Shown piece after piece: positions 1 to 64,000 of a DNA stretch of 64,000 bases (positions are counted from its first letter, which is position 1; the number at the start of each line of letters is the position of its first letter). The notes below the pieces were generated by a model, which made no database searches, had not been told where the DNA came from, and saw only the letters and a list, made by a program, of their open reading frames with translations. Origin of the DNA: a bacterium. GTDB lineage: Bacteria; Myxococcota; UBA727; JAUIJE01. Where the stretch lies: the NCBI GenBank assembly GCA_030431455.1, contig JAUIJE010000002.1:691294-755293 (forward strand). Direction: 5' to 3'. Made by a program: the position numbers and the translations under genes.

Positions 1-1167
1 GAACGACACCACCAGCAGCGCGAGCACCCCCACCAACCCCGCGGCGAGGCCGAGGCGTCGACGCTGCTTGAGCTCCACCATGGTGGTCATGGTGGTGGGG
101 GTGGCGCCCGGTTCTTGGGGACCGGACGAGTCGAGGTTGATGATGAAGTTGTCTTTGGACGGGGTGAGGTCCTTGGTGACCTCATCGAGCTGGGCCCCGA
201 GCACGGTGCGGACAAAGTCCGCGACCTGGGTCTGGCCCACCGCCCGGGAGCAGGTGTCGAGGTAGCCGCGCAGGTCGTTGGCGGCATCGGCCAATCGTGG
301 ATAGCGGTCGGCGGGGTCGCGCTGGAGCATGCGCATCACGACCTGCTCGAGCAGCGGGGGGAACCCGGGCACCACCTGCGAGGGCACCGGCACCGGCTCC
401 TTGAGGATTTTCTCCAAGGTCTTGAGCTCGTTGTCGCCCTTGAACAGCCGCTGGTTGGTGGTCATCTCCCAGAGCACGGCCCCGAGGGCGAACTGGTCGG
501 CGCGGCCGTCGATGTTGTCCCCGCGGATTTGTTCGGGGGCCATGTACTGCAGCTTGCCCTTGAGCATGCCGGTGGCGGTGCGGGTCGAGCGGTTGGCGGC
601 TTTGGCGATGCCGAAGTCGACCACCTTGGTCACGCCGTCGCCGCGCACCATGATGTTCTGGGGGGAGATGTCGCGGTGCACGATGTTGAGCGGGGTGCCG
701 TCCATGCTCACCGCGTGGTGGGCGTGGTCCAGGCCGAGGGCCGCGTCGTGGACCATGCGCGCCGACACCTGAAAGGGGACGGCAAGCCCCTGCCGCGCGG
801 CGGTGCGTTGCAGCTTGGCGAGGTCACCCCCGTGGATGAACTCCATGGCGATGAAGTAGATGCCGTTCCACAGCCCAACCTCGTAGATGCCGACGATGTT
901 CGGGTGGTTGAGCGTGGCCGCGACCCGCGCCTCGTCGAGGAACTGGTCGACGAAGCCCTCTTGTTCGGCCAGCTCGGGAAGCAAGCTCTTCAGGATCACC
1001 AGCCGGTCGACGGCGACCCCGGTCTGGCGGGCGAGGAACACTTCCCCCATGCCCCCGAGCGCGAGCCGCCGGATGACCTCGTACTTGCCGAAAATGAGGT
1101 TCGCCGACTGGCTGTCGAAGGGACCACCGTCACCTGAACCCACCACGGAATTGGCGTGCATGTTCAT
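1..1167 (-). CDS. Hanks-type Ser/Thr protein kinase, C-terminus cut by window start
   Basis: Reading leftward from ATG 1167, the translation is a complete kinase domain followed by the start of a membrane segment, and it runs off the window. The glycine-rich loop reads LALGGMGEVFLAR, the ATP lysine is K60 (VILKS), the catalytic loop is HRDISPQN (H164, D166) and the metal motif is DFGIAK (D184). After the kinase come a linker and a hydrophobic stretch (LGLAAGLVGVLALLVVSF), as in membrane-anchored myxobacterial kinases with an external C-terminal region. The external sensor part lies outside the window. An alternative start is ATG 1161. The family phosphorylates Ser/Thr on proteins; the targets cannot be told from the sequence. 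Confidence 0.93.
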   Translation of the reverse strand, partial: MNMHANSVVGSGDGGPFDSQSANLIFGKYEVIRRLALGGMGEVFLARQTGVAVDRLVILKSLLPELAEQEGFVDQFLDEARVAATLNHPNIVGIYEVGLWNGIYFIAMEFIHGGDLAKLQRTAARQGLAVPFQVSARMVHDAALGLDHAHHAVSMDGTPLNIVHRDISPQNIMVRGDGVTKVVDFGIAKAANRSTRTATGMLKGKLQYMAPEQIRGDNIDGRADQFALGAVLWEMTTNQRLFKGDNELKTLEKILKEPVPVPSQVVPGFPPLLEQVVMRMLQRDPADRYPRLADAANDLRGYLDTCSRAVGQTQVADFVRTVLGAQLDEVTKDLTPSKDNFIINLDSSGPQEPGATPTTMTTMVELKQRRRLGLAAGLVGVLALLVVSF

Positions 1168-1371
1168 TCCGGCTTCGACCCACCCCTTGATCCGGCCCGC
1201 GGGCTGCGGTGCCGCATCACATCCGGCCCCGGCGATCACGCCGGTGCGCGGACAACCACGGGTCATCGTATGCGATCTCGCCTGCCAGTGGCCATGTCCG
1301 TTCAGTCCGCGACGACCGCGCGCGCCGTCGAGGTGCGACGTGCACGCACACGGGCGCGGCAACCCACGTGG

Positions 1372-2001
1372 TCAGCGCTTCTTGCGCCGCTTGCGCTTGG
1401 CCTTTTTGGCCTTGGCCCGGGCCTTGGTCGCTTTTTTCGGCGCGGCCGCGGGCGCGGACAGCGTGATGTCGTAGGCCGAGCGCCAGACCATGCGCACCCG
1501 GGGCGGGATCTTCTCGCCCTCGAACGGCATCGCGCGCAGCCGCCCGTCGAGCTCGACCAGCGCCGCCTCTTCGCTCAACCCGAGCACCCGCGCGCGCTGG
1601 CCCATGGCGTCGTCGACGTGCACCAGGTAGGGGCCAGACTCACATTGTTTGGCCAACGCGCCCGACAGCCGCACCACCAGCGCGTCCTCGTGGCCGCCGT
1701 CCTCGTCGGGCTGCACTTCGGCCAGCCCGTCGACGACGATGTCGCCCAGCCGCAACGGGGTGGGCCGCCGCCACTTGGGCACGGTGTGCACAATTTCCCA
1801 GCCCTTGTCCCCGGCGGCGAACGCAAACAGGCTCTGGCCGCGCTCCTTCTCGTTTGTTTCGCGCGCGGTGTCGGTGCCGAACACCTGCGGGCACGCGGCC
1901 GAGTCGAGGAAGTCCTCGACGTCGTCGGGGGCCGAGGCGGTGGCACCGCCCAACCACAGGGGACAAAACACAACCAAAGCGAGCAAACGGGTCCGCAGCA
2001 T
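1372..2001 (-). CDS. Secreted protein of unknown function with Lys/Arg-rich C-tail
   Basis: A 209-residue protein with a signal peptide (MLRTRLLALVVFCPLWLGG, cleavage near ATASA). The body has no motif I recognise; one segment (RARVLGLSEEAALVELDGR) has the look of a small beta-barrel fold. The last 30 or so residues are almost only Ala, Lys and Arg (KKATKARAKAKKAKRKRRKK), which could bind an acidic polymer such as LPS or nucleic acid. It lies on the same strand as the kinase, about 200 bp upstream of it, so it could precede the kinase in one transcript. Function unknown. Confidence 0.75.
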   Translation of the reverse strand: MLRTRLLALVVFCPLWLGGATASAPDDVEDFLDSAACPQVFGTDTARETNEKERGQSLFAFAAGDKGWEIVHTVPKWRRPTPLRLGDIVVDGLAEVQPDEDGGHEDALVVRLSGALAKQCESGPYLVHVDDAMGQRARVLGLSEEAALVELDGRLRAMPFEGEKIPPRVRMVWRSAYDITLSAPAAAPKKATKARAKAKKAKRKRRKKR

Positions 2002-2175
2002 GTGACCACCCTAAAGGTTCCGTCCCCCGAGGCAACACCTGTACAAACGACCGCCGCGCGGCCGGCATTCAGCCCCGCCGCGCCCCGGGGGGTGTGACCG
2101 CGGCAACGTGCACTGATCCGGGACGGTCCGTCGCAATCTTGTGTACGACGTCGCCAACGTGCTACCGCTGGCGAC

Positions 2176-2454
2176 GTGCGTCCCCTCTTGTTGCTCGGAA
2201 TTTGCGCGTTTGCCGCCCTCGGGGTGCTCGGCTACGGCCTGCTCTCCAGCGACGGGGTGGGCAAAACGCGCCGGCTCAACGCCGAGCGGCAGGAGCTGGA
2301 GCAGCGGGTGGAGACGCTCGAGACCGAGAACGCCCACATCGCCCACGACATCGAGCAGCTGCGCGACGAGGACAACACCGCGTACCTGGAGAAGACCGTG
2401 CGCGAAGAGCTCGGCTACATCCGGCCCGACGAGGTCGTGGTCCTCACCGAGTAA
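2176..2454 (+). CDS. FtsB/DivIC-like septum formation protein
   Basis: A 92-residue bitopic protein: one N-terminal membrane helix (residues 4-23, LLLLGICAFAALGVLGYGLL), then a heptad-rich coiled coil (residues 32-66) and a short C-terminal region ending VREELGYIRPDEVVVL. This layout and the EELGYIRPDE-type motif are typical of FtsB/DivIC, which form a heterotrimer with FtsL and FtsQ in the divisome. The start is GTG 2176; no other in-frame start gives the short cytoplasmic tail usual in the family. It faces rpsR tail to tail. Confidence 0.85.
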   Translation: MRPLLLLGICAFAALGVLGYGLLSSDGVGKTRRLNAERQELEQRVETLETENAHIAHDIEQLRDEDNTAYLEKTVREELGYIRPDEVVVLTE

Positions 2455-2474
2455 GGCCGCGGCCCAATTGCGAA

Positions 2475-2496
2475 AGCCCGGCGCGGAGGCCGGGCT
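2475..2496. terminator. Stem-loop between convergent ftsB-like gene and rpsR
   Basis: AGCCCGGC and GCCGGGCT form an 8-bp stem around a 6-nt loop in the gap between two convergent genes. There is no real T-run on the plus side and only a weak one on the minus side, so it may be a shared, inefficient terminator. Confidence 0.5.
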
Positions 2497-2519
2497 CGTC
2501 GATCACGCGACCAAGACGC

Positions 2520-2753
2520 TCAGGCGTCGTGGTTGGTGAAGGGCAAAAACCCGATCGCGCGGGCTTGTTTGATCGCCTTGGTGACCTTGCGCTGGTTGGG
2601 CGCGGACAGGCCGGTGCGGCGCGCGGGCAAAATCTTGCCTTCGGGGGACAAGAAGCGGCGCAGCACGTCGGCGTTCTTGTAGTCGATGGTCACGTCGGGA
2701 TTTTGCAGGAAGAAGTCCGGGGCGCGGCGGCGCGAACGGTTGCGGTTGGCCAT
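2520..2753 (-). CDS. rpsR: Small ribosomal subunit protein bS18
   Basis: A 77-residue protein with the S18 signature: [20 protein letters not shown] followed by [20 protein letters not shown] and a C-terminal region of the type [11 protein letters not shown]. Length matches the family (70-80 residues). S18 binds the central domain of 16S rRNA with S6 in the 30S subunit. Here it stands alone, without rpsF, ssb or rplI next to it, which differs from the usual rpsF-rpsR-rplI operon. The gap upstream of it (2754-3037) is AT-rich around 2880-2930 and probably holds divergent promoters for rpsR and the lipoprotein gene. Confidence 0.96.
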
Positions 2754-3037
2754 CAGGTCGATTCCTTAAACAAGGCGCACAAAGGCGCAGCTGAGGGACA
2801 GATCCCTATCAGCTGGGGCGCGCCGATCAAGAGCATTCGGCGCCGCCGGGCGAGGACGGTATGTGCGCGATCAAGACTTCTCTGCTACTTTTTATATAGT
2901 TCAGCTCAAGTAGTATGGTGTAGTCACTTATCCTACCTGTCGTACCGTGTCGCCCTATTGCACAGTGGTTGTCGTGGGTTTAGGTACTCCACAGTCGGTC
3001 CTGATCTGCGCTGAACAATTTAGGTGAGGTTTGTCAC

Positions 3038-4741
3038 ATGCGTCTTCCCCGCTTGCTCAAGATGACCAGCTTTGGGGTGCTGATGTTTGGCCTGGGGTGC
3101 CAGCAGTTCTGCCCAGATGAGCCCATCGCGCGCGTCGCGCCCAAGCTCACCATCGGCGACCCGTTCGATGCCGAGGCGACGGTGTGCAACCCCGACGACC
3201 GCTTCACCGAATGCGCCTACAACTTCGGTGAGGTCAACGTCGGTGAAGGCCGCTTCCTCAAAGTCGTCCTCGAGAACCGCACCCAGGTCAAGCTGCTCGT
3301 CGACACCATCGAGGTCGAAGGCGACCCCGCGTTCAGCCTCGAGGGCAACCCCTTCGCCGGCGAGGACGTGATCACCATCGAGACCAACTCCACCACCAAG
3401 GTTGAGGAAGGGACCCTCTCGCCCACCATCATCACCGTGCGCTACGTGCCCGTGGTCGAGGGCGAAGGCCAACAAGCCACGCTCAAGATCTGGTCGGACG
3501 CGGTCAACTTCGAAGACCCCGACAACCAAGGCACCTACTTCCCCCTCGAGATCAAACTCACCGGCACCGGCATCGACAACGGCCGCCCGGAAGTGGTCGT
3601 CGAGCCCGCGGAGTGTGACTTCGGCGAGGTCGGCCTCGCGGCCAAAGCCTACTGCGACATCTCGGTGAAGAACGTCGGCGCGCGCGACCTGCAAATCACC
3701 GGGGTCGACTTCCTCGACGCCACCACCTTCCCCTCGGTGTTCAACGCCGAGACCATCGTGCCCATCCCGTCCTTCATCGCGCCCGGCACCGCGCTGTCGA
3801 TTCGCTTCTCCGCGACCCCGTCGTCGCCCCAGCTGCAGCGCAATGACTTTGTGCTCAGCACCAACGACCCGCTCAAGCCCGAGGTCACGGTGCCGCTCAA
3901 AGTGCTCGGGGCCGAAGCCCCCACCGCCATCGCCCGGGTGCTCGCCATCAACAACGTGCCCAACAACCAAGCCACCCCCGACATCCGTCCCCTCGACGAC
4001 GTGGTGCTCACCGGGGAGGATTCCGTCCCGGCCCAGGTCAACGGCTCCATCGTGACCTACAGCTGGAGCATCGAGGCGCAGCCGCAACAATCCACCGTCA
4101 TCCTCTCGAGCCCGGACGCCATGACCACCGGCTTCGAGTTCAACAGTGCCCAAGGCATCGTCTCCGGCCTCGACGTCGCCGGGGAGTACGTGGTGCGCCT
4201 CACCGTGACCGACGACAGCGGCTTGACCTCGACCAACGATGCCCGGGTCAACCTCAACGCGGTGCCCTCCGAGGCCCTCCACATCGAGTTGACCTGGGAG
4301 TCGCCCAACTGGGACCTCGACCTGCACATGGTCAAGGACGGCGCCGCCTACTGCTCGACCAGCAGCTGCTACTACGCCAACTGCAAACCCGGCGCGGCCG
4401 GCTATCCCGAATGGGACGGGGTCGGGGGCCGCGGGGGCGGCGACCCCGTGCTCGACATCGACGACCTCAACGGCTACGGCCCCGAGAACATCAACATCGA
4501 TGAGCCGGAAGAAGGCGTGTACCGGGCCGCGGTGCACACGTTCTCCGCCGGTCTCAACGAAGACGTGGGTGTGACCCTCAAGGTGTACGTCAACGGCGCG
4601 CTCGCCTACGACGACTACCGCATCATGGGCGACGGCGGCGACATGTGGGAAGTGGTGGAGATCAGCTGGGCCAACGGCGTGCCCACGGTGTTCCCCATCA
4701 ACCAGTACGACGGCGCGGGCGGCGGTTGCCCCTCGTTCTGA
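3038..4741 (+). CDS. Lipoprotein with choice-of-anchor D (ASPM/SPD-2/Hydin-type) domains
   Basis: A 567-residue lipoprotein: lipobox LMFGLGC at the end of the signal peptide, then two immunoglobulin-like segments with the NFGEVNVGEGRFLKVVLENR and CDFGEVGLAAKAYCDISVKN type motifs of choice-of-anchor D / Hydin-like domains. A PKD-like segment follows (SIVTYSWSIEAQP, GEYVVRLTVTDDSG), then a C-terminal domain beginning LHIELTWESPNWDLDLHMV, as in myxobacterial surface proteins. The start is ATG 3038 with GAGG upstream. A strong terminator follows directly, so the gene is monocistronic. It is probably surface or periplasmic; partner unknown. Confidence 0.85.
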   Translation: MRLPRLLKMTSFGVLMFGLGCQQFCPDEPIARVAPKLTIGDPFDAEATVCNPDDRFTECAYNFGEVNVGEGRFLKVVLENRTQVKLLVDTIEVEGDPAFSLEGNPFAGEDVITIETNSTTKVEEGTLSPTIITVRYVPVVEGEGQQATLKIWSDAVNFEDPDNQGTYFPLEIKLTGTGIDNGRPEVVVEPAECDFGEVGLAAKAYCDISVKNVGARDLQITGVDFLDATTFPSVFNAETIVPIPSFIAPGTALSIRFSATPSSPQLQRNDFVLSTNDPLKPEVTVPLKVLGAEAPTAIARVLAINNVPNNQATPDIRPLDDVVLTGEDSVPAQVNGSIVTYSWSIEAQPQQSTVILSSPDAMTTGFEFNSAQGIVSGLDVAGEYVVRLTVTDDSGLTSTNDARVNLNAVPSEALHIELTWESPNWDLDLHMVKDGAAYCSTSSCYYANCKPGAAGYPEWDGVGGRGGGDPVLDIDDLNGYGPENINIDEPEEGVYRAAVHTFSAGLNEDVGVTLKVYVNGALAYDDYRIMGDGGDMWEVVEISWANGVPTVFPINQYDGAGGGCPSF

Positions 4742-4754
4742 CCGCCCCGTGTTC

Positions 4755-4787
4755 AAAAAAGCCCCGCCCCGCGCGGGGCTTTTTTTT
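4755..4787. terminator. Strong intrinsic terminator
   Basis: Six As, then a GC stem (AGCCCCGC with GCGGGGCT) and eight Ts: a classical Rho-independent terminator, symmetric enough to work in both directions. It ends the lipoprotein gene. Confidence 0.93.
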
Positions 4788-5100
4788 GGGGGGCCGCGGG
4801 CAATGTCATTGTCCGGCGCGCGGCGGTTTCGTGCGCATGCTAAGCAGTCCGCCGCTTGCCCACCGCCCCCCTCTTGGTTGGGCGCGATCATGTATGCGCG
4901 TGTGCGCACACATTGGGCGGGCCTGAACGCGGCGGCCGTGTTTTTTTGGGGGGCGCGAATCGAGTCGAAAAACATGATGAAAAACATAGGTTTGCGCAGG
5001 TTCTGCGGTACCGCATTTCGCCACAGGGGCATTTAGGGGCTTTTGGAGGAGGTGCCGCCGCCGGGCACGTACAGATGTTTTCTCTCGAAAGGGGACCAAG
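4788..5100. other. Intergenic region, no gene seen
   Basis: No reading frame here looks coding. It holds AATGTCATT at 4802-4810 (see the palindrome finding), a 12-bp palindrome GTGTGCGCACAC at 4900-4911, a 16-mer at 4889-4904 that recurs with two changes at 17712-17727, and a direct repeat of GAAAAACAT (4967-4975 and 4979-4987). The promoter of the amidase gene must lie here; I cannot place its -35/-10 with confidence. Confidence 0.6.
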
Positions 5101-7266
5101 ATGAAAACGTCCGTGTTGCGACTTCTGACTGTGCTGTCCGTGTTGGCGCCGGTCGCGTGTGTGAACCAGGAGCCGCTTCCCGAAGGGGAGCGCCACCACG
5201 ACGACGCCGAGAAAAACGTATCCATGGAGGACATCCGCGACCTGCCGTCCACCGGCGGGTTCCGGCAGTTGCCGCCTCTGGTGGTGGGGGAGCCCGCGGG
5301 CCGCGTCGCGTTCTTGTTGAGCCTGGACGACGTGGTCACCGACGTGACCGCCCAGATCGAAGTGCGGGGCCATGGCGCCGGCCAATCCGGGGAGTGGATG
5401 CCGGTGGACACCGTGTTCGCCGAAGAGAACCTTCGGGTGGCGGTGGTCGACCTCGACTTGTTCGCGGACATCGTGGACGTGCGCTTGACCGAGGCGGTGG
5501 CCAACACCGTGCTGGACATGACCTTCTCCGCGGTCCCGCCCAACCTCGAAGAACTCGAAAACCCGTTTGAGCTCGAGGAGGCCGCCGAACAAGAATCCGG
5601 CCTCGCCGCGGAGCTCGCCGACATCGGCGTCATCTCCCGCCAAGCTTGGGGCGCCCGCCCGTCGGGCAACTGCTACTCCGAATACCCCAAGGCCCGCATG
5701 GCCATTCACCACACCGCGGGCTGGCGCAGCTCGTCGGGTTCGTACTTCGCCCTGGTGAAGGCGCTCGAGAGCTACGCCCGGGACGGCCTCGGCTACTGTG
5801 AAATGCATTACCATTTCCTGGTGGCGGAGAACGGCCAAGTGTTCGAAGCGCGGCCCCTCCACTACCGCGGCTCGCACTCCGGCGGCTACAACACCCACAA
5901 CATCGGCATCTCGCTGATGGGCTGCTTCGACGACACCAGCTACTGCAGCGGCAAAGGCGGCCGGGACGTGCCCACCGCGATGTTCCAAGCCACCGCCAAG
6001 TTGATGCGCCGCTTGTCACAAATGTACGGCATCGCGATCAACGAAGCGAACATCAAGGGCCACGGCCAACAGCCCGGCCAGAACACCGGCTGCCCCGGCA
6101 ATCACATGCGCCCGCGCATGGAAGAGCTCCGCCAGCTGGCCAAACAAAACCCGGTGCAGACCCCGCCGCCGAGCACCCAGATGATCTTCGACCTCAACGG
6201 GTACCTGCCCACCGGGGCCGGCTTCAAGGCCACCAACCCCGCCCGGCTCCTCGACACCCGCAGCGCCAACTCGGTGCACAACGGCAAGCTCGCCCACCAG
6301 CAGACCATCAACATCCCGGTGCTCGGCCGGGCCGGCGTGCCCTCGTCGGGGGTGTCCGCGGTGGTCCTCAACGTGACCGTGACCCAGCCGACCGCCAATG
6401 GCTTCATGGCCATCTACCCGTCGGGCGCGAGCTTCCCCAACACCTCGAGCCTCAACTTCTCGACCAACCAGACCACCGCCAACCTCGTGTTCGCGAAGCC
6501 GGGCAGCAACGGCAAAATCGCCCTGCGCCACGTCGGGGGGCAATCCCACGCGATCATCGACGTGTTCGGCTACTTCAACAACAACGCTGACTTTGTGGTG
6601 CTCACCCCGTCGCGCGTCATCGACACCCGCAACGGGGCGGTGGGGCCGATCAACGGCAAGATCACCGGCAGCAAAGACATTCAACTCGGCGGCAAGGGCG
6701 GCGTCCCCTCGTCGGGGGTGGCGGCGGTGATCGTCAACCTCACGTCGGTGGATCCCGAGGGTCCCGGCCACGCGGTGTTCTACAAGGCGGGCACGGCCAA
6801 GCCCAACACCTCGAACCTCAACTACGCCCAGGGTCAGGTCAAAGCCAACACCGTGATCGTGCCGGTGTCGAGCGCGGGCAAGGCCACGCTGTACACCCAC
6901 GCCAAGTCGCACTACGTGATCGACATCTACGGCTACGTGCCCACCAATGGCACATACAAGCCGGTCAACGCGGCCCGGGTGCACGACTCCCGCAACAACA
7001 ACGACCCCATCGAGACCGGGACCACCCGTGACCTCACCGTGCTCGGGGTGTTCGGCGTGCCCGCGTCCGGGGTGGAGGCGGTGTTTGGCAACCTCACCGT
7101 GACCCAGCCGACCAACAACGGTCACCTGCGGGCGTACGCGTCCGGGGCTTCACTCCCGGCCACGTCCAACCTCAACTTCACCGGCGGCGAAACCGTCCCC
7201 AACGGGGTGGTGGTCAAGCCGGGGAGCAACGGGAAGATCCGCATCCACGCGACCGTGGCCCAGTAG
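5101..7266 (+). CDS. PGRP/amidase_2-type N-acetylmuramoyl-L-alanine amidase lipoprotein with three C-terminal repeats
   Basis: A 721-residue lipoprotein (lipobox LAPVAC). Residues about 180-350 form a peptidoglycan-recognition/amidase domain: RQAWGARP, AIHHTAGW (first zinc ligand near H203), MHYHFLV, HNIGISLMG, KGHGQ (H321) and NTGCPGNHM (C331), which supplies the Zn set H/H/C. It should cleave the MurNAc-L-Ala bond of peptidoglycan. The rest is three copies of a repeat of about 110 residues with ARLLDTR- or RVIDTR-type starts and SGVSAVVLNVTVT- and VIDIYGY-type motifs, as in secreted actinobacterial and myxobacterial amidases. The start ATG 5101 has GGGGA upstream. A terminator follows. It could act in wall turnover or attack on other cells. 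Confidence 0.9.
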   Translation: MKTSVLRLLTVLSVLAPVACVNQEPLPEGERHHDDAEKNVSMEDIRDLPSTGGFRQLPPLVVGEPAGRVAFLLSLDDVVTDVTAQIEVRGHGAGQSGEWMPVDTVFAEENLRVAVVDLDLFADIVDVRLTEAVANTVLDMTFSAVPPNLEELENPFELEEAAEQESGLAAELADIGVISRQAWGARPSGNCYSEYPKARMAIHHTAGWRSSSGSYFALVKALESYARDGLGYCEMHYHFLVAENGQVFEARPLHYRGSHSGGYNTHNIGISLMGCFDDTSYCSGKGGRDVPTAMFQATAKLMRRLSQMYGIAINEANIKGHGQQPGQNTGCPGNHMRPRMEELRQLAKQNPVQTPPPSTQMIFDLNGYLPTGAGFKATNPARLLDTRSANSVHNGKLAHQQTINIPVLGRAGVPSSGVSAVVLNVTVTQPTANGFMAIYPSGASFPNTSSLNFSTNQTTANLVFAKPGSNGKIALRHVGGQSHAIIDVFGYFNNNADFVVLTPSRVIDTRNGAVGPINGKITGSKDIQLGGKGGVPSSGVAAVIVNLTSVDPEGPGHAVFYKAGTAKPNTSNLNYAQGQVKANTVIVPVSSAGKATLYTHAKSHYVIDIYGYVPTNGTYKPVNAARVHDSRNNNDPIETGTTRDLTVLGVFGVPASGVEAVFGNLTVTQPTNNGHLRAYASGASLPATSNLNFTGGETVPNGVVVKPGSNGKIRIHATVAQ

Positions 7267-7335
7267 ACGATTCCTGCAGGGTCGTCGGCGCGAGCCGGCG
7301 GCCAGACCCTTTGGTTTCCGTGACATTGGGTCATC

Positions 7336-7368
7336 CCCCACCCACGTCCCCGTGGGTGGGGTTTTTTT
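7336..7368 (+). terminator. Intrinsic terminator after amidase gene
   Basis: CCCCACCCACG pairs perfectly with CGTGGGTGGGG (11 bp, TCCC loop), followed by seven Ts. It separates the amidase gene from the next lipoprotein gene. Confidence 0.95.
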
Positions 7369-7393
7369 CATCGTGACAAGGTATGGTGGAGCG

Positions 7394-8245
7394 ATGACGC
7401 GCGGTCGACGATGGTTGATGGGGATGGGGCTCGCGATGTGTCTGGGTTGCCCGGCGCCCGAGGGGCCGGACCCGGACGAGATCGACGATGTGCCGCGGTT
7501 CGACGATGACCCCGGCTGGTTGGTGACCGCCCACGCCCACAACGACTACTACCACGAACGGCCTTTGCTAGACGCCCTGGCCCAACGTTTCTACAGCGTG
7601 GAGGCGGACGTGTTCTTGAGCTCGGATGAGCTCTCGGTGGCCCACTACCCGTGGGAGTATTACGGCTCGTTGAGCGCCTTGTACCTCGACCCGCTGCAAA
7701 AATTAGTGGATAGCCGTGGGTCGGTGTACGGTGATGGGGTGCCGTTCACCTTGTGGATCGACATCAAGGAGAGCAGCCAAGACATCGCCCCGATGATGGA
7801 GCAGGTGCTGTCCCGCTACGACATGCTGGAGACATTCACCGACGCGGGGGGCCGATCCGGGGCGGTGACGGTGGTGCTCACCGGGGACGCGGCCAATAAA
7901 CAAAGCTACGTGGAGAGCACCGACGAGCGGTTCGCGGTGCGGGACAGCAACGACTACGACGCCGGCGACCCCGACGCGGACCGGCAGTGGACCCACTACG
8001 CCCTCAACTGGGGCAACTACGTGGACGACAGCGGCCAAAGTCCGCTGACCGCCGCGGCCGAGACCACCCTGGGCGACATCGTGGCCGGGGCCCACGACAA
8101 GGGGCGCGCGGTGCGCTTTTACGACACCCCCGACACCGAAGACATCTGGCGGGTGTCGGCGGAAGCGCGCGTGGATTTTGTGCACACCGACGACCTGGAG
8201 GGGCTCGGCGACTTTCTGCGTGGGTTGGACGCGCCGATCCCGTAG
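7394..8245 (+). CDS. AIM6-like PLC/GDPD-fold phosphodiesterase lipoprotein
   Basis: From ATG 7394 (GGAG just upstream) the protein is 283 residues with a lipobox AMCLGC. The core begins TAHAHNDYYHERPLLDALA and SVEADVFL, followed later by WIDIKES and DFVHTDDLEG. This is the His-Asn-Asp...Glu-x-Asp pattern of the altered-inheritance-of-mitochondria-6 (AIM6) branch of the PLC-like TIM-barrel phosphodiesterases, related to glycerophosphodiester phosphodiesterases. An upstream ATG at 7352 would start inside the terminator and is unlikely. Probable role: hydrolysis of a phosphodiester, perhaps a lipid head group, outside the inner membrane; the substrate is not known. Confidence 0.8.
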   Translation: MTRGRRWLMGMGLAMCLGCPAPEGPDPDEIDDVPRFDDDPGWLVTAHAHNDYYHERPLLDALAQRFYSVEADVFLSSDELSVAHYPWEYYGSLSALYLDPLQKLVDSRGSVYGDGVPFTLWIDIKESSQDIAPMMEQVLSRYDMLETFTDAGGRSGAVTVVLTGDAANKQSYVESTDERFAVRDSNDYDAGDPDADRQWTHYALNWGNYVDDSGQSPLTAAAETTLGDIVAGAHDKGRAVRFYDTPDTEDIWRVSAEARVDFVHTDDLEGLGDFLRGLDAPIP

Positions 8246-8283
8246 ACTCGGTTTTCGTGCCCAGGAACTTTTACGACCGGCGG

Positions 8284-8616
8284 ATGGCTTCGCAGTTCGA
8301 AGAGCGGCGCGCGGTGCCGCGGTACCGTTGCGGTGACAGCGCGTTGGTGGTCGCGCCGGTGACCCAAGCGGTGCAGGTGGAGGACATCTCCCGCGAGGGG
8401 ATGAAGCTTCGGTTCGCGGGGGACGTGCCCGCGGAGGGCGCGGAGCTGGACATCCGCATCCAGCTGTTGCCCGACGAGTCCAGCTTTGCCCTCAAGGCCG
8501 AGGTGCGGCGGGTGGAGGGCTCGACCGCGGGGGTGCAGTTCACCCGCATGAACCAGTTTTCCCGGGCCGCGCTGGAGAAATACTGCGCCCAGCACGAAGA
8601 GTCCCCCGCCGAATAG
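8284..8616 (+). CDS. PilZ domain protein
   Basis: A single-domain protein of about 110 residues. It shows both parts of the cyclic-di-GMP site: an Arg-rich start (EERRAVPRYRC, RxxxR) and DISREGMKLRF (D/NxSxxG). The rest is a short beta-barrel ending with KAEVRRVEGSTAGVQFTRM. Start ATG 8284 keeps the RxxxR motif at the N-terminus; GTG 8257 would add nine residues. Stand-alone PilZ proteins carry c-di-GMP signals to motility or envelope machinery; its partner is not evident here. Confidence 0.9.
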   Translation: MASQFEERRAVPRYRCGDSALVVAPVTQAVQVEDISREGMKLRFAGDVPAEGAELDIRIQLLPDESSFALKAEVRRVEGSTAGVQFTRMNQFSRAALEKYCAQHEESPAE

Positions 8617-8692
8617 GGTCCGCGCGGAAGTTCTATGCATTGGCATTGTTGAGGCGGTTGCCCGATGAGGCCAGACGTGGCAGAAGGGGCTC

Positions 8693-9556
8693 ATGTGTCG
8701 CTTCGCTGCCTATCTCGGACCCCCCATCCGCATGAGCGAGCTCCTCACCGAGCCCAGCCAATCGATCATCCACCAGAGCTACCGGGCCCGGGAGTGGCGC
8801 GAGCCGCTCAACGGTGACGGGTTCGGCGTCGGGTGGTACGTGCCCCACCGGGACGAGCCGGTGGTGTTCCGCGAGGTGTCCCCGGCGTGGTCCAGCGTCA
8901 ACCTCCGCAACTTTGCGGAGGCCCTGTACACCGATTGCCTGCTCGCCCACGTCCGGGCCGCGACCCCGGGTCTGCCCGTCCACCAACTGAACTGCCACCC
9001 GTTTCGGTGGGGCCCGCTGTCGTTCATGCACAACGGCGAGCTCGGCGGCTTTCCCGTGTTGCGCCGCAAGATTCTGCAGCAGCTCTCCATGGATTCGTTC
9101 AACTGGGTCAAAGGCTCCACCGACACCGAGCACGTGTTCGCGATGTATCTGGACCGGTTCCGGGCGTTCTCCGAGGTCGACCCCGAGGCCTCCCGGCTGG
9201 ACCTGATGGCCCGCGCGATGCGCACCACCATCGCCGACATCGAAGGCCTCCGGCTGGAGGCCGGCCTCGACGAGCTGTCCCAGCTCAACCTCGTGGTCTG
9301 CGACGGCAAGCGCATCGTGGTGTCCCGCTACGTGAGCGACCCGGGGACCCCGCCCAACACCTTGTACGTGCACCACGGAGGCCGCTACGAGGTCGATGAC
9401 GGGGTGTGCCACATGCGGCCCGCGCCCACCCCGGAGGAGCGCGCGGTGATCGTGGCCTCGGAGCCGTTGTCCGAAGGCCCGGGGTGGCGGGCGGTGCCGG
9501 TCGGGCACCTGGTGCTCGTCGACGAGAACCGCGACGTGCACATCGAGGCCATCTAG
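8693..9556 (+). CDS. Class II glutamine amidotransferase (YafJ/EgtC-like)
   Basis: A 287-residue enzyme beginning MCRFAAYLGPP, so Cys2 becomes the N-terminal nucleophile after Met removal. NGDGFGVGWY, LLAHVRAATPG, NCHPFRWGPLSFMHNGEL and STDTEHVF are the glutamine-binding and oxyanion motifs of Ntn-type class II amidotransferases of the YafJ/EgtC group. It lacks a synthetase domain, so it should hydrolyse glutamine or a gamma-glutamyl compound by itself. Neighbours give no pathway (no egtB or egtD). The start is well fixed by the Cys. Confidence 0.92.
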   Translation: MCRFAAYLGPPIRMSELLTEPSQSIIHQSYRAREWREPLNGDGFGVGWYVPHRDEPVVFREVSPAWSSVNLRNFAEALYTDCLLAHVRAATPGLPVHQLNCHPFRWGPLSFMHNGELGGFPVLRRKILQQLSMDSFNWVKGSTDTEHVFAMYLDRFRAFSEVDPEASRLDLMARAMRTTIADIEGLRLEAGLDELSQLNLVVCDGKRIVVSRYVSDPGTPPNTLYVHHGGRYEVDDGVCHMRPAPTPEERAVIVASEPLSEGPGWRAVPVGHLVLVDENRDVHIEAI

Positions 9557-9587
9557 GGCGGCGCGTCACCCCACGCGGCGGGGCCCG

Positions 9588-10301
9588 CTATTCGCTGAAG
9601 GCGATGACGATCTTGCCCCCCGAGGCCCCGAAGGTCTGGGCTTTGAGGCGCCGGCTCCCGACGGTGAGCGGGGTGAGATCGATCTTGTGCGGGGTGTTGA
9701 GCGCGTACTGGTTCACCGCGTTCTGGATGCGCTTGTTGTGCTGCTTGCCATATTTTTTCAGGCTGACCTTGGAGGCCTTGCCGGTGAAGATCATGTCCCC
9801 GCGTGCGTCGATGTCGACGGTGCCGGTGAGGTTCATGCTCAGGCCTTTGGTCAGGCCGGCGATGATCTCCTTGGCCATCGATGTGCCCCCCGCGATGCCC
9901 TGGACTTTGAGCTTCTGGCCTCGGCCGGACACGGTGAGGCTCACGCCCTTCGAGGAGACCTTGATGCTGGAGATGCGCTCGATGCGGATGGTTCCGGACA
10001 CCAGGTTGTGCAGCCGAGACGCGGGGAACGAAAACGGCGTCGCGCCCTTGAGGGCCTTTTCCAGGTCACGCGGGCTGATGGTCGCCACCGCCAACGGGGT
10101 GTTGGCGGAGGCGGCGAGGATTTCCTGGTGGTTTTTTTCGGCCGCCTTCAGCACCGCCCGTTGTTTTTTGAGCTGCGAGACCTGGGCCTTCAACTCCTTG
10201 ATGCGGTCTTCATTGGCATTGCCAAAGAAGGGGCAGCAGGCCCCGCAGGTGAGCAAGACCAACAGGCAGACGGACACGATTCCGGGTCGGGTCTGCATCA
10301 T
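9588..10301 (-). CDS. Lipoprotein of unknown function with coiled-coil N-terminus
   Basis: A 237-residue protein with a signal peptide and Cys cluster LLTCGACC; the first Cys in a good lipobox is probably lipidated. Residues about 35-60 are a short coiled coil. The rest alternates short beta strands rich in Gly/Lys/Ser (SGTIRIERISSIKVSSKGVS, LTGTVDIDARGDMIFTGK), which suggests a beta-rich lipid-binding or barrel-lining fold. It overlaps the gene upstream (10298-10645) by 4 nt and is translationally coupled to it. No family recognised. Confidence 0.75.
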   Translation of the reverse strand: MMQTRPGIVSVCLLVLLTCGACCPFFGNANEDRIKELKAQVSQLKKQRAVLKAAEKNHQEILAASANTPLAVATISPRDLEKALKGATPFSFPASRLHNLVSGTIRIERISSIKVSSKGVSLTVSGRGQKLKVQGIAGGTSMAKEIIAGLTKGLSMNLTGTVDIDARGDMIFTGKASKVSLKKYGKQHNKRIQNAVNQYALNTPHKIDLTPLTVGSRRLKAQTFGASGGKIVIAFSE

Positions 10302-10645
10302 TTGCTCCGGGAGGTGAGGGTGGCGCCCGGTGCGCCCGCGGGCTGTTCGACGGTGCCGCGCAGCTTTTTGCCCGCGTGTTTGGACGCCCAGCTGTAGGCG
10401 TAGCCAGCGTCGGTGATACCCTGGCTCTTGAATCCAGTGTCATTGCGAATAAGCGGGGCCAACTTCTTCGCCACCTGTCCGCGCGACCGCTTCAAGCGCG
10501 TCTTGAGCCCTTGGATCTCGTGACGCAGGCTGTCGGCCTGCTTTTCCAGACGGGCAATGACCTCTTCGTCGGACTCAGGGGCGCTCGCCCCGGTGCTGCC
10601 GAGCACGCCGACGAGCAACAGCGCCCCTGCCAGAACACGTTTCAT
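10298..10645 (-). CDS. Small secreted coiled-coil protein
   Basis: A 115-residue protein with a clear signal peptide (MKRVLAGALLLVGVLGSTGASA) and a charged coiled coil (EEVIARLEKQADSLRHEIQG). Its stop codon overlaps the start of the following lipoprotein gene, so the two are likely made together and may act as a complex. Function unknown. Confidence 0.72.
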   Translation of the reverse strand: MKRVLAGALLLVGVLGSTGASAPESDEEVIARLEKQADSLRHEIQGLKTRLKRSRGQVAKKLAPLIRNDTGFKSQGITDAGYAYSWASKHAGKKLRGTVEQPAGAPGATLTSRSK

Positions 10646-10840
10646 GTGTGCATCCTCCCCGTGCGATCAACGACGGATAACACGCCCTTGGATTCAACTG
10701 ATCTTCCCGCCCCGGCCGCGTTTCGTGCCGGGCGTGCGCCCGGGGCCGCAGGTGTGCCACGATCACGCCCCCCGCGGGGCCGCACCCGCGTCACTGAAGC
10801 CAGCGCCCGGCCCAGCGTCGGACCCGCAGGAGGTTTGCCC

Positions 10841-11533
10841 ATGAACAAATCCATCCCCTTCGCCCTGCTCGGTGCTTGTGCATTGTTGCTGTTCGCGGCC
10901 CCCGAGGCGGCGGCCCAGCGACGGGCCCGCAACCGGGTCGAGAAGCGACAGAACGCGCAAGAGGCCCAGCGTGAAAAGCGCGCGGTCCAAGACGACCGGC
11001 AGGACCGCGCGACCTTCGCGGGCCTGCTGCGCGAATACGAAGCCGCGGCCAAACAGGCGGACCGGGCCGCGATCAAGCGGCTCGACCTCAGCGCGGTCTC
11101 GCTGCTCGAAGCCGAGGTCAAAGAGGCGCACAAAGAGATCAAGGGCGCGCGCATGGAGCGCAACCAATCCGCCCGCGAGGTCAACGCCAGCACCCGCGAG
11201 GTCAAACGCAACCGGCGCGCGGCCAAGGGGCCGGTGGCGCGCGCCGACGACCGCCGGGACCTGCGCGACGACAAACGCGACGCGGCCGACGACCAAAAGG
11301 ACCTCGGCGTGGCCCAAGGGCGCGCGGGGCGGATGGAGAAGTCCCTCGCGACCTACAAGAAGTTCATGGGCCAGGCCGACGCCAAGGCCCTGGACATCAA
11401 GCTCAAGATTCTGCGGGGCATGGTCTCGGCGCAGGGCGCCCAGGTTCGGCAGGGGCAAGCCGAGCGCGTGGAGTCCAAACAAGAGCGCCGCGAGGACAAA
11501 CGGGAGCGGCGCGAGCCCAAGCGGCGCCGCTGA
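10841..11533 (+). CDS. Secreted, highly charged coiled-coil protein
   Basis: A 230-residue protein with a signal peptide (MNKSIPFALLGACALLLFAA) and then an almost continuous charged helix rich in Arg, Lys, Asp, Glu and Gln (KREDKRERREPKRRR type at the C-end). Start ATG 10841 is preceded by a perfect AGGAGG with good spacing. The composition resembles periplasmic scaffold or stress proteins, but no family can be named. Low-complexity charge pattern rather than a catalytic fold. Confidence 0.8.
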   Translation: MNKSIPFALLGACALLLFAAPEAAAQRRARNRVEKRQNAQEAQREKRAVQDDRQDRATFAGLLREYEAAAKQADRAAIKRLDLSAVSLLEAEVKEAHKEIKGARMERNQSAREVNASTREVKRNRRAAKGPVARADDRRDLRDDKRDAADDQKDLGVAQGRAGRMEKSLATYKKFMGQADAKALDIKLKILRGMVSAQGAQVRQGQAERVESKQERREDKRERREPKRRR

Positions 11534-11593
11534 CCCGCCCACGACGTAGGCCCCGCCGTAGGCCTGCGGGCCGCGGCGGGGTAGAATGTTTTT

Positions 11594-12466
11594 GTGTGGG
11601 TGGCGCGCGTCCTGGGGCCCTGGCTCGCGCTCGGCTTGGCCGGGTGCTCGTTCTTTTTTGGTCCACGGGACGTGGGCGATGCCGGTCGGCCCCCCGTCGA
11701 CGCGGCCGGTGCCCGGGACGGGGGGGCCCGCGACGCGGGTGACCGGGACGCGAGCGGGCTCGACGTCGACCCAAAAGACGTCGCGGACATGATCGTCGAT
11801 GCCCAGTCGTTGGACACCGGGGTGTTCGACGTGGACGTGCCCGACGTGCACATCCCCGACGTGGACGTGCCCGACGTGGATCCGCCCGATGTGGACATCC
11901 CCGACGTGCCGTTGCCGGACGTGGACGCCCCCGATGTGGACCCTCCGTTTGCGTGTGAGCTCGTGTTCCCCTTTCACCCTGTGTGCGGTACCGCACCGGA
12001 CGCCTGCGAGGTCGTGGCCAACAGCGACGACAACGAAGACTGCACCAGCCTGTGCGCGGCCGCGGGCATGTTCTGCGCGCAGGGCGAATGGGACCCCAAC
12101 GACTGCCCGAGTTTCCCCGAGACGCTCACCGGTTGTTTGACCCCGTGGGAAAACGGCACCCTCACCGTGGGCAGCCCCAACTGGCAGCTGACCTGCACCT
12201 GCACGGTGGCGCCCCAGCCGCCGATCGACACCTGCCCCCCCCACCCCGACGGCCAGGTCACCGACTGCGAAAACCGCCCCGACGGGTGCGGCTACGGCGC
12301 GGTGGGCAGCAAGACCTGCGACAACGTCTGCGACGCGGTCGGGCTCCCCTGTCTCACCGCCTACGCCGCCAACACCCCGGGGTGCGACCCCGAGCTGGAG
12401 CCGGGCGCCGAGCACAACTGCAACGTCAGCCAGAGCGACCACTATTGCCTGTGTGGGCCCCCGTAG
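11594..12466 (+). CDS. Stalk lipoprotein with Pro-Asp-Val-Asp repeats and Cys-rich head
   Basis: A 290-residue lipoprotein (lipobox ALGLAGC) starting at GTG 11594. Residues about 30-60 are Asp/Ala/Gly-rich, residues about 75-117 are a repeat of PDV-D-(V/I/P)P units, and the remainder is a Cys-rich head with about twenty cysteines in CxxxC-like spacing, probably disulphide-bonded. The organisation (lipid anchor, acidic extended stalk, Cys-rich domain) is shared with the lipoproteins at 30.8 kb and 35.9-37.9 kb. A GC hairpin at about 11551-11581 lies just before the start. Probably exposed on the cell surface. Confidence 0.82.
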   Translation: MWVARVLGPWLALGLAGCSFFFGPRDVGDAGRPPVDAAGARDGGARDAGDRDASGLDVDPKDVADMIVDAQSLDTGVFDVDVPDVHIPDVDVPDVDPPDVDIPDVPLPDVDAPDVDPPFACELVFPFHPVCGTAPDACEVVANSDDNEDCTSLCAAAGMFCAQGEWDPNDCPSFPETLTGCLTPWENGTLTVGSPNWQLTCTCTVAPQPPIDTCPPHPDGQVTDCENRPDGCGYGAVGSKTCDNVCDAVGLPCLTAYAANTPGCDPELEPGAEHNCNVSQSDHYCLCGPP

Positions 12467-12754
12467 CGGGCGGGGATCTCCACAAGCGTTTGATTCTGAA
12501 TGGTTTTTTGTCCGCGGCGCAACGGCGGGTCGGCCGCTCCGGATCCACTCAGAGGGGCCGATCCGTGGCGCGCCGGAGCCAGCGGTCGGGTACCAGTGTG
12601 GCGGTCACCCGCGGGGCGGGGGACGGGGGGCGTTTGCCCTTCGGGGGACCGCGGCGGTGGTGGGGGCGGGCCCTCGGGGAAGGTCTCATAACCTACTAAA
12701 AAATAAGGCTTTTTCAGGGGTGGCGAGGCCGCGGGAAAAAGTCAGGATCCCACC
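12467..12754. other. Intergenic region before groES, no gene seen
   Basis: No coding frame or RNA gene is evident. The segment is G-rich in its second half (runs of five or six Gs near 12610-12670) and turns AT-richer just before the groES promoter region. Confidence 0.55.
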
Positions 12755-12782
12755 TTTACGGCCGGTTTGAGAGGTCTATTGA
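12755..12782 (+). promoter_or_regulatory. Possible sigma-70-type promoter of groES-groEL
   Basis: TTTACG (12755-12760) and TATTGA (12777-12782) are 16 bp apart and lie directly upstream of the CIRCE element, where a housekeeping promoter is expected. The match to consensus is only fair. Confidence 0.4.
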
Positions 12783-12784
12783 TG

Positions 12785-12811
12785 TTGGCACTCTCCGCGT
12801 ACGAGTGCCAA
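12785..12811 (+). promoter_or_regulatory. CIRCE operator (HrcA binding site)
   Basis: TTGGCACTC, nine bases, GAGTGCCAA: a perfect 9-9-9 inverted repeat matching the CIRCE consensus with one symmetric change. It lies 57 bp upstream of groES. HrcA should bind it and repress groES-groEL until heat shock. No hrcA gene lies in the window. Confidence 0.97.
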
Positions 12812-12868
12812 ATACACGCACCTACACGCGGGGCCCCACTTATTCGGCGCAAAGCCACGAGGTCCCAG

Positions 12869-13156
12869 ATGAAACTCAAGCCGCTCAACGATCGCATCCT
12901 CATCCAACGCATCACCGGCGAAGAGAAGACCGCCGGGGGCATCATCATCCCCGACAACGCCAAAGAAAAGCCGATGGAAGGCAAAGTCGTGGCCGTGGGC
13001 ACCGGCAAGATCCTCGACAACGGCAAGGTCCAAGCCCTCGAGGTCAAAGAAGGCGACGTGGTGTTCTTCCGCAAGTACGCGGGCACCGAAGTCACCATCG
13101 ACGGCAAAGAGCACCTGATCATGCGCGAAGAAGAAGTCCTCGCCATCCGCGGCTGA
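12869..13156 (+). CDS. groES: Co-chaperonin GroES
   Basis: A 95-residue protein with the whole GroES pattern: [14 protein letters not shown], the mobile loop [42 protein letters not shown] and the end [11 protein letters not shown]. It forms the heptameric lid of GroEL and folds cytosolic proteins in an ATP-driven cycle. Start ATG 12869 lies downstream of CIRCE; groEL follows after 51 bp in the same operon. Confidence 0.98.
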
Positions 13157-13189
13157 GTTCTTCCCTCGTCTTCATCAGCTATTCACTGA

Positions 13190-14839
<1,650 letters not shown>

Positions 14840-14844
14840 TTCAT

Positions 14845-14867
14845 GCGGGGGGAGTTCCTCCCCCCGC
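14845..14867 (+). terminator. GC hairpin just after groEL
   Basis: GCGGGGGGA and TCCCCCCGC form a 9-bp stem with a 5-nt loop six bases after the groEL stop. There is no T-run, so it may stabilise the mRNA 3' end or attenuate rather than terminate fully. Confidence 0.5.
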
Positions 14868-14920
14868 CCCGTTCGCGCGCGCGAGCGCTCACGGGGCCCC
14901 ACCCCCGAGTCGGCGCGCCA

Positions 14921-15060
14921 GGGGCCTCCGGCCCGTCGCGCCGGGTCGTATGCAGAGGCATACGACGAGCAGCAGGCGTCCTTGCCCGATCGGGCTCGGT
15001 ACGATTGTCTGAAAACGCCCCGCGAGAGCGGGGCGTTTGTTTTATATGATGGATAGCTGA
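14921..15060 (+). repeat. Tandem 140-bp unit, copy 1
   Basis: First of three adjacent copies of a 139-140 bp unit. It contains a perfect hairpin GTCGTATGC-AGAG-GCATACGAC (14945-14966) and, about 50 bp on, an intrinsic terminator. It differs from copy 2 at only about five positions. There is no open frame shared by the copies and no CRISPR-like spacer. Confidence 0.95.
15012..15043 (+). terminator. Intrinsic terminator in tandem unit 1
   Basis: AAAA, then CGCCCCGC-GAGA-GCGGGGCG (8-bp stem closed by a GNRA-type tetraloop) and TTTGTTTT. Confidence 0.93.
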
Positions 15061-15200
15061 GGGGCCTCCGGCCCGTCGCGCCGGGTCGTATGCAGAGGCA
15101 TACGACGAGCAGCTGGCGTCCTTGCCGGATCGGGCTCGGTACGATTGTCTGAAAACGCCCCGCGAGAGCGGGGCGTTTGTTTTATATCATGGATAGCTTC
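15061..15200 (+). repeat. Tandem 140-bp unit, copy 2
   Basis: Second copy, exactly 140 bp after the first. It carries the same hairpin (15085-15106) and terminator. Changes against copy 1 are single bases scattered outside the stems. Confidence 0.95.
15152..15183 (+). terminator. Intrinsic terminator in tandem unit 2
   Basis: Identical stem, GAGA loop and TTTGTTTT tail to copy 1. Confidence 0.93.
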
Positions 15201-15336
15201 GGGGCTGCGGCGCGTCGCGCCGGGTCGTATGCAGAGGCACACGACGAGCAGCAGGCGTCCTTGCCGGATCGGGCTCGGTACGATTGTCTGAAAACGCCCC
15301 GCGAGAGCGGGGCGTCTTGTTTACATGATGGAAAGC
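15201..15336 (+). repeat. Tandem 140-bp unit, copy 3
   Basis: Third copy, slightly diverged at both ends. The first hairpin (15224-15245) has one change that opens one base pair (GCATACGAC becomes GCACACGAC). The terminator stem is unchanged. Confidence 0.93.
15291..15322 (+). terminator. Intrinsic terminator in tandem unit 3
   Basis: Same 8-bp stem and GAGA loop as the other copies, with the tail changed to TCTTGTTT. Confidence 0.88.
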
Positions 15337-15363
15337 GTTTGGGCGTGTTCGGCGGGGGCTGCG

Positions 15364-15957
15364 TCAGCAGCAGGGCGCGTCTTGGCCTTTGGGGGTGCAG
15401 GATGTGAGCTTGCCGCGCGCGTCTTGTTCAAACGCGCAGCAGCCCTCGAGCAGGGCGCGCAGCTTTTTGCGGCCTCGCTGTACGCGGCTTTTGAGCGTCG
15501 AGAGCGGGACGCCCAACCGGGCCGCGGCTTCGCGTTGGGTCAGGCCCTCGAGCTCCACCAGGCGCAGGGCGTCGCGGCTCTCGGCCGGGAGCTGGGCGAT
15601 GAACCAGGGCAGGGTGCGCGCCACCACCGCCCAGGTTTCGTCGTCGACCGCGCCGGTCTCGTGGGCCTCGTCCTCGTCGGACGGGAGGTGGGCGAGGCGC
15701 TGCTCGAGGCGTTGCGCGCTCTGTTCGCTGCGGTGGGCGTCCACGATCAGCCGGCGCACGATTTGGTAGAGCCAGGCCCGCGGGTTGTCCGGCACCGTGC
15801 CGTCAGCGAGCGCGCGGTGGGCCCGCAAAAACGCGGTCTGCACCAGGTCCTGGGCCGCGGCCGCGGGCAGGCCACGGCTCTTGGCAAAGCGCACGAGCTC
15901 GTCGGAAAAGCGTCGCCACAGGGTGCTCACATCGAGGGTCGGCGCGTCGCCATCCAT
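15364..15957 (-). CDS. ECF sigma factor with Cys-rich C-terminal tail (CorE/SigZ-like)
   Basis: A 197-residue sigma factor: region 2 (RFAKSRGLPAAAAQDLVQTA, AFLRAHRALADG, PRAWLYQIVRRLIVDAHRSE) and region 4 (LPAESRDALRLVELEGLTQR, EAAARLGVPLSTLKSRVQRG). After region 4 comes a tail of about 30 residues with five cysteines: GCCAFEQDARGK, then TSC, and PCC at the end. Such Cys-rich tails mark CorE-type ECF sigma factors, which sense metals directly without an anti-sigma partner; none is encoded here. I choose ATG 15957 because AGGAGG lies just upstream; ATG 16002 would start inside the palindromic promoter. Divergent to arsI, which it probably controls together with itself. Confidence 0.9.
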   Translation of the reverse strand: MDGDAPTLDVSTLWRRFSDELVRFAKSRGLPAAAAQDLVQTAFLRAHRALADGTVPDNPRAWLYQIVRRLIVDAHRSEQSAQRLEQRLAHLPSDEDEAHETGAVDDETWAVVARTLPWFIAQLPAESRDALRLVELEGLTQREAAARLGVPLSTLKSRVQRGRKKLRALLEGCCAFEQDARGKLTSCTPKGQDAPCC

Positions 15958-15971
15958 GCGTCCTCCTGCCC

Positions 15972-16043
15972 AGAAGACGGACGCGGTCGCAAAGGGACGC
16001 ACCTAGATGTGGGTGCGTCCCCGCGCGGGTGGGTCCGTCTTCT
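15972..16043. promoter_or_regulatory. Symmetric divergent promoter/operator between the ECF sigma gene and arsI
   Basis: Two nested inverted repeats share one centre (16007/16008). The inner arms are GGGACGCACC (15994-16003) and GGTGCGTCCC (16012-16021); the outer arms are AGAAGACGGAC (15972-15982) and GTCCGTCTTCT (16033-16043), with exactly 11 bp between inner and outer arm on each side. Read outward, each strand carries GGTGCGTCCC-N11-GTCCGTCTTC, in the right place for a -35/-10 pair with an ECF-like CGTC core. It lies upstream of the start codon of each gene. Assigning the CorE-like sigma to it is an inference; a repressor operator is the alternative. Confidence 0.75.
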
Positions 16044-16067
16044 TCATACCAACCCACAGGAGAATCC

Positions 16068-16538
16068 ATGCGGTTTCACACCAATCTGCCCGTGCACGAC
16101 ATCGAGCGAACCATCGCGTTTTATCGCGTGCTGTTCGACACTGAGCCGGTCAAGGTCAAGAGCGACTACGCGAAGTTTTTGCCCCCGGGCCTCGACCTCA
16201 ACATCTCGTTTCACCAGAGCGCCAACGGCCCGGGGCACTTGGCCGACCTGCACCTCGGGGTCGAGCTTCCGGACCAGGCCGCGGTGGACCAAGCCCACCG
16301 GCGGCTGGCCGACGCCGGTCTCATCACCATCGAGCGGGAGACCGCGATCTGTTGCTACGCCAACCAAGACAAGTTCTGGGTGAGCGACCCCAATGGATAT
16401 GCATGGGAGCTGTACACCCTGCTCGAAGACACCGAGCAGAAGATCGAACCATCCTCCTGCTGCGCCCCCGAACCGGCCGCGGCCGGGGTCGTCGACGACA
16501 GGGCGGCCAAGACAGACTCCGCGTCCTGTTGTGGGTGA
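16068..16538 (+). CDS. arsI: ArsI/CadI-family C-As lyase
   Basis: A 156-residue member of the vicinal-oxygen-chelate (glyoxalase-fold) superfamily. It has MRFHTNLPVHDIERTIAFY at the start, HLADLHLGVEL, the vicinal cysteines C95-C96 in ICCYANQDKFWV and SDPNGYAWELYTLL. This is the ArsI/CadI pattern: Fe(II)-dependent cleavage of the carbon-arsenic bond of trivalent organoarsenicals, the cysteine pair binding As(III). Two more Cys pairs sit near the C-end (SSCCAPE, ASCCG), as in many ArsI/CadI proteins. AGGAG precedes ATG 16068. Expression is probably driven by the ECF sigma factor encoded divergently. Confidence 0.93.
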   Translation: MRFHTNLPVHDIERTIAFYRVLFDTEPVKVKSDYAKFLPPGLDLNISFHQSANGPGHLADLHLGVELPDQAAVDQAHRRLADAGLITIERETAICCYANQDKFWVSDPNGYAWELYTLLEDTEQKIEPSSCCAPEPAAAGVVDDRAAKTDSASCCG

Positions 16539-16549
16539 ACGCTTCGCGC

Positions 16550-16594
16550 AAAAAAAAAGCAGCCCGGTCGTCGGGAGACGCCGGGCCGCTTTTG
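16550..16594. terminator. Bidirectional terminator between arsI and the convergent lipoprotein gene
   Basis: Nine As, GC, an A/C mismatch, then GCCCGG pairing with CCGGGC around a 13-nt loop, and a T-run. Read on the other strand it has a nine-T tail, so it can serve both convergent genes. Confidence 0.88.
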
Positions 16595-16618
16595 TGAGCG
16601 GGGCCGCGAACGCGCGGG

Positions 16619-17509
16619 TCAGCCGCCGATGAGGAAGTTCTGGATCACCCGGGGGTCGGGCTGCGGGTGGTTGCGGCCTTCGAGGTCGAACAGGCCCGAA
16701 AACGGAATGCCACTGGGCACGAAGAAGATGTTCTGGCTGGCTCCGTCGCTGTACTCGAAATCCCATTCGGAGCCCACCGCGTCGTTGGCTTCGACCTTGG
16801 TGAGCCGGCCGTCGTCCCCGTAGGTGAGCTCGTAGTCGATGCCCGACTCGCTCTCGGCTTCGACCAAGCGGCCCTCGTCGCTGTACTTGAACTCCGACTG
16901 GCCTTCGGTCTCGCCACCGAAGATGTCCGTGGAGATCCGCTCGATGTCCGCGATGTAGCCGTTGTCGTTGTAGTTGACGGTGTAGTCGTCGCTGGATTCC
17001 GGGCTCGAGCCCGCCACCCGGGTCTCGGTCACTTTTTCCCACTCAGAGACATTGGTGCCGTCTTCGTAGGTGTAGTTGGTGGTGGAATCGAACGAGAGCA
17101 GCCCGAGGTCCAGGGAGTTCTCCTCGCGGACCATTTGGCCGTTGTCGTTGTAGGTGTAGACGGTGAGGTCGTCCCCATCGCCGTCAAACTCCTTGGACAC
17201 CACTTGGCCGTTTTCCCAGAGGTAGGTGTACTCGATCTCGTCGCCGTCGACGTCCTCGTAGGTCACCCGCCGCACGTTGCCATCGTCCCCGTAGGTGAGG
17301 GTGGTGGTGCCGATGACGTCGCCGGTGTTGTTGGTGCGGGTGACTTCGGACAGCCGCCCTTGGTCATCGTATTCCGCGGCCCATTCCTCTTCGTAGCTGC
17401 CCTGATCGAGCAGCACCTTGGAGAGGGCCGCGGTGGAGCGGCCGCCACAGGCACACAGGGCCAGGGACAGGGCGGTGAGGGCGACGAGGGACAGGGCTTG
17501 GCGGTTCAT
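16619..17509 (-). CDS. Lipoprotein with degenerate YD (RHS-like) repeats
   Basis: A 296-residue lipoprotein starting at ATG 17509 (MNRQALSLVALTAL, lipobox ALCAC). The mature part is a row of about nine short beta units such as YDDQGRLSEVTRTN, YGDDGNVRRVTYED, YNDNGQMVREEN and YSDEGRLVEAES, which are YD repeats of the RHS/teneurin type. In RHS proteins such repeats form a long beta spiral; nine units are too few for a closed toxin shell, and there is no toxin domain here. Longer upstream frames lack a signal sequence and are rejected as starts. Confidence 0.85.
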   Translation of the reverse strand: MNRQALSLVALTALSLALCACGGRSTAALSKVLLDQGSYEEEWAAEYDDQGRLSEVTRTNNTGDVIGTTTLTYGDDGNVRRVTYEDVDGDEIEYTYLWENGQVVSKEFDGDGDDLTVYTYNDNGQMVREENSLDLGLLSFDSTTNYTYEDGTNVSEWEKVTETRVAGSSPESSDDYTVNYNDNGYIADIERISTDIFGGETEGQSEFKYSDEGRLVEAESESGIDYELTYGDDGRLTKVEANDAVGSEWDFEYSDGASQNIFFVPSGIPFSGLFDLEGRNHPQPDPRVIQNFLIGG

Positions 17510-17878
17510 GCGACAACTCCAGGGTTCTGCCGCGGTTTGACACATCCGCGGGGGCGGCGAAAGGCCGCGGGGAGCCGCCCCGGGGGGGGCGGGGGGGTGG
17601 GACGGGGGCGGGGAGCGGCCCCGGGCGCGCTCCAGTGGCATTGACGGGACCCGGCGCGGGGGACACAGGATCTGGCGGAGAATTTGCGCCCAGGTGTCGC
17701 TGGCCGACGTACATGTACGCGCATGTGTGGGCGCCACCGGGCGCGGCCCGCGGGCCCGTTCGCGCCGTTTGGTGCCGTCGGGGCGGGGTGTGGGTGCCGG
17801 GCGCAGGTTTGGTGATGTGACGCGCGTCAACCGGTTGACGTACCATGACTACGCGCAGGGCGTTCGGAGGTGAACCGA
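17510..17878. other. Divergent intergenic region with palindromes, no gene seen
   Basis: No coding frame looks real. It contains AGTGGCATT at 17634-17642, the palindrome CGTACATGTACG (17708-17719) inside a 16-mer shared with 4889-4904, and a perfect 16-bp palindrome CGTCAACCGGTTGACG (17825-17840), about 40 bp upstream of the first pilin gene. The last is the best operator candidate for the pilin operon. Confidence 0.6.
17825..17840. promoter_or_regulatory. Perfect 16-bp palindrome, candidate operator of the minor-pilin operon
   Basis: CGTCAACCGGTTGACG is fully self-complementary and lies 38 bp before the start codon of the first pseudopilin gene. Position and symmetry suggest a dimeric regulator; which one is unknown. 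Confidence 0.5.
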
Positions 17879-18499
17879 GTGAAACGCGGATTTACATTGG
17901 TCGAGGCGATGCTCGCGGTGACCATCTTGGGGATTGCAGCGGCATTGGCAGTCCCGGTGATGCGGCCCATGGTGCATCGCATCCAGCTGCAAGGCGCGGC
18001 GGAAGAGGTGGCGGCGGTGGCGGCGGAGGCGCGCAACCGCGCGATGATGGATCGCCGCTGTTATAAGGTGGAGCTCAACGGCGGGTTCTTGGTCACCGAG
18101 AAGCTCAATGCCTTCGATTGCGGCGACTCGGCCAACGGCGGCGAGACCATCGCCAACGCCCCGCGCATCGACACCACCCAGCCCAAGTGGATCCGCATCA
18201 ACACCTACCGGCCGCCCGCGAGCACCATCAGCGTGTCGTTTTTCGCCGCGCCCATCGGCATGGCCCGCTACCGGCCCACCGGCCGGCTGTGGGCGGACAG
18301 CGATCGCGCCGCGCCCGGGAGCGCGTTCGATTACAACCGGCTGCAAGACGACGACGTCGTGATTCAAGTGCAACACAGCAACATCGCGGGTCCGAGCGGC
18401 ACCATTTACATCCTGCTCGAAAGCCACGGGCCCATTTGTGTCATCTCCCGCGGCGATGCGCCGCCCAACGCCGGAGCTGGTTATGCCTGTCCGACCTGA
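17879..18499 (+). CDS. Minor pilin/pseudopilin, FimT/GspH-like
   Basis: A 206-residue class III signal protein: MKRG then FTLVEAMLAVTILGIAAALA, with the prepilin peptidase cut between Gly4 and Phe and Glu at +5. The FimT/GspH family usually initiates pilus or pseudopilus tips. I choose GTG 17879, because GGAGG (17866-17870) has good spacing to it and a GTG at 17870 would overlap the ribosome site. The mature part has three cysteines near the C-end. First gene of a four-gene pilin operon; its stop overlaps the next gene by 17 bp. Confidence 0.9.
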   Translation: MKRGFTLVEAMLAVTILGIAAALAVPVMRPMVHRIQLQGAAEEVAAVAAEARNRAMMDRRCYKVELNGGFLVTEKLNAFDCGDSANGGETIANAPRIDTTQPKWIRINTYRPPASTISVSFFAAPIGMARYRPTGRLWADSDRAAPGSAFDYNRLQDDDVVIQVQHSNIAGPSGTIYILLESHGPICVISRGDAPPNAGAGYACPT

Positions 18500-18941
18500 T
18501 CCGCGTCGCGCCCGGCGCCGGCGCCCCCGCGGCTACCTGCTGCTGGAGACCCTCGTGGCCGGCGGCTTGGCCGCCACCGTGCTGGTCGGCACCTTGGTGG
18601 CCGCGGTGCAGATGCGCAACGAAAGTGTGCTCGCGGCCAAGAAGGGACTCGCCTCCAGCCTGGCCGGTCGCCGACTCTCCCAGGCGGGCGCCATCGGCTA
18701 CCCCGCGATCAACGCCAACAACACCATCTTCTCCACCAACGACGCCGCCGACAGCAAGAAGTACGAAAACGGCACCGAATACACCGTGGCCACCAGCGCC
18801 GCGTGCGGGGTTCCCGCCACCACCATCGACACCGAGACCATCAACGTCGGTGTGTGCACCGTGACCGTGACCGTCACGTTTGAGCACATGGGCAACAGCA
18901 TTGTACGGACCGACCAGCTTCGGCTGTACGACCCGGCGTGA
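18483..18941 (+). CDS. Minor pilin, PilV/GspI-like
   Basis: A 152-residue protein with an Arg-rich leader (RRARRRRPRG) followed by YLLLETLVAGGLAATVLVG. The cut should fall after Gly, with Tyr instead of the usual Phe/Met at +1 and Glu at +5. Place and size fit the PilV/GspI minor pilin. It overlaps the upstream gene by 17 bp and the GTGA before the next gene, so translation is coupled along the operon. Confidence 0.85.
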   Translation: MPVRPDPRRARRRRPRGYLLLETLVAGGLAATVLVGTLVAAVQMRNESVLAAKKGLASSLAGRRLSQAGAIGYPAINANNTIFSTNDAADSKKYENGTEYTVATSAACGVPATTIDTETINVGVCTVTVTVTFEHMGNSIVRTDQLRLYDPA

Positions 18942-18952
18942 GAGGAGACGAC

Positions 18953-20185
18953 GTGCAACGGGCCCGAGGCTTTTCTCTGATCGAAATTTTGGTCGCGCTG
19001 ACCATGAGCGTCGTCGTCATCGGGGTCACGATGTCGGTGCTGCAGCGCACGTTCCGCGCCACCAGCCGGGAGCGTGCCCGCAGCTCGCTCGCGCGGGAAG
19101 CGCAGTTCATCCACCTCGCGCTGCAACGCACGCTGGTGGCGATGGGCACGGGGGTGCCGCGCGGCTCGCGCATTCACACCACCGACAACACCGAGATCGA
19201 CACGTCGGTGCTGATCGCGGCCCCCAAGGCGGTGGGCATCCTCGGTGACCTCCCGCGTCCCCACGCCCAGTACAACACCTTCGGTTGGCTCCACACCGAG
19301 GAGGGCGGCGACCGCCGCCACATCGCGTGGCACACGGAGAACAACGGCGCGTGCGTGCCCGGCGCCGACATCGTGCCCGTGGCCGGGGGCGGCTGCGACG
19401 CCGAGGACTTCAGCACCTTCTTTCCTGGCGACGGGGGCGGCAAGTGCGACTCCAACGGCGAGGAGGACTCGCGGCTGTGCGCTTGGGGCGTGCGGCGGCT
19501 CGAGCCCAACGACCACTTCTTGATCACCGCGGGCAACGGGGCCTGGACGTGGGCCGAGTTCGACTACGCAGGCATCGACCTTGTCAATGGCACTGCGTTC
19601 ATCGAGCTCACCAGTCCCTACAGCGACACCGCCAATGATTGGCCCAACGACGACGGCAACGCCGGCACCAACCTGACCATGCCCGCGAGCGGGGGGGGCG
19701 CCGGGTTCGTCACCACCTTGGACCGCATCTTCTTCGAGATCAGCGGCACCGACCTGCTCCGCACCCAGTGCTGGGGGGACCCGGACATCAACGACGCCAA
19801 CTGGCCGCCGTTGGCCGACACCGGGTCGCTGCCCTCGGGGCTGACCTTGACCGCGGCGAGCAACTTCGACGGGACCAACCACGAGTGCACCCCCGCCGAG
19901 GCGCTCTCGCACCACGTGGTGGATGGCGCCTCGACGTTCACCTTCTTCGACGACCAGAACGTGGCCACCACCAACAAAGACGAGGTGCGCCGCGTCGACT
20001 ACTACATTCTGTTGCAGTCCGAGCCCACCGGTTTTGGCGACATCGTCCAATACCCCGTCGTGGGCAGCGTCGGCTTCCGCAACATCGGAATGGCCACCAC
20101 CACCACCGCCCCGGGGACCGGCACCGACACCGGCGGCACCCCGCCCACCGACGGGGGCGGACCCCCGCCGCCGAGCGACGACTGA
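18953..20185 (+). CDS. Minor pilin, PilW/GspJ-like
   Basis: A 410-residue protein with leader MQRARG and FSLIEILVALTMSVVVIGVT (Glu at +5). It is longer than usual PilW/GspJ (about 200-350 residues), with a mature part rich in Asp, Gly and Thr and a Pro/Gly/Thr-rich end. AGGAG at 18943-18947 favours GTG 18953; GTG 18938 overlaps the previous stop. Contains AATGGCACT at 19586-19594 within the coding sequence. Confidence 0.88.
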   Translation: MQRARGFSLIEILVALTMSVVVIGVTMSVLQRTFRATSRERARSSLAREAQFIHLALQRTLVAMGTGVPRGSRIHTTDNTEIDTSVLIAAPKAVGILGDLPRPHAQYNTFGWLHTEEGGDRRHIAWHTENNGACVPGADIVPVAGGGCDAEDFSTFFPGDGGGKCDSNGEEDSRLCAWGVRRLEPNDHFLITAGNGAWTWAEFDYAGIDLVNGTAFIELTSPYSDTANDWPNDDGNAGTNLTMPASGGGAGFVTTLDRIFFEISGTDLLRTQCWGDPDINDANWPPLADTGSLPSGLTLTAASNFDGTNHECTPAEALSHHVVDGASTFTFFDDQNVATTNKDEVRRVDYYILLQSEPTGFGDIVQYPVVGSVGFRNIGMATTTTAPGTGTDTGGTPPTDGGGPPPPSDD

Positions 20186-20197
20186 TCGAGGTTGCCC

Positions 20198-22864
20198 ATG
20201 ACAACAAAAGCCCGTCGAAAAAAACCGACGAACCCCCGTGGATTCGTCATGCTCATCGTCGCCGCGGTGCTGACCGCCCTGGTCGCGCTGGTCCTCGTGC
20301 AAACGCAGGTCTCGGTGTCCGAGCGCCGCACCACCGCCACGGTGGACCGGGACTCCCACGCCCGGGCGATCTCCGAGAGCTGCCTGCAGCGGTTGCTGCA
20401 ACACGCGCGGTCCTACGCCAACATCGCCACCGTGCAGGACCTCGACCGGCTGCTCGACCCCGACGGGACCCTCAACGGCAATGAGTTTTTGCCCACCTTC
20501 GGCGTGGGGGGCGAGACCACCGTGCACGTGCCCCCGTCGGCGGCGGACATCATGCACCAGTACACCCTCATCCCCATGGATGGCGGGGCTTGCTTGGCAC
20601 GATATGACGACAACGCCGACAACTACCGCAACCTGGCCAGCGGCATCGAGACCAACTCCAACTTCACCGGGACGGAGAGCGGCGGCGGCGACGAGCCCCG
20701 GCTCGACACCGACCGGTCCTTGGTCCTGACCGCCATCGGCATCTACCCCTACAACGGCCCGGCCACCACCGCCTACGAGCGTGCCTCCGCGCGGGTGACC
20801 ACCCGGGGCATGTTGATCACCCAGATCCAGGGCACGTCCGACGAGCCCACCATCATGCTCACCGGTGACCTCGACGTCGCCGGCTTCGGCGACGGGGGCG
20901 ACAACCGTTTCCATGTCTGCGGCAACGGCGGCATCAACGTCGACGGGCACGTGGGCAACCGCGACCGCTGCATCTGCGGGCCGCAGGTCCTCGACAACGC
21001 GAGCATCGACTATCCGGACTGCGCCGGGGACAACCTGTGCGACGACCCGGTGGGCGGACCCAGCGGCAACACCGGTTGGTTGTGCGCGTCGACGACGCCC
21101 ATCAGCCCCGACACCACCGGCCTGGCCGCGGATTTGGATGGGCCCATCGACGCCACCTTGATGAACTACAGCCTGTCCACCGGCCCGACGAATCCCTATG
21201 GCCCGCGCCAGTTCAGTTGGGCGCGCAGCCGGCCGACCTGGGGCTATTCCCCCAGCGACCCGACCAAGCACGCCCACGGGGGCTGGGGCAACGGGGGCGC
21301 GGGCAACGCGGGCCCGCCGATGGCGTTCTGGGGACAGTTCACCGACCCCAATCCCACTGGAGGATCCACCAACCGGCTGCCGTTCCAACCTGACGGGCGC
21401 GCCGGCGGCACCCTGGGATCCAACCGCTGCTCCTTCTACCTGCGGCACGCCCCCGTGCGGCTCGACCCCCCCGACTGGATTCCCGCCCAAACCCGCGAGG
21501 AGGGCGCGTGGGTGTACTATTGGGACTACCGGGACACCAACCCCTTCAACACGCTGACCACCGATGTTCGCTTCAACAGCGGGCCGTCCACCACGGAGGT
21601 GGTGGACAGCGCCGGCGTGCCCTTGGCAGCGGCTCCCCCCCAGAACCACAACTGTTCGACCTACAACGGCAACGCGAGCTTCGAGGCGCCCGAGCCGTGC
21701 GACTGGGGTTGGGAAGGCTCCTACGAGACCCGCAAAATCTACTGCACCGGCAAACAATCGCTGTGCTGGAAGCCCATCGCCCGCATGGACAACTGGGAGG
21801 AGAACACCAACGTCTTCTCGTCGAACGAGCAAGAGACGTCCAAGGTGGTCAGCGGGAAAGAATACTTCGTGATCCAGAACGACAACGACGGGGTGCCCTA
21901 TTCAGCCGCCCCCGCGGTCGACTGGGAGACGATGTGCGGCAACGTGGCCACCCAAGACGGCACCCGGGGCTGGAGCTGGGACGGCTCCCGCTGGCGGTTC
22001 GCCGATGACGACGACGTGCGGCGCGGGGACTGGCCCGACCGCGGGGTGTACTTCATCATCGAGAACAACCCCACGTCGACGTTTACCCGGGCGTACATCG
22101 ACCGGCGGGTGGGCACGCGGAGCCAGCCCCTCCGGGCGGCCTTCTTGACCAAGGGCTCGATTGAGATCCGGGACGAGCTGCACGTCCAGTGCCCGACCTG
22201 CGGGGCCGCCGATGTGAGCAACGTGCAGGCGTGCGCCATGAACAACGACCAACTGGTGAGCAGTGGCTTTGCGCTGATGGCCGGGGGCCATTGCGAGTTC
22301 ACCGGCGATGACACCCAGACCATCATCGGCGACGGCCTGTGCCGCACCATCCTGTCCCGCTCCAGCGACGAGAACAGCTGCTGGGTGGGCGACATGATGA
22401 CGTTCACGTCCCCCAACCCCTGCGCCAACGGCTGCAACAACGGAACGTACGGACACAACCCGCAGTACGGACTGAACTGGTACTGCGGCGTGAACTGGGG
22501 CTACGACGACGACCCCGGCATTTGTCTGCGCGACGAATGGGGCATCTCGGGGGTGATGATCGGCGGCGCCATCGTGATGGACGACGACAACTGGGTGAAG
22601 GGACCGGCGATCATCTCCCACGACGACATCTGGATCGGACGCCGCAACTACATCGAGGCCAACCTCTTGACCTACTACATGGCCAGCGGCGGCGCGTTCA
22701 GCGGGCGCTCGATCAACCTCTACGACCGCGAAAACACCATCAACGGGCGCATCATCGGCGAGTCGCTCCGGGTCAACGGGCGGCGCAACGTGGTTCACCA
22801 CGAGGGGACCAACATCAAGACCGAGGTGAGCGAGCAGTTCATCTGGGTCGACTCCACGTGGTGA
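20198..22864 (+). CDS. Large PilX/GspK-like minor pilin with extended C-terminal domain
   Basis: An 888-residue protein whose N-terminus is a basic leader (KARRKKPTNPRG) followed by FVMLIVAAVLTALVALVLV. Position +5 is Ile, not Glu; lack of Glu5 is typical for PilX/GspK, which caps the growing tip. The mature part is far larger than usual (PilX about 200 residues), Cys-rich (over 20 cysteines), and ends in a beta-helix-like run (GISGVMIGGAIVMDDDNWV, GPAIISHDDIWIGRRNYIEA). It may be an adhesin domain carried on the pilus tip. Start ATG 20198 is preceded by GAGG. Confidence 0.85.
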   Translation: MTTKARRKKPTNPRGFVMLIVAAVLTALVALVLVQTQVSVSERRTTATVDRDSHARAISESCLQRLLQHARSYANIATVQDLDRLLDPDGTLNGNEFLPTFGVGGETTVHVPPSAADIMHQYTLIPMDGGACLARYDDNADNYRNLASGIETNSNFTGTESGGGDEPRLDTDRSLVLTAIGIYPYNGPATTAYERASARVTTRGMLITQIQGTSDEPTIMLTGDLDVAGFGDGGDNRFHVCGNGGINVDGHVGNRDRCICGPQVLDNASIDYPDCAGDNLCDDPVGGPSGNTGWLCASTTPISPDTTGLAADLDGPIDATLMNYSLSTGPTNPYGPRQFSWARSRPTWGYSPSDPTKHAHGGWGNGGAGNAGPPMAFWGQFTDPNPTGGSTNRLPFQPDGRAGGTLGSNRCSFYLRHAPVRLDPPDWIPAQTREEGAWVYYWDYRDTNPFNTLTTDVRFNSGPSTTEVVDSAGVPLAAAPPQNHNCSTYNGNASFEAPEPCDWGWEGSYETRKIYCTGKQSLCWKPIARMDNWEENTNVFSSNEQETSKVVSGKEYFVIQNDNDGVPYSAAPAVDWETMCGNVATQDGTRGWSWDGSRWRFADDDDVRRGDWPDRGVYFIIENNPTSTFTRAYIDRRVGTRSQPLRAAFLTKGSIEIRDELHVQCPTCGAADVSNVQACAMNNDQLVSSGFALMAGGHCEFTGDDTQTIIGDGLCRTILSRSSDENSCWVGDMMTFTSPNPCANGCNNGTYGHNPQYGLNWYCGVNWGYDDDPGICLRDEWGISGVMIGGAIVMDDDNWVKGPAIISHDDIWIGRRNYIEANLLTYYMASGGAFSGRSINLYDRENTINGRIIGESLRVNGRRNVVHHEGTNIKTEVSEQFIWVDSTW

Positions 22865-22906
22865 TGTGACACGGCCGGTGGCGGACGCCGGACAAAAGGA
22901 ACGCCC

Positions 22907-24310
22907 GTGTCCGCTGCAGTGGCATTGAAAGAATCGGTGCAGCAACAGTGCGCCCGCCTGCAACAGGCGTGGGCGCACCGCGGCGATCCGGTGGACGCCG
23001 GCTCGGTCGCGGTGGTGCGCGTGGCCATGGGCGTGCTCATCGGCGTCAACGCGCTCAAGATCCTGACCTCCGGCGAAATCGATCTGTGGTCGGTCGCGGG
23101 GGAGATGCGCATGACCTACCAGGGCTTTGGCTGGGTCAAGCCGTGGCCCGGTGCGTTTGGCCCGCCTTCACACCTGACCGCGCTGGCCATGGTCGCGGCC
23201 TTGTTCGCGTGTGGGGTCGCGTACCGGGTGACCAGCGTCCTGTTGTTCGTGCTGTTCACCCACCTGTTTCTCCTCGAGCAATCGCTCTATCTCAATCATT
23301 TCTATCTCATCGGCCTGTTCTGTCTGTTCTACGCGTTCATTCCCGCCCATCGACGCTTCGCCCTGCTGAAGCGGCGCGCCGACATACAAACGACCGTGCC
23401 CCGCCTGGCGATTTGGGTGCTGCGCCTGCAGCTGTTCATCGTTTATTTCTACGCCGGCTTGATGAAACTCAACGCGGACTGGCTCGCGGGCGCCCCGGTG
23501 GACTTGTGGTTTGCCGACACCGGGACCGATGGCCCGTTCGGCGCTCTGCTTTCCGCCGCCTGGCTCCCGGTGGCGGTGGCGTGGTCGGGCGCGGCCTTCG
23601 ACCTCGTCGTGCCGGTGCTGTTGCTGACCCGGTTTCGAGGGTGGGCGTTCGGTTTGGTGCTCGCTTTCCATGGTTTGAACCACTTCTTGTGGGACATCGG
23701 CATCTTCCCGTTCTTCGGCGTGGCCGCGACCACGCTCTTCTTCGCCCCGGACTGGCCCCGTCGACTGGCCGCGCGGTGGGTGGAGCCGGCGCGCACGCCC
23801 GCGGGGGCGCCGGCCCTGCCGTGGTGGGTCACCCGACTCGCGGTGGTGTACTGCGTGTGGCAGCTGCTGTTTCCGTTTCGGATGTTTTTGTATCCCGGGC
23901 AGACGCGGTGGACGGCCCAGGGGGCCAAGTTTGCCTGGCGCATGAAGCTCGATGACCGGCGCGGCTTTGCCATGTTCATCGTCGAGGACAAGGCCACCGG
24001 CGCGCGCACCACCGTGCACCCCCGCGACCGGCTGAACTACTGGCAAGTGTGGAAACTCGCCGAGGACCCCGAAATGGTATTGCAGTTCGCGCACCATCTG
24101 CGGGATGAGGCCCGGGCCGAGGGGCGGGACGTGGCGGTCTATGTGCACATGTTCGTGTCGCTCAACGGGCGCGAACAACAGATGTACGTGGTGCCCACCG
24201 TCGACCTCGCCCAGGTCGAGCGCAGCTTCGCGCACAAGGACTGGATCGTCCCGTTGGTCACGCCCTTGCGGGATGCGATCCCCAGCGACTTTTCGGGCCG
24301 TAGCCCCTGA
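22907..24310 (+). CDS. Vitamin K-dependent gamma-carboxylase homologue (HTTM domain)
   Basis: A 467-residue membrane protein with several hydrophobic helices in residues about 35-330 and a soluble C-terminal part. LFIVYFYAGLMKLNADWLAG corresponds to the active-site region of vertebrate gamma-glutamyl carboxylase: K187 lines up with the catalytic base Lys218. WRMKLDDRRGFAMFIVEDK matches the conserved end of the HTTM region. Bacterial members are found in many lineages; they may carboxylate Glu or only epoxidise quinols, and the substrate is unknown. It begins 42 bp after the minor-pilin operon with an AGGA ribosome site and could be cotranscribed with it. Confidence 0.87.
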   Translation: MSAAVALKESVQQQCARLQQAWAHRGDPVDAGSVAVVRVAMGVLIGVNALKILTSGEIDLWSVAGEMRMTYQGFGWVKPWPGAFGPPSHLTALAMVAALFACGVAYRVTSVLLFVLFTHLFLLEQSLYLNHFYLIGLFCLFYAFIPAHRRFALLKRRADIQTTVPRLAIWVLRLQLFIVYFYAGLMKLNADWLAGAPVDLWFADTGTDGPFGALLSAAWLPVAVAWSGAAFDLVVPVLLLTRFRGWAFGLVLAFHGLNHFLWDIGIFPFFGVAATTLFFAPDWPRRLAARWVEPARTPAGAPALPWWVTRLAVVYCVWQLLFPFRMFLYPGQTRWTAQGAKFAWRMKLDDRRGFAMFIVEDKATGARTTVHPRDRLNYWQVWKLAEDPEMVLQFAHHLRDEARAEGRDVAVYVHMFVSLNGREQQMYVVPTVDLAQVERSFAHKDWIVPLVTPLRDAIPSDFSGRSP

Positions 24311-24317
24311 GCACGAT

Positions 24318-25994
24318 CTAGCCGTTGCCGGAGATGGTGTCGGTCCCCGAAAAGCCATTGCCTTGCAAGGTGGTGAGCAGGGCGTCGACGTCCACCGTGG
24401 GCAAGGACGGGTTGAAGGTGACCACGAAGGACGTTCCCGCCAAGGTGGTGAAGGTGGCGAGCCCCGAGATGTCGGTGAGGTCGTTGTTCTCGGTGAGGGT
24501 GAAGTTGCCCATCACCATTTGCAGCGCGTCGAACCCGTCGAGGTCGGCGGTGGGGTTGGCCGCGAGCCGGAAGTCACCATCGACCGTGGACAGCTGCGGG
24601 AAGTCCAGCGCCGTCAGCATGTCATTGTAGCGAATGTCGAGGTCGCCATCGATGGTGGCGATGCCGGGGAACGTCGCGTCGGTGAGCACGGGGTTGCCCT
24701 CGATGGTGAGGTCCCCGACGCTGGTGAGGTTGCCGAGATCGGTGAGGTCGTCGAGCGCGCTGTTGTAGAGCACGAACATGCGACCGGTCACGGTCTGGAG
24801 CGAAGCAAAGTCCGAGAGGTCGGTGAGGTCGGTCTCGTCGATTTCGAAATCGCCGCCCACGGTGGTGATCGCCCCCAGCTCGGCCGCGCTGGCGAACGGA
24901 CCCACCAATGCCAGTGGACCGGGGAGCGCGCCGCTGAGGCCGCCGAGTCCCAGCGTCGAGGTGATCGAGTCATTGTTGCGCAGCTCCAGCCCCCCCACCG
25001 AGGTCAGCCCCACGAAGGTGGTCAGGTTGGGGAGCATGGGGTTGTTGATCAGCGACAGGGTGCCGGTGATGGTGGAGGTCGCGGGCAGGCCGCTGATGTC
25101 GACGAGCAGAGGGTGGTTGCGGATGATCACGTCCCCGTCGACCAGAACCAGACCGGGGGCGAAGGTGGTGATGGTGGTCAGCGCGTCGTTGTTGGCAAAC
25201 TCGAACCCGCCGACGTCGGTGAGCGCGGCGAACCCGCCCAGCGACGAGAGCGCATCGTTGCTTCCGATCTCGAGGGTGTCGCCGATGGACGTCACCGCGT
25301 CGAGGGCGGCCACCGAGGTGAGCATGTTGTTGGTGTCGATGAGCACCCGGCCGCCCACGGTCTCCAGGTTGTCGAGGCCAGACAGAGAACCGAGCGTGGC
25401 GTTGTCGGTGATGAGCACATCCCCGCTCACGTCGCGAATGGTCTGAAGACCGTCCAGCGTGGTCAAGCCGCTGGTGGCGCTGATGATCAGATCCCCATCG
25501 ATGCAGGTCGCGCCCCCGACGCTGATCGTGTCCGACCCGCTGACCGTGTAGCCGAGCAGACACACGTCGCCGTCGCCGTCCCCGTCGCCATCTCCGTCCC
25601 CATCGCCATCGCCGGGACCGTCCCCGTCCCCATCCCCCGTGTCGCCATCGCCGTCGCCATCGCCGTCTCCGTCCCCATCCCCGTCGCCGTCTCCATCCCC
25701 GTCGCCGTCGCCGTCTCCATCCCCATCTCCGTCGCCGTCTCCGTCCCCATCCCCATCCCCGTCACCGTCACCGTCACCGTCACCGTCCCCATCGCCATCG
25801 CCATCGCCGTCCCCATCGCCGTCTCCGTCCCCATCGCCGTCGCCGTCGCCGTCTCCATCTCCATCGCCGTCCCCATCTCCATCCCCGTCACCGTCTCCAT
25901 CGCCCCCGTCGGGCTCGACGCAAGCGGCCCCGCCCCCGAGGGCGAGCAAAAGCACAAACAACAACGAAAGCGGACGTCGGGTAAGCGATTTCAT
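24318..25994 (-). CDS. Lipoprotein with (Gly-Asp)n stalk and L-domain-like leucine-rich repeats
   Basis: A 558-residue lipoprotein starting at ATG 25994 (GGAG upstream; lipobox LGGGAAC). Residues about 28-143 are nearly pure Gly-Asp repeats. The remainder, residues about 150-558, is a chain of about 14 units of the type L-x-x-L-x-x-(I/V)-x-G-(D/N)-(L/V)-x-(I/L)-x-x-N-x-x-L, as in receptor L-domains and bacterial leucine-rich surface proteins (for example [19 protein letters not shown]). This would form an elongated ligand-binding solenoid held off the outer membrane by an acidic stalk. It faces the carboxylase gene tail to tail. Ligand unknown. Confidence 0.88.
25566..25911 (-). repeat. Hexanucleotide-type (GGYGAY)n repeat encoding Gly-Asp
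   Basis: About 345 bp of imperfect six-base units coding Gly-Asp on the minus strand, with some synonymous drift (GGA, GGG and GGT for Gly). Apparent frames on the plus strand (Ser-Pro and Val/Ala-Ile-type repeats) are shadows of it. Confidence 0.95.
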
Positions 25995-26114
25995 GACTCC
26001 AGGAATGCCACGAGTCGCCCCACAGGGCAACGGTCGCGCGCAGGCCGCAGCCGGAGCCGGCGCCAGGTGTCCGGCCCGAGACGCTGTCCCGGTCCGCCCC
26101 GCAAAACCCGCCGG

Positions 26115-26573
26115 TCAGCGCGACGCGGCGTCGACCGAGACCGCGCGGTTGCCCACGGGCCGGGACATGTGCACCGTCCAATGCCCCTGCGCGGAGCGTT
26201 CGACGCCGGTCACGTCGGTGGCCACCACCGCCTGATCGGTGCACGTGTCCTGGCAACAGCGCGCCCCCCGCAACGTGCGGTCGGCCGCCCGCCAACTCAA
26301 CGTGGCCGCGGCCGGGCCATCGCACGTGGCGTCGGGCAGCCGGCGGGTCCAGACCTGCACGTCGGGGCCGGCGGTGTGCGCGGCGCCGCGGTCGCTCTCG
26401 GCCTGGAGCAGGGCGACCACAAACGTCGCCTCCCGGGTCAGCTCCCGCTCGGTGGCGCGCATGCGTTGGCGCTGGGCGCCGAACACCAACGCGCCCAGCA
26501 CCGCCAACGCCAGCGCCGCGCTCACGAACAGCGCGGCCACCAGCTCGGTGAGGCCAAAACCCCGGCGGCTCAC
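26115..26573 (-). CDS. Pseudopilin-like protein (PilW/GspJ type)
   Basis: A 152-residue protein starting at GTG 26573 (GGAGG upstream): leader VSRRG and [20 protein letters not shown], Glu at +5, a type IV pilin N-terminus. The mature part is short with a CCQDTC cluster. Its start overlaps the stop of the preceding gene (GTGA), so the two are coupled. It is a second, small pilin-like locus, separate from the four-gene operon at 17.9-22.9 kb. Confidence 0.78.
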
Positions 26574-27100
26574 CGCCACGCCTCCGGGCAGGTGGGGTCG
26601 TCCCCGCTCTCGATGCACATGACCCCGCCGGGCCCGATGTGCACCGACGCTTCCCCGTCCGGGTCTTGCCGGTCCCACACCGTGGTCGCCGGGCGCAGGG
26701 AGGCGGCCCGCCCCGATGGGGAGAAGCGCACCAGCTGCGTGGTCTGCACGAGCTCGACCTCGTCGTCGAGGGTGCCGCGGGCGCTCAGGGCCCGCTCGTC
26801 GAGGGCGGTGGGCCGCTGCTCCGAGAGCGGGCCTTCACACGCGATGGTGCCGGACAGGATCGACACCCGGCCCTCGATGGGCACGACGTCGACCTGGGTG
26901 CACACCTGCTCGCGCACCGCGCGGAGGCGGGCATCGGCGAACGCCACCGCGAGTTTTTCTGCTTCGGCCCGGGTCAGGCGCCGGGCCTCGGCAGGCTGCA
27001 GCTGGGGGGCGGCGAAAAGTGCGACAATTCCCGACAGCACCGCGGTGGCCATCAGCGACCGCAGCACCGAAAAACCCCGGGGAGCCCGCCGCGCGTGCAT
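26570..27100 (-). CDS. Pseudopilin-like protein lacking Glu5 (FimT/GspH type)
   Basis: A 176-residue protein with leader MHARRAPRG and FSVLRSLMATAVLSGIVALF. The prepilin cut after Gly fits, but +5 is Arg where nearly all major and most minor pilins have Glu. The mature domain is rich in Arg, Glu and Ala and has three cysteines near VCTQVD, IACEG and MCIES. Size and place before a GspJ-like partner suggest a GspH/FimT role. Lack of Glu5 should hinder normal subunit insertion, so it may be a tip or a non-assembling subunit. Confidence 0.72.
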   Translation of the reverse strand: MHARRAPRGFSVLRSLMATAVLSGIVALFAAPQLQPAEARRLTRAEAEKLAVAFADARLRAVREQVCTQVDVVPIEGRVSILSGTIACEGPLSEQRPTALDERALSARGTLDDEVELVQTTQLVRFSPSGRAASLRPATTVWDRQDPDGEASVHIGPGGVMCIESGDDPTCPEAWR

Positions 27101-27175
27101 GCACAAAGAGTACGCGATCTTCCGCGGCCCGGTCACGTCGGTTTTCCCTCGACGGACAAGAGGGTAGAACAAGGC

Positions 27176-28879
27176 GTGGTCGCCCAAGCTGTCTCTTCCC
27201 CCGCGCTGTCCATGACCGGTGATCCGTTGGTGGTCGTCCTCGACGGGACGCTCCCCGAGCGGGCCGCCCAATACGCCGAGGCGGTGGGGCCCTACGTGGT
27301 GCAGGACCCCCAGCACCTGCATTTTTGGGCCCACATCGTCGAGCGCGTCTTCCAAAACCAGCTGCCGCACATGCCGCGGGGCGCCCACCGCCAACTCGCG
27401 CGCATGGTGCAAAAGCTGATCGTCGAGCCGTTGTACCGCCAGCTGCCCGATGAGTTTCGCGACGCCTCGGTGGCCTACGCCCGGGCCATGCCGCGCATTG
27501 ACATTGGGGACAACGACCTCGACCGTTTTTTGACCCGTAGCTTCACCGTCTACGACGCGCTCAATGTGTTGTCGGGATTGCCCCTCGGGCACAAAGCCCC
27601 CGCCGGCCCCCTCGGGTGCAGCTCGCTGGTCGCGCTGTCCGAGCTCACCGCGTCCGGCGAAGTCATCCACGGCCGCAACCTCGATCTCTTCCCCCACGCC
27701 AACGACCAACGCCCGGTCATCGCCGCACACCGCCCCCACAAAGGGCTCAAACACATCAGCATCCACCACGCGGGCGGCTTCACCCCCGGCATCACCTCGA
27801 CCAACGAGGCCGGCCTCACCCTCGGCGTCCACCAGAACTTCACCAAGGCGGTGGGCCGCACCGGGGGGTCGGTCACGGCCACGTGCTGGGAAATCATCGA
27901 ACGCTGCAAGAGCGTGTCCGACGCCCTCGACTTGTTGCGCACCCGCCGCACCGCCGGAGGCTGGACCCTGATCATCTCCGATGCCCAACGCAAACGAGCG
28001 GTGGCGGTCGAGACCGACGTGCACGGCGCCGCCTCCCTGTTCCCCCCGCGGGATTTCCTCGCCGTGGCCAACTGCTACCGCACCCGCAAAAAGAACCACG
28101 ACTTCGCCTTCACCGGCGCCTGGCGCGAACACAACTGGTCGCGCTTGTCGCTGCTCAATGAATCCGCCCGAAAAGGGCGCGGCCGGTTTTCGTTCCCCGA
28201 GATGCAGCGCGCCCTGGGCGACGGCCGCGACGCGTACGACAAGCGCGTGCGCCGGGCCTACGGCAACACCGTGCGCGCGATCCACAACCTCGACGCGGTG
28301 ATGTTCGCGCCCGGCCTCGACCGGCTGTACATCGCGGTGGGCCATTCCCCGCGCAACGACGCCGACGGCTATGTCGGGTATCGGCTGAGCGATCTCTTCG
28401 CGGGGCGGGACGCGCCCCTCGACCGGCTCGCGCCGCTGTCCCCGCAAGACCACCGCCACGCGTTGAACAAGCACAGCCAAGCCTGCCAGGCGCTGTTCAA
28501 CCACGGGGACAAACAACGGGCGCGGCGGCTGTTCCTCGACGCCGCGGCCCTCGATCCCGACGAGCCGCTGCACACGTTTTTGGCCGAGGCCATGGCCATG
28601 ACCGAAGGCCAAGCCAATGCCATGGCATTCGAGGACGTGGCCAGCCGCGAGACGTCCCCGTACCGGGCGGGCTTGGCCAGCCTCATGGCGGGCCGGGCCC
28701 ACGACCTGTTGGGCGCGCGCCGGGAGGCCCGGGCCGCGTACCGGCAGGTGGCGGCGCTGAGCGGCACCGTCGACCCCGGGCTGCACCGCCGGGCGAGCGA
28801 TGGGTTGCGGCGGCCCTATACTGCCAAGCGGGCGCGCGGGTTGGTGTTCGATACCTGCATGGGCGATGTCGCCAACTGA
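27176..28879 (+). CDS. C45-type Ntn hydrolase/acyltransferase with TPR-like tail
   Basis: A 567-residue protein. Its core is PLGCSSLVALSELTASGE, VIHGRNLDLFPHANDQRPV, GGFTPGITSTNEAGLTLGVH and GGWTLIISDAQRKRAVAVE. This is the pattern of the acyl-CoA:6-APA acyltransferase/peptidase C45 family, in which Cys148 becomes the N-terminal nucleophile after self-cleavage. The last 110 residues (from about ALNKHSQACQAL) form TPR-like helices (DKQRARRLFLDAAALDPDEP). No signal peptide, so cytosolic. The start is GTG 27176, weakly supported; ATG 27212 is possible. Substrate unknown: an amide such as an acyl-amino acid or bile-salt-like compound. Confidence 0.82.
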   Translation: MVAQAVSSPALSMTGDPLVVVLDGTLPERAAQYAEAVGPYVVQDPQHLHFWAHIVERVFQNQLPHMPRGAHRQLARMVQKLIVEPLYRQLPDEFRDASVAYARAMPRIDIGDNDLDRFLTRSFTVYDALNVLSGLPLGHKAPAGPLGCSSLVALSELTASGEVIHGRNLDLFPHANDQRPVIAAHRPHKGLKHISIHHAGGFTPGITSTNEAGLTLGVHQNFTKAVGRTGGSVTATCWEIIERCKSVSDALDLLRTRRTAGGWTLIISDAQRKRAVAVETDVHGAASLFPPRDFLAVANCYRTRKKNHDFAFTGAWREHNWSRLSLLNESARKGRGRFSFPEMQRALGDGRDAYDKRVRRAYGNTVRAIHNLDAVMFAPGLDRLYIAVGHSPRNDADGYVGYRLSDLFAGRDAPLDRLAPLSPQDHRHALNKHSQACQALFNHGDKQRARRLFLDAAALDPDEPLHTFLAEAMAMTEGQANAMAFEDVASRETSPYRAGLASLMAGRAHDLLGARREARAAYRQVAALSGTVDPGLHRRASDGLRRPYTAKRARGLVFDTCMGDVAN

Positions 28880-28895
28880 CCACCACGGAGCGAAG

Positions 28896-29348
28896 ATGCG
28901 AACGATCTGGGCCTTGGCGGTGTGTGCCCTCTGCGCGGCCGGCGCCGGCTGTGCACAAAAGACCAGCCCGGCCCCGGCGCCGGCGGCGGAGGTCAAGACC
29001 GAGGTCGAGGCCTTGCTGAAGGCCCAGGCCCAGGACTGGAGCGCGGGCAGGCTGGAGGCGTTTTGTGCGGTGTACGCCGACGACGCGCTGTTCATCTCGC
29101 CCCAGGGGCTGACCCGGGGGCGGGCGGCGATCTTGGCGCGCTATGACAAGCGGTATCGGCAGGACGGTGCGGAGATGGGCACCCTGACCCTCGACGTGGT
29201 CGAGACCCGCGCGACCCCCGACGGCGCGGCGGTGGCGCTGGTGTGGCGGTTGGCGTTTTCGGACGGCAAGACCGCCGAGGGACACAGCTTGGTCACGTTG
29301 CGGCGCGGTTCAAACGGGTGGCAAATCGTGCAAGACGCCTCGATGTGA
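28896..29348 (+). CDS. SnoaL/DUF4440-like (NTF2 fold) lipoprotein
   Basis: A 150-residue lipoprotein (lipobox GAGC) with an NTF2-like fold: VEALLKAQAQDWSAGRLEAF, CAVYADDALFISPQGL, GRAAILARYDKRY and a C-terminal strand GSNGWQIVQDASM. This matches DUF4440/SnoaL-like proteins, which bind small hydrophobic ligands or act as steroid-isomerase-like enzymes. Its stop overlaps the next start (GTGA), coupling it to an outer-membrane barrel gene, so it could be a periplasmic partner of that barrel. Confidence 0.85.
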   Translation: MRTIWALAVCALCAAGAGCAQKTSPAPAPAAEVKTEVEALLKAQAQDWSAGRLEAFCAVYADDALFISPQGLTRGRAAILARYDKRYRQDGAEMGTLTLDVVETRATPDGAAVALVWRLAFSDGKTAEGHSLVTLRRGSNGWQIVQDASM

Positions 29349-30700
29349 CCCCGGCGCTGCTGGTCTCGATGTTGTGGAGCGTGAGCGCGGGGGCGGTCGT
29401 CGGGGGACCGGCTTCGGCCCCCGCCCCGGCGACGCAGAATGATGTCGACGCCGAGCTCGAAGGGCCGCCGCGCCCCCCGGCGCCGGACGATGACGACGCG
29501 GATGACGACGACCCCACGGTGGGGCGGTGGGGCATCGGCATCGTCCCCAAGTTCACGCTCAACTCCGACGACGGGGTGGGCTTTGGCCTGCGCGGCACCG
29601 TGTATTGGTACCGGTGGAACCAGCAGCCGTACAAGACCGCGATCAGTTTTCAGGCCTGGGTCACCACCCGCCTGGTGCAGCATCATTACCTGCGCGTCGA
29701 CGCCATCGATGCGTTCAACCTGCCCATCCGCATCCTCGCCGAGGTCGGCTATTTCCAGTCCCGCAGCCAGAACTTCTGCGGCTGGGACGGCGACTGCGAC
29801 CCCGAGCGCCGCGAGCGCGCCCTGCTCTGGGAAGGGCTCAACCAGGCGGCCCGGGATCGCATCCGCCCGACGTACTACCAAGTGCGGTTCATTCGTCCCT
29901 ATGCATTGACCAACCTGCGCTGGCGGCTCGCCCAGGTCTTCGGCGCCGCGGTCTCGCTGTTCGGCGGCTGGCGCGGTTTTTATTACCAACCCGGCGACTG
30001 GCTTGACGACGATCGCAACGGGCGACCGGACCTCGAGCCCTACCCGTACAGCTATTACAAAAGCGTGTTCCCCCAGGGCGAACCCGGCTTTGCCTCGGTG
30101 GCCCAGGTCGGGCTCATGGTCGACAGCCGCGACGAGGAGCCGGCCCCGCGCAAGGGCATTTGGGCCGAGGCGAGCGCCCGCATGGCCCACCCCTGGATGC
30201 TCTCGTCGTGGACCTACAGCGGGTTCAACACCACCGTGCGCACCTACGTGCCGCTGGTCAAAGCCAAGTGGCTGGTGTTCGCGTCGCGTTACGTCGGCGA
30301 CCTCGTGCTCGGTGACCCGCCGCTGCAAGAGATGGTGCGGGTGGGGGGCTCGACCGACTACATCGCCTACGGCGGGGCCCAGATGGGGCGGGGCATCCGC
30401 ATCCAGCGTTACCCCGGCCGGGTCAAGCTGATGATGCAACACGAGCTGCGCTACGAGTTCCCGTCGTTTACGATCTTTGACCAAGAGCTGCGCTTTGGCC
30501 TCGCCGGCTTCGTCGACGCCGGTTCGATCGGGTACGCGCTGACCGACTACCGCAACAACCCGCTGCTGCTGCGGCTCGGGTGGGGCATGTCCCTGCGGGT
30601 GGCGTTCAACCGCAACTTCGTGATGCGCCTCGACATCGCCATGAGCCGCGACGAGGGCTATGCGCCAGTGGTGTATTCTGGCCCCAACCATCCGTTCTGA
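29345..30700 (+). CDS. Omp85/D15-type outer-membrane beta-barrel without POTRA domains
   Basis: A 451-residue protein: signal peptide (VTPALLVSMLWSVSAGAVVG), an acidic low-complexity linker (DDDDADDDDP), then a barrel of the surface-antigen D15 type ending in Phe. The start of the barrel (GRWGIGIVPKFTLNSDDGVG, FGLRGTVYWY) and the region FGLAGFVDAGSIG resemble the C-terminal domain of BamA/TamA. POTRA domains are absent. It is likely to sit in the outer membrane as a transport or assembly barrel; cargo unknown. Its start overlaps the NTF2-like gene by 4 bp. Confidence 0.85.
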   Translation: MTPALLVSMLWSVSAGAVVGGPASAPAPATQNDVDAELEGPPRPPAPDDDDADDDDPTVGRWGIGIVPKFTLNSDDGVGFGLRGTVYWYRWNQQPYKTAISFQAWVTTRLVQHHYLRVDAIDAFNLPIRILAEVGYFQSRSQNFCGWDGDCDPERRERALLWEGLNQAARDRIRPTYYQVRFIRPYALTNLRWRLAQVFGAAVSLFGGWRGFYYQPGDWLDDDRNGRPDLEPYPYSYYKSVFPQGEPGFASVAQVGLMVDSRDEEPAPRKGIWAEASARMAHPWMLSSWTYSGFNTTVRTYVPLVKAKWLVFASRYVGDLVLGDPPLQEMVRVGGSTDYIAYGGAQMGRGIRIQRYPGRVKLMMQHELRYEFPSFTIFDQELRFGLAGFVDAGSIGYALTDYRNNPLLLRLGWGMSLRVAFNRNFVMRLDIAMSRDEGYAPVVYSGPNHPF

Positions 30701-30776
30701 GAGACCTCTCCTGACCGACCAAGCCATCCGCTCGCCGGCGGTTGACGCCGCCCTCTCGACGCGCGTTGCTGCCCGC

Positions 30777-31901
30777 GTGCAGCGGCGTTGGTGTGTGTGT
30801 GTCTCGGTGCTGGCCCTGTTCTCGACGAGCGGGTGCTCGCTGCTGGCGGTGTTCGGCGGGCCCGACGATGCGGCCCCCGACGCGGCCGATGTGCGCGATG
30901 CCGGGGGCCGCGGACCGGACGCGGGGGTTTGGGGCCACGACGCCGGCGGTCCGTCGCGCGACGCGGGGCCAGACAGCGGCTCCGCCGACGCGGGGGCGCC
31001 CATCTTGGACGCGGGCTTCGACGCCGGCGTGTCCCTCGAGGACGCGGGCCTCGACGCCGGGCTCGACGCGGGCCTCGACGCGGGGGTGGCGGTCGACGAC
31101 GCTGGGCTCGACGCGGGCGCGCCCGACGCGGTCGACGCCGGGCCCGACGCCGACGAGGACGGTTGGCCCGACGCCGAGGACAACTGCCCCAGCGTGGCCA
31201 ATCCCGACCAAGCCAACAGCGACGGCGACCCCTTGGGCAACGCGTGTGATTGTTCGCCGCTGTCGACCGACCCCGACACCGCGCTGTTTGTGATCGATTT
31301 CGAGACCGGTCCGTTGGTGGGCGCGCCCGCGCCCGCGTACACCGTTCCCGCTGGGTTCGACGACGTGTGGAGCCAGCAGCCGGAGGGCTTTGCCAGCGGG
31401 TCGCTCAACCCGGGGTGGGCGGTGGCGCTGTTCGGCACCGCCCCCGTGGGGGGCGTGCGGGTGCGCACGACGTGGGTGGCCCCCACCGCCGCGCCCCCCA
31501 ACGGCCGAAGCATTCACATTGTGCAGCGGCTGGCCAGCGACGGGGACAACATCGATCTGCTGCGTTGCGGCATCTTCATCGACACCGTGCCCCAGCCCAC
31601 CGACCGCAGCCTCCGCCTGCAACAGGTCAGCGGCACCCTCGACGCCCTCATCGTCACCGACATCGCGAGCGCCCCGTTGACCACCACCATCCCCTTCGGC
31701 ACCGAGGTCGCCGCGGAGCTGACCATCAACGGCGACCTCGCGAGCTGCCGCGTGTCGTACGTCAACGGCGAGGACATCAACGTCACCTTCCCCGCCACCG
31801 TCACCCCCGCGATCGCACCGGTGCCCTACGGCGTGGGCGTGGCCAACGCCGCGGCCGAGTTCAAGCGCTTCACCGCCTGTCGCCAAACGTCCCCGCCTTG
31901 A
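30777..31901 (+). CDS. Stalk lipoprotein with Asp-Ala-Gly repeats and thrombospondin-3 type motif
   Basis: A lipoprotein of about 374 residues (lipobox STSGC). I take GTG 30777 as the start, since it gives a short basic n-region (QRRW) before the hydrophobic core. Residues about 40-125 are DAG/LDAG repeats, followed by a thrombospondin type 3 calcium motif (DADEDGWPDAEDNCPSVANP). The C-terminal 220 residues are beta-rich with a concanavalin-like look (FVIDFETGPLVG, AVALFGTAPVGGVRVR). Start position is uncertain by up to about 40 residues. Probably an exposed binding protein. Confidence 0.8.
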   Translation: MQRRWCVCVSVLALFSTSGCSLLAVFGGPDDAAPDAADVRDAGGRGPDAGVWGHDAGGPSRDAGPDSGSADAGAPILDAGFDAGVSLEDAGLDAGLDAGLDAGVAVDDAGLDAGAPDAVDAGPDADEDGWPDAEDNCPSVANPDQANSDGDPLGNACDCSPLSTDPDTALFVIDFETGPLVGAPAPAYTVPAGFDDVWSQQPEGFASGSLNPGWAVALFGTAPVGGVRVRTTWVAPTAAPPNGRSIHIVQRLASDGDNIDLLRCGIFIDTVPQPTDRSLRLQQVSGTLDALIVTDIASAPLTTTIPFGTEVAAELTINGDLASCRVSYVNGEDINVTFPATVTPAIAPVPYGVGVANAAAEFKRFTACRQTSPP

Positions 31902-31982
31902 GACCGCGGGCGCCCTTGTGCCCCGTCGGCAAAGAACCTGGCGTTCACCGGACGCGTGCTACACTGCCCGTCGAGGGTCATC

Positions 31983-33152
31983 GTGTCCGATCGTGCACCA
32001 AGCATCACCGGCCAGATTCGGGAACGGATCGAGCTGTCGCGCACCAAACGTGCGTTGGCCCACGAGATCGAGGACTTGATTCGGCAGAAGGCCGCGCTGG
32101 GCGCCCAGCTGCAGATCCTCCGCGGCCAAATAGAGCAGAGCGGGCTCGACGACGAAGACCCCGCCGTGGCCGAGCGCAACCAGCGGTTCTTCGAAGCGTT
32201 CGTCGACCGCGAGGTCTATCGCGTCAGCCGCGAAGAGAACGGCCGCTTCTCGACCCTGGTGGTCGACGTGCGCGACCGGGTGCCCGACTGGTTCGGCGGC
32301 TTTTTGGCCTCTACCGTGCGGGTCTCGGACCTGTCGGTGCGCCAGGGACAGCACCGGTTCTGGATTTTTCTCCACGGGGCGGGCTCGTTGGGGCGCCGCC
32401 TGTTCATCCAGCGGCTGGCCGCCAACTTCGCGGTGGCGGTGCAGCATCACGCCAAGCACCCCGACGTGGCCTGGGGGGGCGCGTCCTTCCCCCGCGACGG
32501 CACCGACGCCGGCAGCCTGCTCACCCAAGCGGTGGACCGCCGCGAGCGGTTGCCCATCGACGGCGAAATCAATGCCTTTGCCCAGGTCTCCCCGCGCGCC
32601 TCACGGTTCGGCGAGCGGGTCGCGGTGCTCCAGCCCCCGGTGGGGGCGGTGGTCGACGACGAAGACCGCTCGGACCCCCGGCGCATCATCCGCGCGCTGC
32701 ATGAAGCGACATTGTCGGGCCAGTCCGGCGAGCTCATCGTGCGCTCGGGTCGCGCGGTGGGCCGGGTGTACGTGTACCGCTCGAAGATCGCCTGGGCCCA
32801 TTGCAGCATGCGGCGCACGTCGCTGGCCGACTATTTGGTGCAGTCGTGCGGGGCCGACGCCGACGAGGTGCGCTTCGCGTTCAACCAGTGCCGCAAAAAT
32901 GGCGGCAACTTCGCCGAGACCTTGATCGAGTACGGCACCTTCACGCGCCCGGACATGCGCCGGGTGCTGCTCGCCCACCTGCGCCGGCACCTCGAGTTGT
33001 TGCTCCGGCTCGACCACCCCGAGATCTTGTTCTTGCCCCAGTCGCGGGTGTACCAAAGCGACCTGTTGTTTCCGCTCTCGACGCTGCTCAGCGCCGCGCC
33101 CGCCCGGGCCCAGCTGATCAGCGCGCTGCGCGCCAAAGTGAACGCCTCCTAA
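31983..33152 (+). CDS. Regulatory protein with degenerate GGDEF-like and DUF4388-like domains
   Basis: A 389-residue soluble protein from GTG 31983 (GAGGG upstream). A coiled coil (residues 10-50) leads into a region that resembles a diguanylate cyclase fold (FWIFLHGAGSLGRRLFIQRL, VAWGGASFPRDGTDAGSLLT) but lacks the GG(D/E)EF active-site loop, so it should not make c-di-GMP. The C-terminal half (SGELIVRSGRAVGRVYVYRS, KNGGNFAETLIEYGTF) resembles DUF4388/PATAN-type domains used in myxobacterial signalling. Likely a sensor or adaptor; partner unknown. Just upstream of the hemolysin III homologue (8-bp gap). Confidence 0.72.
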   Translation: MSDRAPSITGQIRERIELSRTKRALAHEIEDLIRQKAALGAQLQILRGQIEQSGLDDEDPAVAERNQRFFEAFVDREVYRVSREENGRFSTLVVDVRDRVPDWFGGFLASTVRVSDLSVRQGQHRFWIFLHGAGSLGRRLFIQRLAANFAVAVQHHAKHPDVAWGGASFPRDGTDAGSLLTQAVDRRERLPIDGEINAFAQVSPRASRFGERVAVLQPPVGAVVDDEDRSDPRRIIRALHEATLSGQSGELIVRSGRAVGRVYVYRSKIAWAHCSMRRTSLADYLVQSCGADADEVRFAFNQCRKNGGNFAETLIEYGTFTRPDMRRVLLAHLRRHLELLLRLDHPEILFLPQSRVYQSDLLFPLSTLLSAAPARAQLISALRAKVNAS

Positions 33153-33160
33153 GACCGCCC

Positions 33161-33901
33161 ATGGACCCACAACCCATCATCGCCATCCCCGGCTTCGCCG
33201 AACCGGTGAGCTCGATGACGCATCTCGGCGGCGCCTTCGTCGCCGCGTTGATGGGCATCTTCCTGTTGCGCCGCTCAGGCCGCCACTTCGGTCGCCTGGC
33301 CTCGATGCTGGTGTTCACCGGAAGCTGCGTGTTTCTGTTCTCGATGAGCGGCGTTTATCACCTGCTCGATCCGGGCACGACCGCACGCACGGTGATGCAA
33401 CGCCTCGACCACGCCGCGATCTTTGTCCTCATCGCCGGCACCTTCACCCCGCCGCACGTGATCCTGTTCCGGGGCTTCATGCGCTGGGGCATGTTGCTGC
33501 TCATGTGGTCGGCGGTGGCCGCCGGCATCACCCTCAAGACGATCTGGTTCGACGACCTGCCGGAATGGGCCGGGCTATCCATGTATTTGGCGCTGGGCTG
33601 GTTGGGGGCGGTGAGCACGGTGGTGTTCTGGTTTCGCCACGGGGCCGCCACCATCCTCCGCATCGGCAAACCTCTGGCCTGGGGCGGCTTTTTCTACACC
33701 ACCGGCGCCCTCCTCGAGTTCTTCCGGGTGCCCACCCTCATCGACGGCGTGCTCGGGCCCCACGAGCTGTTCCACATCGCGGTGATGCTCGGGGCCCTAT
33801 CTCACTGGATCTTCCTCTACCGCATCGCCCGCGGGGTCAACCTCGCGGGCAAGAAAAACCCCGCCGGTCGAACGGCGGGGCGCGTCTCAGCAGGATCTTG
33901 A
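33161..33901 (+). CDS. Hemolysin III/adiponectin-receptor family membrane protein
   Basis: A 246-residue protein with seven predicted membrane helices and the conserved residues of the family: SGVYHL, RLDHAAIFVLIAGTFTP and HELFHIAVMLGALSHWIF. These His/Asp/Ser sites bind Zn in the related adiponectin receptors, which are ceramidases. It starts at ATG 33161, 8 bp after the preceding stop, so the two are probably one operon. The last 16 residues are encoded by the terminator hairpin of the opposing gene, and the end is therefore not family-like. Confidence 0.92.
   Translation: MDPQPIIAIPGFAEPVSSMTHLGGAFVAALMGIFLLRRSGRHFGRLASMLVFTGSCVFLFSMSGVYHLLDPGTTARTVMQRLDHAAIFVLIAGTFTPPHVILFRGFMRWGMLLLMWSAVAAGITLKTIWFDDLPEWAGLSMYLALGWLGAVSTVVFWFRHGAATILRIGKPLAWGGFFYTTGALLEFFRVPTLIDGVLGPHELFHIAVMLGALSHWIFLYRIARGVNLAGKKNPAGRTAGRVSAGS
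33851..33880 (-). terminator. Terminator of the opposing gene, inside the hemolysin III coding end
   Basis: On the minus strand CCCCGCCG pairs with CGGCGGGG (8 bp, 6-nt loop), followed by TTTTTCTT. It serves the gene at 33933-35699 and lies within the coding 3' end of the plus-strand gene. Confidence 0.85.
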
Positions 33902-33932
33902 CCGGGCCGGTGGGGCAGGCCCGCCGACGGGG

Positions 33933-35699
33933 TTACTCCGCGGCGAGGTTGCTCACCCCTTTGCCCCCGACGTAGAGCGAGCCTGCGGCCATGGCCACGT
34001 CGGCCACGACCTTGAGCAGCTGGCTCTTCACTTCTTCGCGCTTCATGCCGCCTTCGCCCTTCAGCTTCTTGTGCTGGTAGGCGACCTTGAACACCTCGCC
34101 GAACCCGTGCGCAAGGGTGTTGAGCGCATCTTTGGTCGCCCCGTCCTGCTCCGACGCCGCCGCTTTGGTGAGCTCTTGGTTGCTGAACTGCGCGAGCTGC
34201 GACATCGCCATCATCTCGCTGTTGCCCAATGTTTTTGCATCGGCCGCCTTCTCGGTCACGTCGGCGAGGGACCGGAAGGTGTTGGCCGCGCCCGCTTGTC
34301 CCGCGCCCTCGAGGGCGGCGGCGAGGAGCCGGGCGGGGTCGGCGGCGAGGGCGGCCACTTCCTTCGGCGGCGGCGCGGGGGGCTGTCCCCCGCCGGTGAC
34401 CGCGATCTTCGCGCTCCAGCCCATGTCGACGAGGTCCCCGGCCAAACCCGCCCAGGGGAAGATCACGCCCACCGACTGCAGCAGGGTGTTCAGCCCGGCC
34501 TTGGCGATCTGCTCGCCGTCGCGCGGCGAGGTGAACAGTTGCTTGACCAACCCCACCCCGGCGAGGCACGCGCTGCCCACGGACAACAAGTTGCCGACCA
34601 CGGGGATGGCTTTGCCCCCCGTCTTCGCGGCGGCTTTCGCCCCGGTCTTCACCGCGGCTTCCGCGCCCTCTTTCACCGCGACCTTGGCCACGGCCTCGGC
34701 GCCTTCCTTGAGCGCGGTCTTGGCCACGGCCTCGGCGCCTTCTTTGAGCGCGGTCTTGGCCACGGCCTCGGCGCCCTCTTTGACCCCGAGCTTCAGGGCC
34801 GCGGTGGTGCACATCTTGGCCACGCTCTCGGCCGCCTCGGGGGCAAACTTCTGGGCCAGCTTGGGCAGGTTGTCGACGAGCACGCTCACCACCGGCTCGT
34901 TGACCGCGGCCAGGCCCGAGGCCTGGGTGAAGGCCTTGCCGATGTCGGGCGCGGCGGTCTTCACCGCGTCGACGAACCCTTCCCGACCGACGGCGCCGAG
35001 CACGTTGGTCAGGCGCTTCATCGCTTCGGGGTTCTTGCCGAGCTCGGCCACCGTCGAGGACACCATGTCTTTGACCTGCGGTCCCACAGCGTCGGCCGCG
35101 GCCTTCATGCCCGGGGCGTTGTCGGCGAGGTATTGGTTGGCCATCTCCTCGAGGGAATCGGTCACCGCCTGGGCGGTCTTGAACTCCGGGGAGAACTCTT
35201 TTTTGCTCACCTTTCGTCCGGCCTGGCCGTCGATGCGGTAGTTCTCGAGTTGGTTCTTGGTCTGGGCGGCGTCGGCGGTGGAGATCTCCGCTTTTTCTTT
35301 GGCCAGGCCCTCGCCGAGGTTGTGCTCGGCTTGTTTGTCGACGGTGCGAACCGCGGTGCGGAAGTTGGCCGCGGGCTCCCCGATGAACCCGGCGATCAGC
35401 TCGAGGGCGGCGTTGCCCAACTTGAGCGTGTCCCCGTCGGCGGCGGCGTTTTGCAGGGCCCCGCGGAGGATGTCCTTGAGCCCGTCGATGACGAAGTTGT
35501 CCCCGGTCTGCTCGGCGGTGCTGATCAGGCCTTGGGCCTCGGCGTGCGACAACCACTCCGAGCGGCCCGGGCCCTTCTGGGTGGCCGCGGCGAGGTCCGC
35601 CTTCAGCTTCTGCAACACCTGCGCCCCGGTCTGCTCGGTGCGAATGCGCTTCTTCGCGACTGGTGTGCTGCGTCCTGATCGCCGGATTCCGCCTGCCAT
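33933..35699 (-). CDS. Large helical protein with KEGAEAVAK 12-residue repeats, unknown function
   Basis: A 588-residue protein from ATG 35699 (GAGG with good spacing). There is no signal peptide; the N-terminus is basic (MAGGIRRSGRSTPVAKKR). Most of it is predicted helix; residues about 303-350 are four 12-residue repeats of the type KEGAEAVAKTAL, followed by AKAAAKTGGKAIP and a hydrophobic stretch (VVGNLLSVGSACLAGVGLV) that could insert in a membrane. The C-end has another hydrophobic helix. Amphipathic repeats next to a hydrophobic hairpin recall pore-forming or membrane-inserting proteins, but this is only a guess. No homologue recognised. Confidence 0.75.
   Translation of the reverse strand: MAGGIRRSGRSTPVAKKRIRTEQTGAQVLQKLKADLAAATQKGPGRSEWLSHAEAQGLISTAEQTGDNFVIDGLKDILRGALQNAAADGDTLKLGNAALELIAGFIGEPAANFRTAVRTVDKQAEHNLGEGLAKEKAEISTADAAQTKNQLENYRIDGQAGRKVSKKEFSPEFKTAQAVTDSLEEMANQYLADNAPGMKAAADAVGPQVKDMVSSTVAELGKNPEAMKRLTNVLGAVGREGFVDAVKTAAPDIGKAFTQASGLAAVNEPVVSVLVDNLPKLAQKFAPEAAESVAKMCTTAALKLGVKEGAEAVAKTALKEGAEAVAKTALKEGAEAVAKVAVKEGAEAAVKTGAKAAAKTGGKAIPVVGNLLSVGSACLAGVGLVKQLFTSPRDGEQIAKAGLNTLLQSVGVIFPWAGLAGDLVDMGWSAKIAVTGGGQPPAPPPKEVAALAADPARLLAAALEGAGQAGAANTFRSLADVTEKAADAKTLGNSEMMAMSQLAQFSNQELTKAAASEQDGATKDALNTLAHGFGEVFKVAYQHKKLKGEGGMKREEVKSQLLKVVADVAMAAGSLYVGGKGVSNLAAE
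34663..34791 (-). repeat. 36-bp coding minisatellite
   Basis: About three and a half copies of a 36-bp unit in phase with the 12-residue KEGAEAVAKTAL repeat; the copies are nearly identical at the DNA level, which suggests recent expansion. Confidence 0.85.
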
Positions 35700-35874
35700 G
35701 CTCGACCTCGTGGTGATGACCCTATGTATCGGAAACACCTACACTTTGGTGCGTCCTTCCGGGTGCCTTCAGGATCTCTTCAGCGGGCTGAAAGATCCAG
35801 AAATTCAAAGCGTTAGGCCGTGACGGGGTCGCCCTCGCCAGCGCCGTTGGGATATCCTAACCGAGGAGGGGCGT

Positions 35875-36891
35875 ATGGGCATCTCGCGCAGCCGCGTGCT
35901 GTCGGGTTTTGGGTTGTGCTGGCTGCTCAGCGCGGCGGCGGGGTGCACCCTCTTCAGCGACGAAGTGCCCTGTGAGTCCAACGAAAACTGCCCCCACGAT
36001 CGGGCCTGTGTGGACCGCCTCTGCGTCGTTGTCGTCGGCGGCGATGGCGATGGCGACGCACCGCCCGACGGCGGCGTCGTCGACGCCGGTTCTTCCGGTG
36101 ACGGTGACGGCGACGGCGATGGCGACGGCGACGGGGATGGGCCGCCCGACGCCGGGGGTTCAGAGCCGGCGGACGGCGGAGCCGCCGACGCCGCTGCGCC
36201 AGGCGATGGTGGTGGGGATGGCGATGGCGACCCGGACGCCGGCCTCCCCGATGTGCTGAGCGGGTTGGACGCGGGTCTGCCCGACGTGCAGGGCGGGCCG
36301 GACGCGGGGCTCGATGCGGGCGCGCCGGACGTGCTGGGCGTCGACGCCGGCGTCGACCCCGTGTGCGGGGACGGCACCCTGGATGACGGCGAGGCGTGTG
36401 ACGACGGGAACACCGCGAGCGGGGATGGGTGCAGTTCCATTTGTACGGTCGAGGTCTGCGCCGACGATCTCTGCTGGTGGTGTGATGCGGGCGAGGTCTG
36501 CGACGAGAACTGCGGGGGCGTCGGGGTCAACGACTGTCACATGTTCTGTTACCCGGGCGCGGTGTGTGCGCTCGACAGCGGCGACAACACCGCCCTGACG
36601 TGCAGCGGCGCGGTCTGTTCCGCGACCCGGTCGGGCTCCGATGACCTCGCCGCCGAGTGTTTGGACGGCGCCCTCTGCGACGCCACCTGCAGCGGGTCTG
36701 GCACCTGTCAGTTCACGTGCGAGGACTCGACCTGTTCGGTCAGCTGCTCGGGGAGCGGCGATTGCGAACTCGCGTGTTTGGGGGACAGCCATTGTGTGCT
36801 CGAGGACGGGACCGCGCTGACCGGCTGTCCATCGGGTCTGTTGACGGATTGTGGCAACGACACGTTCGCGTGCAACGCGCCGTGTCCATGA
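35875..36891 (+). CDS. Tandem stalk lipoprotein A (DUF4215-type Cys-rich repeat)
   Basis: A 338-residue lipoprotein with an excellent AGGAGG before ATG 35875 and a lipobox SAAAGC. After the Cys comes TLFSDEVPCESNENCPHDRA, the first member of a cassette shared with the next two genes. A stalk of Gly-Asp and DAGLPDV repeats follows (residues about 54-160), then a DUF4215/myxobacterial Cys-rich repeat (CGDGTLDDGEACDDGNTASG), and a Cys-rich head with about 30 cysteines. Probably surface exposed, disulphide-rich. First of three tandem paralogues that look like one operon. Confidence 0.88.
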   Translation: MGISRSRVLSGFGLCWLLSAAAGCTLFSDEVPCESNENCPHDRACVDRLCVVVVGGDGDGDAPPDGGVVDAGSSGDGDGDGDGDGDGDGPPDAGGSEPADGGAADAAAPGDGGGDGDGDPDAGLPDVLSGLDAGLPDVQGGPDAGLDAGAPDVLGVDAGVDPVCGDGTLDDGEACDDGNTASGDGCSSICTVEVCADDLCWWCDAGEVCDENCGGVGVNDCHMFCYPGAVCALDSGDNTALTCSGAVCSATRSGSDDLAAECLDGALCDATCSGSGTCQFTCEDSTCSVSCSGSGDCELACLGDSHCVLEDGTALTGCPSGLLTDCGNDTFACNAPCP

Positions 36892-36899
36892 GGAACGGA

Positions 36900-37898
36900 A
36901 TGTCATTGTCTCGCTGGCTTCTGCTCGGCACGGTGTGGTTCTCCACGGGCTGTACGTTGTTCTTCGACGATGTGCCCTGTGAGGGCGACGAGAACTGCCC
37001 GGCGGACCGGCTCTGCGTCGGCGGGGTCTGCGCGCTGCCAGGCGACGGTGATGGTGATGGTGATGGTGATGGTGACGGCGACGGCGATGGGGATGGTGAC
37101 GGAGACTGGCCGCCTGACGGCGGCTTGGCAGAACCGTCGGACGGCGGAGCCGCCGACGCCGGTTCTTCAGGCGACGGTGACGGAGACGCGGGTCTGCCCG
37201 ACGTGGCGAACGGTCCGGACGCGGGTCTCGACGCGGGTCTGCCGGATGTGGCGAACGGTCCGGACGCGGGTCTCGACGCGGGTCTGCCGGATGTGGCGAA
37301 CGATCCGGACGCGGGTCTCGACGCGGGTCTCGACGCGGGCGTCGCGCCGGTGTGTGGCGACGGCGCGGCGGCGCTTCCCGAAGAGTGTGACGACGGGAAC
37401 CTGGTCAGCGGCGACGGATGTGACGCGTTGTGCCGGGATGAGCTCTGTCCCGTCACCACCTGCACCTACTGCGACGATGGCGAGGTCTGCAACGAATCCT
37501 GCAGTGGCTTTGGGAACTGCCAGTCGTCGTGCCTCCCCGGCGCCGACTGCTCCCAAACCGCGAACGGCATGCTGTCCGCCTCGCTCCTCTGCGAAGGCGC
37601 GACCTGCGACCAGAGCTGCTCGTCGTTGTTCGGCAGTTGCACGTCGACGTGCACCGATGGCGCCAACTGCAGCCAGAGCTGCGCGTCCACCGCGGGCGAT
37701 TGCGACGTCACCTGCGTCGATTCCAGTTGTGCGCTCACGTGCGGCAATGGGCTTTCGTGTTCGATGAGTTGCCCGGCCGGCAGTTCATGCACATTGGAAT
37801 GCCAAGGTCCGGCGTGTGGCGGCATTGTCGATTGCCCCGCCGGGCAATTGGTGAACTGTCCTGGCAATGATTGGGCCTGCAACGCCCCCTGTCCCTAG
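36900..37898 (+). CDS. Tandem stalk lipoprotein B (paralogue of A)
   Basis: A 332-residue lipoprotein (lipobox FSTGC) with the cassette TLFFDDVPCEGDENCPADRL, (Gly-Asp)n, a 15-residue repeat LPDVANGPDAGLDAG three times, a DUF4215-type repeat (CGDGAAALPEECDDGN) and a Cys-rich head. I prefer ATG 36900, because AGGA lies 5 bp before it; ATG 36888 overlaps the previous stop. The head ends ...GNDWACNAPCP, nearly the same end as paralogue A (GNDTFACNAPCP), which shows recent common origin. Confidence 0.87.
   Translation: MSLSRWLLLGTVWFSTGCTLFFDDVPCEGDENCPADRLCVGGVCALPGDGDGDGDGDGDGDGDGDGDGDWPPDGGLAEPSDGGAADAGSSGDGDGDAGLPDVANGPDAGLDAGLPDVANGPDAGLDAGLPDVANDPDAGLDAGLDAGVAPVCGDGAAALPEECDDGNLVSGDGCDALCRDELCPVTTCTYCDDGEVCNESCSGFGNCQSSCLPGADCSQTANGMLSASLLCEGATCDQSCSSLFGSCTSTCTDGANCSQSCASTAGDCDVTCVDSSCALTCGNGLSCSMSCPAGSSCTLECQGPACGGIVDCPAGQLVNCPGNDWACNAPCP
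37194..37328 (+). repeat. 45-bp coding minisatellite (three copies)
   Basis: Three near-identical 45-bp units coding LPDVANGPDAGLDAG (third copy with Asn-Asp for Asn-Gly). Confidence 0.9.
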
Positions 37899-37906
37899 AG
37901 GTCCTG

Positions 37907-39424
37907 ATGCACACGAAGCTTTGGTTCGGAATCTGGATGATGTGGGCGCTGATCGCCACCGGCGGCTGTTCCCTGTTGACCGACGACGTCCCCTGCGAAG
38001 GCGACCTGAACTGTCCCGGGCAGCGCGTGTGCGTGCAGGGGCTTTGCGTCGAGGCGGGCGGCGACGGCGATGGCGACGGCGACGGTGATGGCGACGGCGA
38101 CGGCGACGGTGATGGCGATGGCGATGGAGACGGCGATGGCGACGGTGATGGCGACGGCGACGGGGACGGCGACGGCGACGGTGATGGCGATGGCGATGGA
38201 GACGGTGATGGCGATGGCGATGGCGATGGCGATGGCGACGGTGATGGGGACGGCGACGGTGATGGGGACGGCGACGGGGATGGCGACGGCGACGGCGACG
38301 GCGACGGTGATGGGGACGGTGATGGGGACGGTGATGGCGATGGAGACGGGGACGGCGATGGCGATGGGGACCTCGTCGCGGTGCCGTTTGATGTGACAAA
38401 CGTCGACGAGGCGGCGCTGGGGGCGCTCGGGGCCGACGTCGACTTTGGGGCCTGCGGGGCGGACACGATTGTGTTCGACGGCGACGCGCGTGTGTTTGTC
38501 CCCGACTGTGTCGCGCCCGACGTGGTGGTGGGCCAGACCCAGGTGTTCGGCATCGACTTGGTGGTGGTCGCGGCGCGCAGCATCGTCCTGCCCGCGGGCA
38601 AGACGCTGTACATCACCGGCGACGCCCCAGTGGCATGGGTGGCGTCCACCACCGCACAGATCGACGGGACCATCGACGTCGCGGCCCGGGGGCCGGCGTC
38701 GGGGGCGGGGGCGCGCTCCGGGTTTGTGTGCACGGCCGAGACCGACGCGTCCGAGGACGGCGGCGCGGGGGGCGGTCACGGCACCGCCGGCGGCGACGGT
38801 GGCGAGAGTGGCCCGGGCGCGGGCACCAATGGCGGCGAGGTGACCGGGGGGGCGTTCGCCCCGGTGCGCGGGGGATGCCCGGGCGCGGCGGGGGTGTTCA
38901 ACGGCCAAATCCCCGGTGGCGGGGGCGGCGGGGCGGTCCAGATCGCGGCCGCCACGCTCAGCTTCGATGGCGTGTTCTGGGCGGGCGGTGGTGGCGGCAG
39001 CGGCGGCGACGGGTCCCAAGGGGGCGCGTACCGCGGCGGCGGCGGCGGCGGCGCCGGTGGCGCGCTGTTTTTGGAGGCCGAAGCGCTCACCTTCACCCCC
39101 GACGCGGAGGTCTGGGTTGGCGGCGGGGGCGGCGGCGCGGGCGCGGGCGAAAGTCCCGGCGCGGCCGGCGAAGATGCGCCCGCGGGCCCGGCGGCGGCGG
39201 CGGGGGGCACGGGCCAAGCGCCCAGCGGCTCGGGCGGCGACGGGGCGACCGGCGACAGCGGGCCGGGCAACGGCGGGGACGGCGAGTTCCAGGCGGACCC
39301 GCTCGACGGCGGCGGGGGCGGCGGGGGCGGCGGGCTCGGCCGCCTTTACCTGCGCGGGGTGGTCAGCTGCGACGTGGCCGCGGCCGATGACGCGCCCGCG
39401 GTGTTGACCGCGGAGTGCCCGTAA
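37907..39424 (+). CDS. Tandem stalk lipoprotein C with long (Gly-Asp)n and Gly-rich head
   Basis: A 505-residue lipoprotein (lipobox ATGGC, GAGG before ATG 37907). After Cys comes SLLTDDVPCEGDLNCPGQRV, the same cassette as in A and B. Residues about 52-153 are pure Gly-Asp. The head differs from A and B: a beta-helix-like part (IVLPAGKTLYITGDAPVAWV) and then a Gly-rich region (GGGGGGAVQIAAATLSFDG) as in glycine-rich adhesins or cell-surface hemagglutinin-like proteins. So the N-terminal cassette is shared while the heads have been exchanged. Confidence 0.87.
   Translation: MHTKLWFGIWMMWALIATGGCSLLTDDVPCEGDLNCPGQRVCVQGLCVEAGGDGDGDGDGDGDGDGDGDGDGDGDGDGDGDGDGDGDGDGDGDGDGDGDGDGDGDGDGDGDGDGDGDGDGDGDGDGDGDGDGDGDGDGDGDGDGDGDGDGDGDGDLVAVPFDVTNVDEAALGALGADVDFGACGADTIVFDGDARVFVPDCVAPDVVVGQTQVFGIDLVVVAARSIVLPAGKTLYITGDAPVAWVASTTAQIDGTIDVAARGPASGAGARSGFVCTAETDASEDGGAGGGHGTAGGDGGESGPGAGTNGGEVTGGAFAPVRGGCPGAAGVFNGQIPGGGGGGAVQIAAATLSFDGVFWAGGGGGSGGDGSQGGAYRGGGGGGAGGALFLEAEALTFTPDAEVWVGGGGGGAGAGESPGAAGEDAPAGPAAAAGGTGQAPSGSGGDGATGDSGPGNGGDGEFQADPLDGGGGGGGGGLGRLYLRGVVSCDVAAADDAPAVLTAECP
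38064..38367 (+). repeat. (GGYGAY)n repeat encoding Gly-Asp
   Basis: About 300 bp of hexamer units (mostly GGCGAC and GGCGAT or GGTGAT) coding about 100 residues of Gly-Asp; the antisense frames (Ser-Pro, Ile-Ala-Val) are shadows. Confidence 0.95.
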
Positions 39425-39500
39425 ACCGCAGAACCATGCGGTGCACCCTTGACACCCGATCTGCGCCTTTGTAGCGCGCGGTGTCGACGGGAGTGGCCAC

Positions 39501-41366
39501 ATGGCGGCGAAGAAGCGGAAAAAGGAAGACGCGACCTCGATGGCCTCGCGGCAACGCGAGATTGCGGTCAGCGAATTCTTCAGTAAAAACAGGCACTTGC
39601 TGGGTTTTGACAACCCCACCAAGGCCCTGCTCACCACGGTGCGCGAGGCGGTGGACAACGCCCTGGACGCCTGTGAAGAGGCCGAAATCCTGCCCCACCT
39701 CGAGGTCAGCATCGATGACCTGGGCGAGAACCGCTACTGCCTGACCATCACCGACAACGGCCCCGGCATCGTCAAAGCCCAGCTGGGCAAAATCTTCGGG
39801 CAGCTGCTGTACGGCTCGAAGTTTCACCGGCTCAAACAATCCCGGGGCCAACAGGGCATCGGCATCTCCGCCGCGGTCATGTACGGCCAGATGACCACCG
39901 GCCAAGCCTCGGTGGTCACGTCCAAGACCGGCAAGGGCCGCTCCGCCCACCGCATCCATCTTCTGATCGACACCAAAAAGAACAAGCCCACCGTCACCAA
40001 CGACGAGGTGGTCGACGACGAGGAGTGGACCAACCGCGACCACGGCACGTCCATCGCGATCACCCTCGAGGGCAACTACAAAGGGGGCAAGCACTCGGTG
40101 GACAGCTACCTGCGGCAGACCTCCTTGGCCAACCCGCACGCCACCATCGTGTTCCGCGACCCCAAGGGCCGGGTGTTCGAATACCCCCGGGTGGTCGACC
40201 GGCTCCCCGTCGAGCCCAAGGAAATCAAGCCCCACCCCCACGGCATCGAGCTCGGGACCTTGATGCGGATGTTGCAGGATGCCCGCAATCAGTCGATCAC
40301 GCAGTTTTTGAAGAGCTCGTTCTCGCGGGTCTCGGACCAGGTGGCGCAACAGATCCTCGACCGGGCCGGCCTGTCCGCCCGCATGAACGCCAACAAGGTC
40401 AGCCACGAGGAAGTCGAGAACCTCTACAAGTCCATCCAGGCGACCCAAATCATGTCCCCCCCCACCAACTGCCTGTCCCCCATCGGGGAGGAGGCGATGG
40501 TCAAGGGTCTGTACTGGTTGTTCGTCGAGGCCAAACGCGAAGCGGCCGAGGCCCAGCAAGCGGCCAAGGACGCCGACAGCGACGATGACGACGACCAGCC
40601 GCAAATGGCACTGGATCTGGACGGCAAGAAGGCCGCGCCCCCCGCGGACGACGGCGAGGCCAAAGACGGCGACGCCGACGCGCCCATGACCCCGTCGGAG
40701 ATGTTGGCCAAGCTCGAGCTCGACGAGGACGGCGCGGTCTTCTCGGAAGAGGAAGAGTACTTCGTCACCGCCGTGACCCGCTCGCCCAGCGTGTACCGGG
40801 GCAACCCCTTCCAGGTCGAGGCGGGCCTCTTTTATGGCAAGGGCCTGCCCGCTGACGGCTTGGCCAAGATGTACCGCTTCGCCAACCGCGTGCCCCTGCA
40901 GTACCAAGTCAGCGCCTGCGCGATGCACAAGTCGGTGGTGAGCGTGCCGTGGCGCAACTACAACGTGCAGCAGAGCCGCGGGGCGATGCCGAGCGGGCCT
41001 TTGGTGATCATGGTGCACATCGCGTCGGCGTGGGTGCCCTACACCTCGGAATCGAAAGAGGCGATCGCGCACTACGACGAGATTCTGAAAGAGCTGCGCT
41101 TGGCGATCATGGAAGCCGGCCGCCGCCTGCAGAAGTTCTTGCGTCGTCGCCGCCGCGAGGCCGACGAAGCCAAAAAGCAGGCGTACATCTCGAAGTACCT
41201 CGACCCCATCGGCGAAGCTCTGCAAGAGATCCTGGGCCTCACCGACACCGACCGGGACGCCACCGTCGAGGAGCTCAAGGGCATCCTCGAGCGGTCGCGG
41301 CCCTCCACGGGCAAGAAGAAGACCAAAAAGAAGTCCAAGACCAAATCGAAGTCCAAAGCCGCTTGA
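39501..41366 (+). CDS. DNA topoisomerase VI subunit B (orphan)
   Basis: A 621-residue GHKL ATPase of the TopoVI-B family. TVREAVDNALDACEEA (catalytic N-box with N53), DNGPGIV (D85), GQQGIGISAAVMY (G119/G121) and, in the transducer part, MYRFANRVPLQYQ. TopoVI-B binds ATP and clamps DNA for strand passage while subunit A cuts. No subunit A gene is next to it. An unusual acidic insert (residues about 356-420, ADSDDDDDQ then Ala/Pro/Asp-rich and EEEEYF) separates the two halves, and the C-terminus is a Lys-rich tail (KKKTKKKSKTKSKSK). Start ATG 39501 with GGGAG upstream. Confidence 0.93.
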   Translation: MAAKKRKKEDATSMASRQREIAVSEFFSKNRHLLGFDNPTKALLTTVREAVDNALDACEEAEILPHLEVSIDDLGENRYCLTITDNGPGIVKAQLGKIFGQLLYGSKFHRLKQSRGQQGIGISAAVMYGQMTTGQASVVTSKTGKGRSAHRIHLLIDTKKNKPTVTNDEVVDDEEWTNRDHGTSIAITLEGNYKGGKHSVDSYLRQTSLANPHATIVFRDPKGRVFEYPRVVDRLPVEPKEIKPHPHGIELGTLMRMLQDARNQSITQFLKSSFSRVSDQVAQQILDRAGLSARMNANKVSHEEVENLYKSIQATQIMSPPTNCLSPIGEEAMVKGLYWLFVEAKREAAEAQQAAKDADSDDDDDQPQMALDLDGKKAAPPADDGEAKDGDADAPMTPSEMLAKLELDEDGAVFSEEEEYFVTAVTRSPSVYRGNPFQVEAGLFYGKGLPADGLAKMYRFANRVPLQYQVSACAMHKSVVSVPWRNYNVQQSRGAMPSGPLVIMVHIASAWVPYTSESKEAIAHYDEILKELRLAIMEAGRRLQKFLRRRRREADEAKKQAYISKYLDPIGEALQEILGLTDTDRDATVEELKGILERSRPSTGKKKTKKKSKTKSKSKAA

Positions 41367-41429
41367 CCTCGCGGGTGGCTGATCTGCGCCGGGGTTGAAC
41401 GCTCCGCGCCCCTGGGGCCACCCAGGGAT

Positions 41430-41981
41430 GTGACCTCATGGTGCCTGACCTTGTTGCTGGCCGCGGCCAGTCCCCCCCCGGCGCAGCCGGTGGCCCCGGA
41501 CGCGGCCTACGCCGGCGTCGAGCGGACCTTCGCCGCCCTGCGCGCCGATCGCGACCAGGCCCGGGCCCGGGGGGATGTCACCGCCCGCCAATGTTACGAC
41601 ACCGGCCTGTTGTGGGCGGGGGCGTACAAGGAGCGCGCGGACCTGCTCATCACCGCTTTGCACAGTTTGCACCGGATGCACCCGGACTCGGACAAGCGCC
41701 GCGTCCTCGACCAGGAAGCGGCCACCACCCTGGCCGATGCCCGCCGGGCCATCGCGCGGGCCCACGCCGAGGCGGATCAGTGCATCGAGTGGCGGCGCCC
41801 GTCGAAAAAGCCCGCCCCGGTGCGCGAGGTGACCATCGACCGACGTTTGGTCGGGGACGACGACACGTTCACGCCCGAAGGGGGCAGGCACGACCCGACG
41901 GGCCGGGGCCCGGACGAGGACGTGCTCACGGTGGCGCCGACCAAGGCCCTGCCGTGGGCTACAAATCCGCCCAAGCGCTGA
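41430..41981 (+). CDS. Secreted protein of unknown function
   Basis: A 183-residue protein with a short signal peptide (VTSWCLTLLLAAASPPP) from GTG 41430. The body is helical (residues about 30-120, DRDQARARGDVTARQCYDTG; a repeated Ala/Arg/Asp pattern) and the end is charged. No family recognised. It overlaps the convergent gene at 41959 by 23 bp. Confidence 0.68.
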   Translation: MTSWCLTLLLAAASPPPAQPVAPDAAYAGVERTFAALRADRDQARARGDVTARQCYDTGLLWAGAYKERADLLITALHSLHRMHPDSDKRRVLDQEAATTLADARRAIARAHAEADQCIEWRRPSKKPAPVREVTIDRRLVGDDDTFTPEGGRHDPTGRGPDEDVLTVAPTKALPWATNPPKR

Positions 41982-42423
41982 ACGCCTCTTGCAATGTATG
42001 GGCATCCATCTCGCCGCTGTGCTGGGCCACGATGCGGCAGGCCTCGACCACGTCTTGGGTGACCTCGACCAACAGGCCGGGGGGCGCGGCGAGCGCGAAG
42101 TTGGCCATCACCGACCGGGCGATGGACTGCCGCAGCGGCGGCCCCAGGGCCACGGTCACGAACGCCCGCAGGGGGCCCTTGCCCGCGGTGGTGATGTCGA
42201 TCAGGGCCTGGCGGACCGCGCCCTCGGGGGGCGGGGAGCTTTCGCGCAGCAGCTGGAGCAGGGCGTAGGGCCGGCGCAAAACCCGGGCGTGGCCGCCCAC
42301 CGCGTGGCCGATGGTGTGCACGGTGTCGAGGGTGGTGCGGCCCCGCAGGTCGGTGAAGAACACGTTGCCGCACGCGGCGATGCGCACCTCGGCGGCGTCT
42401 TGCAGGGGTTCGACCGCGGTCAT
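41959..42423 (-). CDS. Protein of unknown function
   Basis: A 154-residue soluble protein from ATG 42423 (MTAVEPLQDAAEVRIAACGN). It starts with a beta strand and a short loop (VFFTDLRGRTTLDTVHTIGH) and continues with helices. No signal peptide and no motif I recognise. Longer upstream frames are Arg/Pro-rich and look non-coding, so the start is taken at 42423. Confidence 0.65.
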   Translation of the reverse strand: MTAVEPLQDAAEVRIAACGNVFFTDLRGRTTLDTVHTIGHAVGGHARVLRRPYALLQLLRESSPPPEGAVRQALIDITTAGKGPLRAFVTVALGPPLRQSIARSVMANFALAAPPGLLVEVTQDVVEACRIVAQHSGEMDAHTLQEAFSAWADL

Positions 42424-42537
42424 GCCCCAGCGTACCCCGGCCCGGGGGTGGCGGGGGACTTGTCCAAGGTCACGGCCGGGCCGGGCCCCGGTTGAGCTTG
42501 CCGGCCAAGGGGGCCAGAAGGCGGGCAGGAGGCGCGT

Positions 42538-43218
42538 ATGTCGATTTGGGTGGCGGCGGTGTTGTGGGTGGCGGCGGCGGGGGGCGAGGCGGCGCAAGAG
42601 CCGGCGCCGATTCCCGCGTTGGCCGACGAAGAGCCGGCGGACGGCACCTTCCAGGGGCCGACCAGCGCGTACCTGGCGCGCCCCGCGGTGATCACGTTCG
42701 GCAAGAAAATGGGCCCGACGTCGACGGTGACCTGGCAAGGCAAGCCCGGGCAAGTCTACGGCGAGACCCCCACCGTGCGCGAAGCGATCAGCCGCTATGC
42801 CCTATCGTCCGCCCGCCGGCATTTTGAGGACGCGAGCTGGCCGGACAAGAAGACGAAGAAGCCCAAGTACGAAGTCCGGATCAAGAAGGTCACGGTGGAG
42901 GCGGCCAAGGGGCCGTCCTACAATGTCATTGTCGAGGTCGAGCGGGTGGAGAAAGGCCGGCGCCGGGGCAACGCCACCGGGCGGGGTTTTGCCATGCCCG
43001 ATCGCACCAACCAGCGCATCGGGGCGTCGATGGTCCCCGGCCTGTTTGGCATGGCCGCGCGCCACAAGGTGAGTCAGCCCAGCCTCGACAAAGACGCCAA
43101 GGTCATCGAGGTCGCGACCCTGCGCGCGCTCGACAACGCCCTGTTGCAGACCGCGGCGATCTGGGCCGGGGAGCAACGCGTCGAGGACATGCAGAAACAA
43201 TACCGCAACGGCCAGTAG
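42538..43218 (+). CDS. Secreted protein of unknown function
   Basis: A 226-residue protein with a signal peptide (MSIWVAAVLWVAAAGGEA) and AGGAGG just before ATG 42538. A mainly beta-rich body with the stretch KKPKYEVRIKKVTVEAAKGP and YNVIVEVERVEKGRRRG, then helices at the end. AATGTCATT (42922-42930) sits inside the coding region. Nothing indicates function. Confidence 0.72.
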   Translation: MSIWVAAVLWVAAAGGEAAQEPAPIPALADEEPADGTFQGPTSAYLARPAVITFGKKMGPTSTVTWQGKPGQVYGETPTVREAISRYALSSARRHFEDASWPDKKTKKPKYEVRIKKVTVEAAKGPSYNVIVEVERVEKGRRRGNATGRGFAMPDRTNQRIGASMVPGLFGMAARHKVSQPSLDKDAKVIEVATLRALDNALLQTAAIWAGEQRVEDMQKQYRNGQ

Positions 43219-43227
43219 CCCCGCCGG

Positions 43228-43905
43228 CTAGGGGGGCGTGACCCCCACCCGGGCGGGGGTGGTGGCGCCCCGTTCGGTGCGGAAGTCGCCCCACACCGCG
43301 AACACCTCGCCGGCGAAGCCGTCTGGCAACGTCAATGCAACGTCCGCCTCCCCGGCGGGCACGGGCTCGACGAGGTAGTGGCCCTCCGCGAACGCGAACA
43401 CCACCCAGCGGCGAAAGGGCTGGGCGGGCAAGCGCACGGTGTCGTCCACCACCTGCACCGGCGGGGCGTAGCCAGCGTTGACCAGGTACAGGTCGACGTA
43501 CGCGACCTGGTCGCCCTCGGCCAGGACCACGACCTTCCACGCGTACTCGGCGTCGATGTCGCCGTCGGGTCCCGGGCGGGACAGGGCCAACCCGCCCGCG
43601 GGGCGGTGGCCGACCACGAGTACATAACCATTGTTTTTGCGGGCCCAGGCGGCGCGGCCTTCTCGATCCGTGACCAGGGTGGCGGGGGTGAAGCGCTCGG
43701 TCCGCTGCCCATCGACGAGCAACACCGTGCAGGGGGGAACGGCGCCGTCGAGACCGCGCGGCCCCACCGCGTCCCGGAGTTGGACCTCGCCGCGCACCCG
43801 CGGGACCGCCGGCTGGGTCGCGACGGTGAACACCAGGGCCAAGCCCAAAAGCCCGAGCTGAAGCAGGGCCCGCGCCCCATGGATCACGACCGAACGGAAC
43901 GACAT
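43228..43905 (-). CDS. Membrane-anchored or secreted protein of unknown function
   Basis: A 225-residue protein with an N-terminal hydrophobic segment (LLQLGLLGLALVFTVAT) and an all-beta extracellular part containing several FxPATLVTDREGRAAWA-like and VVVLAEGDQVAYVDLYLV strands, as in a transthyretin- or Ig-like sandwich. It lies 80 bp downstream of the terpenoid-synthase-like gene on the same strand and may share its transcript. Confidence 0.68.
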   Translation of the reverse strand: MSFRSVVIHGARALLQLGLLGLALVFTVATQPAVPRVRGEVQLRDAVGPRGLDGAVPPCTVLLVDGQRTERFTPATLVTDREGRAAWARKNNGYVLVVGHRPAGGLALSRPGPDGDIDAEYAWKVVVLAEGDQVAYVDLYLVNAGYAPPVQVVDDTVRLPAQPFRRWVVFAFAEGHYLVEPVPAGEADVALTLPDGFAGEVFAVWGDFRTERGATTPARVGVTPP

Positions 43906-43985
43906 CGCGGCAGTCTATCGACGAGACCCGCGGCGGTTGGTCATCAATCCGTCACCAAGCGTCGCGCGCGCGGCGCGCGGCGCGG

Positions 43986-45101
43986 TCAGGCCGCGACCCC
44001 GTGGATCATCGCGTCCATCACGTCGCGCATCTGGCAGACGTAGGCTTCGCGCACAAACTGTTGGTAGGCCGGGGAGCTCATGCCCCCCTCGGCGGCGAGC
44101 TGCTCGACCCCGCGGGTGGTGTCTTCCCACTTTTGGCGGATGACCCCGAGGTTCCATTTGCCGGCGATGACCGGGGTGGGGCGGATGTCTTTGAGGTCCG
44201 CTTCGTAGTCGATCCAGTCGTCCATCATCTGCACGAACAGGCTCACGTCGTACATCCACTGGCGGGCGTGCTCGCCGGCGTAGCGGTGCACGGGGAAAAT
44301 CAGCCCGTCGATGGTGCCCTCGACCCCGGCCAGGCGGTGGCACAGGCCGCGCGGGTCCTCGATGCCGGTCATGCCCTGGACCTCGGACTCGACCCACTCG
44401 ACCACCCGGGCGAGGGCGGCGTCGAAGATGGGCCGCTCGGTGTCGTTGAGGTCGGTGCTCATCGCGACTTGGATCGCCCGGGTGAGCTTGAGCGCGCCGT
44501 GGTCGGGGTCCCAGGTGCCGTCGAGCAGCCCCTTGATGCGGCGCTCGCGCTCGACCGGCTCGACGTCGTCCATGTAGTGGTCGAACGCGTGGTCGATGGT
44601 GGCGATGAAGGCCGCGATGTACACGATGCGGCGGTGATCGCGCTCGGGGAAGGCGGCGCCGAAGAGCTTCATCGCGAACGCGGCGCCTTTGTTGAGGCCG
44701 CGCGGCGACAAGCCGAGCAGGCTGCCGGTGCCGGTGGCGAGCTTGATCAGCCAGTGCGGGCGCTCGGCGCAGAACAGCACGGTGTAGGGCGCGGCCGCGT
44801 AGAGATTGCAGGCGAGGAAGCGCAGCTTCTTGGCGTCGGCGGAGTCGAGCTTGTCCGGCCAGTGCGCGGCGAACAGCGGCTCCACGTATTTGTCGTACAG
44901 CTTGTGGGTGTGGGCGCGGATGGCCTCGGCGAAGATGCCCGCGTGGGTGGCGGGGATGCCGATCATCTCCTCGAGGCGACGGATGCGCTCTTCGGGGTCA
45001 ATGTCCTTCGCGGGCAGGTCGAGCTCGACGACGGTCTCGGTCGCCAGCGCGGCTTGGTCTTGGTTTCCGGACGAAGCTGCGGACGGTTGCGTGGTGCTCA
45101 T
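43986..45101 (-). CDS. Class I terpenoid-synthase-like protein
   Basis: A 371-residue all-helical protein with two Asp-rich regions typical of class I isoprenoid synthases: IDHAFDHYMDDVEP (residues about 187-200) and MMDDWIDYEADLKD (about 303-316). In squalene/phytoene and terpene synthases such motifs bind Mg2+ and the diphosphate. The sequence is not close to a specific synthase that I recognise, and the DxxxD spacing is not perfect, so it may use a polyprenyl diphosphate or be a non-catalytic relative. Divergent from an RND transporter gene of the HpnN/MMPL type; together they could make and move an isoprenoid lipid. Confidence 0.68.
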   Translation of the reverse strand: MSTTQPSAASSGNQDQAALATETVVELDLPAKDIDPEERIRRLEEMIGIPATHAGIFAEAIRAHTHKLYDKYVEPLFAAHWPDKLDSADAKKLRFLACNLYAAAPYTVLFCAERPHWLIKLATGTGSLLGLSPRGLNKGAAFAMKLFGAAFPERDHRRIVYIAAFIATIDHAFDHYMDDVEPVERERRIKGLLDGTWDPDHGALKLTRAIQVAMSTDLNDTERPIFDAALARVVEWVESEVQGMTGIEDPRGLCHRLAGVEGTIDGLIFPVHRYAGEHARQWMYDVSLFVQMMDDWIDYEADLKDIRPTPVIAGKWNLGVIRQKWEDTTRGVEQLAAEGGMSSPAYQQFVREAYVCQMRDVMDAMIHGVAA

Positions 45102-45312
45102 GTGTCTCCCCCGGTCACGACATCGTGTACGCCAATGTCATACCCGACGACGAACCATTCTGCACCCCCCATGCGGGCCCGCGAAGAGAACGGCGTCACG
45201 GCTCCCGCAAAAAGCCTGACCGGGCACGAACTTGTGTCGCTCTGCGTTGAAACTTCGTCTCGCCGGCTGTACTGCGGGCGACGTCGTCACCAGGCGAGGG
45301 GGAAGAACGACC

Positions 45313-47661
45313 GTGCGCCCGGTGCCGCGCGTTTTTGACCGGCTCAGCGCCTTCATGCTGGCCCATCGCTGGTGGGCCCTGCTCGGCTTTGTCGTGGTCT
45401 CCCTCGCGATCGCCGCGGGCGCGGCCCAGCTGCGGGTCGATTTTTCCGCGCGGGCCTATTTCGGGGCCAAGGGCGACACCGAAAAGCACCTCGCCGACTT
45501 CCACCGCGCGTTCGGGCCCGACGACGACGCGATCTTCGTGCTGCTCAAGACCGACGACACCGTGCTCGACCAGGCCGGCCTCGACCGGGTGCACCAGTTG
45601 TCGGAGGCGCTGCAGAGGGTCGACGGGGTCGACGACGTCATCTCGCTCACCCACACCGCCTTGCCCACGCAACAAGACGGCGCCCTCGCGTTTGTGCCCG
45701 CCGCCCGCGACGTCCCCGCGGACACCATCGCCCGCGCCGGCTTCCGCGCGCGCCTCCTGCAGAACCAACAGATCACCCCCACCATCCTCGCCGACGACGG
45801 CAGCGCCACCGTCATCGCCGCGACCTACGGCAAGACCATCGACCCCGACGACATCGGCGCGGTCCGCCCGTTGGTCCAGCGCATCGACGACATCGTGCGC
45901 GACGTGCCCGGGGCGAGCTTGGCCGGGCTGTCGGTGGTGCGGGCCCGGCTGCTCGGCCTCATCCTGGGCGACCAAATCCAGCTCGTGCCCCTGTCCTTTG
46001 CGTTGATGGCGCTGCTGCTGTTCTTTTTGTACCGGCGCGCCATCGGCGTGATCCTCCCCTTGCTCGCCGCGGGCATCCCCAGCGTGCTCGTCATGGGCGT
46101 CATGGGCTACCGGGGCGAACCCATCGGGGTGGTCAACCAGGTCTACTTCACCCTGCTGCCGGTGATCGCGGTGTCGGGCGCGATCCACCTGATCAGCCGC
46201 TACTACGACGACGCCAACGACCTCGGCACCCACGATGACACCCTCATTCCCCAGCACCGCACCGACGCGGTGCAAAGCGCGCTCCGGCACGTGGGGGCGG
46301 CGATCTTTTTCTCCGCCCTGACGACGGTGGTCGGGCTGTTCTCGCTGCACCTGTCGGACATGCCAGTGCTGAAAAGTTTCGGGCTGTACTCTGGCGTCGG
46401 GGTGGCGTTCGCCTTCTTCACCATCATCATTCTGTTGCCGATCCTGCTCGCGGCCACCCGCGGCCGGGTGCTCGACCCCGACAAAGCGGCGCGGGAATCG
46501 CGGATCAACCTCCTGCTCGGCCGGTGCGCGGACATCAGCCTCGGCCGCCCCAAGCTCTTCATCGCCCTGTCCGGCCTCGTGCTCGCGGGCTGTCTGTGGC
46601 TCGGCCAATCGGTGGTGCTCGACAACACCGTGAGCGAGCTGCTCAAGCCCGAGCACCCCACCACCCAGGCTGGCCGCCTCGTCGACAAAAAGCTCGGCGG
46701 CATCGTGGCGCTGGAGGTGCACCTCAAGGGGCCGCCCGGTTCATTTGTTCAGCCCGACGTGCTGCGCGCGCTGGACGCGATGGAGCGCGCCGCCCAGGAG
46801 GAGCCCGCGGTCCGCGCGGTGCAAAGCCCCGCCTCGTTGGTGCGCGCGCTCAACCAGGGCGTGGTCGGCGAAGACGCGATTCCCGACGAGCGCAACGTCG
46901 TGACCCAGCTTCTTTTCCTCGCCGAGGGCCGGCCCGAGGTCTCGCGGGTACTCACCGCCGACAAGAGCGAAGCCCGCCTGTCGATCCGGGTGCGCGACAT
47001 CGGCGGGCGCGCCTTCATCGCCCTGCGGGACCGCTTGGCCAAGCGCTTTGACGAGGTGCTCGCCGCGGTGCCGGACAAGGACCGCCCGACGTTGGTCTTC
47101 ACCGGCACCCCGCTGTCGGCCTACGTCGGCATCAACGCGTTGAGCAGCGATTTGCGCAACAGCGTGAGCGTGGCGTTCTTGGTCATCATCCTGATCATTT
47201 CCTTTATTTTCCGGTCGCCTAGGGTTGGGCTGGTCGCCTTCTTGCCCAACCTCTTGCCCCTCGCGGTCGGCTACGCCGCGCTCGCGGTGTTCGACTGGAA
47301 ACTCGAGCCCGGCCCGGCGGTGGTCTTCGTGGTCGCCTTAGGGATCGCCGTCGACGACACGATTCACTTGTTGGTGCGCGTCTTCGAACATCAATCCCGC
47401 GGTGAGCCCCTCAAGCTCGCCATCCGCAACGCGGTCATCCGCGCTGGACGACCGGTCATTATCACCACCGTCATTTTGACCGCCGGTTTCCTCGTCAACG
47501 TGCAAAGTTCGTTTCCGACCAATGCGCGTGTCGGTGCATTGGGTGCGTTGGTGATCTTCGTGGCGCTGCTCTGTGACCTTTTCGTCCTTCCCCCCTTCCT
47601 GCTGATCTTTGGCGCAAAAAGAGAGGGCAACAGTGTTCCCAAACACAGTCTCCGATCGTAA
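45313..47661 (+). CDS. RND/MMPL-family lipid exporter (HpnN-like)
   Basis: A 782-residue protein from GTG 45313 with twelve hydrophobic helices in two halves, each with one transmembrane helix followed by a periplasmic loop and then five helices; total length is normal for MMPL/RND lipid transporters. Conserved marks are LLPVIAVSGAIHLISRY and VFVVALGIAVDDTIHLLVR, which carry the Asp/His pair of the proton pathway. HpnN members move hopanoids or other lipids to the outer membrane. Divergently placed to the terpenoid-synthase-like gene. The longer upstream frame lacks support as part of the protein. Confidence 0.88.
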   Translation: MRPVPRVFDRLSAFMLAHRWWALLGFVVVSLAIAAGAAQLRVDFSARAYFGAKGDTEKHLADFHRAFGPDDDAIFVLLKTDDTVLDQAGLDRVHQLSEALQRVDGVDDVISLTHTALPTQQDGALAFVPAARDVPADTIARAGFRARLLQNQQITPTILADDGSATVIAATYGKTIDPDDIGAVRPLVQRIDDIVRDVPGASLAGLSVVRARLLGLILGDQIQLVPLSFALMALLLFFLYRRAIGVILPLLAAGIPSVLVMGVMGYRGEPIGVVNQVYFTLLPVIAVSGAIHLISRYYDDANDLGTHDDTLIPQHRTDAVQSALRHVGAAIFFSALTTVVGLFSLHLSDMPVLKSFGLYSGVGVAFAFFTIIILLPILLAATRGRVLDPDKAARESRINLLLGRCADISLGRPKLFIALSGLVLAGCLWLGQSVVLDNTVSELLKPEHPTTQAGRLVDKKLGGIVALEVHLKGPPGSFVQPDVLRALDAMERAAQEEPAVRAVQSPASLVRALNQGVVGEDAIPDERNVVTQLLFLAEGRPEVSRVLTADKSEARLSIRVRDIGGRAFIALRDRLAKRFDEVLAAVPDKDRPTLVFTGTPLSAYVGINALSSDLRNSVSVAFLVIILIISFIFRSPRVGLVAFLPNLLPLAVGYAALAVFDWKLEPGPAVVFVVALGIAVDDTIHLLVRVFEHQSRGEPLKLAIRNAVIRAGRPVIITTVILTAGFLVNVQSSFPTNARVGALGALVIFVALLCDLFVLPPFLLIFGAKREGNSVPKHSLRS

Positions 47662-47727
47662 CCTCTTGACACCCTTCCAAAGCCGGTAGTAACTCACCGA
47701 AATCTCAGAGGTTCTGAGGGGAAGATC

Positions 47728-48675
47728 GTGGCCAAGAGATACACCATCATGCTGGAAAAAAGCGCGGGCTCCACGGTCCGGCGCTTTCGTTTTCACATGG
47801 GTCTTCTCTATGTCGGGGTGGCCGCGTGTGCGCTCTTGTTGGCGGGACTGGTGACCTTCGGCGGACACTACGCCACATTGTCACTGCATGCCTTCGACTT
47901 GGAGCAGCTCACCGCGGAGAACAACCGCCTCGGAGAAAGACTCGCGTCGATGAATGCCCGCGTCGAGCGCGCCATGGTCAACGTCGACCGGCTCAACGCG
48001 ATCAACTCCGAGCTGCGCCGCAACGTGCGGCAGACCAGCGACGCCAAAGCCGACGTGCAGGGCCAAGCCCGCGCCCCGGTGAAGCGCACCTCGCCGGCCG
48101 GCGGCTCCAACATGCAGGAGCCCTTCGCGGTGGCGCCGGTCGGCGATGATCCCGACGTGGTGTCCATCCGGGCCGAGCTGGTCGACGGCCACATCGACCG
48201 TCTCCGCGACCTCGCCTCCCGCCAGACCCGCTCCTTGGCACAGTTGCAGGACTACTTCCGGACCCGCAAAGAGCTCCTCGACCACTCGCCGTCGGTGTGG
48301 CCCGCGTCCGGCTACTTCACGTCCAACTTCGGCCACCGCGACGATCCCTTCACCGGGGCGCGCACCCTGCACGCGGGCATCGACATCTCCAATGAAATTG
48401 GAACGCCCATTTACGCCCCCGCCGCCGGCGTGGTGGTGGTCAGCGGCCACGGCGGTGGTTACGGCAACCTCATCGAGCTCGACCACGGCCGGGGGGTGCG
48501 CACCCGCTTCGGTCACTTGTCCCGGCTGTTCGTGAAGGTCGGGGCCGAGGTCCAGCGCGGCACCCTCATCGGCCACATGGGCAACTCCGGCCGGAGCACC
48601 GGCCCCCACCTGCACTACGAAGTCCGGGTCAACGGCGAACCCAAGAATCCCGAGAACTACGTCGTGGAGTGGTAG
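47728..48675 (+). CDS. Membrane-anchored M23 (LytM) metallopeptidase
   Basis: A 315-residue protein: basic N-terminus, one membrane helix (residues about 25-45), a coiled coil (about 60-105), a linker and a complete LytM domain. H215 and D219 (LHAGIDIS), H294 and H296 (GPHLHYEVR) are the Zn ligands, so it should be an active peptidoglycan endopeptidase in the periplasm. FGHRDDPFTG matches the family. It is a paralogue of the protein at 56486. A terminator follows. Confidence 0.92.
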   Translation: MAKRYTIMLEKSAGSTVRRFRFHMGLLYVGVAACALLLAGLVTFGGHYATLSLHAFDLEQLTAENNRLGERLASMNARVERAMVNVDRLNAINSELRRNVRQTSDAKADVQGQARAPVKRTSPAGGSNMQEPFAVAPVGDDPDVVSIRAELVDGHIDRLRDLASRQTRSLAQLQDYFRTRKELLDHSPSVWPASGYFTSNFGHRDDPFTGARTLHAGIDISNEIGTPIYAPAAGVVVVSGHGGGYGNLIELDHGRGVRTRFGHLSRLFVKVGAEVQRGTLIGHMGNSGRSTGPHLHYEVRVNGEPKNPENYVVEW

Positions 48676-48707
48676 ACACCACGCCCCCAAAAGGTGAATA
48701 GAGACCG

Positions 48708-48741
48708 CCCGGCCACGTCCAAGGCCGGGTTCTCTTTTTTT
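48708..48741 (+). terminator. Intrinsic terminator after the M23 peptidase gene
   Basis: CCCGGCC pairs with GGCCGGG (7 bp, 8-nt loop) followed by TTCTCTTTTTTT. The next gene starts only 15 bp later. Confidence 0.9.
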
Positions 48742-48756
48742 GAGGTGGGGGAGACA

Positions 48757-49470
48757 ATGAACAAGTTCTTTTTGTGTGTGCTGGTGGTGGCCGCGGCGGT
48801 GCCGGCCTTGGCCCAAGACGACGGCGAACGGCTGCCCGCGCCCGGCGCCGAGGCCCCGGACGACTTCGCGGACGACGAGGGCGGGGCAGACCCGGCGGCG
48901 ACGGACGGGCCGGAGGACGCGGCGGCGACCGACGAGCCCGCCCCCCGAGACGAGGACGCGCCCCCCCGGAAGGCCCGGGACCGCGACGCGGACGAGTACG
49001 ACGACGACCGCGCCTCAGACCGCCGGCGGCGGCGCGACCGGGCCCCGGCCAGCGACGTGGAAGAGCTCGGCTTCTTTGACCGGCACTTCACGTTTTCGCT
49101 CAACGACAACCTCGAGCCCGAGATCGAAGAGAACCTCGCGGTGATCTGGGTGGCGTCGGTTCTGCTCACCACGCCGATCTCGGTGTTCGGCATGATTTGG
49201 GCGCCGGTGGCCTTCGGCGCGGGCAGCCCCGACGGCGATTACTGGCTGGACGCCATTGTCCACCATCTCGCCTCCTCGCTCGGCCGGGCCTGCATCAGTG
49301 GCTGCTTTCCCTTGTCCCTGGCCTGGCTCATCTACCTGGAGCCGGTGCAGATGATCAACATGTACGACTACCACCTGAAGCGGAAGCGGGCCGCGCGGGG
49401 CGAGCGCACGGCGCGGGCCCAGGTGCCGGGCCCGGTGCGCACCGCCCAAGCCGAGGCCCACGCCTACTGA
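48757..49470 (+). CDS. Secreted/membrane protein of unknown function with acidic N-terminal region
   Basis: A 237-residue protein with a signal peptide (MNKFFLCVLVVAAAVPALA) and about 85 residues rich in Asp, Glu, Ala and Arg, then two hydrophobic helices (IWVASVLLTTPISVFGMIW, LGRACISGCFPLSLAWLIYL) and a basic tail. It could sit in the inner membrane with an acidic periplasmic domain. The stop TGA shares bases with the next ATG (TGATG), so the DHFR-like gene is coupled. No family recognised. Confidence 0.72.
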   Translation: MNKFFLCVLVVAAAVPALAQDDGERLPAPGAEAPDDFADDEGGADPAATDGPEDAAATDEPAPRDEDAPPRKARDRDADEYDDDRASDRRRRRDRAPASDVEELGFFDRHFTFSLNDNLEPEIEENLAVIWVASVLLTTPISVFGMIWAPVAFGAGSPDGDYWLDAIVHHLASSLGRACISGCFPLSLAWLIYLEPVQMINMYDYHLKRKRAARGERTARAQVPGPVRTAQAEAHAY

Positions 49471-50021
49471 TGGCGGGCCAGGTACGCGTATACATTGCGT
49501 GTTCGCTCGATGGGTTCATCGCCGGTCCCGGCGATGACCTGTCGTGGCTGCCCGGCGCGGACGGCCAACCGGTGGAGGCCGCGCCCACCGCGGCCCTGGG
49601 GTACGAGGCGTTCATGAACGACGTGGGCGCGCTGCTGATGGGCCGGCGCACCTACGACGTGGTGTGCGGGTTCGAGGGGGCTTGGCCCTATGGGGACAAG
49701 CCGGTGCTGGTCGCGACCCACCGGCCCCTGTCCGCGAAGGCGGACACGGTGCGGGCGGTGTCCGGCGACATCACGTCGGTGGTGGCCGAGGCCCAGGACG
49801 CGGCGGGGCCACAGGACGTGTACCTCGACGGGGGCCAGTTGATCCGCGCCGCGCTCGATGCCGGCGTGGTGGACGACCTGGTGGTGACGATGGTGCCGCT
49901 GGTGCTCGGGACCGGGCACCCGCTGTTCGCGGGGGTAGAGCAGCGGCACCGCTTCGAGGTCAAGTCCCACCACGACATGGTCCCGGGGATGGTGCAGTTG
50001 CATTTGGTCCCGAAGCGCTGA
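49470..50021 (+). CDS. Dihydrofolate reductase/RibD C-terminal family protein
   Basis: A 183-residue protein with the RibD-C/DHFR-like pattern: VRVYIACSLDGFIAGPGDDL, GALLMGRRTYDVV, PVLVATHRPLS, DVYLDGGQLIRAALDAGVVD and LVLGTGHPLF. Such YyaP/YwjB-like proteins bind NADPH and reduce small pteridine or other substrates that are usually not defined. ATG 49470 overlaps the stop of the preceding gene by 1 bp. Confidence 0.9.
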   Translation: MAGQVRVYIACSLDGFIAGPGDDLSWLPGADGQPVEAAPTAALGYEAFMNDVGALLMGRRTYDVVCGFEGAWPYGDKPVLVATHRPLSAKADTVRAVSGDITSVVAEAQDAAGPQDVYLDGGQLIRAALDAGVVDDLVVTMVPLVLGTGHPLFAGVEQRHRFEVKSHHDMVPGMVQLHLVPKR

Positions 50022-50029
50022 ACCACCGC

Positions 50030-50944
50030 TTACATCAAGACCCCGGGCACGATGGGCTTGACCTGCTCCCGGGGCGTTTCTGTGCCCAGGCGCTCGACGA
50101 GGTTGATCTCGATGGTGCGGGACAGGGCGGACAGGGGCAACGCCGGCCAGAACATCGTGAACGGGTCCTCGAGCACGCGCCCCACCTCCGAGATGAGCAT
50201 GAACGCCATGCACACAATGATATTGACCGGGATGACGGCCCAGCCCAACGGCTCGATGGCGGCGAGGGGGAACAGGATCGAGAACACCTGGACGAGCAGC
50301 TCGGTGATGTTGCTGTAGCCGCGGGGCAAGGGGGTCTTCTTGATGCGTTCGCAACCGCCTTGGATGTCGAGCAGGTGACGCACGCTCAGATCGAGGCTTT
50401 GCACCCGGAACTCGTCGAGGTCGCCCTGTTTTTGCAGGGCCACCACGTCCTCCATCTGCGCCTGCAGCAAGGCGTGGGTGGCGTTGGACGAGCCCTGCAA
50501 ACGGGCGCGGTCGTCGTCGCGCAAGAACAGCCCCACCTCTTCGTCTTGCAACGGGTCCGCCCCCCGCAGCAAACACCGCAAAACATGCACATACGCGATG
50601 TGGCGCCGGACCATGCGCGACTGGGTGTCGCTGGGGCCGTCGCCGGCCTTGGGCAGGTACACCAGCACCTGGGTGCACCAATGGCGCGAGGTGTTGATCA
50701 AGCGACCCCACAGCTTGCGGCCTTCCCACCAGCGGGCGTACGACGAGTTGGTCCGGAAGCTGACGAAGATGCCCAGGGCGCCCCCGATGATGCCGAGGGG
50801 GAGCGCGGGCAGCTTGATGTGGGTCCAGTCGGTGAACTCGTGAATGGACGCGACCGCCACGCTGGTGATGGTGTACAGCGCCACCGCTTTCCATTGCCAG
50901 CGGAAGAGGCCGAACACCCCCCCTTTGAAGTCGTGTTGAAACAC
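50030..50944 (-). CDS. Bestrophin-type chloride/anion channel
   Basis: A 304-residue protein with the UPF0187/bestrophin pattern: KLPALPLGIIGGALGIFVSFRT followed by NSSYARWWEGRKLWGRLINTS, a long helical cytosolic domain, ELLVQVFSILFPLAAIEPLG and INLVERLGTE. Bacterial bestrophins form pentameric anion or cation channels. GTG 50944 is the only start that fits the frame, and it lies back to back with the upstream ATG 50945 on the other strand, so the facing gene probably starts later. Convergent with the DHFR-like gene. Confidence 0.88.
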   Translation of the reverse strand: MFQHDFKGGVFGLFRWQWKAVALYTITSVAVASIHEFTDWTHIKLPALPLGIIGGALGIFVSFRTNSSYARWWEGRKLWGRLINTSRHWCTQVLVYLPKAGDGPSDTQSRMVRRHIAYVHVLRCLLRGADPLQDEEVGLFLRDDDRARLQGSSNATHALLQAQMEDVVALQKQGDLDEFRVQSLDLSVRHLLDIQGGCERIKKTPLPRGYSNITELLVQVFSILFPLAAIEPLGWAVIPVNIIVCMAFMLISEVGRVLEDPFTMFWPALPLSALSRTIEINLVERLGTETPREQVKPIVPGVLM

Positions 50945-51013
50945 ATGTCCCCCTGGTCCGAGCCCGAGCGGCCAAGGTTGCAATTCACCGTGGGCGCGGC
51001 AAGATATTTTGCG

Positions 51014-51364
51014 ATGAAACCGGGAATGAGCCCCACTTGGTCTGAGACGCGGACACTCCCCGAGGACGTCCAGCGGGACCCGCTTCGGTGCTTTGCCCAG
51101 GCCAACTACCGCGCGGTGTTCGACGCGCTGTCCATCGACGATCGGCAGGTCGTCGCCAATGGTCATGCATTCGTGCTCGGGACCCCCGGCGCTGGGGAGG
51201 TGCGGGTCCAGACCCAGATCGCGGCGGTGGAGACCCCCGAAGACAATGAATATGGATTCGTGACCGTGCACGTGTTGCTTGAGCGGCTCGATGGCACGCT
51301 GGTGTTCGGCGGGCACAAGTCGCTGGCGGTGCGCGGCGGGTTCTCCCAGCAAGTGTTTGGCTGA
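51014..51364 (+). CDS. Small soluble protein of unknown function
   Basis: A 116-residue protein from ATG 51014 (MKPGMSPTWSETRTLPEDVQ), preceded by an AT-rich hexamer region (AAGATATTTTGCG). It is alpha/beta with a middle strand RVQTQIAAVETPEDNE and an end VFGGHKSLAVRGG. No family recognised. An earlier ATG at 50945 would leave no room for a promoter next to the bestrophin start. It is followed 1 bp later by another gene, so they are coupled. Confidence 0.6.
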   Translation: MKPGMSPTWSETRTLPEDVQRDPLRCFAQANYRAVFDALSIDDRQVVANGHAFVLGTPGAGEVRVQTQIAAVETPEDNEYGFVTVHVLLERLDGTLVFGGHKSLAVRGGFSQQVFG

Positions 51365-51365
51365 C

Positions 51366-52439
51366 GTGAAGGTCTACTGGAACGACCTGGAGCTCGGTGA
51401 GGTCCTCCTCGAGGAGGAGGCGCTGCGGTTGCCGCGCTTGTCCGAGGACGAGGTCGAGACCATGCTCGGGCACCTCGCCCCCGGCCTGATCGAGGGCGAA
51501 GCGGTGCTGCCCCAGGAGACGTGTTTGGGGCTGATGCTCGACGTGTTCCGGCGGACATTCGAGAACGTGGAGCTGTTGGCGGTGCACGCCCACCATCACC
51601 TGCTCGCCGCCCCCGAAGAGAAGCTGCGGCTGCGCATCGAGGCGAGCAAGCGCCGGCGGTTTTACCGGGCGAGTTTTTGTATGTGGCTGGAGCGCGAGCG
51701 GGACGAACAGATCGTGAGCGACGCGGAGTTCGTGGTGCGGCTGTGGGCCGATGAGTACGCCGAGGCCCGGGGGGCGCGGCCTGCGGTGCCGCAGTACCCG
51801 ACCCACGCCTGGGAGGCCTCGTTGCCCTTTCCCGCCAACCGGGTGGCTCTCGACGAGGCGTTGCGGGGTTGGGTGCAAAATCCCGACGCGGCCCGCGCGA
51901 TATTGAACATCATCGACGAGCTTCCCTTCGAGGAGGACGCGGTCGCGTCGTACGAGGTCGAGGCCCAGCTGTGCGAGCTGGCCGACCAGGCGGTGCGGCC
52001 GCTGCCCGCTTATGCCCAGGGCGACGACGACCACGCGTTCCGGCTGGTGGTGTCCAAAGAGGCCAAGGAGTTCTTGCTCAAGGTCGGGCCGGTGCCGAGC
52101 GAGTGCGCGGATGCGCCCACCTTCGACCGGGCCTACGCGGAGATGTTGGCCCGCACCGACCAGTTCATTCAGGACCTCGAGGGGGTGTGGGGGGCGCCTG
52201 ACTTTGAGGGGCACGAGCTCATCCAGCGCATCGAAGAGGGCGACGAGCGGGTGGCGGACGCCGGGCGCATCCTCGCCGAGGAGATCGGCCTCGGCATCTC
52301 CGACGTGCTCGCCTGCTGGGAAAAAAACGACGCGTGGGCCTACGTGGCCCTGCAGCGCCAAGAGCCCGAATACCCCGTGCTGCTCGTGGCCGGGGTGCAG
52401 AAGCTCTCCGGCGAGCCGCTCATCGCGTTGTCGCGTTGA
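51366..52439 (+). CDS. Acidic soluble protein of unknown function
   Basis: A 357-residue acidic helical protein from GTG 51366, one base after the preceding stop. It has an AHHHLLAAPEEKLRLRIEAS stretch and a C-terminal strand EPEYPVLLVAGVQKLSGEPL; no signal or membrane segment. It overlaps the convergent gene by 20 bp. I do not recognise the family. Confidence 0.68.
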   Translation: MKVYWNDLELGEVLLEEEALRLPRLSEDEVETMLGHLAPGLIEGEAVLPQETCLGLMLDVFRRTFENVELLAVHAHHHLLAAPEEKLRLRIEASKRRRFYRASFCMWLERERDEQIVSDAEFVVRLWADEYAEARGARPAVPQYPTHAWEASLPFPANRVALDEALRGWVQNPDAARAILNIIDELPFEEDAVASYEVEAQLCELADQAVRPLPAYAQGDDDHAFRLVVSKEAKEFLLKVGPVPSECADAPTFDRAYAEMLARTDQFIQDLEGVWGAPDFEGHELIQRIEEGDERVADAGRILAEEIGLGISDVLACWEKNDAWAYVALQRQEPEYPVLLVAGVQKLSGEPLIALSR

Positions 52440-53643
52440 CCGGCCCCGACGAGGGCTTGGCCTCCGGCGAGAGCCACGCGGGGTAGGCGAGCTTCGGCGA
52501 GGTCAGCTCACAGCCTTCCGGCAACCGGGCGCAGCGGGGCTCGCCTTCGAGACCCAAAAAGCGCGGCTGTTCACAGTTGTCGATCAGGTGGCTCACGTAC
52601 ACCCGCCCGGTCTCGACGGTGCCGGGCTTTCCTTGGCGCCAGACCCGCACCAGCCACGCGCGCCGCTCGACCGGCACCCCGCAGGCGCGGGGGGCGCCGT
52701 CTTGCAAAAAGAGCACGTACACCGCGCGCTCGTCCTCGGAAAATTGCGCCACCGGGCGCGCGGTGGCGTACTCGTCCCCGTAAAGCGTGCCCAACAGGGC
52801 ATAGCGGCCGTCGAACCCCTTGCGCGAAAGGTTGGCCCCACCCTGGGCCCGCTCGACGGTGTACAGCCCCTGGGCGTCGAGGTGGGCATCGCCGTACCGC
52901 GAAAACGGCACCACGTCGAAGCCGGCCACGGTCCAGGACGGCACCAGGGCCCCGTCTTGGGCGGGCTTGGGCAAGTCAAACGCGAGCTGGCCCCCCTCGG
53001 TGCACACCGGGGCCGAGAGGGTTTGGGTGGTGTAGCCCTGCTCGGTCACGCTCACCACTTTGCCCGACGCCACCAATGGGAATGCACGACCGCGCAGGGT
53101 GGTGCGGTCCTCGGTCAAGACCAACGCGCCGGCCGGGCAAGGCAAGGGCACGTAGGCCCGGCCGCCGATGATGGGGTAGAGCGGCCCGTCCCACGAGAGG
53201 TTGCGGCGCTCGGCGGCGATGAGGCCCTTTTCACCCATGTGCGCGGCCTTCTTGTTGCCTTGGGCCGCGAACATCTTGGTCATCGCCGCGATGGCTTTTT
53301 CGTCCGCCGGGCGCAGGCCCACCGCGCGCAACCAGGCGTTGAGCTTGGTGCGGCCGGTGCTCTTTTGCGCGACCTTCGCCCAGTGTTCGAACGTGGGGCG
53401 CGTCGTCGACAAAAGCCGCTTGGGCACGTACCCGGACGCGACCTCGGTGCGCACCTTGACAAAGCCCCCCGCGGCGCGCGCGTCGATGCGCACCTCCGTG
53501 CCCACGCGCAGGGTGGTGACGACCTTGCTGGTCTTGTCCGGGGCTTCGCGCAGCCGCGCCACCGACGCGACCACGTAGTGGGGCGTATCCGCTTGGGCCC
53601 CGAGCAGGCATACCGAGAGCAGGACCAGACAAAGACCGCGCAT
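52420..53643 (-). CDS. Secreted protein with bacterial SH3 domain
   Basis: A 407-residue protein from ATG 53643 with a signal peptide (MRGLCLVLLSVCLLGAQA). Residues about 20-75 form a bacterial SH3-like domain (VASVARLREAPDKTSKVVTT, GFVKVRTEVASGYVPKRLL), which often binds cell-wall peptides. The C-terminal 290 residues are beta-rich and unassigned; one Cys pair near the end may form a disulphide. It starts on the same CATG as the methyltransferase gene on the other strand. Confidence 0.82.
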   Translation of the reverse strand: MRGLCLVLLSVCLLGAQADTPHYVVASVARLREAPDKTSKVVTTLRVGTEVRIDARAAGGFVKVRTEVASGYVPKRLLSTTRPTFEHWAKVAQKSTGRTKLNAWLRAVGLRPADEKAIAAMTKMFAAQGNKKAAHMGEKGLIAAERRNLSWDGPLYPIIGGRAYVPLPCPAGALVLTEDRTTLRGRAFPLVASGKVVSVTEQGYTTQTLSAPVCTEGGQLAFDLPKPAQDGALVPSWTVAGFDVVPFSRYGDAHLDAQGLYTVERAQGGANLSRKGFDGRYALLGTLYGDEYATARPVAQFSEDERAVYVLFLQDGAPRACGVPVERRAWLVRVWRQGKPGTVETGRVYVSHLIDNCEQPRFLGLEGEPRCARLPEGCELTSPKLAYPAWLSPEAKPSSGPVNATTR

Positions 53644-54433
53644 GCCCCATCCTACACAAGCCCCGCCGAAGGTCACGGTCACCACCGCGCGCCGCGCGAA
53701 GGAAAAACACCCCCGCGCGGCCGAGGTCGCGGCCCGTCTCGACGCGCCCCTCGTCGAGCGGCGCAGCAAAAGCACCGCCGCGGTGTTGCAAGAGTCCGGC
53801 GCGGCTGTGCTCTACGTCGTCGGGGCCGACCACGATTGGGTCGAGGACGCGCAGGGCCGGCGCTGTTTTGTGCACCCGGGGCGCTTTTTTCAGCGCACCG
53901 CGCGCACGCCCCCCGTCCCCCTCGTGCGCGCGGTGGGCGCGGCCCGGGTCATCGTGGACGGCACCTGCGGGCTCGGCCAGGACGCGCTCGTGCTCGCGGG
54001 CACCGGGGCCGAGGTGCTGGCCTATGAGCGCTCGCGGGTCGTGCACTGCCTGCTCGACGAGGGCCTGTCGCGGTTGGCCCGGCGCGACGACGCGCTCGGG
54101 GATGCGGCCCGGCGCGTCACGCTCCTGGAGGGCGACGTGGCCCGCGCGGATTGGCCGCGCGGCGACGTGGACTGTGTGGTGCTCGACCCGATGTGGGACC
54201 GAACGTTCCCCGGGGCGCAGGAGATGCAGACCTTGGCCCTCGTCGCGGACGGGCGCGGCTTTTCTCCAGAGACATTGCGCACCCTGGCCGCGCGGGTCCC
54301 GCGCTTGGTGATGAAACTGCCCGCGAACGGGCGCGGCCCCGACGGGCTGACCTGGACCGGGCGGGTGCAGGCCACCCGCGCGGCGTTTGTCATCGCGGAC
54401 GGCTCAGGCGAGCACGGTGCGGGCGGCGAGTGA
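53642..54433 (+). CDS. RsmJ-like SAM-dependent methyltransferase
   Basis: A 263-residue protein with the features of the RsmJ (16S rRNA m2G1516) family: PPKVTVTTARRAKEKHPRAA at the start, VIVDGTCGLGQDALVLAGTG (SAM site), VLAYERSRVVHCLLDEGLSR and DVDCVVLDPMWDRTFP. It should methylate the 2-amino of a guanosine in 16S rRNA or a related RNA. The start codon shares bases with the divergent ATG (CATG at 53641-53644). It is divergent from the SH3 protein and overlaps the next convergent gene by 30 bp. Confidence 0.85.
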   Translation: MPHPTQAPPKVTVTTARRAKEKHPRAAEVAARLDAPLVERRSKSTAAVLQESGAAVLYVVGADHDWVEDAQGRRCFVHPGRFFQRTARTPPVPLVRAVGAARVIVDGTCGLGQDALVLAGTGAEVLAYERSRVVHCLLDEGLSRLARRDDALGDAARRVTLLEGDVARADWPRGDVDCVVLDPMWDRTFPGAQEMQTLALVADGRGFSPETLRTLAARVPRLVMKLPANGRGPDGLTWTGRVQATRAAFVIADGSGEHGAGGE

Positions 54434-55135
54434 GCGCAGGGCGGGCGCGAGCCGGGCGGCCATGGCGTCGGCTTTGCCCGCGGCGTCGATCAGGTCCTGG
54501 CGCACCTCGAGCTCGAGGTAACGGGCGTTCGCGTCCTGCGCGTGGTGTTGGATCGAATAGATGAGCCCGCCGAGACCGGTGTAGGGCTCGTTGAGCCGGG
54601 CCTCGAGACCGGCCGCGGCGAGGTCGTCGCGCACCAGCCGCGCGTCGTCTTCATAGATGTCGAACAAGACCCCGACCTCGAGGGTGCGGACCTCGTCGCC
54701 GTAGCGCGGGGTGAACGAGTGGATGGCGATGAGATAGCGCGGGCTCTCGGCCAGGGCGCGGCGGGCGGTCTCGCGGATCGCGCGGTGGTAGGGCCGGTAA
54801 TACCGTTCGAGCCGGCGCTCTTTGTCGTCGTCGGTGAGCGCGCGGTTGAAGTCGATGACCTGCCCGTGCGCCTCCCGCAAAAAGAGGGTGTCGTCGTCGG
54901 GCGCGCGGTTGGCGTCGACCAAGAGCCGGGAGAAGCCGGCCACCACCGCGGGGGCCTCGAGCTGCCGGGAAAGAGCCCGGGTCAGGTCGGCCGCCCCGAT
55001 GTCGATGCCCCAGTGCTGCGACAGCAGCGCGCGGTCCGCCGCGCTCACCGGGTGGTCAAAGGTCGCATTCGACGCGTGCTCACAGGTGAACAAAAACGGG
55101 CCTTTGCCCTCGGGGTGCAGGACCTCAAACGCCAT
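54404..55135 (-). CDS. N-formylglutamate amidohydrolase-like protein
   Basis: A 243-residue protein from ATG 55135. FLFTCEHASNATFD, the GIDIGAADLTRALS region, LLVDANRAPDDDTLFL and IAIHSFTPRY are the conserved segments of the N-formylglutamate amidohydrolase family (COG3931 branch), which are Zn-dependent hydrolases with Glu/His ligands. The real substrate is uncertain, as no histidine-degradation genes are nearby. Its C-end overlaps the RsmJ-like gene on the opposite strand by 30 bp. Confidence 0.85.
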   Translation of the reverse strand: MAFEVLHPEGKGPFLFTCEHASNATFDHPVSAADRALLSQHWGIDIGAADLTRALSRQLEAPAVVAGFSRLLVDANRAPDDDTLFLREAHGQVIDFNRALTDDDKERRLERYYRPYHRAIRETARRALAESPRYLIAIHSFTPRYGDEVRTLEVGVLFDIYEDDARLVRDDLAAAGLEARLNEPYTGLGGLIYSIQHHAQDANARYLELEVRQDLIDAAGKADAMAARLAPALRSLAARTVLA

Positions 55136-55180
55136 GGGCGCATCTTCGGAGAGGCCGGGCCGCTTGTCCACGGCCGGGCT

Positions 55181-55243
55181 TGTGTTCCGCCGGAACACAG
55201 TTGTCCGCGAGGACACGAGAGCCTGTGTCCGGCCGGACACAGG
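55181..55243. promoter_or_regulatory. Cluster of three inverted repeats (operator candidate)
   Basis: Three related sites in 63 bp: TGTGTTCC-GCC-GGAACACA (55181-55199), TGTCC-GCGA-GGACA (55202-55215) and TGTGTCC-GGCC-GGACACA (55224-55241; the perfect palindrome extends to 55222-55243). All share a TGT...CC/GG...ACA theme. They lie between the divergent hydrolase gene and the ECF sigma gene, about 90 bp upstream of the ECF-type promoter. Confidence 0.78.
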
Positions 55244-55329
55244 ATCGGCCGGGTTTATTCCCGCGGCCTGGTGCGGGCGGTCGCGAATCCATCTAAGTAT
55301 CTGAATTTGTTCAAGATCGAAACACGTCC

Positions 55330-55357
55330 GGAACCGTTCACAGTCCTGGCACGTCTG
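55330..55357 (+). promoter_or_regulatory. ECF-type promoter of the sigma factor gene
   Basis: GGAACC at 55330-55335 and CGTCTG at 55352-55357; 17 bp lie between GGAAC and CGTC. This is the canonical -35 GGAAC / -10 CGTC pair of ECF sigma factors, 51 bp upstream of ATG 55408, and suggests autoregulation. Confidence 0.85.
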
Positions 55358-55407
55358 CTGCTTTTACATGGAACAACCGCGCACATCAGGGCGATGGAGG
55401 TTTGACG

Positions 55408-56064
55408 ATGCTGACCGCGATGCTCAAGACGTTCACCCAGGGGGGCAAAGACCGGGCGTTCCAGAGCGAAGCCATGCCCCACATGAACGCGCTGTTCGCC
55501 GCCGCCCTGCGCCTCACCCGCAACGAGAGCGACGCCGAAGACCTCGTGCAAGAGACCTTCTTCAAGGCCTACCGCGCGTGGGAGCAGTTCGAGTCCGGGA
55601 CCAACTGCAAAGCCTGGCTCTTCCGCATCCAGACCAACACCTTCATCAACAAGTACCGCCGCAAGGTCAAAGAGCGCGAAATCCTCGAGGGCAATGAGCG
55701 CATCGCGGCCGAGCACTACTTCGTGCACCCCCAATCGAAGAACCACACCCTCAACCCCGAAAAACACATCACCGACCAGTTCATGAGCGACGAGGTGGTC
55801 AAGGCCCTCGCCGAGGTGCCCACCGACTTCCGCACCGTGGTGATGCTCGCCGACGTCGAGGGCTTTGCCTACAAGGACGTCGCGGACATGGTCGGCATCC
55901 CCGTCGGCACGGTGATGAGCCGCCTGTTCCGGGGCCGCCGCATCCTGCAGGAACATTTGTTCGAGTACGCGCAAAAAGAGGGCCTGCTCAAGGCCAAAGG
56001 CGCCGACAACGAGCCCTTGTCCCTCGACGACTACCGCAAGCGGCGGTCGCGCAAAAAAGCCTGA
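55408..56064 (+). CDS. ECF sigma factor (RpoE-like)
   Basis: A 218-residue sigma factor: region 2 (MPHMNALFAAALRLTRNESD, AEDLVQETFFKAYRAWEQFE, AWLFRIQTNTFINKYRRK), a longer than usual linker (residues about 95-130, KNHTLNPEKHITDQF), and region 4 (VPTDFRTVVMLADVEGFAYK, DVADMVGIPVGTVMSRLFRG). A basic C-tail (DYRKRRSRKKA) ends it. ATG 55408 is 7 bp after GGAGG. No anti-sigma gene follows. Its own promoter fits the ECF consensus. Confidence 0.94.
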   Translation: MLTAMLKTFTQGGKDRAFQSEAMPHMNALFAAALRLTRNESDAEDLVQETFFKAYRAWEQFESGTNCKAWLFRIQTNTFINKYRRKVKEREILEGNERIAAEHYFVHPQSKNHTLNPEKHITDQFMSDEVVKALAEVPTDFRTVVMLADVEGFAYKDVADMVGIPVGTVMSRLFRGRRILQEHLFEYAQKEGLLKAKGADNEPLSLDDYRKRRSRKKA

Positions 56065-56157
56065 TTCCTTTCTTCGTTCCTTCGTCTTCCGATTCCTTCC
56101 TGAGCTTTTCGCAACTCCTTCCTACTCCACTCCTTCTGCAAAAAGCTTCCTCCCGAG
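56065..56157 (+). other. Polypyrimidine tract
   Basis: Between the sigma gene stop and the terminator the plus strand is dominated by TTCC, CTTC and CCTT motifs (about 56065-56140), with few purines. It shows no reading frame. It could be a C/U-rich Rho entry site or simply a low-complexity tract. Confidence 0.6.
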
Positions 56158-56191
56158 CGCCCGGACCTGGTTGTCCGGGCGTTCATTTTTT
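56158..56191 (+). terminator. Intrinsic terminator after the ECF sigma gene
   Basis: CGCCCGGAC and GTCCGGGCG form a perfect 9-bp stem with a 6-nt loop, followed by TTCATTTTTT. Confidence 0.93.
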
Positions 56192-56202
56192 GGCCGAGGG
56201 TG

Positions 56203-56371
56203 GGCGAACGAAGTTCGCCTGAAGCAACGCGAAGCGTTGCCGGAATGATTCCAGTCCCCCCCAAGGCCTCACGCTTCGCAAGCTCAGCGAATCGGCCTTT
56301 CCCCCCCCATGTCGTCGGGCCAGGCTCGCTTCGCTCGCGGCCCTCCGGGGTCGCATCCGAGTGGATGCGAC
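56203..56371. repeat. REP-like cluster of short hairpins
   Basis: Three consecutive small palindromes: GGCGAAC-GAA-GTTCGCC (56203-56219), GCAACGC-GAA-GCGTTGC (56224-56240) and GGAATGATTCC (56242-56252). Further on is the 9-bp hairpin GTCGCATCC-GAGT-GGATGCGAC (56350-56371), which resembles the hairpin in the 140-bp units at 15 kb. The whole 56192-56485 stretch has no coding frame I trust. Confidence 0.78.
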
Positions 56372-56485
56372 GAGGCTGATGGTTCGGTGATGGCGTCTGG
56401 CCTCGGCAAGGCGAAGCCGGAAGAACGCGAGGCGTGCCCGGGCGGGGGTTGACCCGGGGGGGCGAGTGGGGTCGGCTCGGCGGTT

Positions 56486-57397
56486 GTGGAGCACAGCGCC
56501 AAGTACAGTCTGACCGCGATCCCCGACGCCCACGGGGAAGTGAAGCGCATGCTCATCGAGAAGCGGCGCGTGTACTGGAGCGTGATTGTCGCGCTCTACG
56601 CGGTGGGGCTCTTGCTCGCGGCCGTCGTGCACTACACGTACCTGTGGAGCTCGTCGCTCGAGGCCCAAGACATGGCCAAAAAGAACGACGCGTTGCGCGC
56701 GGAGGTCGCGGCGTTGGCGGCCAAGGTCGACCAGGTCGAGAACAACCTCGGCGAGGCCCGGCGCTTCGACGAGAAACTGCGCGCGATGACCGACCTCAAC
56801 GACGACACCCGCGACCTGTCGGTGGACGCGATGGTGAGCGGGAGCCCGGCCGAGCTGCTCGCGTCGGTGAGCGACCCCGCCCACCGGGTGCTGGTCCAGG
56901 CCGCGCTCGACGCGCGGTTCGAAGGCATGGCCGACTTTGCCCGCAGCCAAGCCCAGGTGCTCGGCGCGGTGGTCGACGACCTCGCGCGGGACAACGCGCT
57001 GCACTACGGCGTGCCCCGCGAGTGGCCGACCGGCGGGTGGATCACCAGCCGCTTCGGCCCGCGGGAAGACCCGGCCACCCAAGAGCCCGCCATGCACCTT
57101 GGGCTCGACGTGGCCGCGCCGGTGGGGGCCGAGGTGCGCGCCCCGGCCTCGGGGCGGGTGCTGTTCTCCGGGGTGCGCGACCCGCTCGGCAACGTGGTCG
57201 TCGTCGACCACGGGCGCGACGTCGTGACCCACTACGGCCACCTCCAGGAGGTGCTCGTGCGCTCGGGTGACCTCGTCGAGCCCGGCCAGGCCATCGGGCT
57301 GGTGGGCAGCACCGGGCGGAGCACCGGGCCCCACCTGCACTACGAAATCCGCGTCGCGGGCCTCCCGGTCAATCCCGAGAACTTCCTCGCGCGCTGA
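56486..57397 (+). CDS. Membrane-anchored M23 (LytM) metallopeptidase, paralogue of 47728
   Basis: A 303-residue protein from GTG 56486 with the same layout as the protein at 47.7 kb: membrane helix (residues about 31-52), coiled coil (60-100), and LytM domain with H204 and D208 (MHLGLDVA), H283 and H285 (GPHLHYEIR). So the Zn site is complete. It should cut peptide cross-links of peptidoglycan near the inner membrane. It follows the REP-like cluster and is monocistronic or leads the next lipoprotein gene. Confidence 0.91.
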   Translation: MEHSAKYSLTAIPDAHGEVKRMLIEKRRVYWSVIVALYAVGLLLAAVVHYTYLWSSSLEAQDMAKKNDALRAEVAALAAKVDQVENNLGEARRFDEKLRAMTDLNDDTRDLSVDAMVSGSPAELLASVSDPAHRVLVQAALDARFEGMADFARSQAQVLGAVVDDLARDNALHYGVPREWPTGGWITSRFGPREDPATQEPAMHLGLDVAAPVGAEVRAPASGRVLFSGVRDPLGNVVVVDHGRDVVTHYGHLQEVLVRSGDLVEPGQAIGLVGSTGRSTGPHLHYEIRVAGLPVNPENFLAR

Positions 57398-57477
57398 CGT
57401 CGACCACCGCGCCCCCAGGCCCAATCGTCTATTGCATTTGGTGCCACCCGGTGCGAACCGGCGGCCCGGAGGTTTGT

Positions 57478-58179
57478 ATGCGTTCGGTCGTCGTCCGGTC
57501 TCTCTGCGCCCTGTCCCTCGTCGGGAGCAGCCTGGCGTGTGGCAGCAATGAAGTCGCGGTGGCGTGGACCATCGAAGGCCAGGCCGCGTCGGCGGAGGTC
57601 TGCGACGACGTCGTGTCCGACGGGATGCGCGTGACCACGTACGCTGACGGCAACACCGCCGAGGACCCGCAAAGCGCGGTGACCACGTCGTTCGGCTGTG
57701 CCGACGGCGAGGGCACGGTCGAGGTCGGCAGCGACCGCCGCGTCTTTTTCGAACTGCTGCGCGGCGAGGTCGTCTCCGGCATCGCCGGGCCGTTCACCGT
57801 GGGGCAGACCGGGGGCAACCTCTTGTCCGAAGACACCACCCAATACGTGGCCGACGTCGAGATGATCGCGGCCCAGCTGACCCTGACCTTCAACACCCCC
57901 GGCGGCTCGATCTGCGAGCTGTCGCCGGGCGCGATCAACGTCAGCTTCCGCCACCGCGTCACCGGGGTGGAGACTGAGCTCATCGAGGACACCACCGTCA
58001 GCTGTGCCGACGGCCAAGCGACCTACGTCTACGACGAGGCCTACATCGGCCAGGAGTACCTGGTGTACGCGACCACCAACGCGGGGGACATGACGTTCAA
58101 GACCGCCGACCCCGGCGCGCGCATCGACGTCGACTACCCCGCGGTGACCACCGGCGTGACCCTCATCCTCGACGAGTAG
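57478..58179 (+). CDS. Lipoprotein of unknown function
   Basis: A 233-residue lipoprotein from ATG 57478 (GGAGG upstream) with lipobox SSLAC. The mature part is beta-rich, with about four cysteines (VCDDVV, FGCADGEG, ICELSPG, SCADGQ) likely to form two disulphides. It looks like an extracellular beta-sandwich. No family recognised. The next gene starts 13 bp later. Confidence 0.78.
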   Translation: MRSVVVRSLCALSLVGSSLACGSNEVAVAWTIEGQAASAEVCDDVVSDGMRVTTYADGNTAEDPQSAVTTSFGCADGEGTVEVGSDRRVFFELLRGEVVSGIAGPFTVGQTGGNLLSEDTTQYVADVEMIAAQLTLTFNTPGGSICELSPGAINVSFRHRVTGVETELIEDTTVSCADGQATYVYDEAYIGQEYLVYATTNAGDMTFKTADPGARIDVDYPAVTTGVTLILDE

Positions 58180-58192
58180 CGACCGCCGCCCG

Positions 58193-58768
58193 ATGGCCGG
58201 ACGTCGCCCGAACTTTTTCGTGGGCCTGGCCGTCGAGGCCGGGCCCTGGTTTTTGGGGCTGCCCGACGCGCCCCCGGGCGTGCGCGCGATGGGCCCCGGC
58301 GACCTGCACATCACGGTGGCGTTTTTGGGCCCGGTCGACGAGGACCGGGCCCGGGCCGCGTTCAAAACGCACCCCGTGCCCCGGGTGCCCCCCGCGGTGA
58401 CCTTGTCGCGGCTGGTGGCCCTGGGCGCCAACGCCATGTCACTGCTTTTGGATCCGGAGGGGCCCGCGCACCCGGTGGCCCAAGCCATCGCGGCGGTGCG
58501 CGACGACCTCTGTGACGCGGCCTCGGCCCGGCGCGAGGCCCGGCCGCCGCGGCCGCACGTCACCATCGCGCGTGGCCCGCGCGCGCCGGCGCCGGCGGTG
58601 GACGCGTGGCGCGCCGCCCATGAACACACATTGGTGGGCACCCAAGTGGCCCTTCGGTCGGCGGCGTTGTTCACCTGGAGCGACCAACGGGACCGACCGC
58701 GCGACGGGCGGTTTGGCCGCCCGCAGCCGGCGCAGTTCGTGGTCGTCGACGAGCACGCGCTGGTGTAG
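58193..58768 (+). CDS. RNA 2',3'-cyclic phosphodiesterase (ThpR/LigT-like, 2H family)
   Basis: A 191-residue protein with the two 2H motifs: DLHITVAFLGPV (HxT) and RPHVTIARGP (HxT), spaced as in the ThpR/2'-5' RNA ligase family. FFVGLAVEAGPWF at the N-end is the first strand. It should open 2',3'-cyclic phosphates to 2'-phosphates on RNA ends. It is 13 bp downstream of the lipoprotein gene and may share its operon. Confidence 0.9.
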   Translation: MAGRRPNFFVGLAVEAGPWFLGLPDAPPGVRAMGPGDLHITVAFLGPVDEDRARAAFKTHPVPRVPPAVTLSRLVALGANAMSLLLDPEGPAHPVAQAIAAVRDDLCDAASARREARPPRPHVTIARGPRAPAPAVDAWRAAHEHTLVGTQVALRSAALFTWSDQRDRPRDGRFGRPQPAQFVVVDEHALV

Positions 58769-58867
58769 GTCCTTTCCGCTGATCAACCGCGCGGCCCGCT
58801 TGCCATTTCGCGCCATCCCGCCGGGCCGGATGTGTCTCAGGCACGCACAGGTTGCGTGTCTTGGTCG

Positions 58868-59467
58868 ATGAAAAGAAATACAATTGGACGGCAGGAGGCA
58901 GCCATCAAAGTTCGCGTCAACGGCCCATCGGTCCGGCAAATCTCCGGACCTGTGAAGAAGCCCTCACCCCGGGTGCCCGAGGTGAAGGACGGCTTTGACG
59001 TGTCGCTGCACAAAAAGCAAAACCGCATGGACACCGCCCTCGCGCGGCCCAAGCGACGCCCGCAAGCGTCGGGCCCCAAGCCGGACGGGCCGTCCACCGC
59101 CGAGGTCAACAAAGAGCTCGCCGCCGCCATCCGCGAACAGATGCAGATGCCGGTCGCCGCGCGCAGCAACCCCCGCATGCCCGTGGCGTCGTCGGCGCCG
59201 GTCCCGCGCGAGGTGGCGCAGTTCCAAGAGGCGATGGGCGCGCTCGTGGGACAGAAGACCGCCGACAACCGCCCCCGTCGTCTGCAGCGCACGGGCGTGG
59301 CCGCCGCCGACCGGGCGGTGGAGCGCGCGATGCGGGAGTCGGCCGGACAGGGCCGCGACTACAACGCGGTGATCGACCGGGCCATGGAGCTGTACACCGA
59401 CGAGACCCGCGGGGCGCTCGCCGCGCGGTTCAGTCCCGACGAGATCGACGCGTACCTGGCGCGCTGA
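58868..59467 (+). CDS. Small basic protein of unknown function, start codon uncertain
   Basis: Up to 199 residues from ATG 58868 (MKRNTIGRQEAAIKVRVNGP). A strong AGGAGG (58893-58898) and a TACAAT hexamer (58879-58884) both lie inside that extension, and five bases after the AGGAGG is an in-frame ATC (58904), so the real start may be ATC. The protein is Pro/Arg/Ala-rich and disordered at first, then helical (AAADRAVERAMRESAGQGRD). No motif recognised; the C-end resembles a compact helical tail (DEIDAYLAR). Confidence 0.65.
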   Translation: MKRNTIGRQEAAIKVRVNGPSVRQISGPVKKPSPRVPEVKDGFDVSLHKKQNRMDTALARPKRRPQASGPKPDGPSTAEVNKELAAAIREQMQMPVAARSNPRMPVASSAPVPREVAQFQEAMGALVGQKTADNRPRRLQRTGVAAADRAVERAMRESAGQGRDYNAVIDRAMELYTDETRGALAARFSPDEIDAYLAR

Positions 59468-59489
59468 TCGCGCCCAGGCCACGACCGAC

Positions 59490-59519
59490 CAAACAAAACG
59501 GGGACCTTGCGGTCCCCGT
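59490..59519 (-). terminator. Terminator of the M3 peptidase gene
   Basis: ACGGGGACC and GGTCCCCGT form a 9-bp stem with a 4-nt loop; on the minus strand it is followed by TTTGTTTGG. It serves the leftward peptidase gene. Confidence 0.85.
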
Positions 59520-59550
59520 CGTGCATTCAGGATCGGTCTCTGGCCTTCGG

Positions 59551-61728
59551 TCAGTTGACCATGAGCCCGCGGCGCTTGAGCAACGGCTCGATGGCCGGCT
59601 CTTTGCCGCGGAAGGTCTTGAACAGCACCATGGCCTCTTCGGCCCCGCCCCGGCTGAGCAGGGTTTGGCGGAAGTGATCGCCGTTTTGGCGCTTCAGGCC
59701 GCCGTTTTCTTTGAACCATTCGACGGTGTCCGCGTCGAGGACCTCGCTCCAGATGTACGCGTAGTAGCCAGCGGAGTAGCCGGCCATGATGTGCGAGAAA
59801 TAAGTCGAGCGGTACCGCGGCGGCACCTCCTCGAGGAGCACGCCGGCCTTCTTGAGCGCGGCCTGCTCGAACGCCATCACCTTGTCCGCGGTGGGCACCT
59901 GCTCGGGGGTGAGTTGGTGCCAAGCTTGGTCGATGAGGCTGGCCTCGAGGTACTCGGTGGTGGCGAAGCCTTCGTTGAAGGTCTGGGTCGCGAGCACCTT
60001 GTCGAGCAGCTCGGTGGGCATGGGCTCACCGGTCTTGTGGTGCTTGGCATAGTTTTTCAGGACTTCGGGCCAGATCGCCCACATCTCGTTGACCTGGGAG
60101 GGGTACTCGACGAAGTCGCGGGGCACGGTGGTGCCGGCGAACTCGGGGTAGGTCACGTTGGAGAACATCCCGTGCAGGGCGTGGCCGAACTCGTGGAACA
60201 TGGTGGTGACCTCGTCGAAGGTCATCAGCGCGGGCTCGCCTTCGGCGGGCTTGGTCACGTTGAGGTGATTGGCCACCACCGGGCGCTGCGCGTTGAGCTT
60301 GTTCTGGGCGACGTAGGCGTTCATCCAGGCGCCCCCGCGCTTGGACGGGCGGGCGTAGGGATCGAACAAGAACAGCGCCAGCGACGTGCCGTCCTCGTTG
60401 AACACTTCGTAGACGCGCACGTCCTCGTGGTAGGTGGGCAGGTCGTCGCGCCGCTTGAAGGTGATGCCGTAGAGCTTGGTGGCGGCGAAGAACACGCCGT
60501 CCTTCAGCACGGTCTCGAGCTCAAAGTAGGGGCGGAGCTGGGCGGCGTCGAAGCTGAAGCGCTGGGCCCGCACCTTCTCGGTGTAGTAGTCCCAGTCCCA
60601 GGACTTGAGGTCTTTGATGCCGTCCTTCTTGGCCAGCTTCTCGAGGTCCTTGAGCTCCTTTTTGGCGTTTTTGATCGCCGCGGGGGCGAGCAAGGCGAGG
60701 CGCTTGTTGACCGCTTCGGTGGTGCGGGCGGTCTGGGTCTCGAGGGTGTAGGTGGCGTGGTCTTTGTAGCCGAGGAGCTGGGCTTTTTCTGCGCGCAGCT
60801 TCACGGTCTTGGCCAGCACTTCGGTGTTGTCGAACTTGCCACCCCGGCTGCCGCGGGAGAGGGAGGTCTCGTGCAGGCGCTTTCGCAGGGCGCGGTTCTT
60901 CAGCGACGCGAGGGCGGGCTGGCCCGAGGTGTTGAGCAGGGCGATGACGTACTTGCCCTCGAGGTTGCGCTTTTTGGCCTCGGCCGCGGCGGCGGCGATG
61001 TCGGCGTCGGACAGCCCGTCGAGTTCTTCTTTGGTGTCGACGACGACCGCGAGCTCGTTGACCTCGTTGAGCACGTTCTGGCTGAACTGGGTCTCGAGGG
61101 TGGCGAGCTCGGCGTTGATGGCCTTGAGGCGCTCTTTTTGTTCGGGGTTGAGGTTGGCCCCGGCGCGCACAAAGTCGCGGTGGGCGATCTCGACCAGGCG
61201 CAATGCTTCTGCGTCGAGGCCCAGGGTGTCCCGGGTGTCGTAGATGGTCTTGATCCGGGCGAACAGCTTGTCGTTCAGCAGGATCGCGTCCTCGTGGGCC
61301 GCGAGCTTGGGGGCCATATCGGTGCGTACCTTCTCCAGGTCCTCGTTGGTGTCCGCGGCCACCAACGCGAAGAACACCCGGGAGGTGCGCTGCAGCACCG
61401 CGCCGGATTTCTGCATCGCGGCCAAGGTGTTGTCGAAGGTCGGAGGCTCGGTCTGGTTGGCGATGGCGTCGACCTCGGCGAGCTGCTCTTTCATGCCCTG
61501 CTCAAACGCGGGCTGGAAGTGCTCGTTTTTGATCTGATCGAAGGGGGGCATCTCGTACTGCAGCGTGCTCTTCACCAGCAGCGGATTTTGGGCCGCGGGC
61601 GCGGCGGGTTGCGCGTCGGTCACGGGGGTCTCCTCCACCGCGGCGGGCGGCGGGTCCTTTTGCTCGGGGGTGCTGGCGCAGCTGAGCGCCAGGGGGGTCA
61701 GGGCAAGGGTCGCTACCAAACGTTTCAT
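59551..61728 (-). CDS. M3-family oligopeptidase (Dcp/OpdA-like) lipoprotein
   Basis: A 725-residue protein from ATG 61728 (GGAG upstream; lipobox TPLALSC). Residues about 45 to the end are a full M3 thimet-type peptidase: MTFDEVTTMFHEFGHALHGM contains HExxH (H512, E513, H516), followed by the Glu ligand region FVEYPSQVNEMWAIW. Normal Dcp/OpdA enzymes are 680-715 residues and cytosolic; here the signal and lipid anchor point to the periplasm or outer membrane, perhaps for digestion of peptides from lysed cells. A terminator follows. Confidence 0.93.
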   Translation of the reverse strand: MKRLVATLALTPLALSCASTPEQKDPPPAAVEETPVTDAQPAAPAAQNPLLVKSTLQYEMPPFDQIKNEHFQPAFEQGMKEQLAEVDAIANQTEPPTFDNTLAAMQKSGAVLQRTSRVFFALVAADTNEDLEKVRTDMAPKLAAHEDAILLNDKLFARIKTIYDTRDTLGLDAEALRLVEIAHRDFVRAGANLNPEQKERLKAINAELATLETQFSQNVLNEVNELAVVVDTKEELDGLSDADIAAAAAEAKKRNLEGKYVIALLNTSGQPALASLKNRALRKRLHETSLSRGSRGGKFDNTEVLAKTVKLRAEKAQLLGYKDHATYTLETQTARTTEAVNKRLALLAPAAIKNAKKELKDLEKLAKKDGIKDLKSWDWDYYTEKVRAQRFSFDAAQLRPYFELETVLKDGVFFAATKLYGITFKRRDDLPTYHEDVRVYEVFNEDGTSLALFLFDPYARPSKRGGAWMNAYVAQNKLNAQRPVVANHLNVTKPAEGEPALMTFDEVTTMFHEFGHALHGMFSNVTYPEFAGTTVPRDFVEYPSQVNEMWAIWPEVLKNYAKHHKTGEPMPTELLDKVLATQTFNEGFATTEYLEASLIDQAWHQLTPEQVPTADKVMAFEQAALKKAGVLLEEVPPRYRSTYFSHIMAGYSAGYYAYIWSEVLDADTVEWFKENGGLKRQNGDHFRQTLLSRGGAEEAMVLFKTFRGKEPAIEPLLKRRGLMVN

Positions 61729-61951
61729 CGGGTCTCCGGGCACATGGGGAAATCACGCCCCTCATGCGCCGGTCGACGACGTCCGTCAAGGACCCCAAGA
61801 ACCGCAGCCGCATGCGACCGGCGAGTACTCGTTCGCGCCGCGCGCAATTGCGCATAGCGGCCACAGGACATCCGAAAATGGGCATAGCCGGCCGCACCGC
61901 CGCCGGCAAACCGCGATTGGCGCCCGGGCGGTTCGACGCTAGAGTCCGCGC

Positions 61952-62422
61952 ATGACCAAACCCACCACCCTCTCGTTGGCCCTCGGCCTCGCCCTGATCA
62001 CCACCGCGTGCGCGGAGAAAAAAGCCCCCGCGCCCCCCGCCCCGGCGGAGAAGCCGGCCCCCCCCGCGGCGCCCGCCGCCGGCGAGGTGCTCGCGTCGGG
62101 CACGCTCAACCTTCCCGAGGGCAGCACCGCCACCGGCAAGGTCGTGTTCGTCTCGTTGCGGCCCGCGGGGGGCAAAGGCCCGCCCATCGCCGCGCTGCGC
62201 TTGCCGGCGGGTCCCTTCCCCCTCGCGTTTCAGCTCACGAGCAACAACGTGGTGGCCATGGGCGGACAGGCCCGTCCCGTCCCCGACGAGTTCGTGCTCA
62301 AGGCCACCCTCGATGTCGACGGCAACCCCATGCAGCGGTCGCCGGACGACCTCGTGGTCGAACACCCGACGAAAAAGGGCAGCACCGGGCTGGCGCTGAC
62401 CCTGGGCACGACCGGCGGGTGA
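61952..62422 (+). CDS. Lipoprotein with CcmI/CycH C-terminal-like domain
   Basis: A 156-residue lipoprotein (lipobox LITTAC) with a Pro/Ala-rich linker. The mature domain (LRLPAGPFPLAFQLTSNNVV, FVLKATLDVDGNPMQRSPDD) resembles the Ig-like C-terminal domain of the cytochrome c maturation protein CcmI/CycH, which binds apocytochrome tails. No other cytochrome c maturation gene is near. The function of this stand-alone domain is unknown. Confidence 0.78.
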   Translation: MTKPTTLSLALGLALITTACAEKKAPAPPAPAEKPAPPAAPAAGEVLASGTLNLPEGSTATGKVVFVSLRPAGGKGPPIAALRLPAGPFPLAFQLTSNNVVAMGGQARPVPDEFVLKATLDVDGNPMQRSPDDLVVEHPTKKGSTGLALTLGTTGG

Positions 62423-62468
62423 CCATCGCTTGGCATGATGGGGCGGCGCGCCCCCGGGAGCAGCGACG

Positions 62469-62849
62469 ATGACCCTCGCGCAAAACAAACAAAACGCGAT
62501 GGCGTTCTACGACTTGATGTTCAACCAGTGTCGGCCGCGGGAGGCCATCGAGCGGTACGCCGGCGAGGAGTACATCCAACACAACCCCGAGGTCGGCGAC
62601 GGCAAGGAAGCGTTCATCGCGTATTTCGAGCGCATGGCCGAGGCTTACCCCGGCAAGCATGTGCGCTTTGTGCGCAGCGTGGCCGAGGGCGACCTGGTGG
62701 TGTTGCATTGTCACCAGGCCTGGCCGGGGGACCAGGACTACGCGGGCATCGACATCTTTCGCTTCGACGACCACGGCAAGGTCGTGGAGCACTGGGATGT
62801 GCTGCAGGTGATCCCCGCGACCGCCAAGAACGACAACACGATGTTTTGA
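62469..62849 (+). CDS. SnoaL-like (NTF2 fold) polyketide-cyclase-type protein
   Basis: A 126-residue cytosolic protein with the SnoaL-like motifs [37 protein letters not shown] and [20 protein letters not shown]. Members bind or modify small molecules, or act as stress-related proteins; substrate unknown. It precedes the arsR promoter; the 69-bp gap holds the operator, so it is probably not part of the ars operon. Confidence 0.9.
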
Positions 62850-62890
62850 CCTCCGAGCGAAACGCCGGGAGCGGTCAGTACGTGGTTGTC

Positions 62891-62910
62891 ATATCCGAAT
62901 ATCCGGATAT
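62891..62910 (+). promoter_or_regulatory. ArsR operator upstream of arsR-acr3
   Basis: ATATCCG at 62891-62897 repeats in the 12-bp palindrome ATATCCGGATAT (62899-62910), directly before the AAGGA ribosome site of arsR. Such ATATCCGGATAT elements are typical ArsR-family binding sites. ArsR should repress here until arsenite binds. Confidence 0.88.
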
Positions 62911-62918
62911 AAGGAACC

Positions 62919-63311
62919 ATGGCCCTGGATGCGTTTCCCCCCGTCGACCCCGCGGCATTGAGCGCGGCGTTCAAGGCCCTGGGGGACGAAAATCGCCTGC
63001 GGGCGTTCGCGCTCATCGCGGCCCGGGGCCGCATCTGCGTCGGCGACTTGGTCACCGTGCTCGACCTGCCGCAGTCCACTGTCTCGCGCCACCTGGCCGC
63101 GCTCCGGCGCACAGGATTGGTGGTCACCGAGCGCGCGGGGACCTGGGTGCACTACGCCCTGGCCGAAAGTCCCCCCATGGCGACGCCGGCCGAAGCAGTG
63201 GCGCGCCTGCTCGAGGGCGCGGATGCGTTCGCCGAGGACCTTTCCCGGGCCGCGTCCTTGGCCGCCGGAGGTGGGTGTTGTCCCCAGCACCCGCCGGCCA
63301 AAGGTGCCTAG
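62919..63311 (+). CDS. arsR: ArsR-family arsenic-responsive repressor
   Basis: A 130-residue winged-helix repressor: [40 protein letters not shown] (recognition helix), [20 protein letters not shown]. It lacks the CVC-D-L cysteine set of the R773-type sensor (only one Cys there); instead it has a Cys pair near the C-end ([10 protein letters not shown]), as in ArsR proteins of the AfArsR type with a C-terminal As(III) site. It should repress itself and the acr3 gene behind it. Confidence 0.93.
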
Positions 63312-64000
63312 TGGGGGCCTTCGAGCGGTACCTGTCCATCTGGGTGGCGCTGGCGATGGCCGCGGGGGTCGCGCTCGGCGTGGCCGCGCCCGGCGCGTTC
63401 GCCCACATCGCACAATGGCAATGGGCCCGGGTCAACCTCGTGGTCGCGGCGCTGATCTGGTTGATGATCTACCCGATGATGCTCAAGGTCGACCCGTCCT
63501 GCTTTCGGGACGTGGGGAAGAAGCCGAAGGGTCTGGCCCTCACCTTGGTGGTCAACTGGTTGGTCAAGCCGTTCAGCATGGCGGGGTTGGGGGTGCTCTT
63601 CTTTCAGGTGGTGTTTGCCGAGGTGGTGCCTGCCGCCGAGGCGCAGCAATACATCGCGGGCATGGTCCTCCTCGGGGTCGCGCCGTGTACGGCGATGGTG
63701 TTCGTGTGGAGCCACCTCACCGGGGGCGATGCCAACTACACCCTGGTGCAGGTCTCGATCAATGACATTGTGTTGGTGTTTGCGTTTGCTCCCATCGCGG
63801 GGCTGTTGCTCGGCGTGACCGATCTGCAGGTGCCGTGGGACACCTTGCTCGCCTCGGTGGTGGTGTTCGTGGTTGTGCCCCTCAGCGCGGGGCTGCTGAC
63901 CCATCGCTGGCTGCGTTCGCACCAGGGGCCGGCTGCGATCGAGGCCCTCGCGGCCCGGCTCAAGCCGACGTCGATGGCGGGGCTGCTGCTGACGGTGGTG
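63312..64000 (+). CDS. acr3: Acr3-family arsenite efflux permease, cut by window end
   Basis: From GTG 63312, directly after the arsR stop, a membrane protein of the ACR3/BASS type starts: [60 protein letters not shown] (conserved Cys) and [20 protein letters not shown]. About 230 of the usual 340-400 residues are present; the end is outside the window. It exports As(III) with the proton motive force. Translationally coupled to arsR. Confidence 0.94.

Follow-up and report, generated by a model that had tools for sequence, protein, structure and literature searches.

What controls an arsI gene that lies back to back with the gene of an ECF sigma factor? The usual teaching is that ArsR represses arsenic operons. 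In the window, by which we mean the whole 64,000-nucleotide stretch of DNA analysed here, the two genes are divergent with 110 bp between them, and a preliminary description had read the symmetric sequence in this interval as two identical promoters from which the sigma factor would switch on both itself and arsI. The features of the region are listed below.

15364–15957, minus strand: ECF sigma factor gene, SigZ-like, 197-aa product (PF04542 and PF08281 above their cut-offs)
15962–15967, minus strand: Shine-Dalgarno sequence AGGAGG of the sigma gene (from the sequence)
15976–16001, minus strand: predicted sigma promoter; -35 TGCGTC at 16001–15996, 16-nt spacer, -10 CGTC at 15979–15976
16002–16013, no strand: 12-nt gap between the two -35 elements, of a length that varies among relatives
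16014–16039, plus strand: predicted arsI promoter; -35 TGCGTC at 16014–16019, 16-nt spacer, -10 CGTC at 16036–16039
16058–16062, plus strand: Shine-Dalgarno sequence AGGAG of arsI (from the sequence)
16068–16538, plus strand: arsI, ArsI/CadI-family C-As lyase with a VOC fold, 156 aa (NF041414, 127 bits)

Both gene calls of the preliminary description hold at these coordinates, and the start codon of the sigma gene is the ATG at 15957. The arsI product exceeded the curated cut-off of NF041414 (127 versus 116 bits), a single family model common to ArsI and CadI. Its vicinal cysteines lie in a CCYA motif and its C terminus is a Cys-rich tail; in an alignment with the solved ArsI-type chains 5d4f, 5c4p, and 5v0f, the CCYA, H, and WE residues are all conserved. 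Its CCYA, DLHLGVE, and WELY segments match these chains, the first His lying beyond the aligned stretch; the vicinal CC pair is present, as are the metal ligands H and E expected in a VOC fold. Farther along the same strand, ORFs with prepilin-like N termini (GFSLIEILVALTMSVVVIG) cluster at positions 18938–22864 together with one for a long protein that looks secreted, and they probably form a type IV pilus/pseudopilin locus.

Between sigma and arsI, GGTGCGTCCC-N11-GTCCGTCTTC occurs on both strands without a mismatch (15973–16003 minus, 16012–16042 plus), and the identical, outward-reading elements that had been reported with an N11 on each strand are therefore exact and present once per strand. 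No further site with up to three mismatches was found in the window. All 20 box positions are identical between the two strands, and dinucleotide shuffles of the window contained a mean of 0.01 such sites and never two. Across the 7.7-Mb genome, the unmismatched core GTGNGTCC-N12-GTCCGTC is found at the two window sites only. A chance symmetry of two unrelated sequences, which would agree with a central gap of unconserved length, is vanishingly unlikely against these counts and the conservation across phyla described below.

ECF promoters consist of a -35 element, a spacer of ~16 nt, and a CGTC-type -10 element. Judged by its sequence, each half of the element is best described as such a promoter, with a -35 TGCGTC, a 16-nt spacer, and a -10 CGTC. 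The -10 elements lie 18 nt (sigma) and 28 nt (arsI) from the start codons, giving short leaders with good Shine-Dalgarno sequences. The two 32-nt arms (15972–16003 and 16012–16043) are also 78% complementary around an 8-nt centre, as might be expected if the inverted repeat and its loop formed an RNA or DNA hairpin (an attenuator, terminator, or antisense device) and not a promoter pair. Such a hairpin would, however, lie upstream of the inferred leaders and not inside them; only the -35 and -10 blocks are conserved, with a free spacer, and most relatives have single-orientation copies that are unable to form a hairpin at all. We regard this alternative as highly improbable.

Relatives were gathered by similarity of the sigma protein alone, with the promoter not a criterion, and their loci therefore provide an independent test of the promoter prediction. 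TGCGTCY-N15-CGTC occurred 20 times in the 28 nearest loci, compared with zero to two times at each of fourteen other spacings, 0.7 expected from shuffles, and a single occurrence in 52 loci of other ECF sigmas. In 21 of the 28 loci, TGC(G/A)TC-N16-CGTC was located within 300 nt upstream of sigma, arsI, arsM, or arsP (zero to two at other spacings), and in 27 an ars gene was present within ~4 kb on either side of sigma; as the Nitrospira loci are mutually related, these locus counts do not represent independent events. Among the seven loci in which the canonical site is missing, L027 and L037 carry an N17 version and L043 scored 31 bits as AGCATCC. When spaced dyads were sought de novo, without use of the earlier motif, GCGTC-N16-CGTC came out on top (24/42 loci; shuffled maxima 5–8), and the weight matrix reads TGCGTC(C/T)TTTT, a free spacer, and CGTCT. 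The conserved TGCGTC-N16-CGTC thus precedes the sigma's own gene as well as the linked genes, and we infer that the sigma recognizes it. A strong match (30.6) was also seen at L050:5544, in a Rhodoferax locus that had been collected among the more distant ECF relatives.

The preliminary description had set conservation upstream of related sigma/arsI pairs beforehand as a test by which it could be refuted, and had proposed a motif search of the genome and relatives. The prediction survived the former, with both promoters present in L017, and the latter yielded the core unique to the pair and the sites in three quarters of the relative loci; its interpretation of the divergent pair thus appears to be supported.

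The divergent double promoter was found in three loci: the window, L017, and L117. L017 (Nannocystineae) is the nearest relative, with a 50% identical sigma and the same divergent arsI/sigma pair, and L117 is the Rhodococcus opacus plasmid pROB01, where arsI was not found beside the double promoter. The Nitrospira loci are promoter-arsI-sigma operons and the Myxococcales loci promoter-arsM-sigma operons, and in beta- and gammaproteobacteria the promoter stands before an arsP or arsM gene adjoining sigma. A Nonomuraea replicon bears the same promoter as the Rhodococcus plasmid. The linked genes were confirmed as ArsI, ArsM, and the ArsP_1 permease (PF03773, 256 bits), and as ArsH in Klebsiella plasmids. 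Some members of the sigma family (L025, L137–L139) have no ars gene, so that the inducer may not be arsenic everywhere. In these Actinomycetota loci, tiny CC-rich ORFs also follow the promoter, both in Rhodococcus (L117:4194–4370, minus strand, 58 aa, no Pfam family match) and in Nonomuraea (L119, ~2862–2965, plus strand, ~34 aa, where promoter and ORF lie upstream of sigma); the products look like small thiol-rich metalloid-binding peptides.

In the three divergent loci, the gap between the -35 elements is 12 nt (window), 14 nt (L017), and 2 nt (L117), while the geometry of each promoter is fixed. The nested repeats with a common centre that had first drawn attention to the region are therefore present in the window, but their centre is not conserved. 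The mirror symmetry itself is incidental, and the element reads as a promoter pair (-35 TGCGTCCTTTT, -10 CGTC) and not as a palindromic operator. If it were instead the operator of a dimeric repressor (ArsR/SmtB or similar), both genes would be on housekeeping promoters. Most ars genes are ArsR-controlled, the arms are palindromic, and there is an ArsR/SmtB-like gene in the window (62919–63311, plus strand), all of which would suit a repressor; that gene, however, is 46 kb from the sigma/arsI pair, and no arsR lies beside the pair. Before co-directional operons, moreover, the element is a single, oriented, non-palindromic copy with its spacer fixed at 16 nt, the gap between the halves varies where they are divergent, and two arsI genes from sigma-less genomes, one of them beside arsR, lack the element. 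An operator is accordingly improbable. Because most relatives have just one, oriented copy of the element, and because the central gap varies, we rejected both the operator and the hairpin readings.

The strict promoter pattern was scanned over 195 same-phylum genomes without reference to genes and gave two matches. One stands immediately before the gene of another sigma, again SigZ-like and CC-tailed, after which comes arsR (L107/L131); the other is within a coding frame and presumably represents chance. The site was absent from both same-phylum arsI genes found in sigma-less genomes, one of which sits in a conventional arsR-arsI-acr3 cluster. In the window's own genome, the relaxed TGCGTCY-N15-CGTC showed no overall excess, with 9 occurrences against 15 for the reversed control, and a regulon larger than the sigma/arsI pair is thus unproven there. 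Apart from the pair, this genome has seven exact matches, most of them within coding sequence. One of the seven, an exact TGCGTCC-N15-CGTC at G000:C22:142498–142523 (L104:1501–1526), lies 31 nt ahead of an ORF whose product looks like a lipoprotein (MKKTAVLILGALAVSAGCSTT...), and is possibly a third target or a chance match.

The window sigma belongs to the ECF sigma factors (group IV sigma70), scoring above the cut-offs of both PF04542 (sigma2, 50.6 bits) and PF08281 (sigma4, 53.1 bits). It had been called Cys-tailed, correctly: the protein ends in ...GCCAFEQDARGKLTSCTPKGQDAPCC, five Cys fall within its last 24 residues (C174, C175, C188, C196, and C197), and no Cys precedes residue 174. Its AF2 model (mean pLDDT 90) consists of two helical domains and a C-terminal beta hairpin (174–178/184–189); the hairpin, predicted with good confidence, holds C174, C175, and C188, and a CC follows at the extreme end. 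C174 is invariant across 27 aligned relatives and the tail Cys are conserved. Most relatives have a further Cys near the start of sigma4, which is absent from the window sigma and L017, so that any sensing site must differ within the sigma family. The top Foldseek matches were ECF sigmas with low whole-chain TM, reflecting a different domain arrangement. The nearest relatives are myxobacterial, and no relatives at E ≤ 1e-30 were found in 15 other genomes of the same order. A second ECF sigma gene in the window (55402–56064, plus strand) encodes a protein 25% identical to the arsI-linked sigma.

Among known systems, the closest named family is SigZ of Bacillus subtilis (TIGR02959 / NF007215), which matches nearly the whole protein including the tail. 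TIGR02959 was the best NCBIfam model for the window sigma, but at 145.2 bits (144.6 in the genome search) against a cut-off of 168.65 the protein falls outside the SigZ equivalog. A 2023 review lists SigZ as an ECF without a stated function (PMC10141391), and we found no link between SigZ and arsenic. A second comparison is with CorE and CorE2 of Myxococcus xanthus (ECF44, now ECF238), Cys-tailed ECFs that respond to Cu or Cd/Zn (PMC8999054, PMC3107203). They share with the window sigma a Cys-rich C-terminal extension and the lack of a linked anti-sigma, and they control metal-resistance genes, whereas the neighbours of the window sigma are arsenic genes and not Cu/Cd genes. CorE also has a CXC in the sigma2-sigma4 linker, a motif defined in PMC8999054 that is missing from the window sigma and likewise from most of the new ECF238 group (PMC8999054), and a -35 containing AAC (PMC3107203), unlike the window -35, TGCGTCC(TTTT). 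On these two traits we rejected membership in the CorE-like ECF44/ECF238 group; by analogy, the window sigma may nevertheless work like these metal-responsive ECFs.

ArsR-controlled arsI/arsM operons have the same output genes under a repressor. In Klebsiella pneumoniae plasmids both kinds of regulator are found together: the ars cluster arsR-arsH-sigma-arsD contains a SigZ-like sigma, ars-linked as in the window and 34% identical to the window sigma. Between sigma and arsD there is a candidate promoter of relaxed sequence (CGCATCT...CGTT) and unchanged spacing (PWM 13.8, next best 3.5); in L118 (NZ_MW650892.1 38764–47282), sigma occupies 3971–4516 and the candidate CGCATCTTTTT...CGTT follows directly, at 4520. 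DNA related to this sigma was found in 1,221 plasmid records. Its annotation between arsH and arsD varies (sigma-70 family, SigL, or hypothetical), and one transcriptome lists this slot as a hypothetical protein (PMC6286996). Our literature search, with the ECF classification paper outside its scope, found no paper tying an ECF sigma to arsI, arsM, or arsenic regulation, in agreement with the preliminary description, which knew of no ECF regulation of arsI; a group number and predicted promoter for these sigmas may already exist in the ECF classification.

How, then, might the pair operate? We consider it probable that the region is a pair of twin ECF promoters from which an arsenical-sensing sigma switches on itself and arsI. 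In the proposed mechanism, the divergent promoters, each with a -35 TGCGTCC(TTTT), a -10 CGTC(T), and 16 nt from TGCGTC to CGTC, would serve the adjoining ECF sigma, present at a low level before any signal. Binding of MAs(III) or As(III), as a thiophilic trivalent arsenical, to the Cys-rich C-terminal hairpin would render the sigma competent; the sigma would then join RNA polymerase and fire its own promoter (autoamplification) together with that of arsI, and ArsI would cleave the C-As bond of MAs(III). The pair would thus be a local form of a cross-phylum module of a SigZ-like, Cys-tailed ECF sigma and arsenic genes. Self-activation, arsI activation, and metal(loid) sensing are what we infer from sequence, in graded strength: strongly that the window sigma uses both promoters and amplifies itself, moderately that the Cys tail senses a thiophilic metalloid, and weakly to moderately that MAs(III) or As(III) acts as the inducer.

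The signal is the part for which an alternative carries some weight. The same promoters and sigma could respond to another thiophilic metal (Cd, Hg, Cu, or Zn), to a redox change through the Cys tail, or to an unlinked partner. ArsI and CadI do fall under one family model, some members of the sigma family lack ars neighbours, and the studied Cys-tailed ECFs, CorE and CorE2 of Myxococcus, answer to Cu and Cd/Zn (PMC8999054). Yet the neighbours are mostly ars genes, many of them organoarsenical (arsM, arsI, arsP, arsH), and the window ArsI shares its CCYA motif with solved ArsI-type proteins; we consider a non-arsenical signal unlikely, at perhaps one chance in a few. Methylated arsenicals are produced by arsM and acted on by arsI, arsP, and arsH, which makes a trivalent organoarsenical, or arsenicals generally, the leading candidate signal. 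No ArsM above the cut-off was found in the window's own genome, so any MAs(III) would have an external source, and we discarded synthesis by the host itself as an explanation.

Beyond this locus, we lean slightly towards a broader reading, in which a distinct, phylum-spanning group of Cys-tailed ECFs would be dedicated to activating the detoxification of arsenic, mainly of organoarsenicals. Its targets would be arsI, arsM, arsP, arsH, and small CC-rich peptides, as an activating alternative to ArsR repression, and its range would include Myxococcota, Nitrospirota, Pseudomonadota, Actinomycetota, and >1,000 enterobacterial plasmids. The cross-phylum conservation suggests a widespread and apparently undescribed means of activating defences against arsenic. 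If this is true, a sensor-tailed sigma with an unusual -35 box would represent a second logic of arsenic regulation, coupled to methylarsenical genes across several phyla and present also on common Klebsiella plasmids. It would suggest a role for SigZ-like sigmas and would offer a sensor-promoter pair that is portable and clearly marked by its sequence.

Follow-up and report, generated by a model that had tools for sequence, protein, structure and literature searches.

We find that P0001, a protein encoded in the window (the whole 64,000-nucleotide stretch of DNA analysed), is probably a divergent isoprenoid-diphosphate enzyme, active by prediction, and that linkage of its family to a tandem of Get3/ArsA-like ATPases is computed to be ancestral. 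The transporter P0002, which is encoded divergently beside it, seems to be its chance neighbour. The features under discussion are as follows.

43986..45101, reverse strand: P0001 (371 aa), a divergent protein with the predicted class I terpenoid-synthase fold (from the open reading frame, the AlphaFold2 model, fold matches and the 22-row family alignment)
44580..44594, reverse strand: first Asp motif, D170-H171-x-x-D174, located C-terminally in helix 153-175 (DSSP on the model)
44196..44231, reverse strand: second Asp motif, Q291xxD294D295xxD298xxxD302, where helix 277-297 ends, followed by R307 and T309
45102..45312, no strand: 211-bp gap of the divergent pair, not a conserved unit (from the sequence, the pair not recurring in relatives)
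45313..47661, forward strand: HAE3/MMPL-type RND transporter P0002, 782 aa, a neighbour judged to lie outside any conserved module (Pfam MMPL, NCBIfam HAE3)

The P0001 coding sequence opens with an ATG (window 45101-43986, reverse strand) that is preceded 4 nt upstream by GGGGGAG. The first-pass annotation had placed the protein in no known terpene synthase group, an assessment borne out by our searches: neither Pfam nor NCBIfam returned a family at E <= 5, and PDB sequence searches with P0001 alone, with nine rows and with 22 rows recovered no related sequence, with T4 lysozyme and a protein of the OTU type appearing as chance hits. No match to P0001 came from the phage and plasmid collections, and across the collections searched the family was restricted to some Myxococcota. 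One genome match (G189; E 7.6e-4, 18.6 bits) covered part of P0001 and was dropped as a chance hit.

We then considered residue conservation in a family alignment of 22 proteins, whose divergence from the window protein reaches 58%. Two Asp-rich, predicted metal-binding motifs are conserved in all 22 rows: D170, H171 and D174 of the first motif are invariant, as are Q291, D294, D295, D298, D302, R307 and T309 in and after the second, and R256 likewise (22/22 rows each). Both Asp motifs are also kept throughout a three-member sister family, and D170, D174, D294, D295, D298, D302, R256 and R307 are invariant in 9/9 rows when this family is included. None of the putative metal-binding Asp residues, whose loss in orthologues the first-pass annotation had counted as evidence against its reading, was lost in any of the 22 rows.

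The AlphaFold2 model of P0001 (mean pLDDT 87.4, pTM 0.85) has the class I terpenoid-synthase fold by prediction. The best VIA-align match was epi-isozizaene synthase (8v3k; Z 16.6, rmsd 4.4, 264 aligned, 10% identity), and the 50 entries listed were, by title, terpene cyclases or prenyl-diphosphate synthases, a class to which we take some of them (e.g. SVS_A2 and Cop4) to belong; octaprenyl and heptaprenyl synthases appeared at Z of about 14-15. The Foldseek rows listed were of the same class (best E 2.9e-3, probability 1.00; TM-scores to the query of 0.30-0.46) and included CrtM-like structures, with no match at E <= 0.001 among the matches listed. Together with the invariant Asp residues, the predicted fold fits the earlier description of a class I terpenoid-synthase-like protein with two Asp-rich motifs. 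As to the suggested comparison with UbiA-type enzymes, by hydropathy P0001 has no membrane segment (maximum 19-residue mean of 1.28, with no segment above 1.6), and a UbiA-type membrane prenyltransferase was rejected.

Among the known enzyme classes, the motif register of P0001 weakly suggests squalene/phytoene synthases as the closest. An hhalign comparison with six such proteins (E 0.017, probability 2.7%) spans both motifs, setting D170/D174 on DxxxD and D294/D298/D302/R307 on NxxxDxxxD....R; in the comparison with FPPS just the second motif aligned (E 0.0013, probability 18%), and a terpene-cyclase profile gave no meaningful alignment to P0001. The register seen in this weak alignment, a spacing of 128 residues between D170 and D298, the CrtM-like Foldseek matches and weak matches of Pfam SQS_PSY (PF00494) over the first Asp motif in 2/22 family members (top score 21.1 bits, below the cut-off of 26) would be consistent with P0001 being a true coupling enzyme of the squalene/phytoene-synthase kind, on an outlying PF00494 branch and with a C30 or C40 hydrocarbon as its product. 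We consider this unlikely, however, as the highest structural Z goes to terpene cyclases, about 100 extra N-terminal residues precede the first motif (P0001 residue 157 aligns with template residue 77), a CrtB-like phytoene synthase is already present in the window genome, and PF00494 does not match the window protein itself. A canonical bacterial terpene cyclase was not supported: PF19086 did not match P0001 and reached only 2/22 members (best E 0.3). Canonical bacterial cyclases feature an RY motif, which was not found in P0001 by eye, and the terpene cyclase NSE/DTE triad, (N,D)DxxSxxxE, in place of which the P0001 family carries DDxxDxxxD.

On balance, we lean towards P0001 being a soluble, all-helical class I enzyme with predicted Mg2+/prenyl-diphosphate binding and ionisation. 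Most likely, Mg2+ and the diphosphate group of a prenyl diphosphate would be held between the two Asp motifs, and the bound prenyl diphosphate would then be ionised, a substrate and a catalytic step that we infer; after ionisation, two chains may be coupled, in the manner of squalene/phytoene synthases, or one may be cyclised. The window genome also carries two genes for polyprenyl synthases, which could supply the substrate.

Comparison of relatives identified a recurring partner of the synthase. Homologues of BagA and BagB adjoin it in 15/21 loci, in two gene orders, and the genes mostly overlap by 4 bp or stand 3 bp apart. The linkage labels require 4 changes on the tree, compared with a mean of 11.0 after shuffling, and the synthase-linked BagB partners form one clade (support 100/100) in a tree of trimmed ORFs comprising 12/15 synthase-linked, 8/11 unlinked and 7 ole-linked rows. 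The window locus itself has no BagAB partner, and neither do 5 other relatives; in the window genome, which lacks the pair, no such partner accompanies the synthase gene. A motif search around general BagAB pairs (L079-L090) revealed no second synthase-like neighbour. Known kin of Get3/ArsA-like ATPases bind hydrophobic clients, and this tight coupling, combined with the very low similarity of P0001 to any known enzyme family, could also indicate that P0001 serves the BagAB ATPases as a carrier or regulator, retaining its fold and Asp residues and binding a prenyl diphosphate or hydrophobic lipid. We regard such a role as rather improbable given that all six Asp residues, like the conserved Arg residues, stay unchanged throughout so divergent a family, a pattern suggestive of catalysis and not just of binding.

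For the enzyme that we favour, the BagAB pair may handle or deliver a very hydrophobic product, and in some species the adjoining Ole olefin pathway may do the same. A full oleABCD olefin cluster, a route to long-chain hydrocarbons, lies in five of the 15 BagAB-linked synthase loci. Separately, genomes that lack the synthase have ole genes next to a different BagAB clade. OleA scored over its cut-off in 5/6 synthase genomes, G020 being the exception, versus 29/189 others (Fisher p 6.5e-4), although we place little weight on this co-occurrence because most synthase genomes are close kin. It is conceivable, if speculative, that the P0001 family forms a branch of its own, new among class I isoprenoid synthases, and passes its water-insoluble product to a dedicated BagAB pair during synthesis, and that BagAB of Myxococcota generally serve as carriers of biosynthetic hydrocarbons, one clade working with the synthase and another with Ole.

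The divergent arrangement described in the first-pass annotation was confirmed, in that both genes are real and a 211-bp gap separates them. A scan of 44950-45450 for sigma-70-type promoters gave no match, which argues weakly against a shared promoter. P0002 starts with GTG (the earliest start of its reading frame is a TTG at 45232), matches Pfam MMPL (PF03176) in two stretches (97.3 bits, cut-off 20.5) and has 11 hydrophobic segments in a simple scan; its MMPL domains and RND topology make it, by sequence, a predicted generic MMPL/HAE3 RND transporter, the best NCBIfam model being TIGR00921 HAE3 (159.1 bits, below its cut-off). The earlier label of HpnN-like RND exporter thus held for the MMPL family and proved too specific with regard to HpnN, whose models gave 72.3 bits (cut-off 751.85) and 30.6 bits (cut-off 1100). 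As the squalene-hopene cyclase N-domain (PF13249) also had no match in the window genome (G000, 96.9% complete), a hopanoid link of P0002 was rejected.

The two genes had been proposed to form a module in which the synthase makes an isoprenoid lipid and the divergent MMPL protein exports it to the outer membrane, perhaps through a lineage-specific pairing. The close divergent placement speaks for this, as does a 31%-identical MMPL paralogue in the same genome, whose gene overlaps a lycopene cyclase gene within a carotenoid cluster that also contains homologues of crtI and crtB, showing that MMPL proteins can adjoin isoprenoid genes in this organism. However, a P0002 homologue stood beside the synthase in 0/21 related synthase loci, the synthase stood beside other P0002 relatives in 0/13 loci (1.5 kb flanks), and close P0002 relatives (E <= 1e-40) were absent from 5/5 other synthase-bearing genomes. 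The pairing does not recur in relatives and the module is therefore unsupported; with P0002 also falling outside HpnN by its models, in a genome lacking the cyclase N-domain match, we judge this reading very improbable.

Together, these data illustrate how a plausible two-gene story drawn from one genome can fail once relatives are compared. A class I terpenoid-synthase family outside all curated models would escape profile-based genome mining, and the P0001 family hints that uncultured Myxococcota make an isoprenoid not yet characterised; all 21 named records are MAGs. A dedicated biosynthetic enzyme, along with the olefin link of a separate BagAB clade, provides a testable idea of BagAB cargo; were BagAB to carry biosynthetic hydrocarbons, the clients of Get3-type ATPases would be lipids or hydrocarbons in place of tail-anchored proteins. 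A literature search found no paper on this subject.

With respect to known systems, P0002 has the MMPL/RND superfamily in common with the hopanoid transporter HpnN and differs in its scores far below the HpnN cut-offs and in a host genome without a hopanoid cyclase N-domain match. The linked ATPases resemble BagA/BagB of Mycobacterium tuberculosis (Rv3679/Rv3680) in being a tandem Get3/ArsA-type P-loop pair, but fall far below the cut-offs of the best NCBIfam models (BagA 65.3 of 400, BagB 155 of 521). The mycobacterial proteins have a reported association with glycerol and nitric oxide tolerance, in an account whose available portion mentions no synthase link (PMC10597346), and their biochemical role is described as open, with 'unknown substrates', in the accessible part of another (PMC12216072). 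Like class I terpene cyclases (epi-isozizaene, aristolochene and T-muurolol synthases), P0001 has a predicted all-helical fold (residues 35-371) in which the first Asp motif ends one helix and the second metal motif lies on the facing helix; unlike them, it carries DDxxDxxxD, with 10% identity, no Pfam match and no profile alignment. With trans-isoprenyl diphosphate synthases (PF00348), whose first motif is DDxx(xx)D, it shares the second motif, QxxDDxxDxxxD, which alone aligns, while its own first motif is DHxxDH. Squalene/phytoene synthases (PF00494; HpnC/HpnD/CrtB/CrtM) differ in the PF00494 match, in a shorter N-terminal part and in the low hhalign probability, yet by the weak alignment would share with P0001 a DxxxD first motif and a DxxxD....R second motif in the same register.

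The first-pass annotation had proposed that a class I terpenoid-synthase-like protein and a divergently encoded, HpnN-like exporter form a module that makes and exports an isoprenoid lipid. Both its coordinates for the gene pair and the 211 bp separating the two genes are right, as judged from the open frames in the sequence:

45101-43986, minus strand: synthase-like gene, open frame of 371 aa
45313-47661, plus strand: exporter gene, open frame of 782 aa from GTG

The window occupies G000:C16:691294-755293 in a genome (G000) of 7.7 Mb in 28 contigs that is 96.9% complete. Also in the window, 39501-41366 (+) encodes a homologue of the topoisomerase VI B subunit in a bacterial genome (Topo-VIb_trans, 174 bits), and two lipoprotein-like ORFs, 37871-39424 (+; no Pfam match) and 35875-37898, carry long Gly-Asp repeats from a short tandem DNA repeat.

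The exporter belongs to the MMPL proteins (PF03176, 97.3 bits), and its best NCBIfam model is HAE3 (TIGR00921), at 159.1 bits and below the cut-off of 351.9. The HpnN-like label was not borne out, the two HpnN models scoring 72.3 against a cut-off of 751.85 and 30.6 against 1100. Exporter homologues were found at 0 of 21 related synthase loci (L036-L056), six of which have less than 2 kb on one side. In whole-genome searches, exporter relatives at E <= 1e-40 occurred in 5 of 14 genomes, G000 included, and in none of the five other synthase genomes; conversely, no synthase lay within 1.5 kb of the 13 other exporter loci. We therefore conclude that the pairing is not conserved, contrary to the proposed module. 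Elsewhere in G000, a carotenoid cluster (L138; G000:C20:38000-57000, 5301-11332) holds an MMPL transporter, in the order lycopene cyclase, MMPL (4-bp overlap), phytoene desaturase and phytoene synthase; for a pairing of isoprenoid and MMPL genes in this genome, it makes a stronger case than the synthase-exporter pair.

The statement that the synthase matches no known terpene synthase group was upheld: at E <= 5 neither Pfam nor NCBIfam gave a match, and searches of the PDB gave no related sequence. An AlphaFold2 model, computed from the window protein and 21 natural relatives, is all-helical (mean pLDDT 87.4, pTM 0.85). The PDB matches listed by Foldseek are class I terpene cyclases, prenyl-diphosphate synthases and CrtM-like enzymes, with a best E of 2.9e-3 and none as low as 0.001. 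VIA-align placed epi-isozizaene synthase (8v3k) first, with Z 16.6, rmsd 4.4, 264 aligned residues and 10% identity, exceeding the Z of 13-14 that is common for helical models without kinship. Other cyclases followed, then heptaprenyl, hexaprenyl and octaprenyl synthases at Z 14-15; judging by titles or recall, we take the matches listed to be one fold class. The predicted structure thus matches the class I terpenoid-synthase type, as had been suggested. The Asp motifs are likewise kept in orthologues, D170, H171, D174, H175, E240, R256, D294, D295, D298, D302 and R307 being invariant in 22/22 rows of the family alignment. A hydropathy scan found no membrane segment in the synthase, which argues against a UbiA-type enzyme.

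To place the family within the superfamily, we compared its profile (25 rows) by hhalign with those of other enzymes. Against six squalene/phytoene synthases (SQS/PSY) from the genomes examined, both motifs fell in register, D170/D174 on DxxxD and D294/D298/D302/R307 on the N/D/D/R of the second motif, in a weak match (E 0.017, probability 2.7%). Twelve polyprenyl synthases aligned at the second motif only (E 0.0013, probability 18%), and 11 terpene-cyclase domains gave no useful alignment. PF00494 reached 2 of 22 members, with a best score of 21.1 bits against a cut-off of 26. The predicted fold and the aligned motifs thus fit the superfamily, but the synthase lies outside every named family tested.

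A profile search found the synthase in 6 of 195 genomes of the phylum, a seventh match (18.6 bits) being left out of the count. The 21 loci were obtained by scanning the genomes of 84,980 species once for two short peptide patterns, which reach only fairly close relatives; all lie in MAGs whose titles read Myxococcales, Myxococcota, Polyangiaceae, Byssovorax or deltaproteobacteria. Three of the six synthase genomes also encode a three-member sister family (about 18-24% identity; L015, L016, L017) that has the same invariant Asp pattern, and the stretches read around these genes contained neither BagAB nor ole genes.

In 15 of the 21 loci (L036-L039, L041-L047, L050, L052, L053, L056), a pair of ArsA/Get3-type P-loop ATPases lies next to the synthase, and BagA and BagB are the NCBIfam models that fit the pair best. 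The order is synthase-BagA-BagB in 11 loci and BagA-BagB-synthase in four, and in most of them neighbouring genes share 4 bp or are a few bases apart; in L036 and L039 the synthase starts are less clear. The three deepest rows of the synthase tree carry BagAB, as does the L036-L039 clade in the other gene order, and the window synthase groups with that clade and five rows lacking BagAB (100/99). Scored as three states, the BagAB label required 4 changes on the tree versus a shuffled mean of 11.0. Most simply, the link is ancestral and has disappeared on at least one or two occasions, among them in the window lineage; the number of losses is unsure, as inner forks are partly unsupported. G000 has two BagAB tandems, both on contig C8; neither adjoins the synthase, and they fall outside the synthase-linked BagB clade. 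In the BagB tree, 12/12 synthase-linked rows fall on one side of a branch (100/100), 8/8 unlinked rows form a second group (97/88) and 7/7 ole-linked rows a third (94/90); an earlier tree with 15 synthase-linked rows agrees (96/89).

Five synthase loci (L041, L042, L043, L046, L053) also contain all of oleD-C-B-A, in a cluster that runs convergently to the BagAB pair, and in L044 oleD lies at the contig end. In L042, OleA exceeds its NCBIfam cut-off, OleC exceeds a general ligase cut-off and falls below those for olefin beta-lactone synthetases, OleD is below its own cut-off, and OleB is named only from haloalkane-dehalogenase-type kinship and place. G000 has a full oleDCBA cluster on C10 (oleA above cut-off), and the 17.4 kb read there contains no BagAB. 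OleA exceeded its cut-off in 34 of 195 genomes, 29 of them without the synthase. Of these 29, 24 were read, and BagA lies directly beyond the ole genes in eight, with BagB in seven and the contig ending too early in the eighth; in a ninth, BagA lies ~6 kb upstream of oleA. The eight genomes fall in a single family, across three genera, and several of the contigs are cut short; the number is therefore incomplete and does not count independent cases:

BagA/BagB-like genes beyond oleABCD, synthase-less genomes: L150, L151, L154, L156, L158, L159, L161, L165

The BagB of these loci forms a clade distinct from synthase-linked BagB, and two BagAB clades therefore stand beside ole genes. Judged from gene position only, BagAB may act in the biosynthesis of hydrocarbons or lipids.

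G000 encodes two polyprenyl synthases and one SQS/PSY, and no squalene-hopene cyclase N-domain or PF19086 cyclase was found in it. From the predicted fold and aligned motifs, we infer that the synthase most likely coordinates Mg2+ with its two Asp motifs and uses it to bind diphosphate and help its removal from a C15-C20 prenyl substrate; the resulting carbocation would then couple or cyclise, and in relatives the BagAB pair may handle an insoluble product. Within the open-access literature, a scope that leaves most subscription journals outside, we found no paper treating synthase, BagAB and Ole together. Among known systems, passages of PMC7158056 place oleABCD in deltaproteobacteria, and passages of PMC7064751 describe OleB as turning beta-lactones into olefins by decarboxylation. 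In mycobacteria, passages of PMC10597346 connect BagAB with glycerol and nitric oxide protection; BagAB is also treated in passages of PMC12216072.
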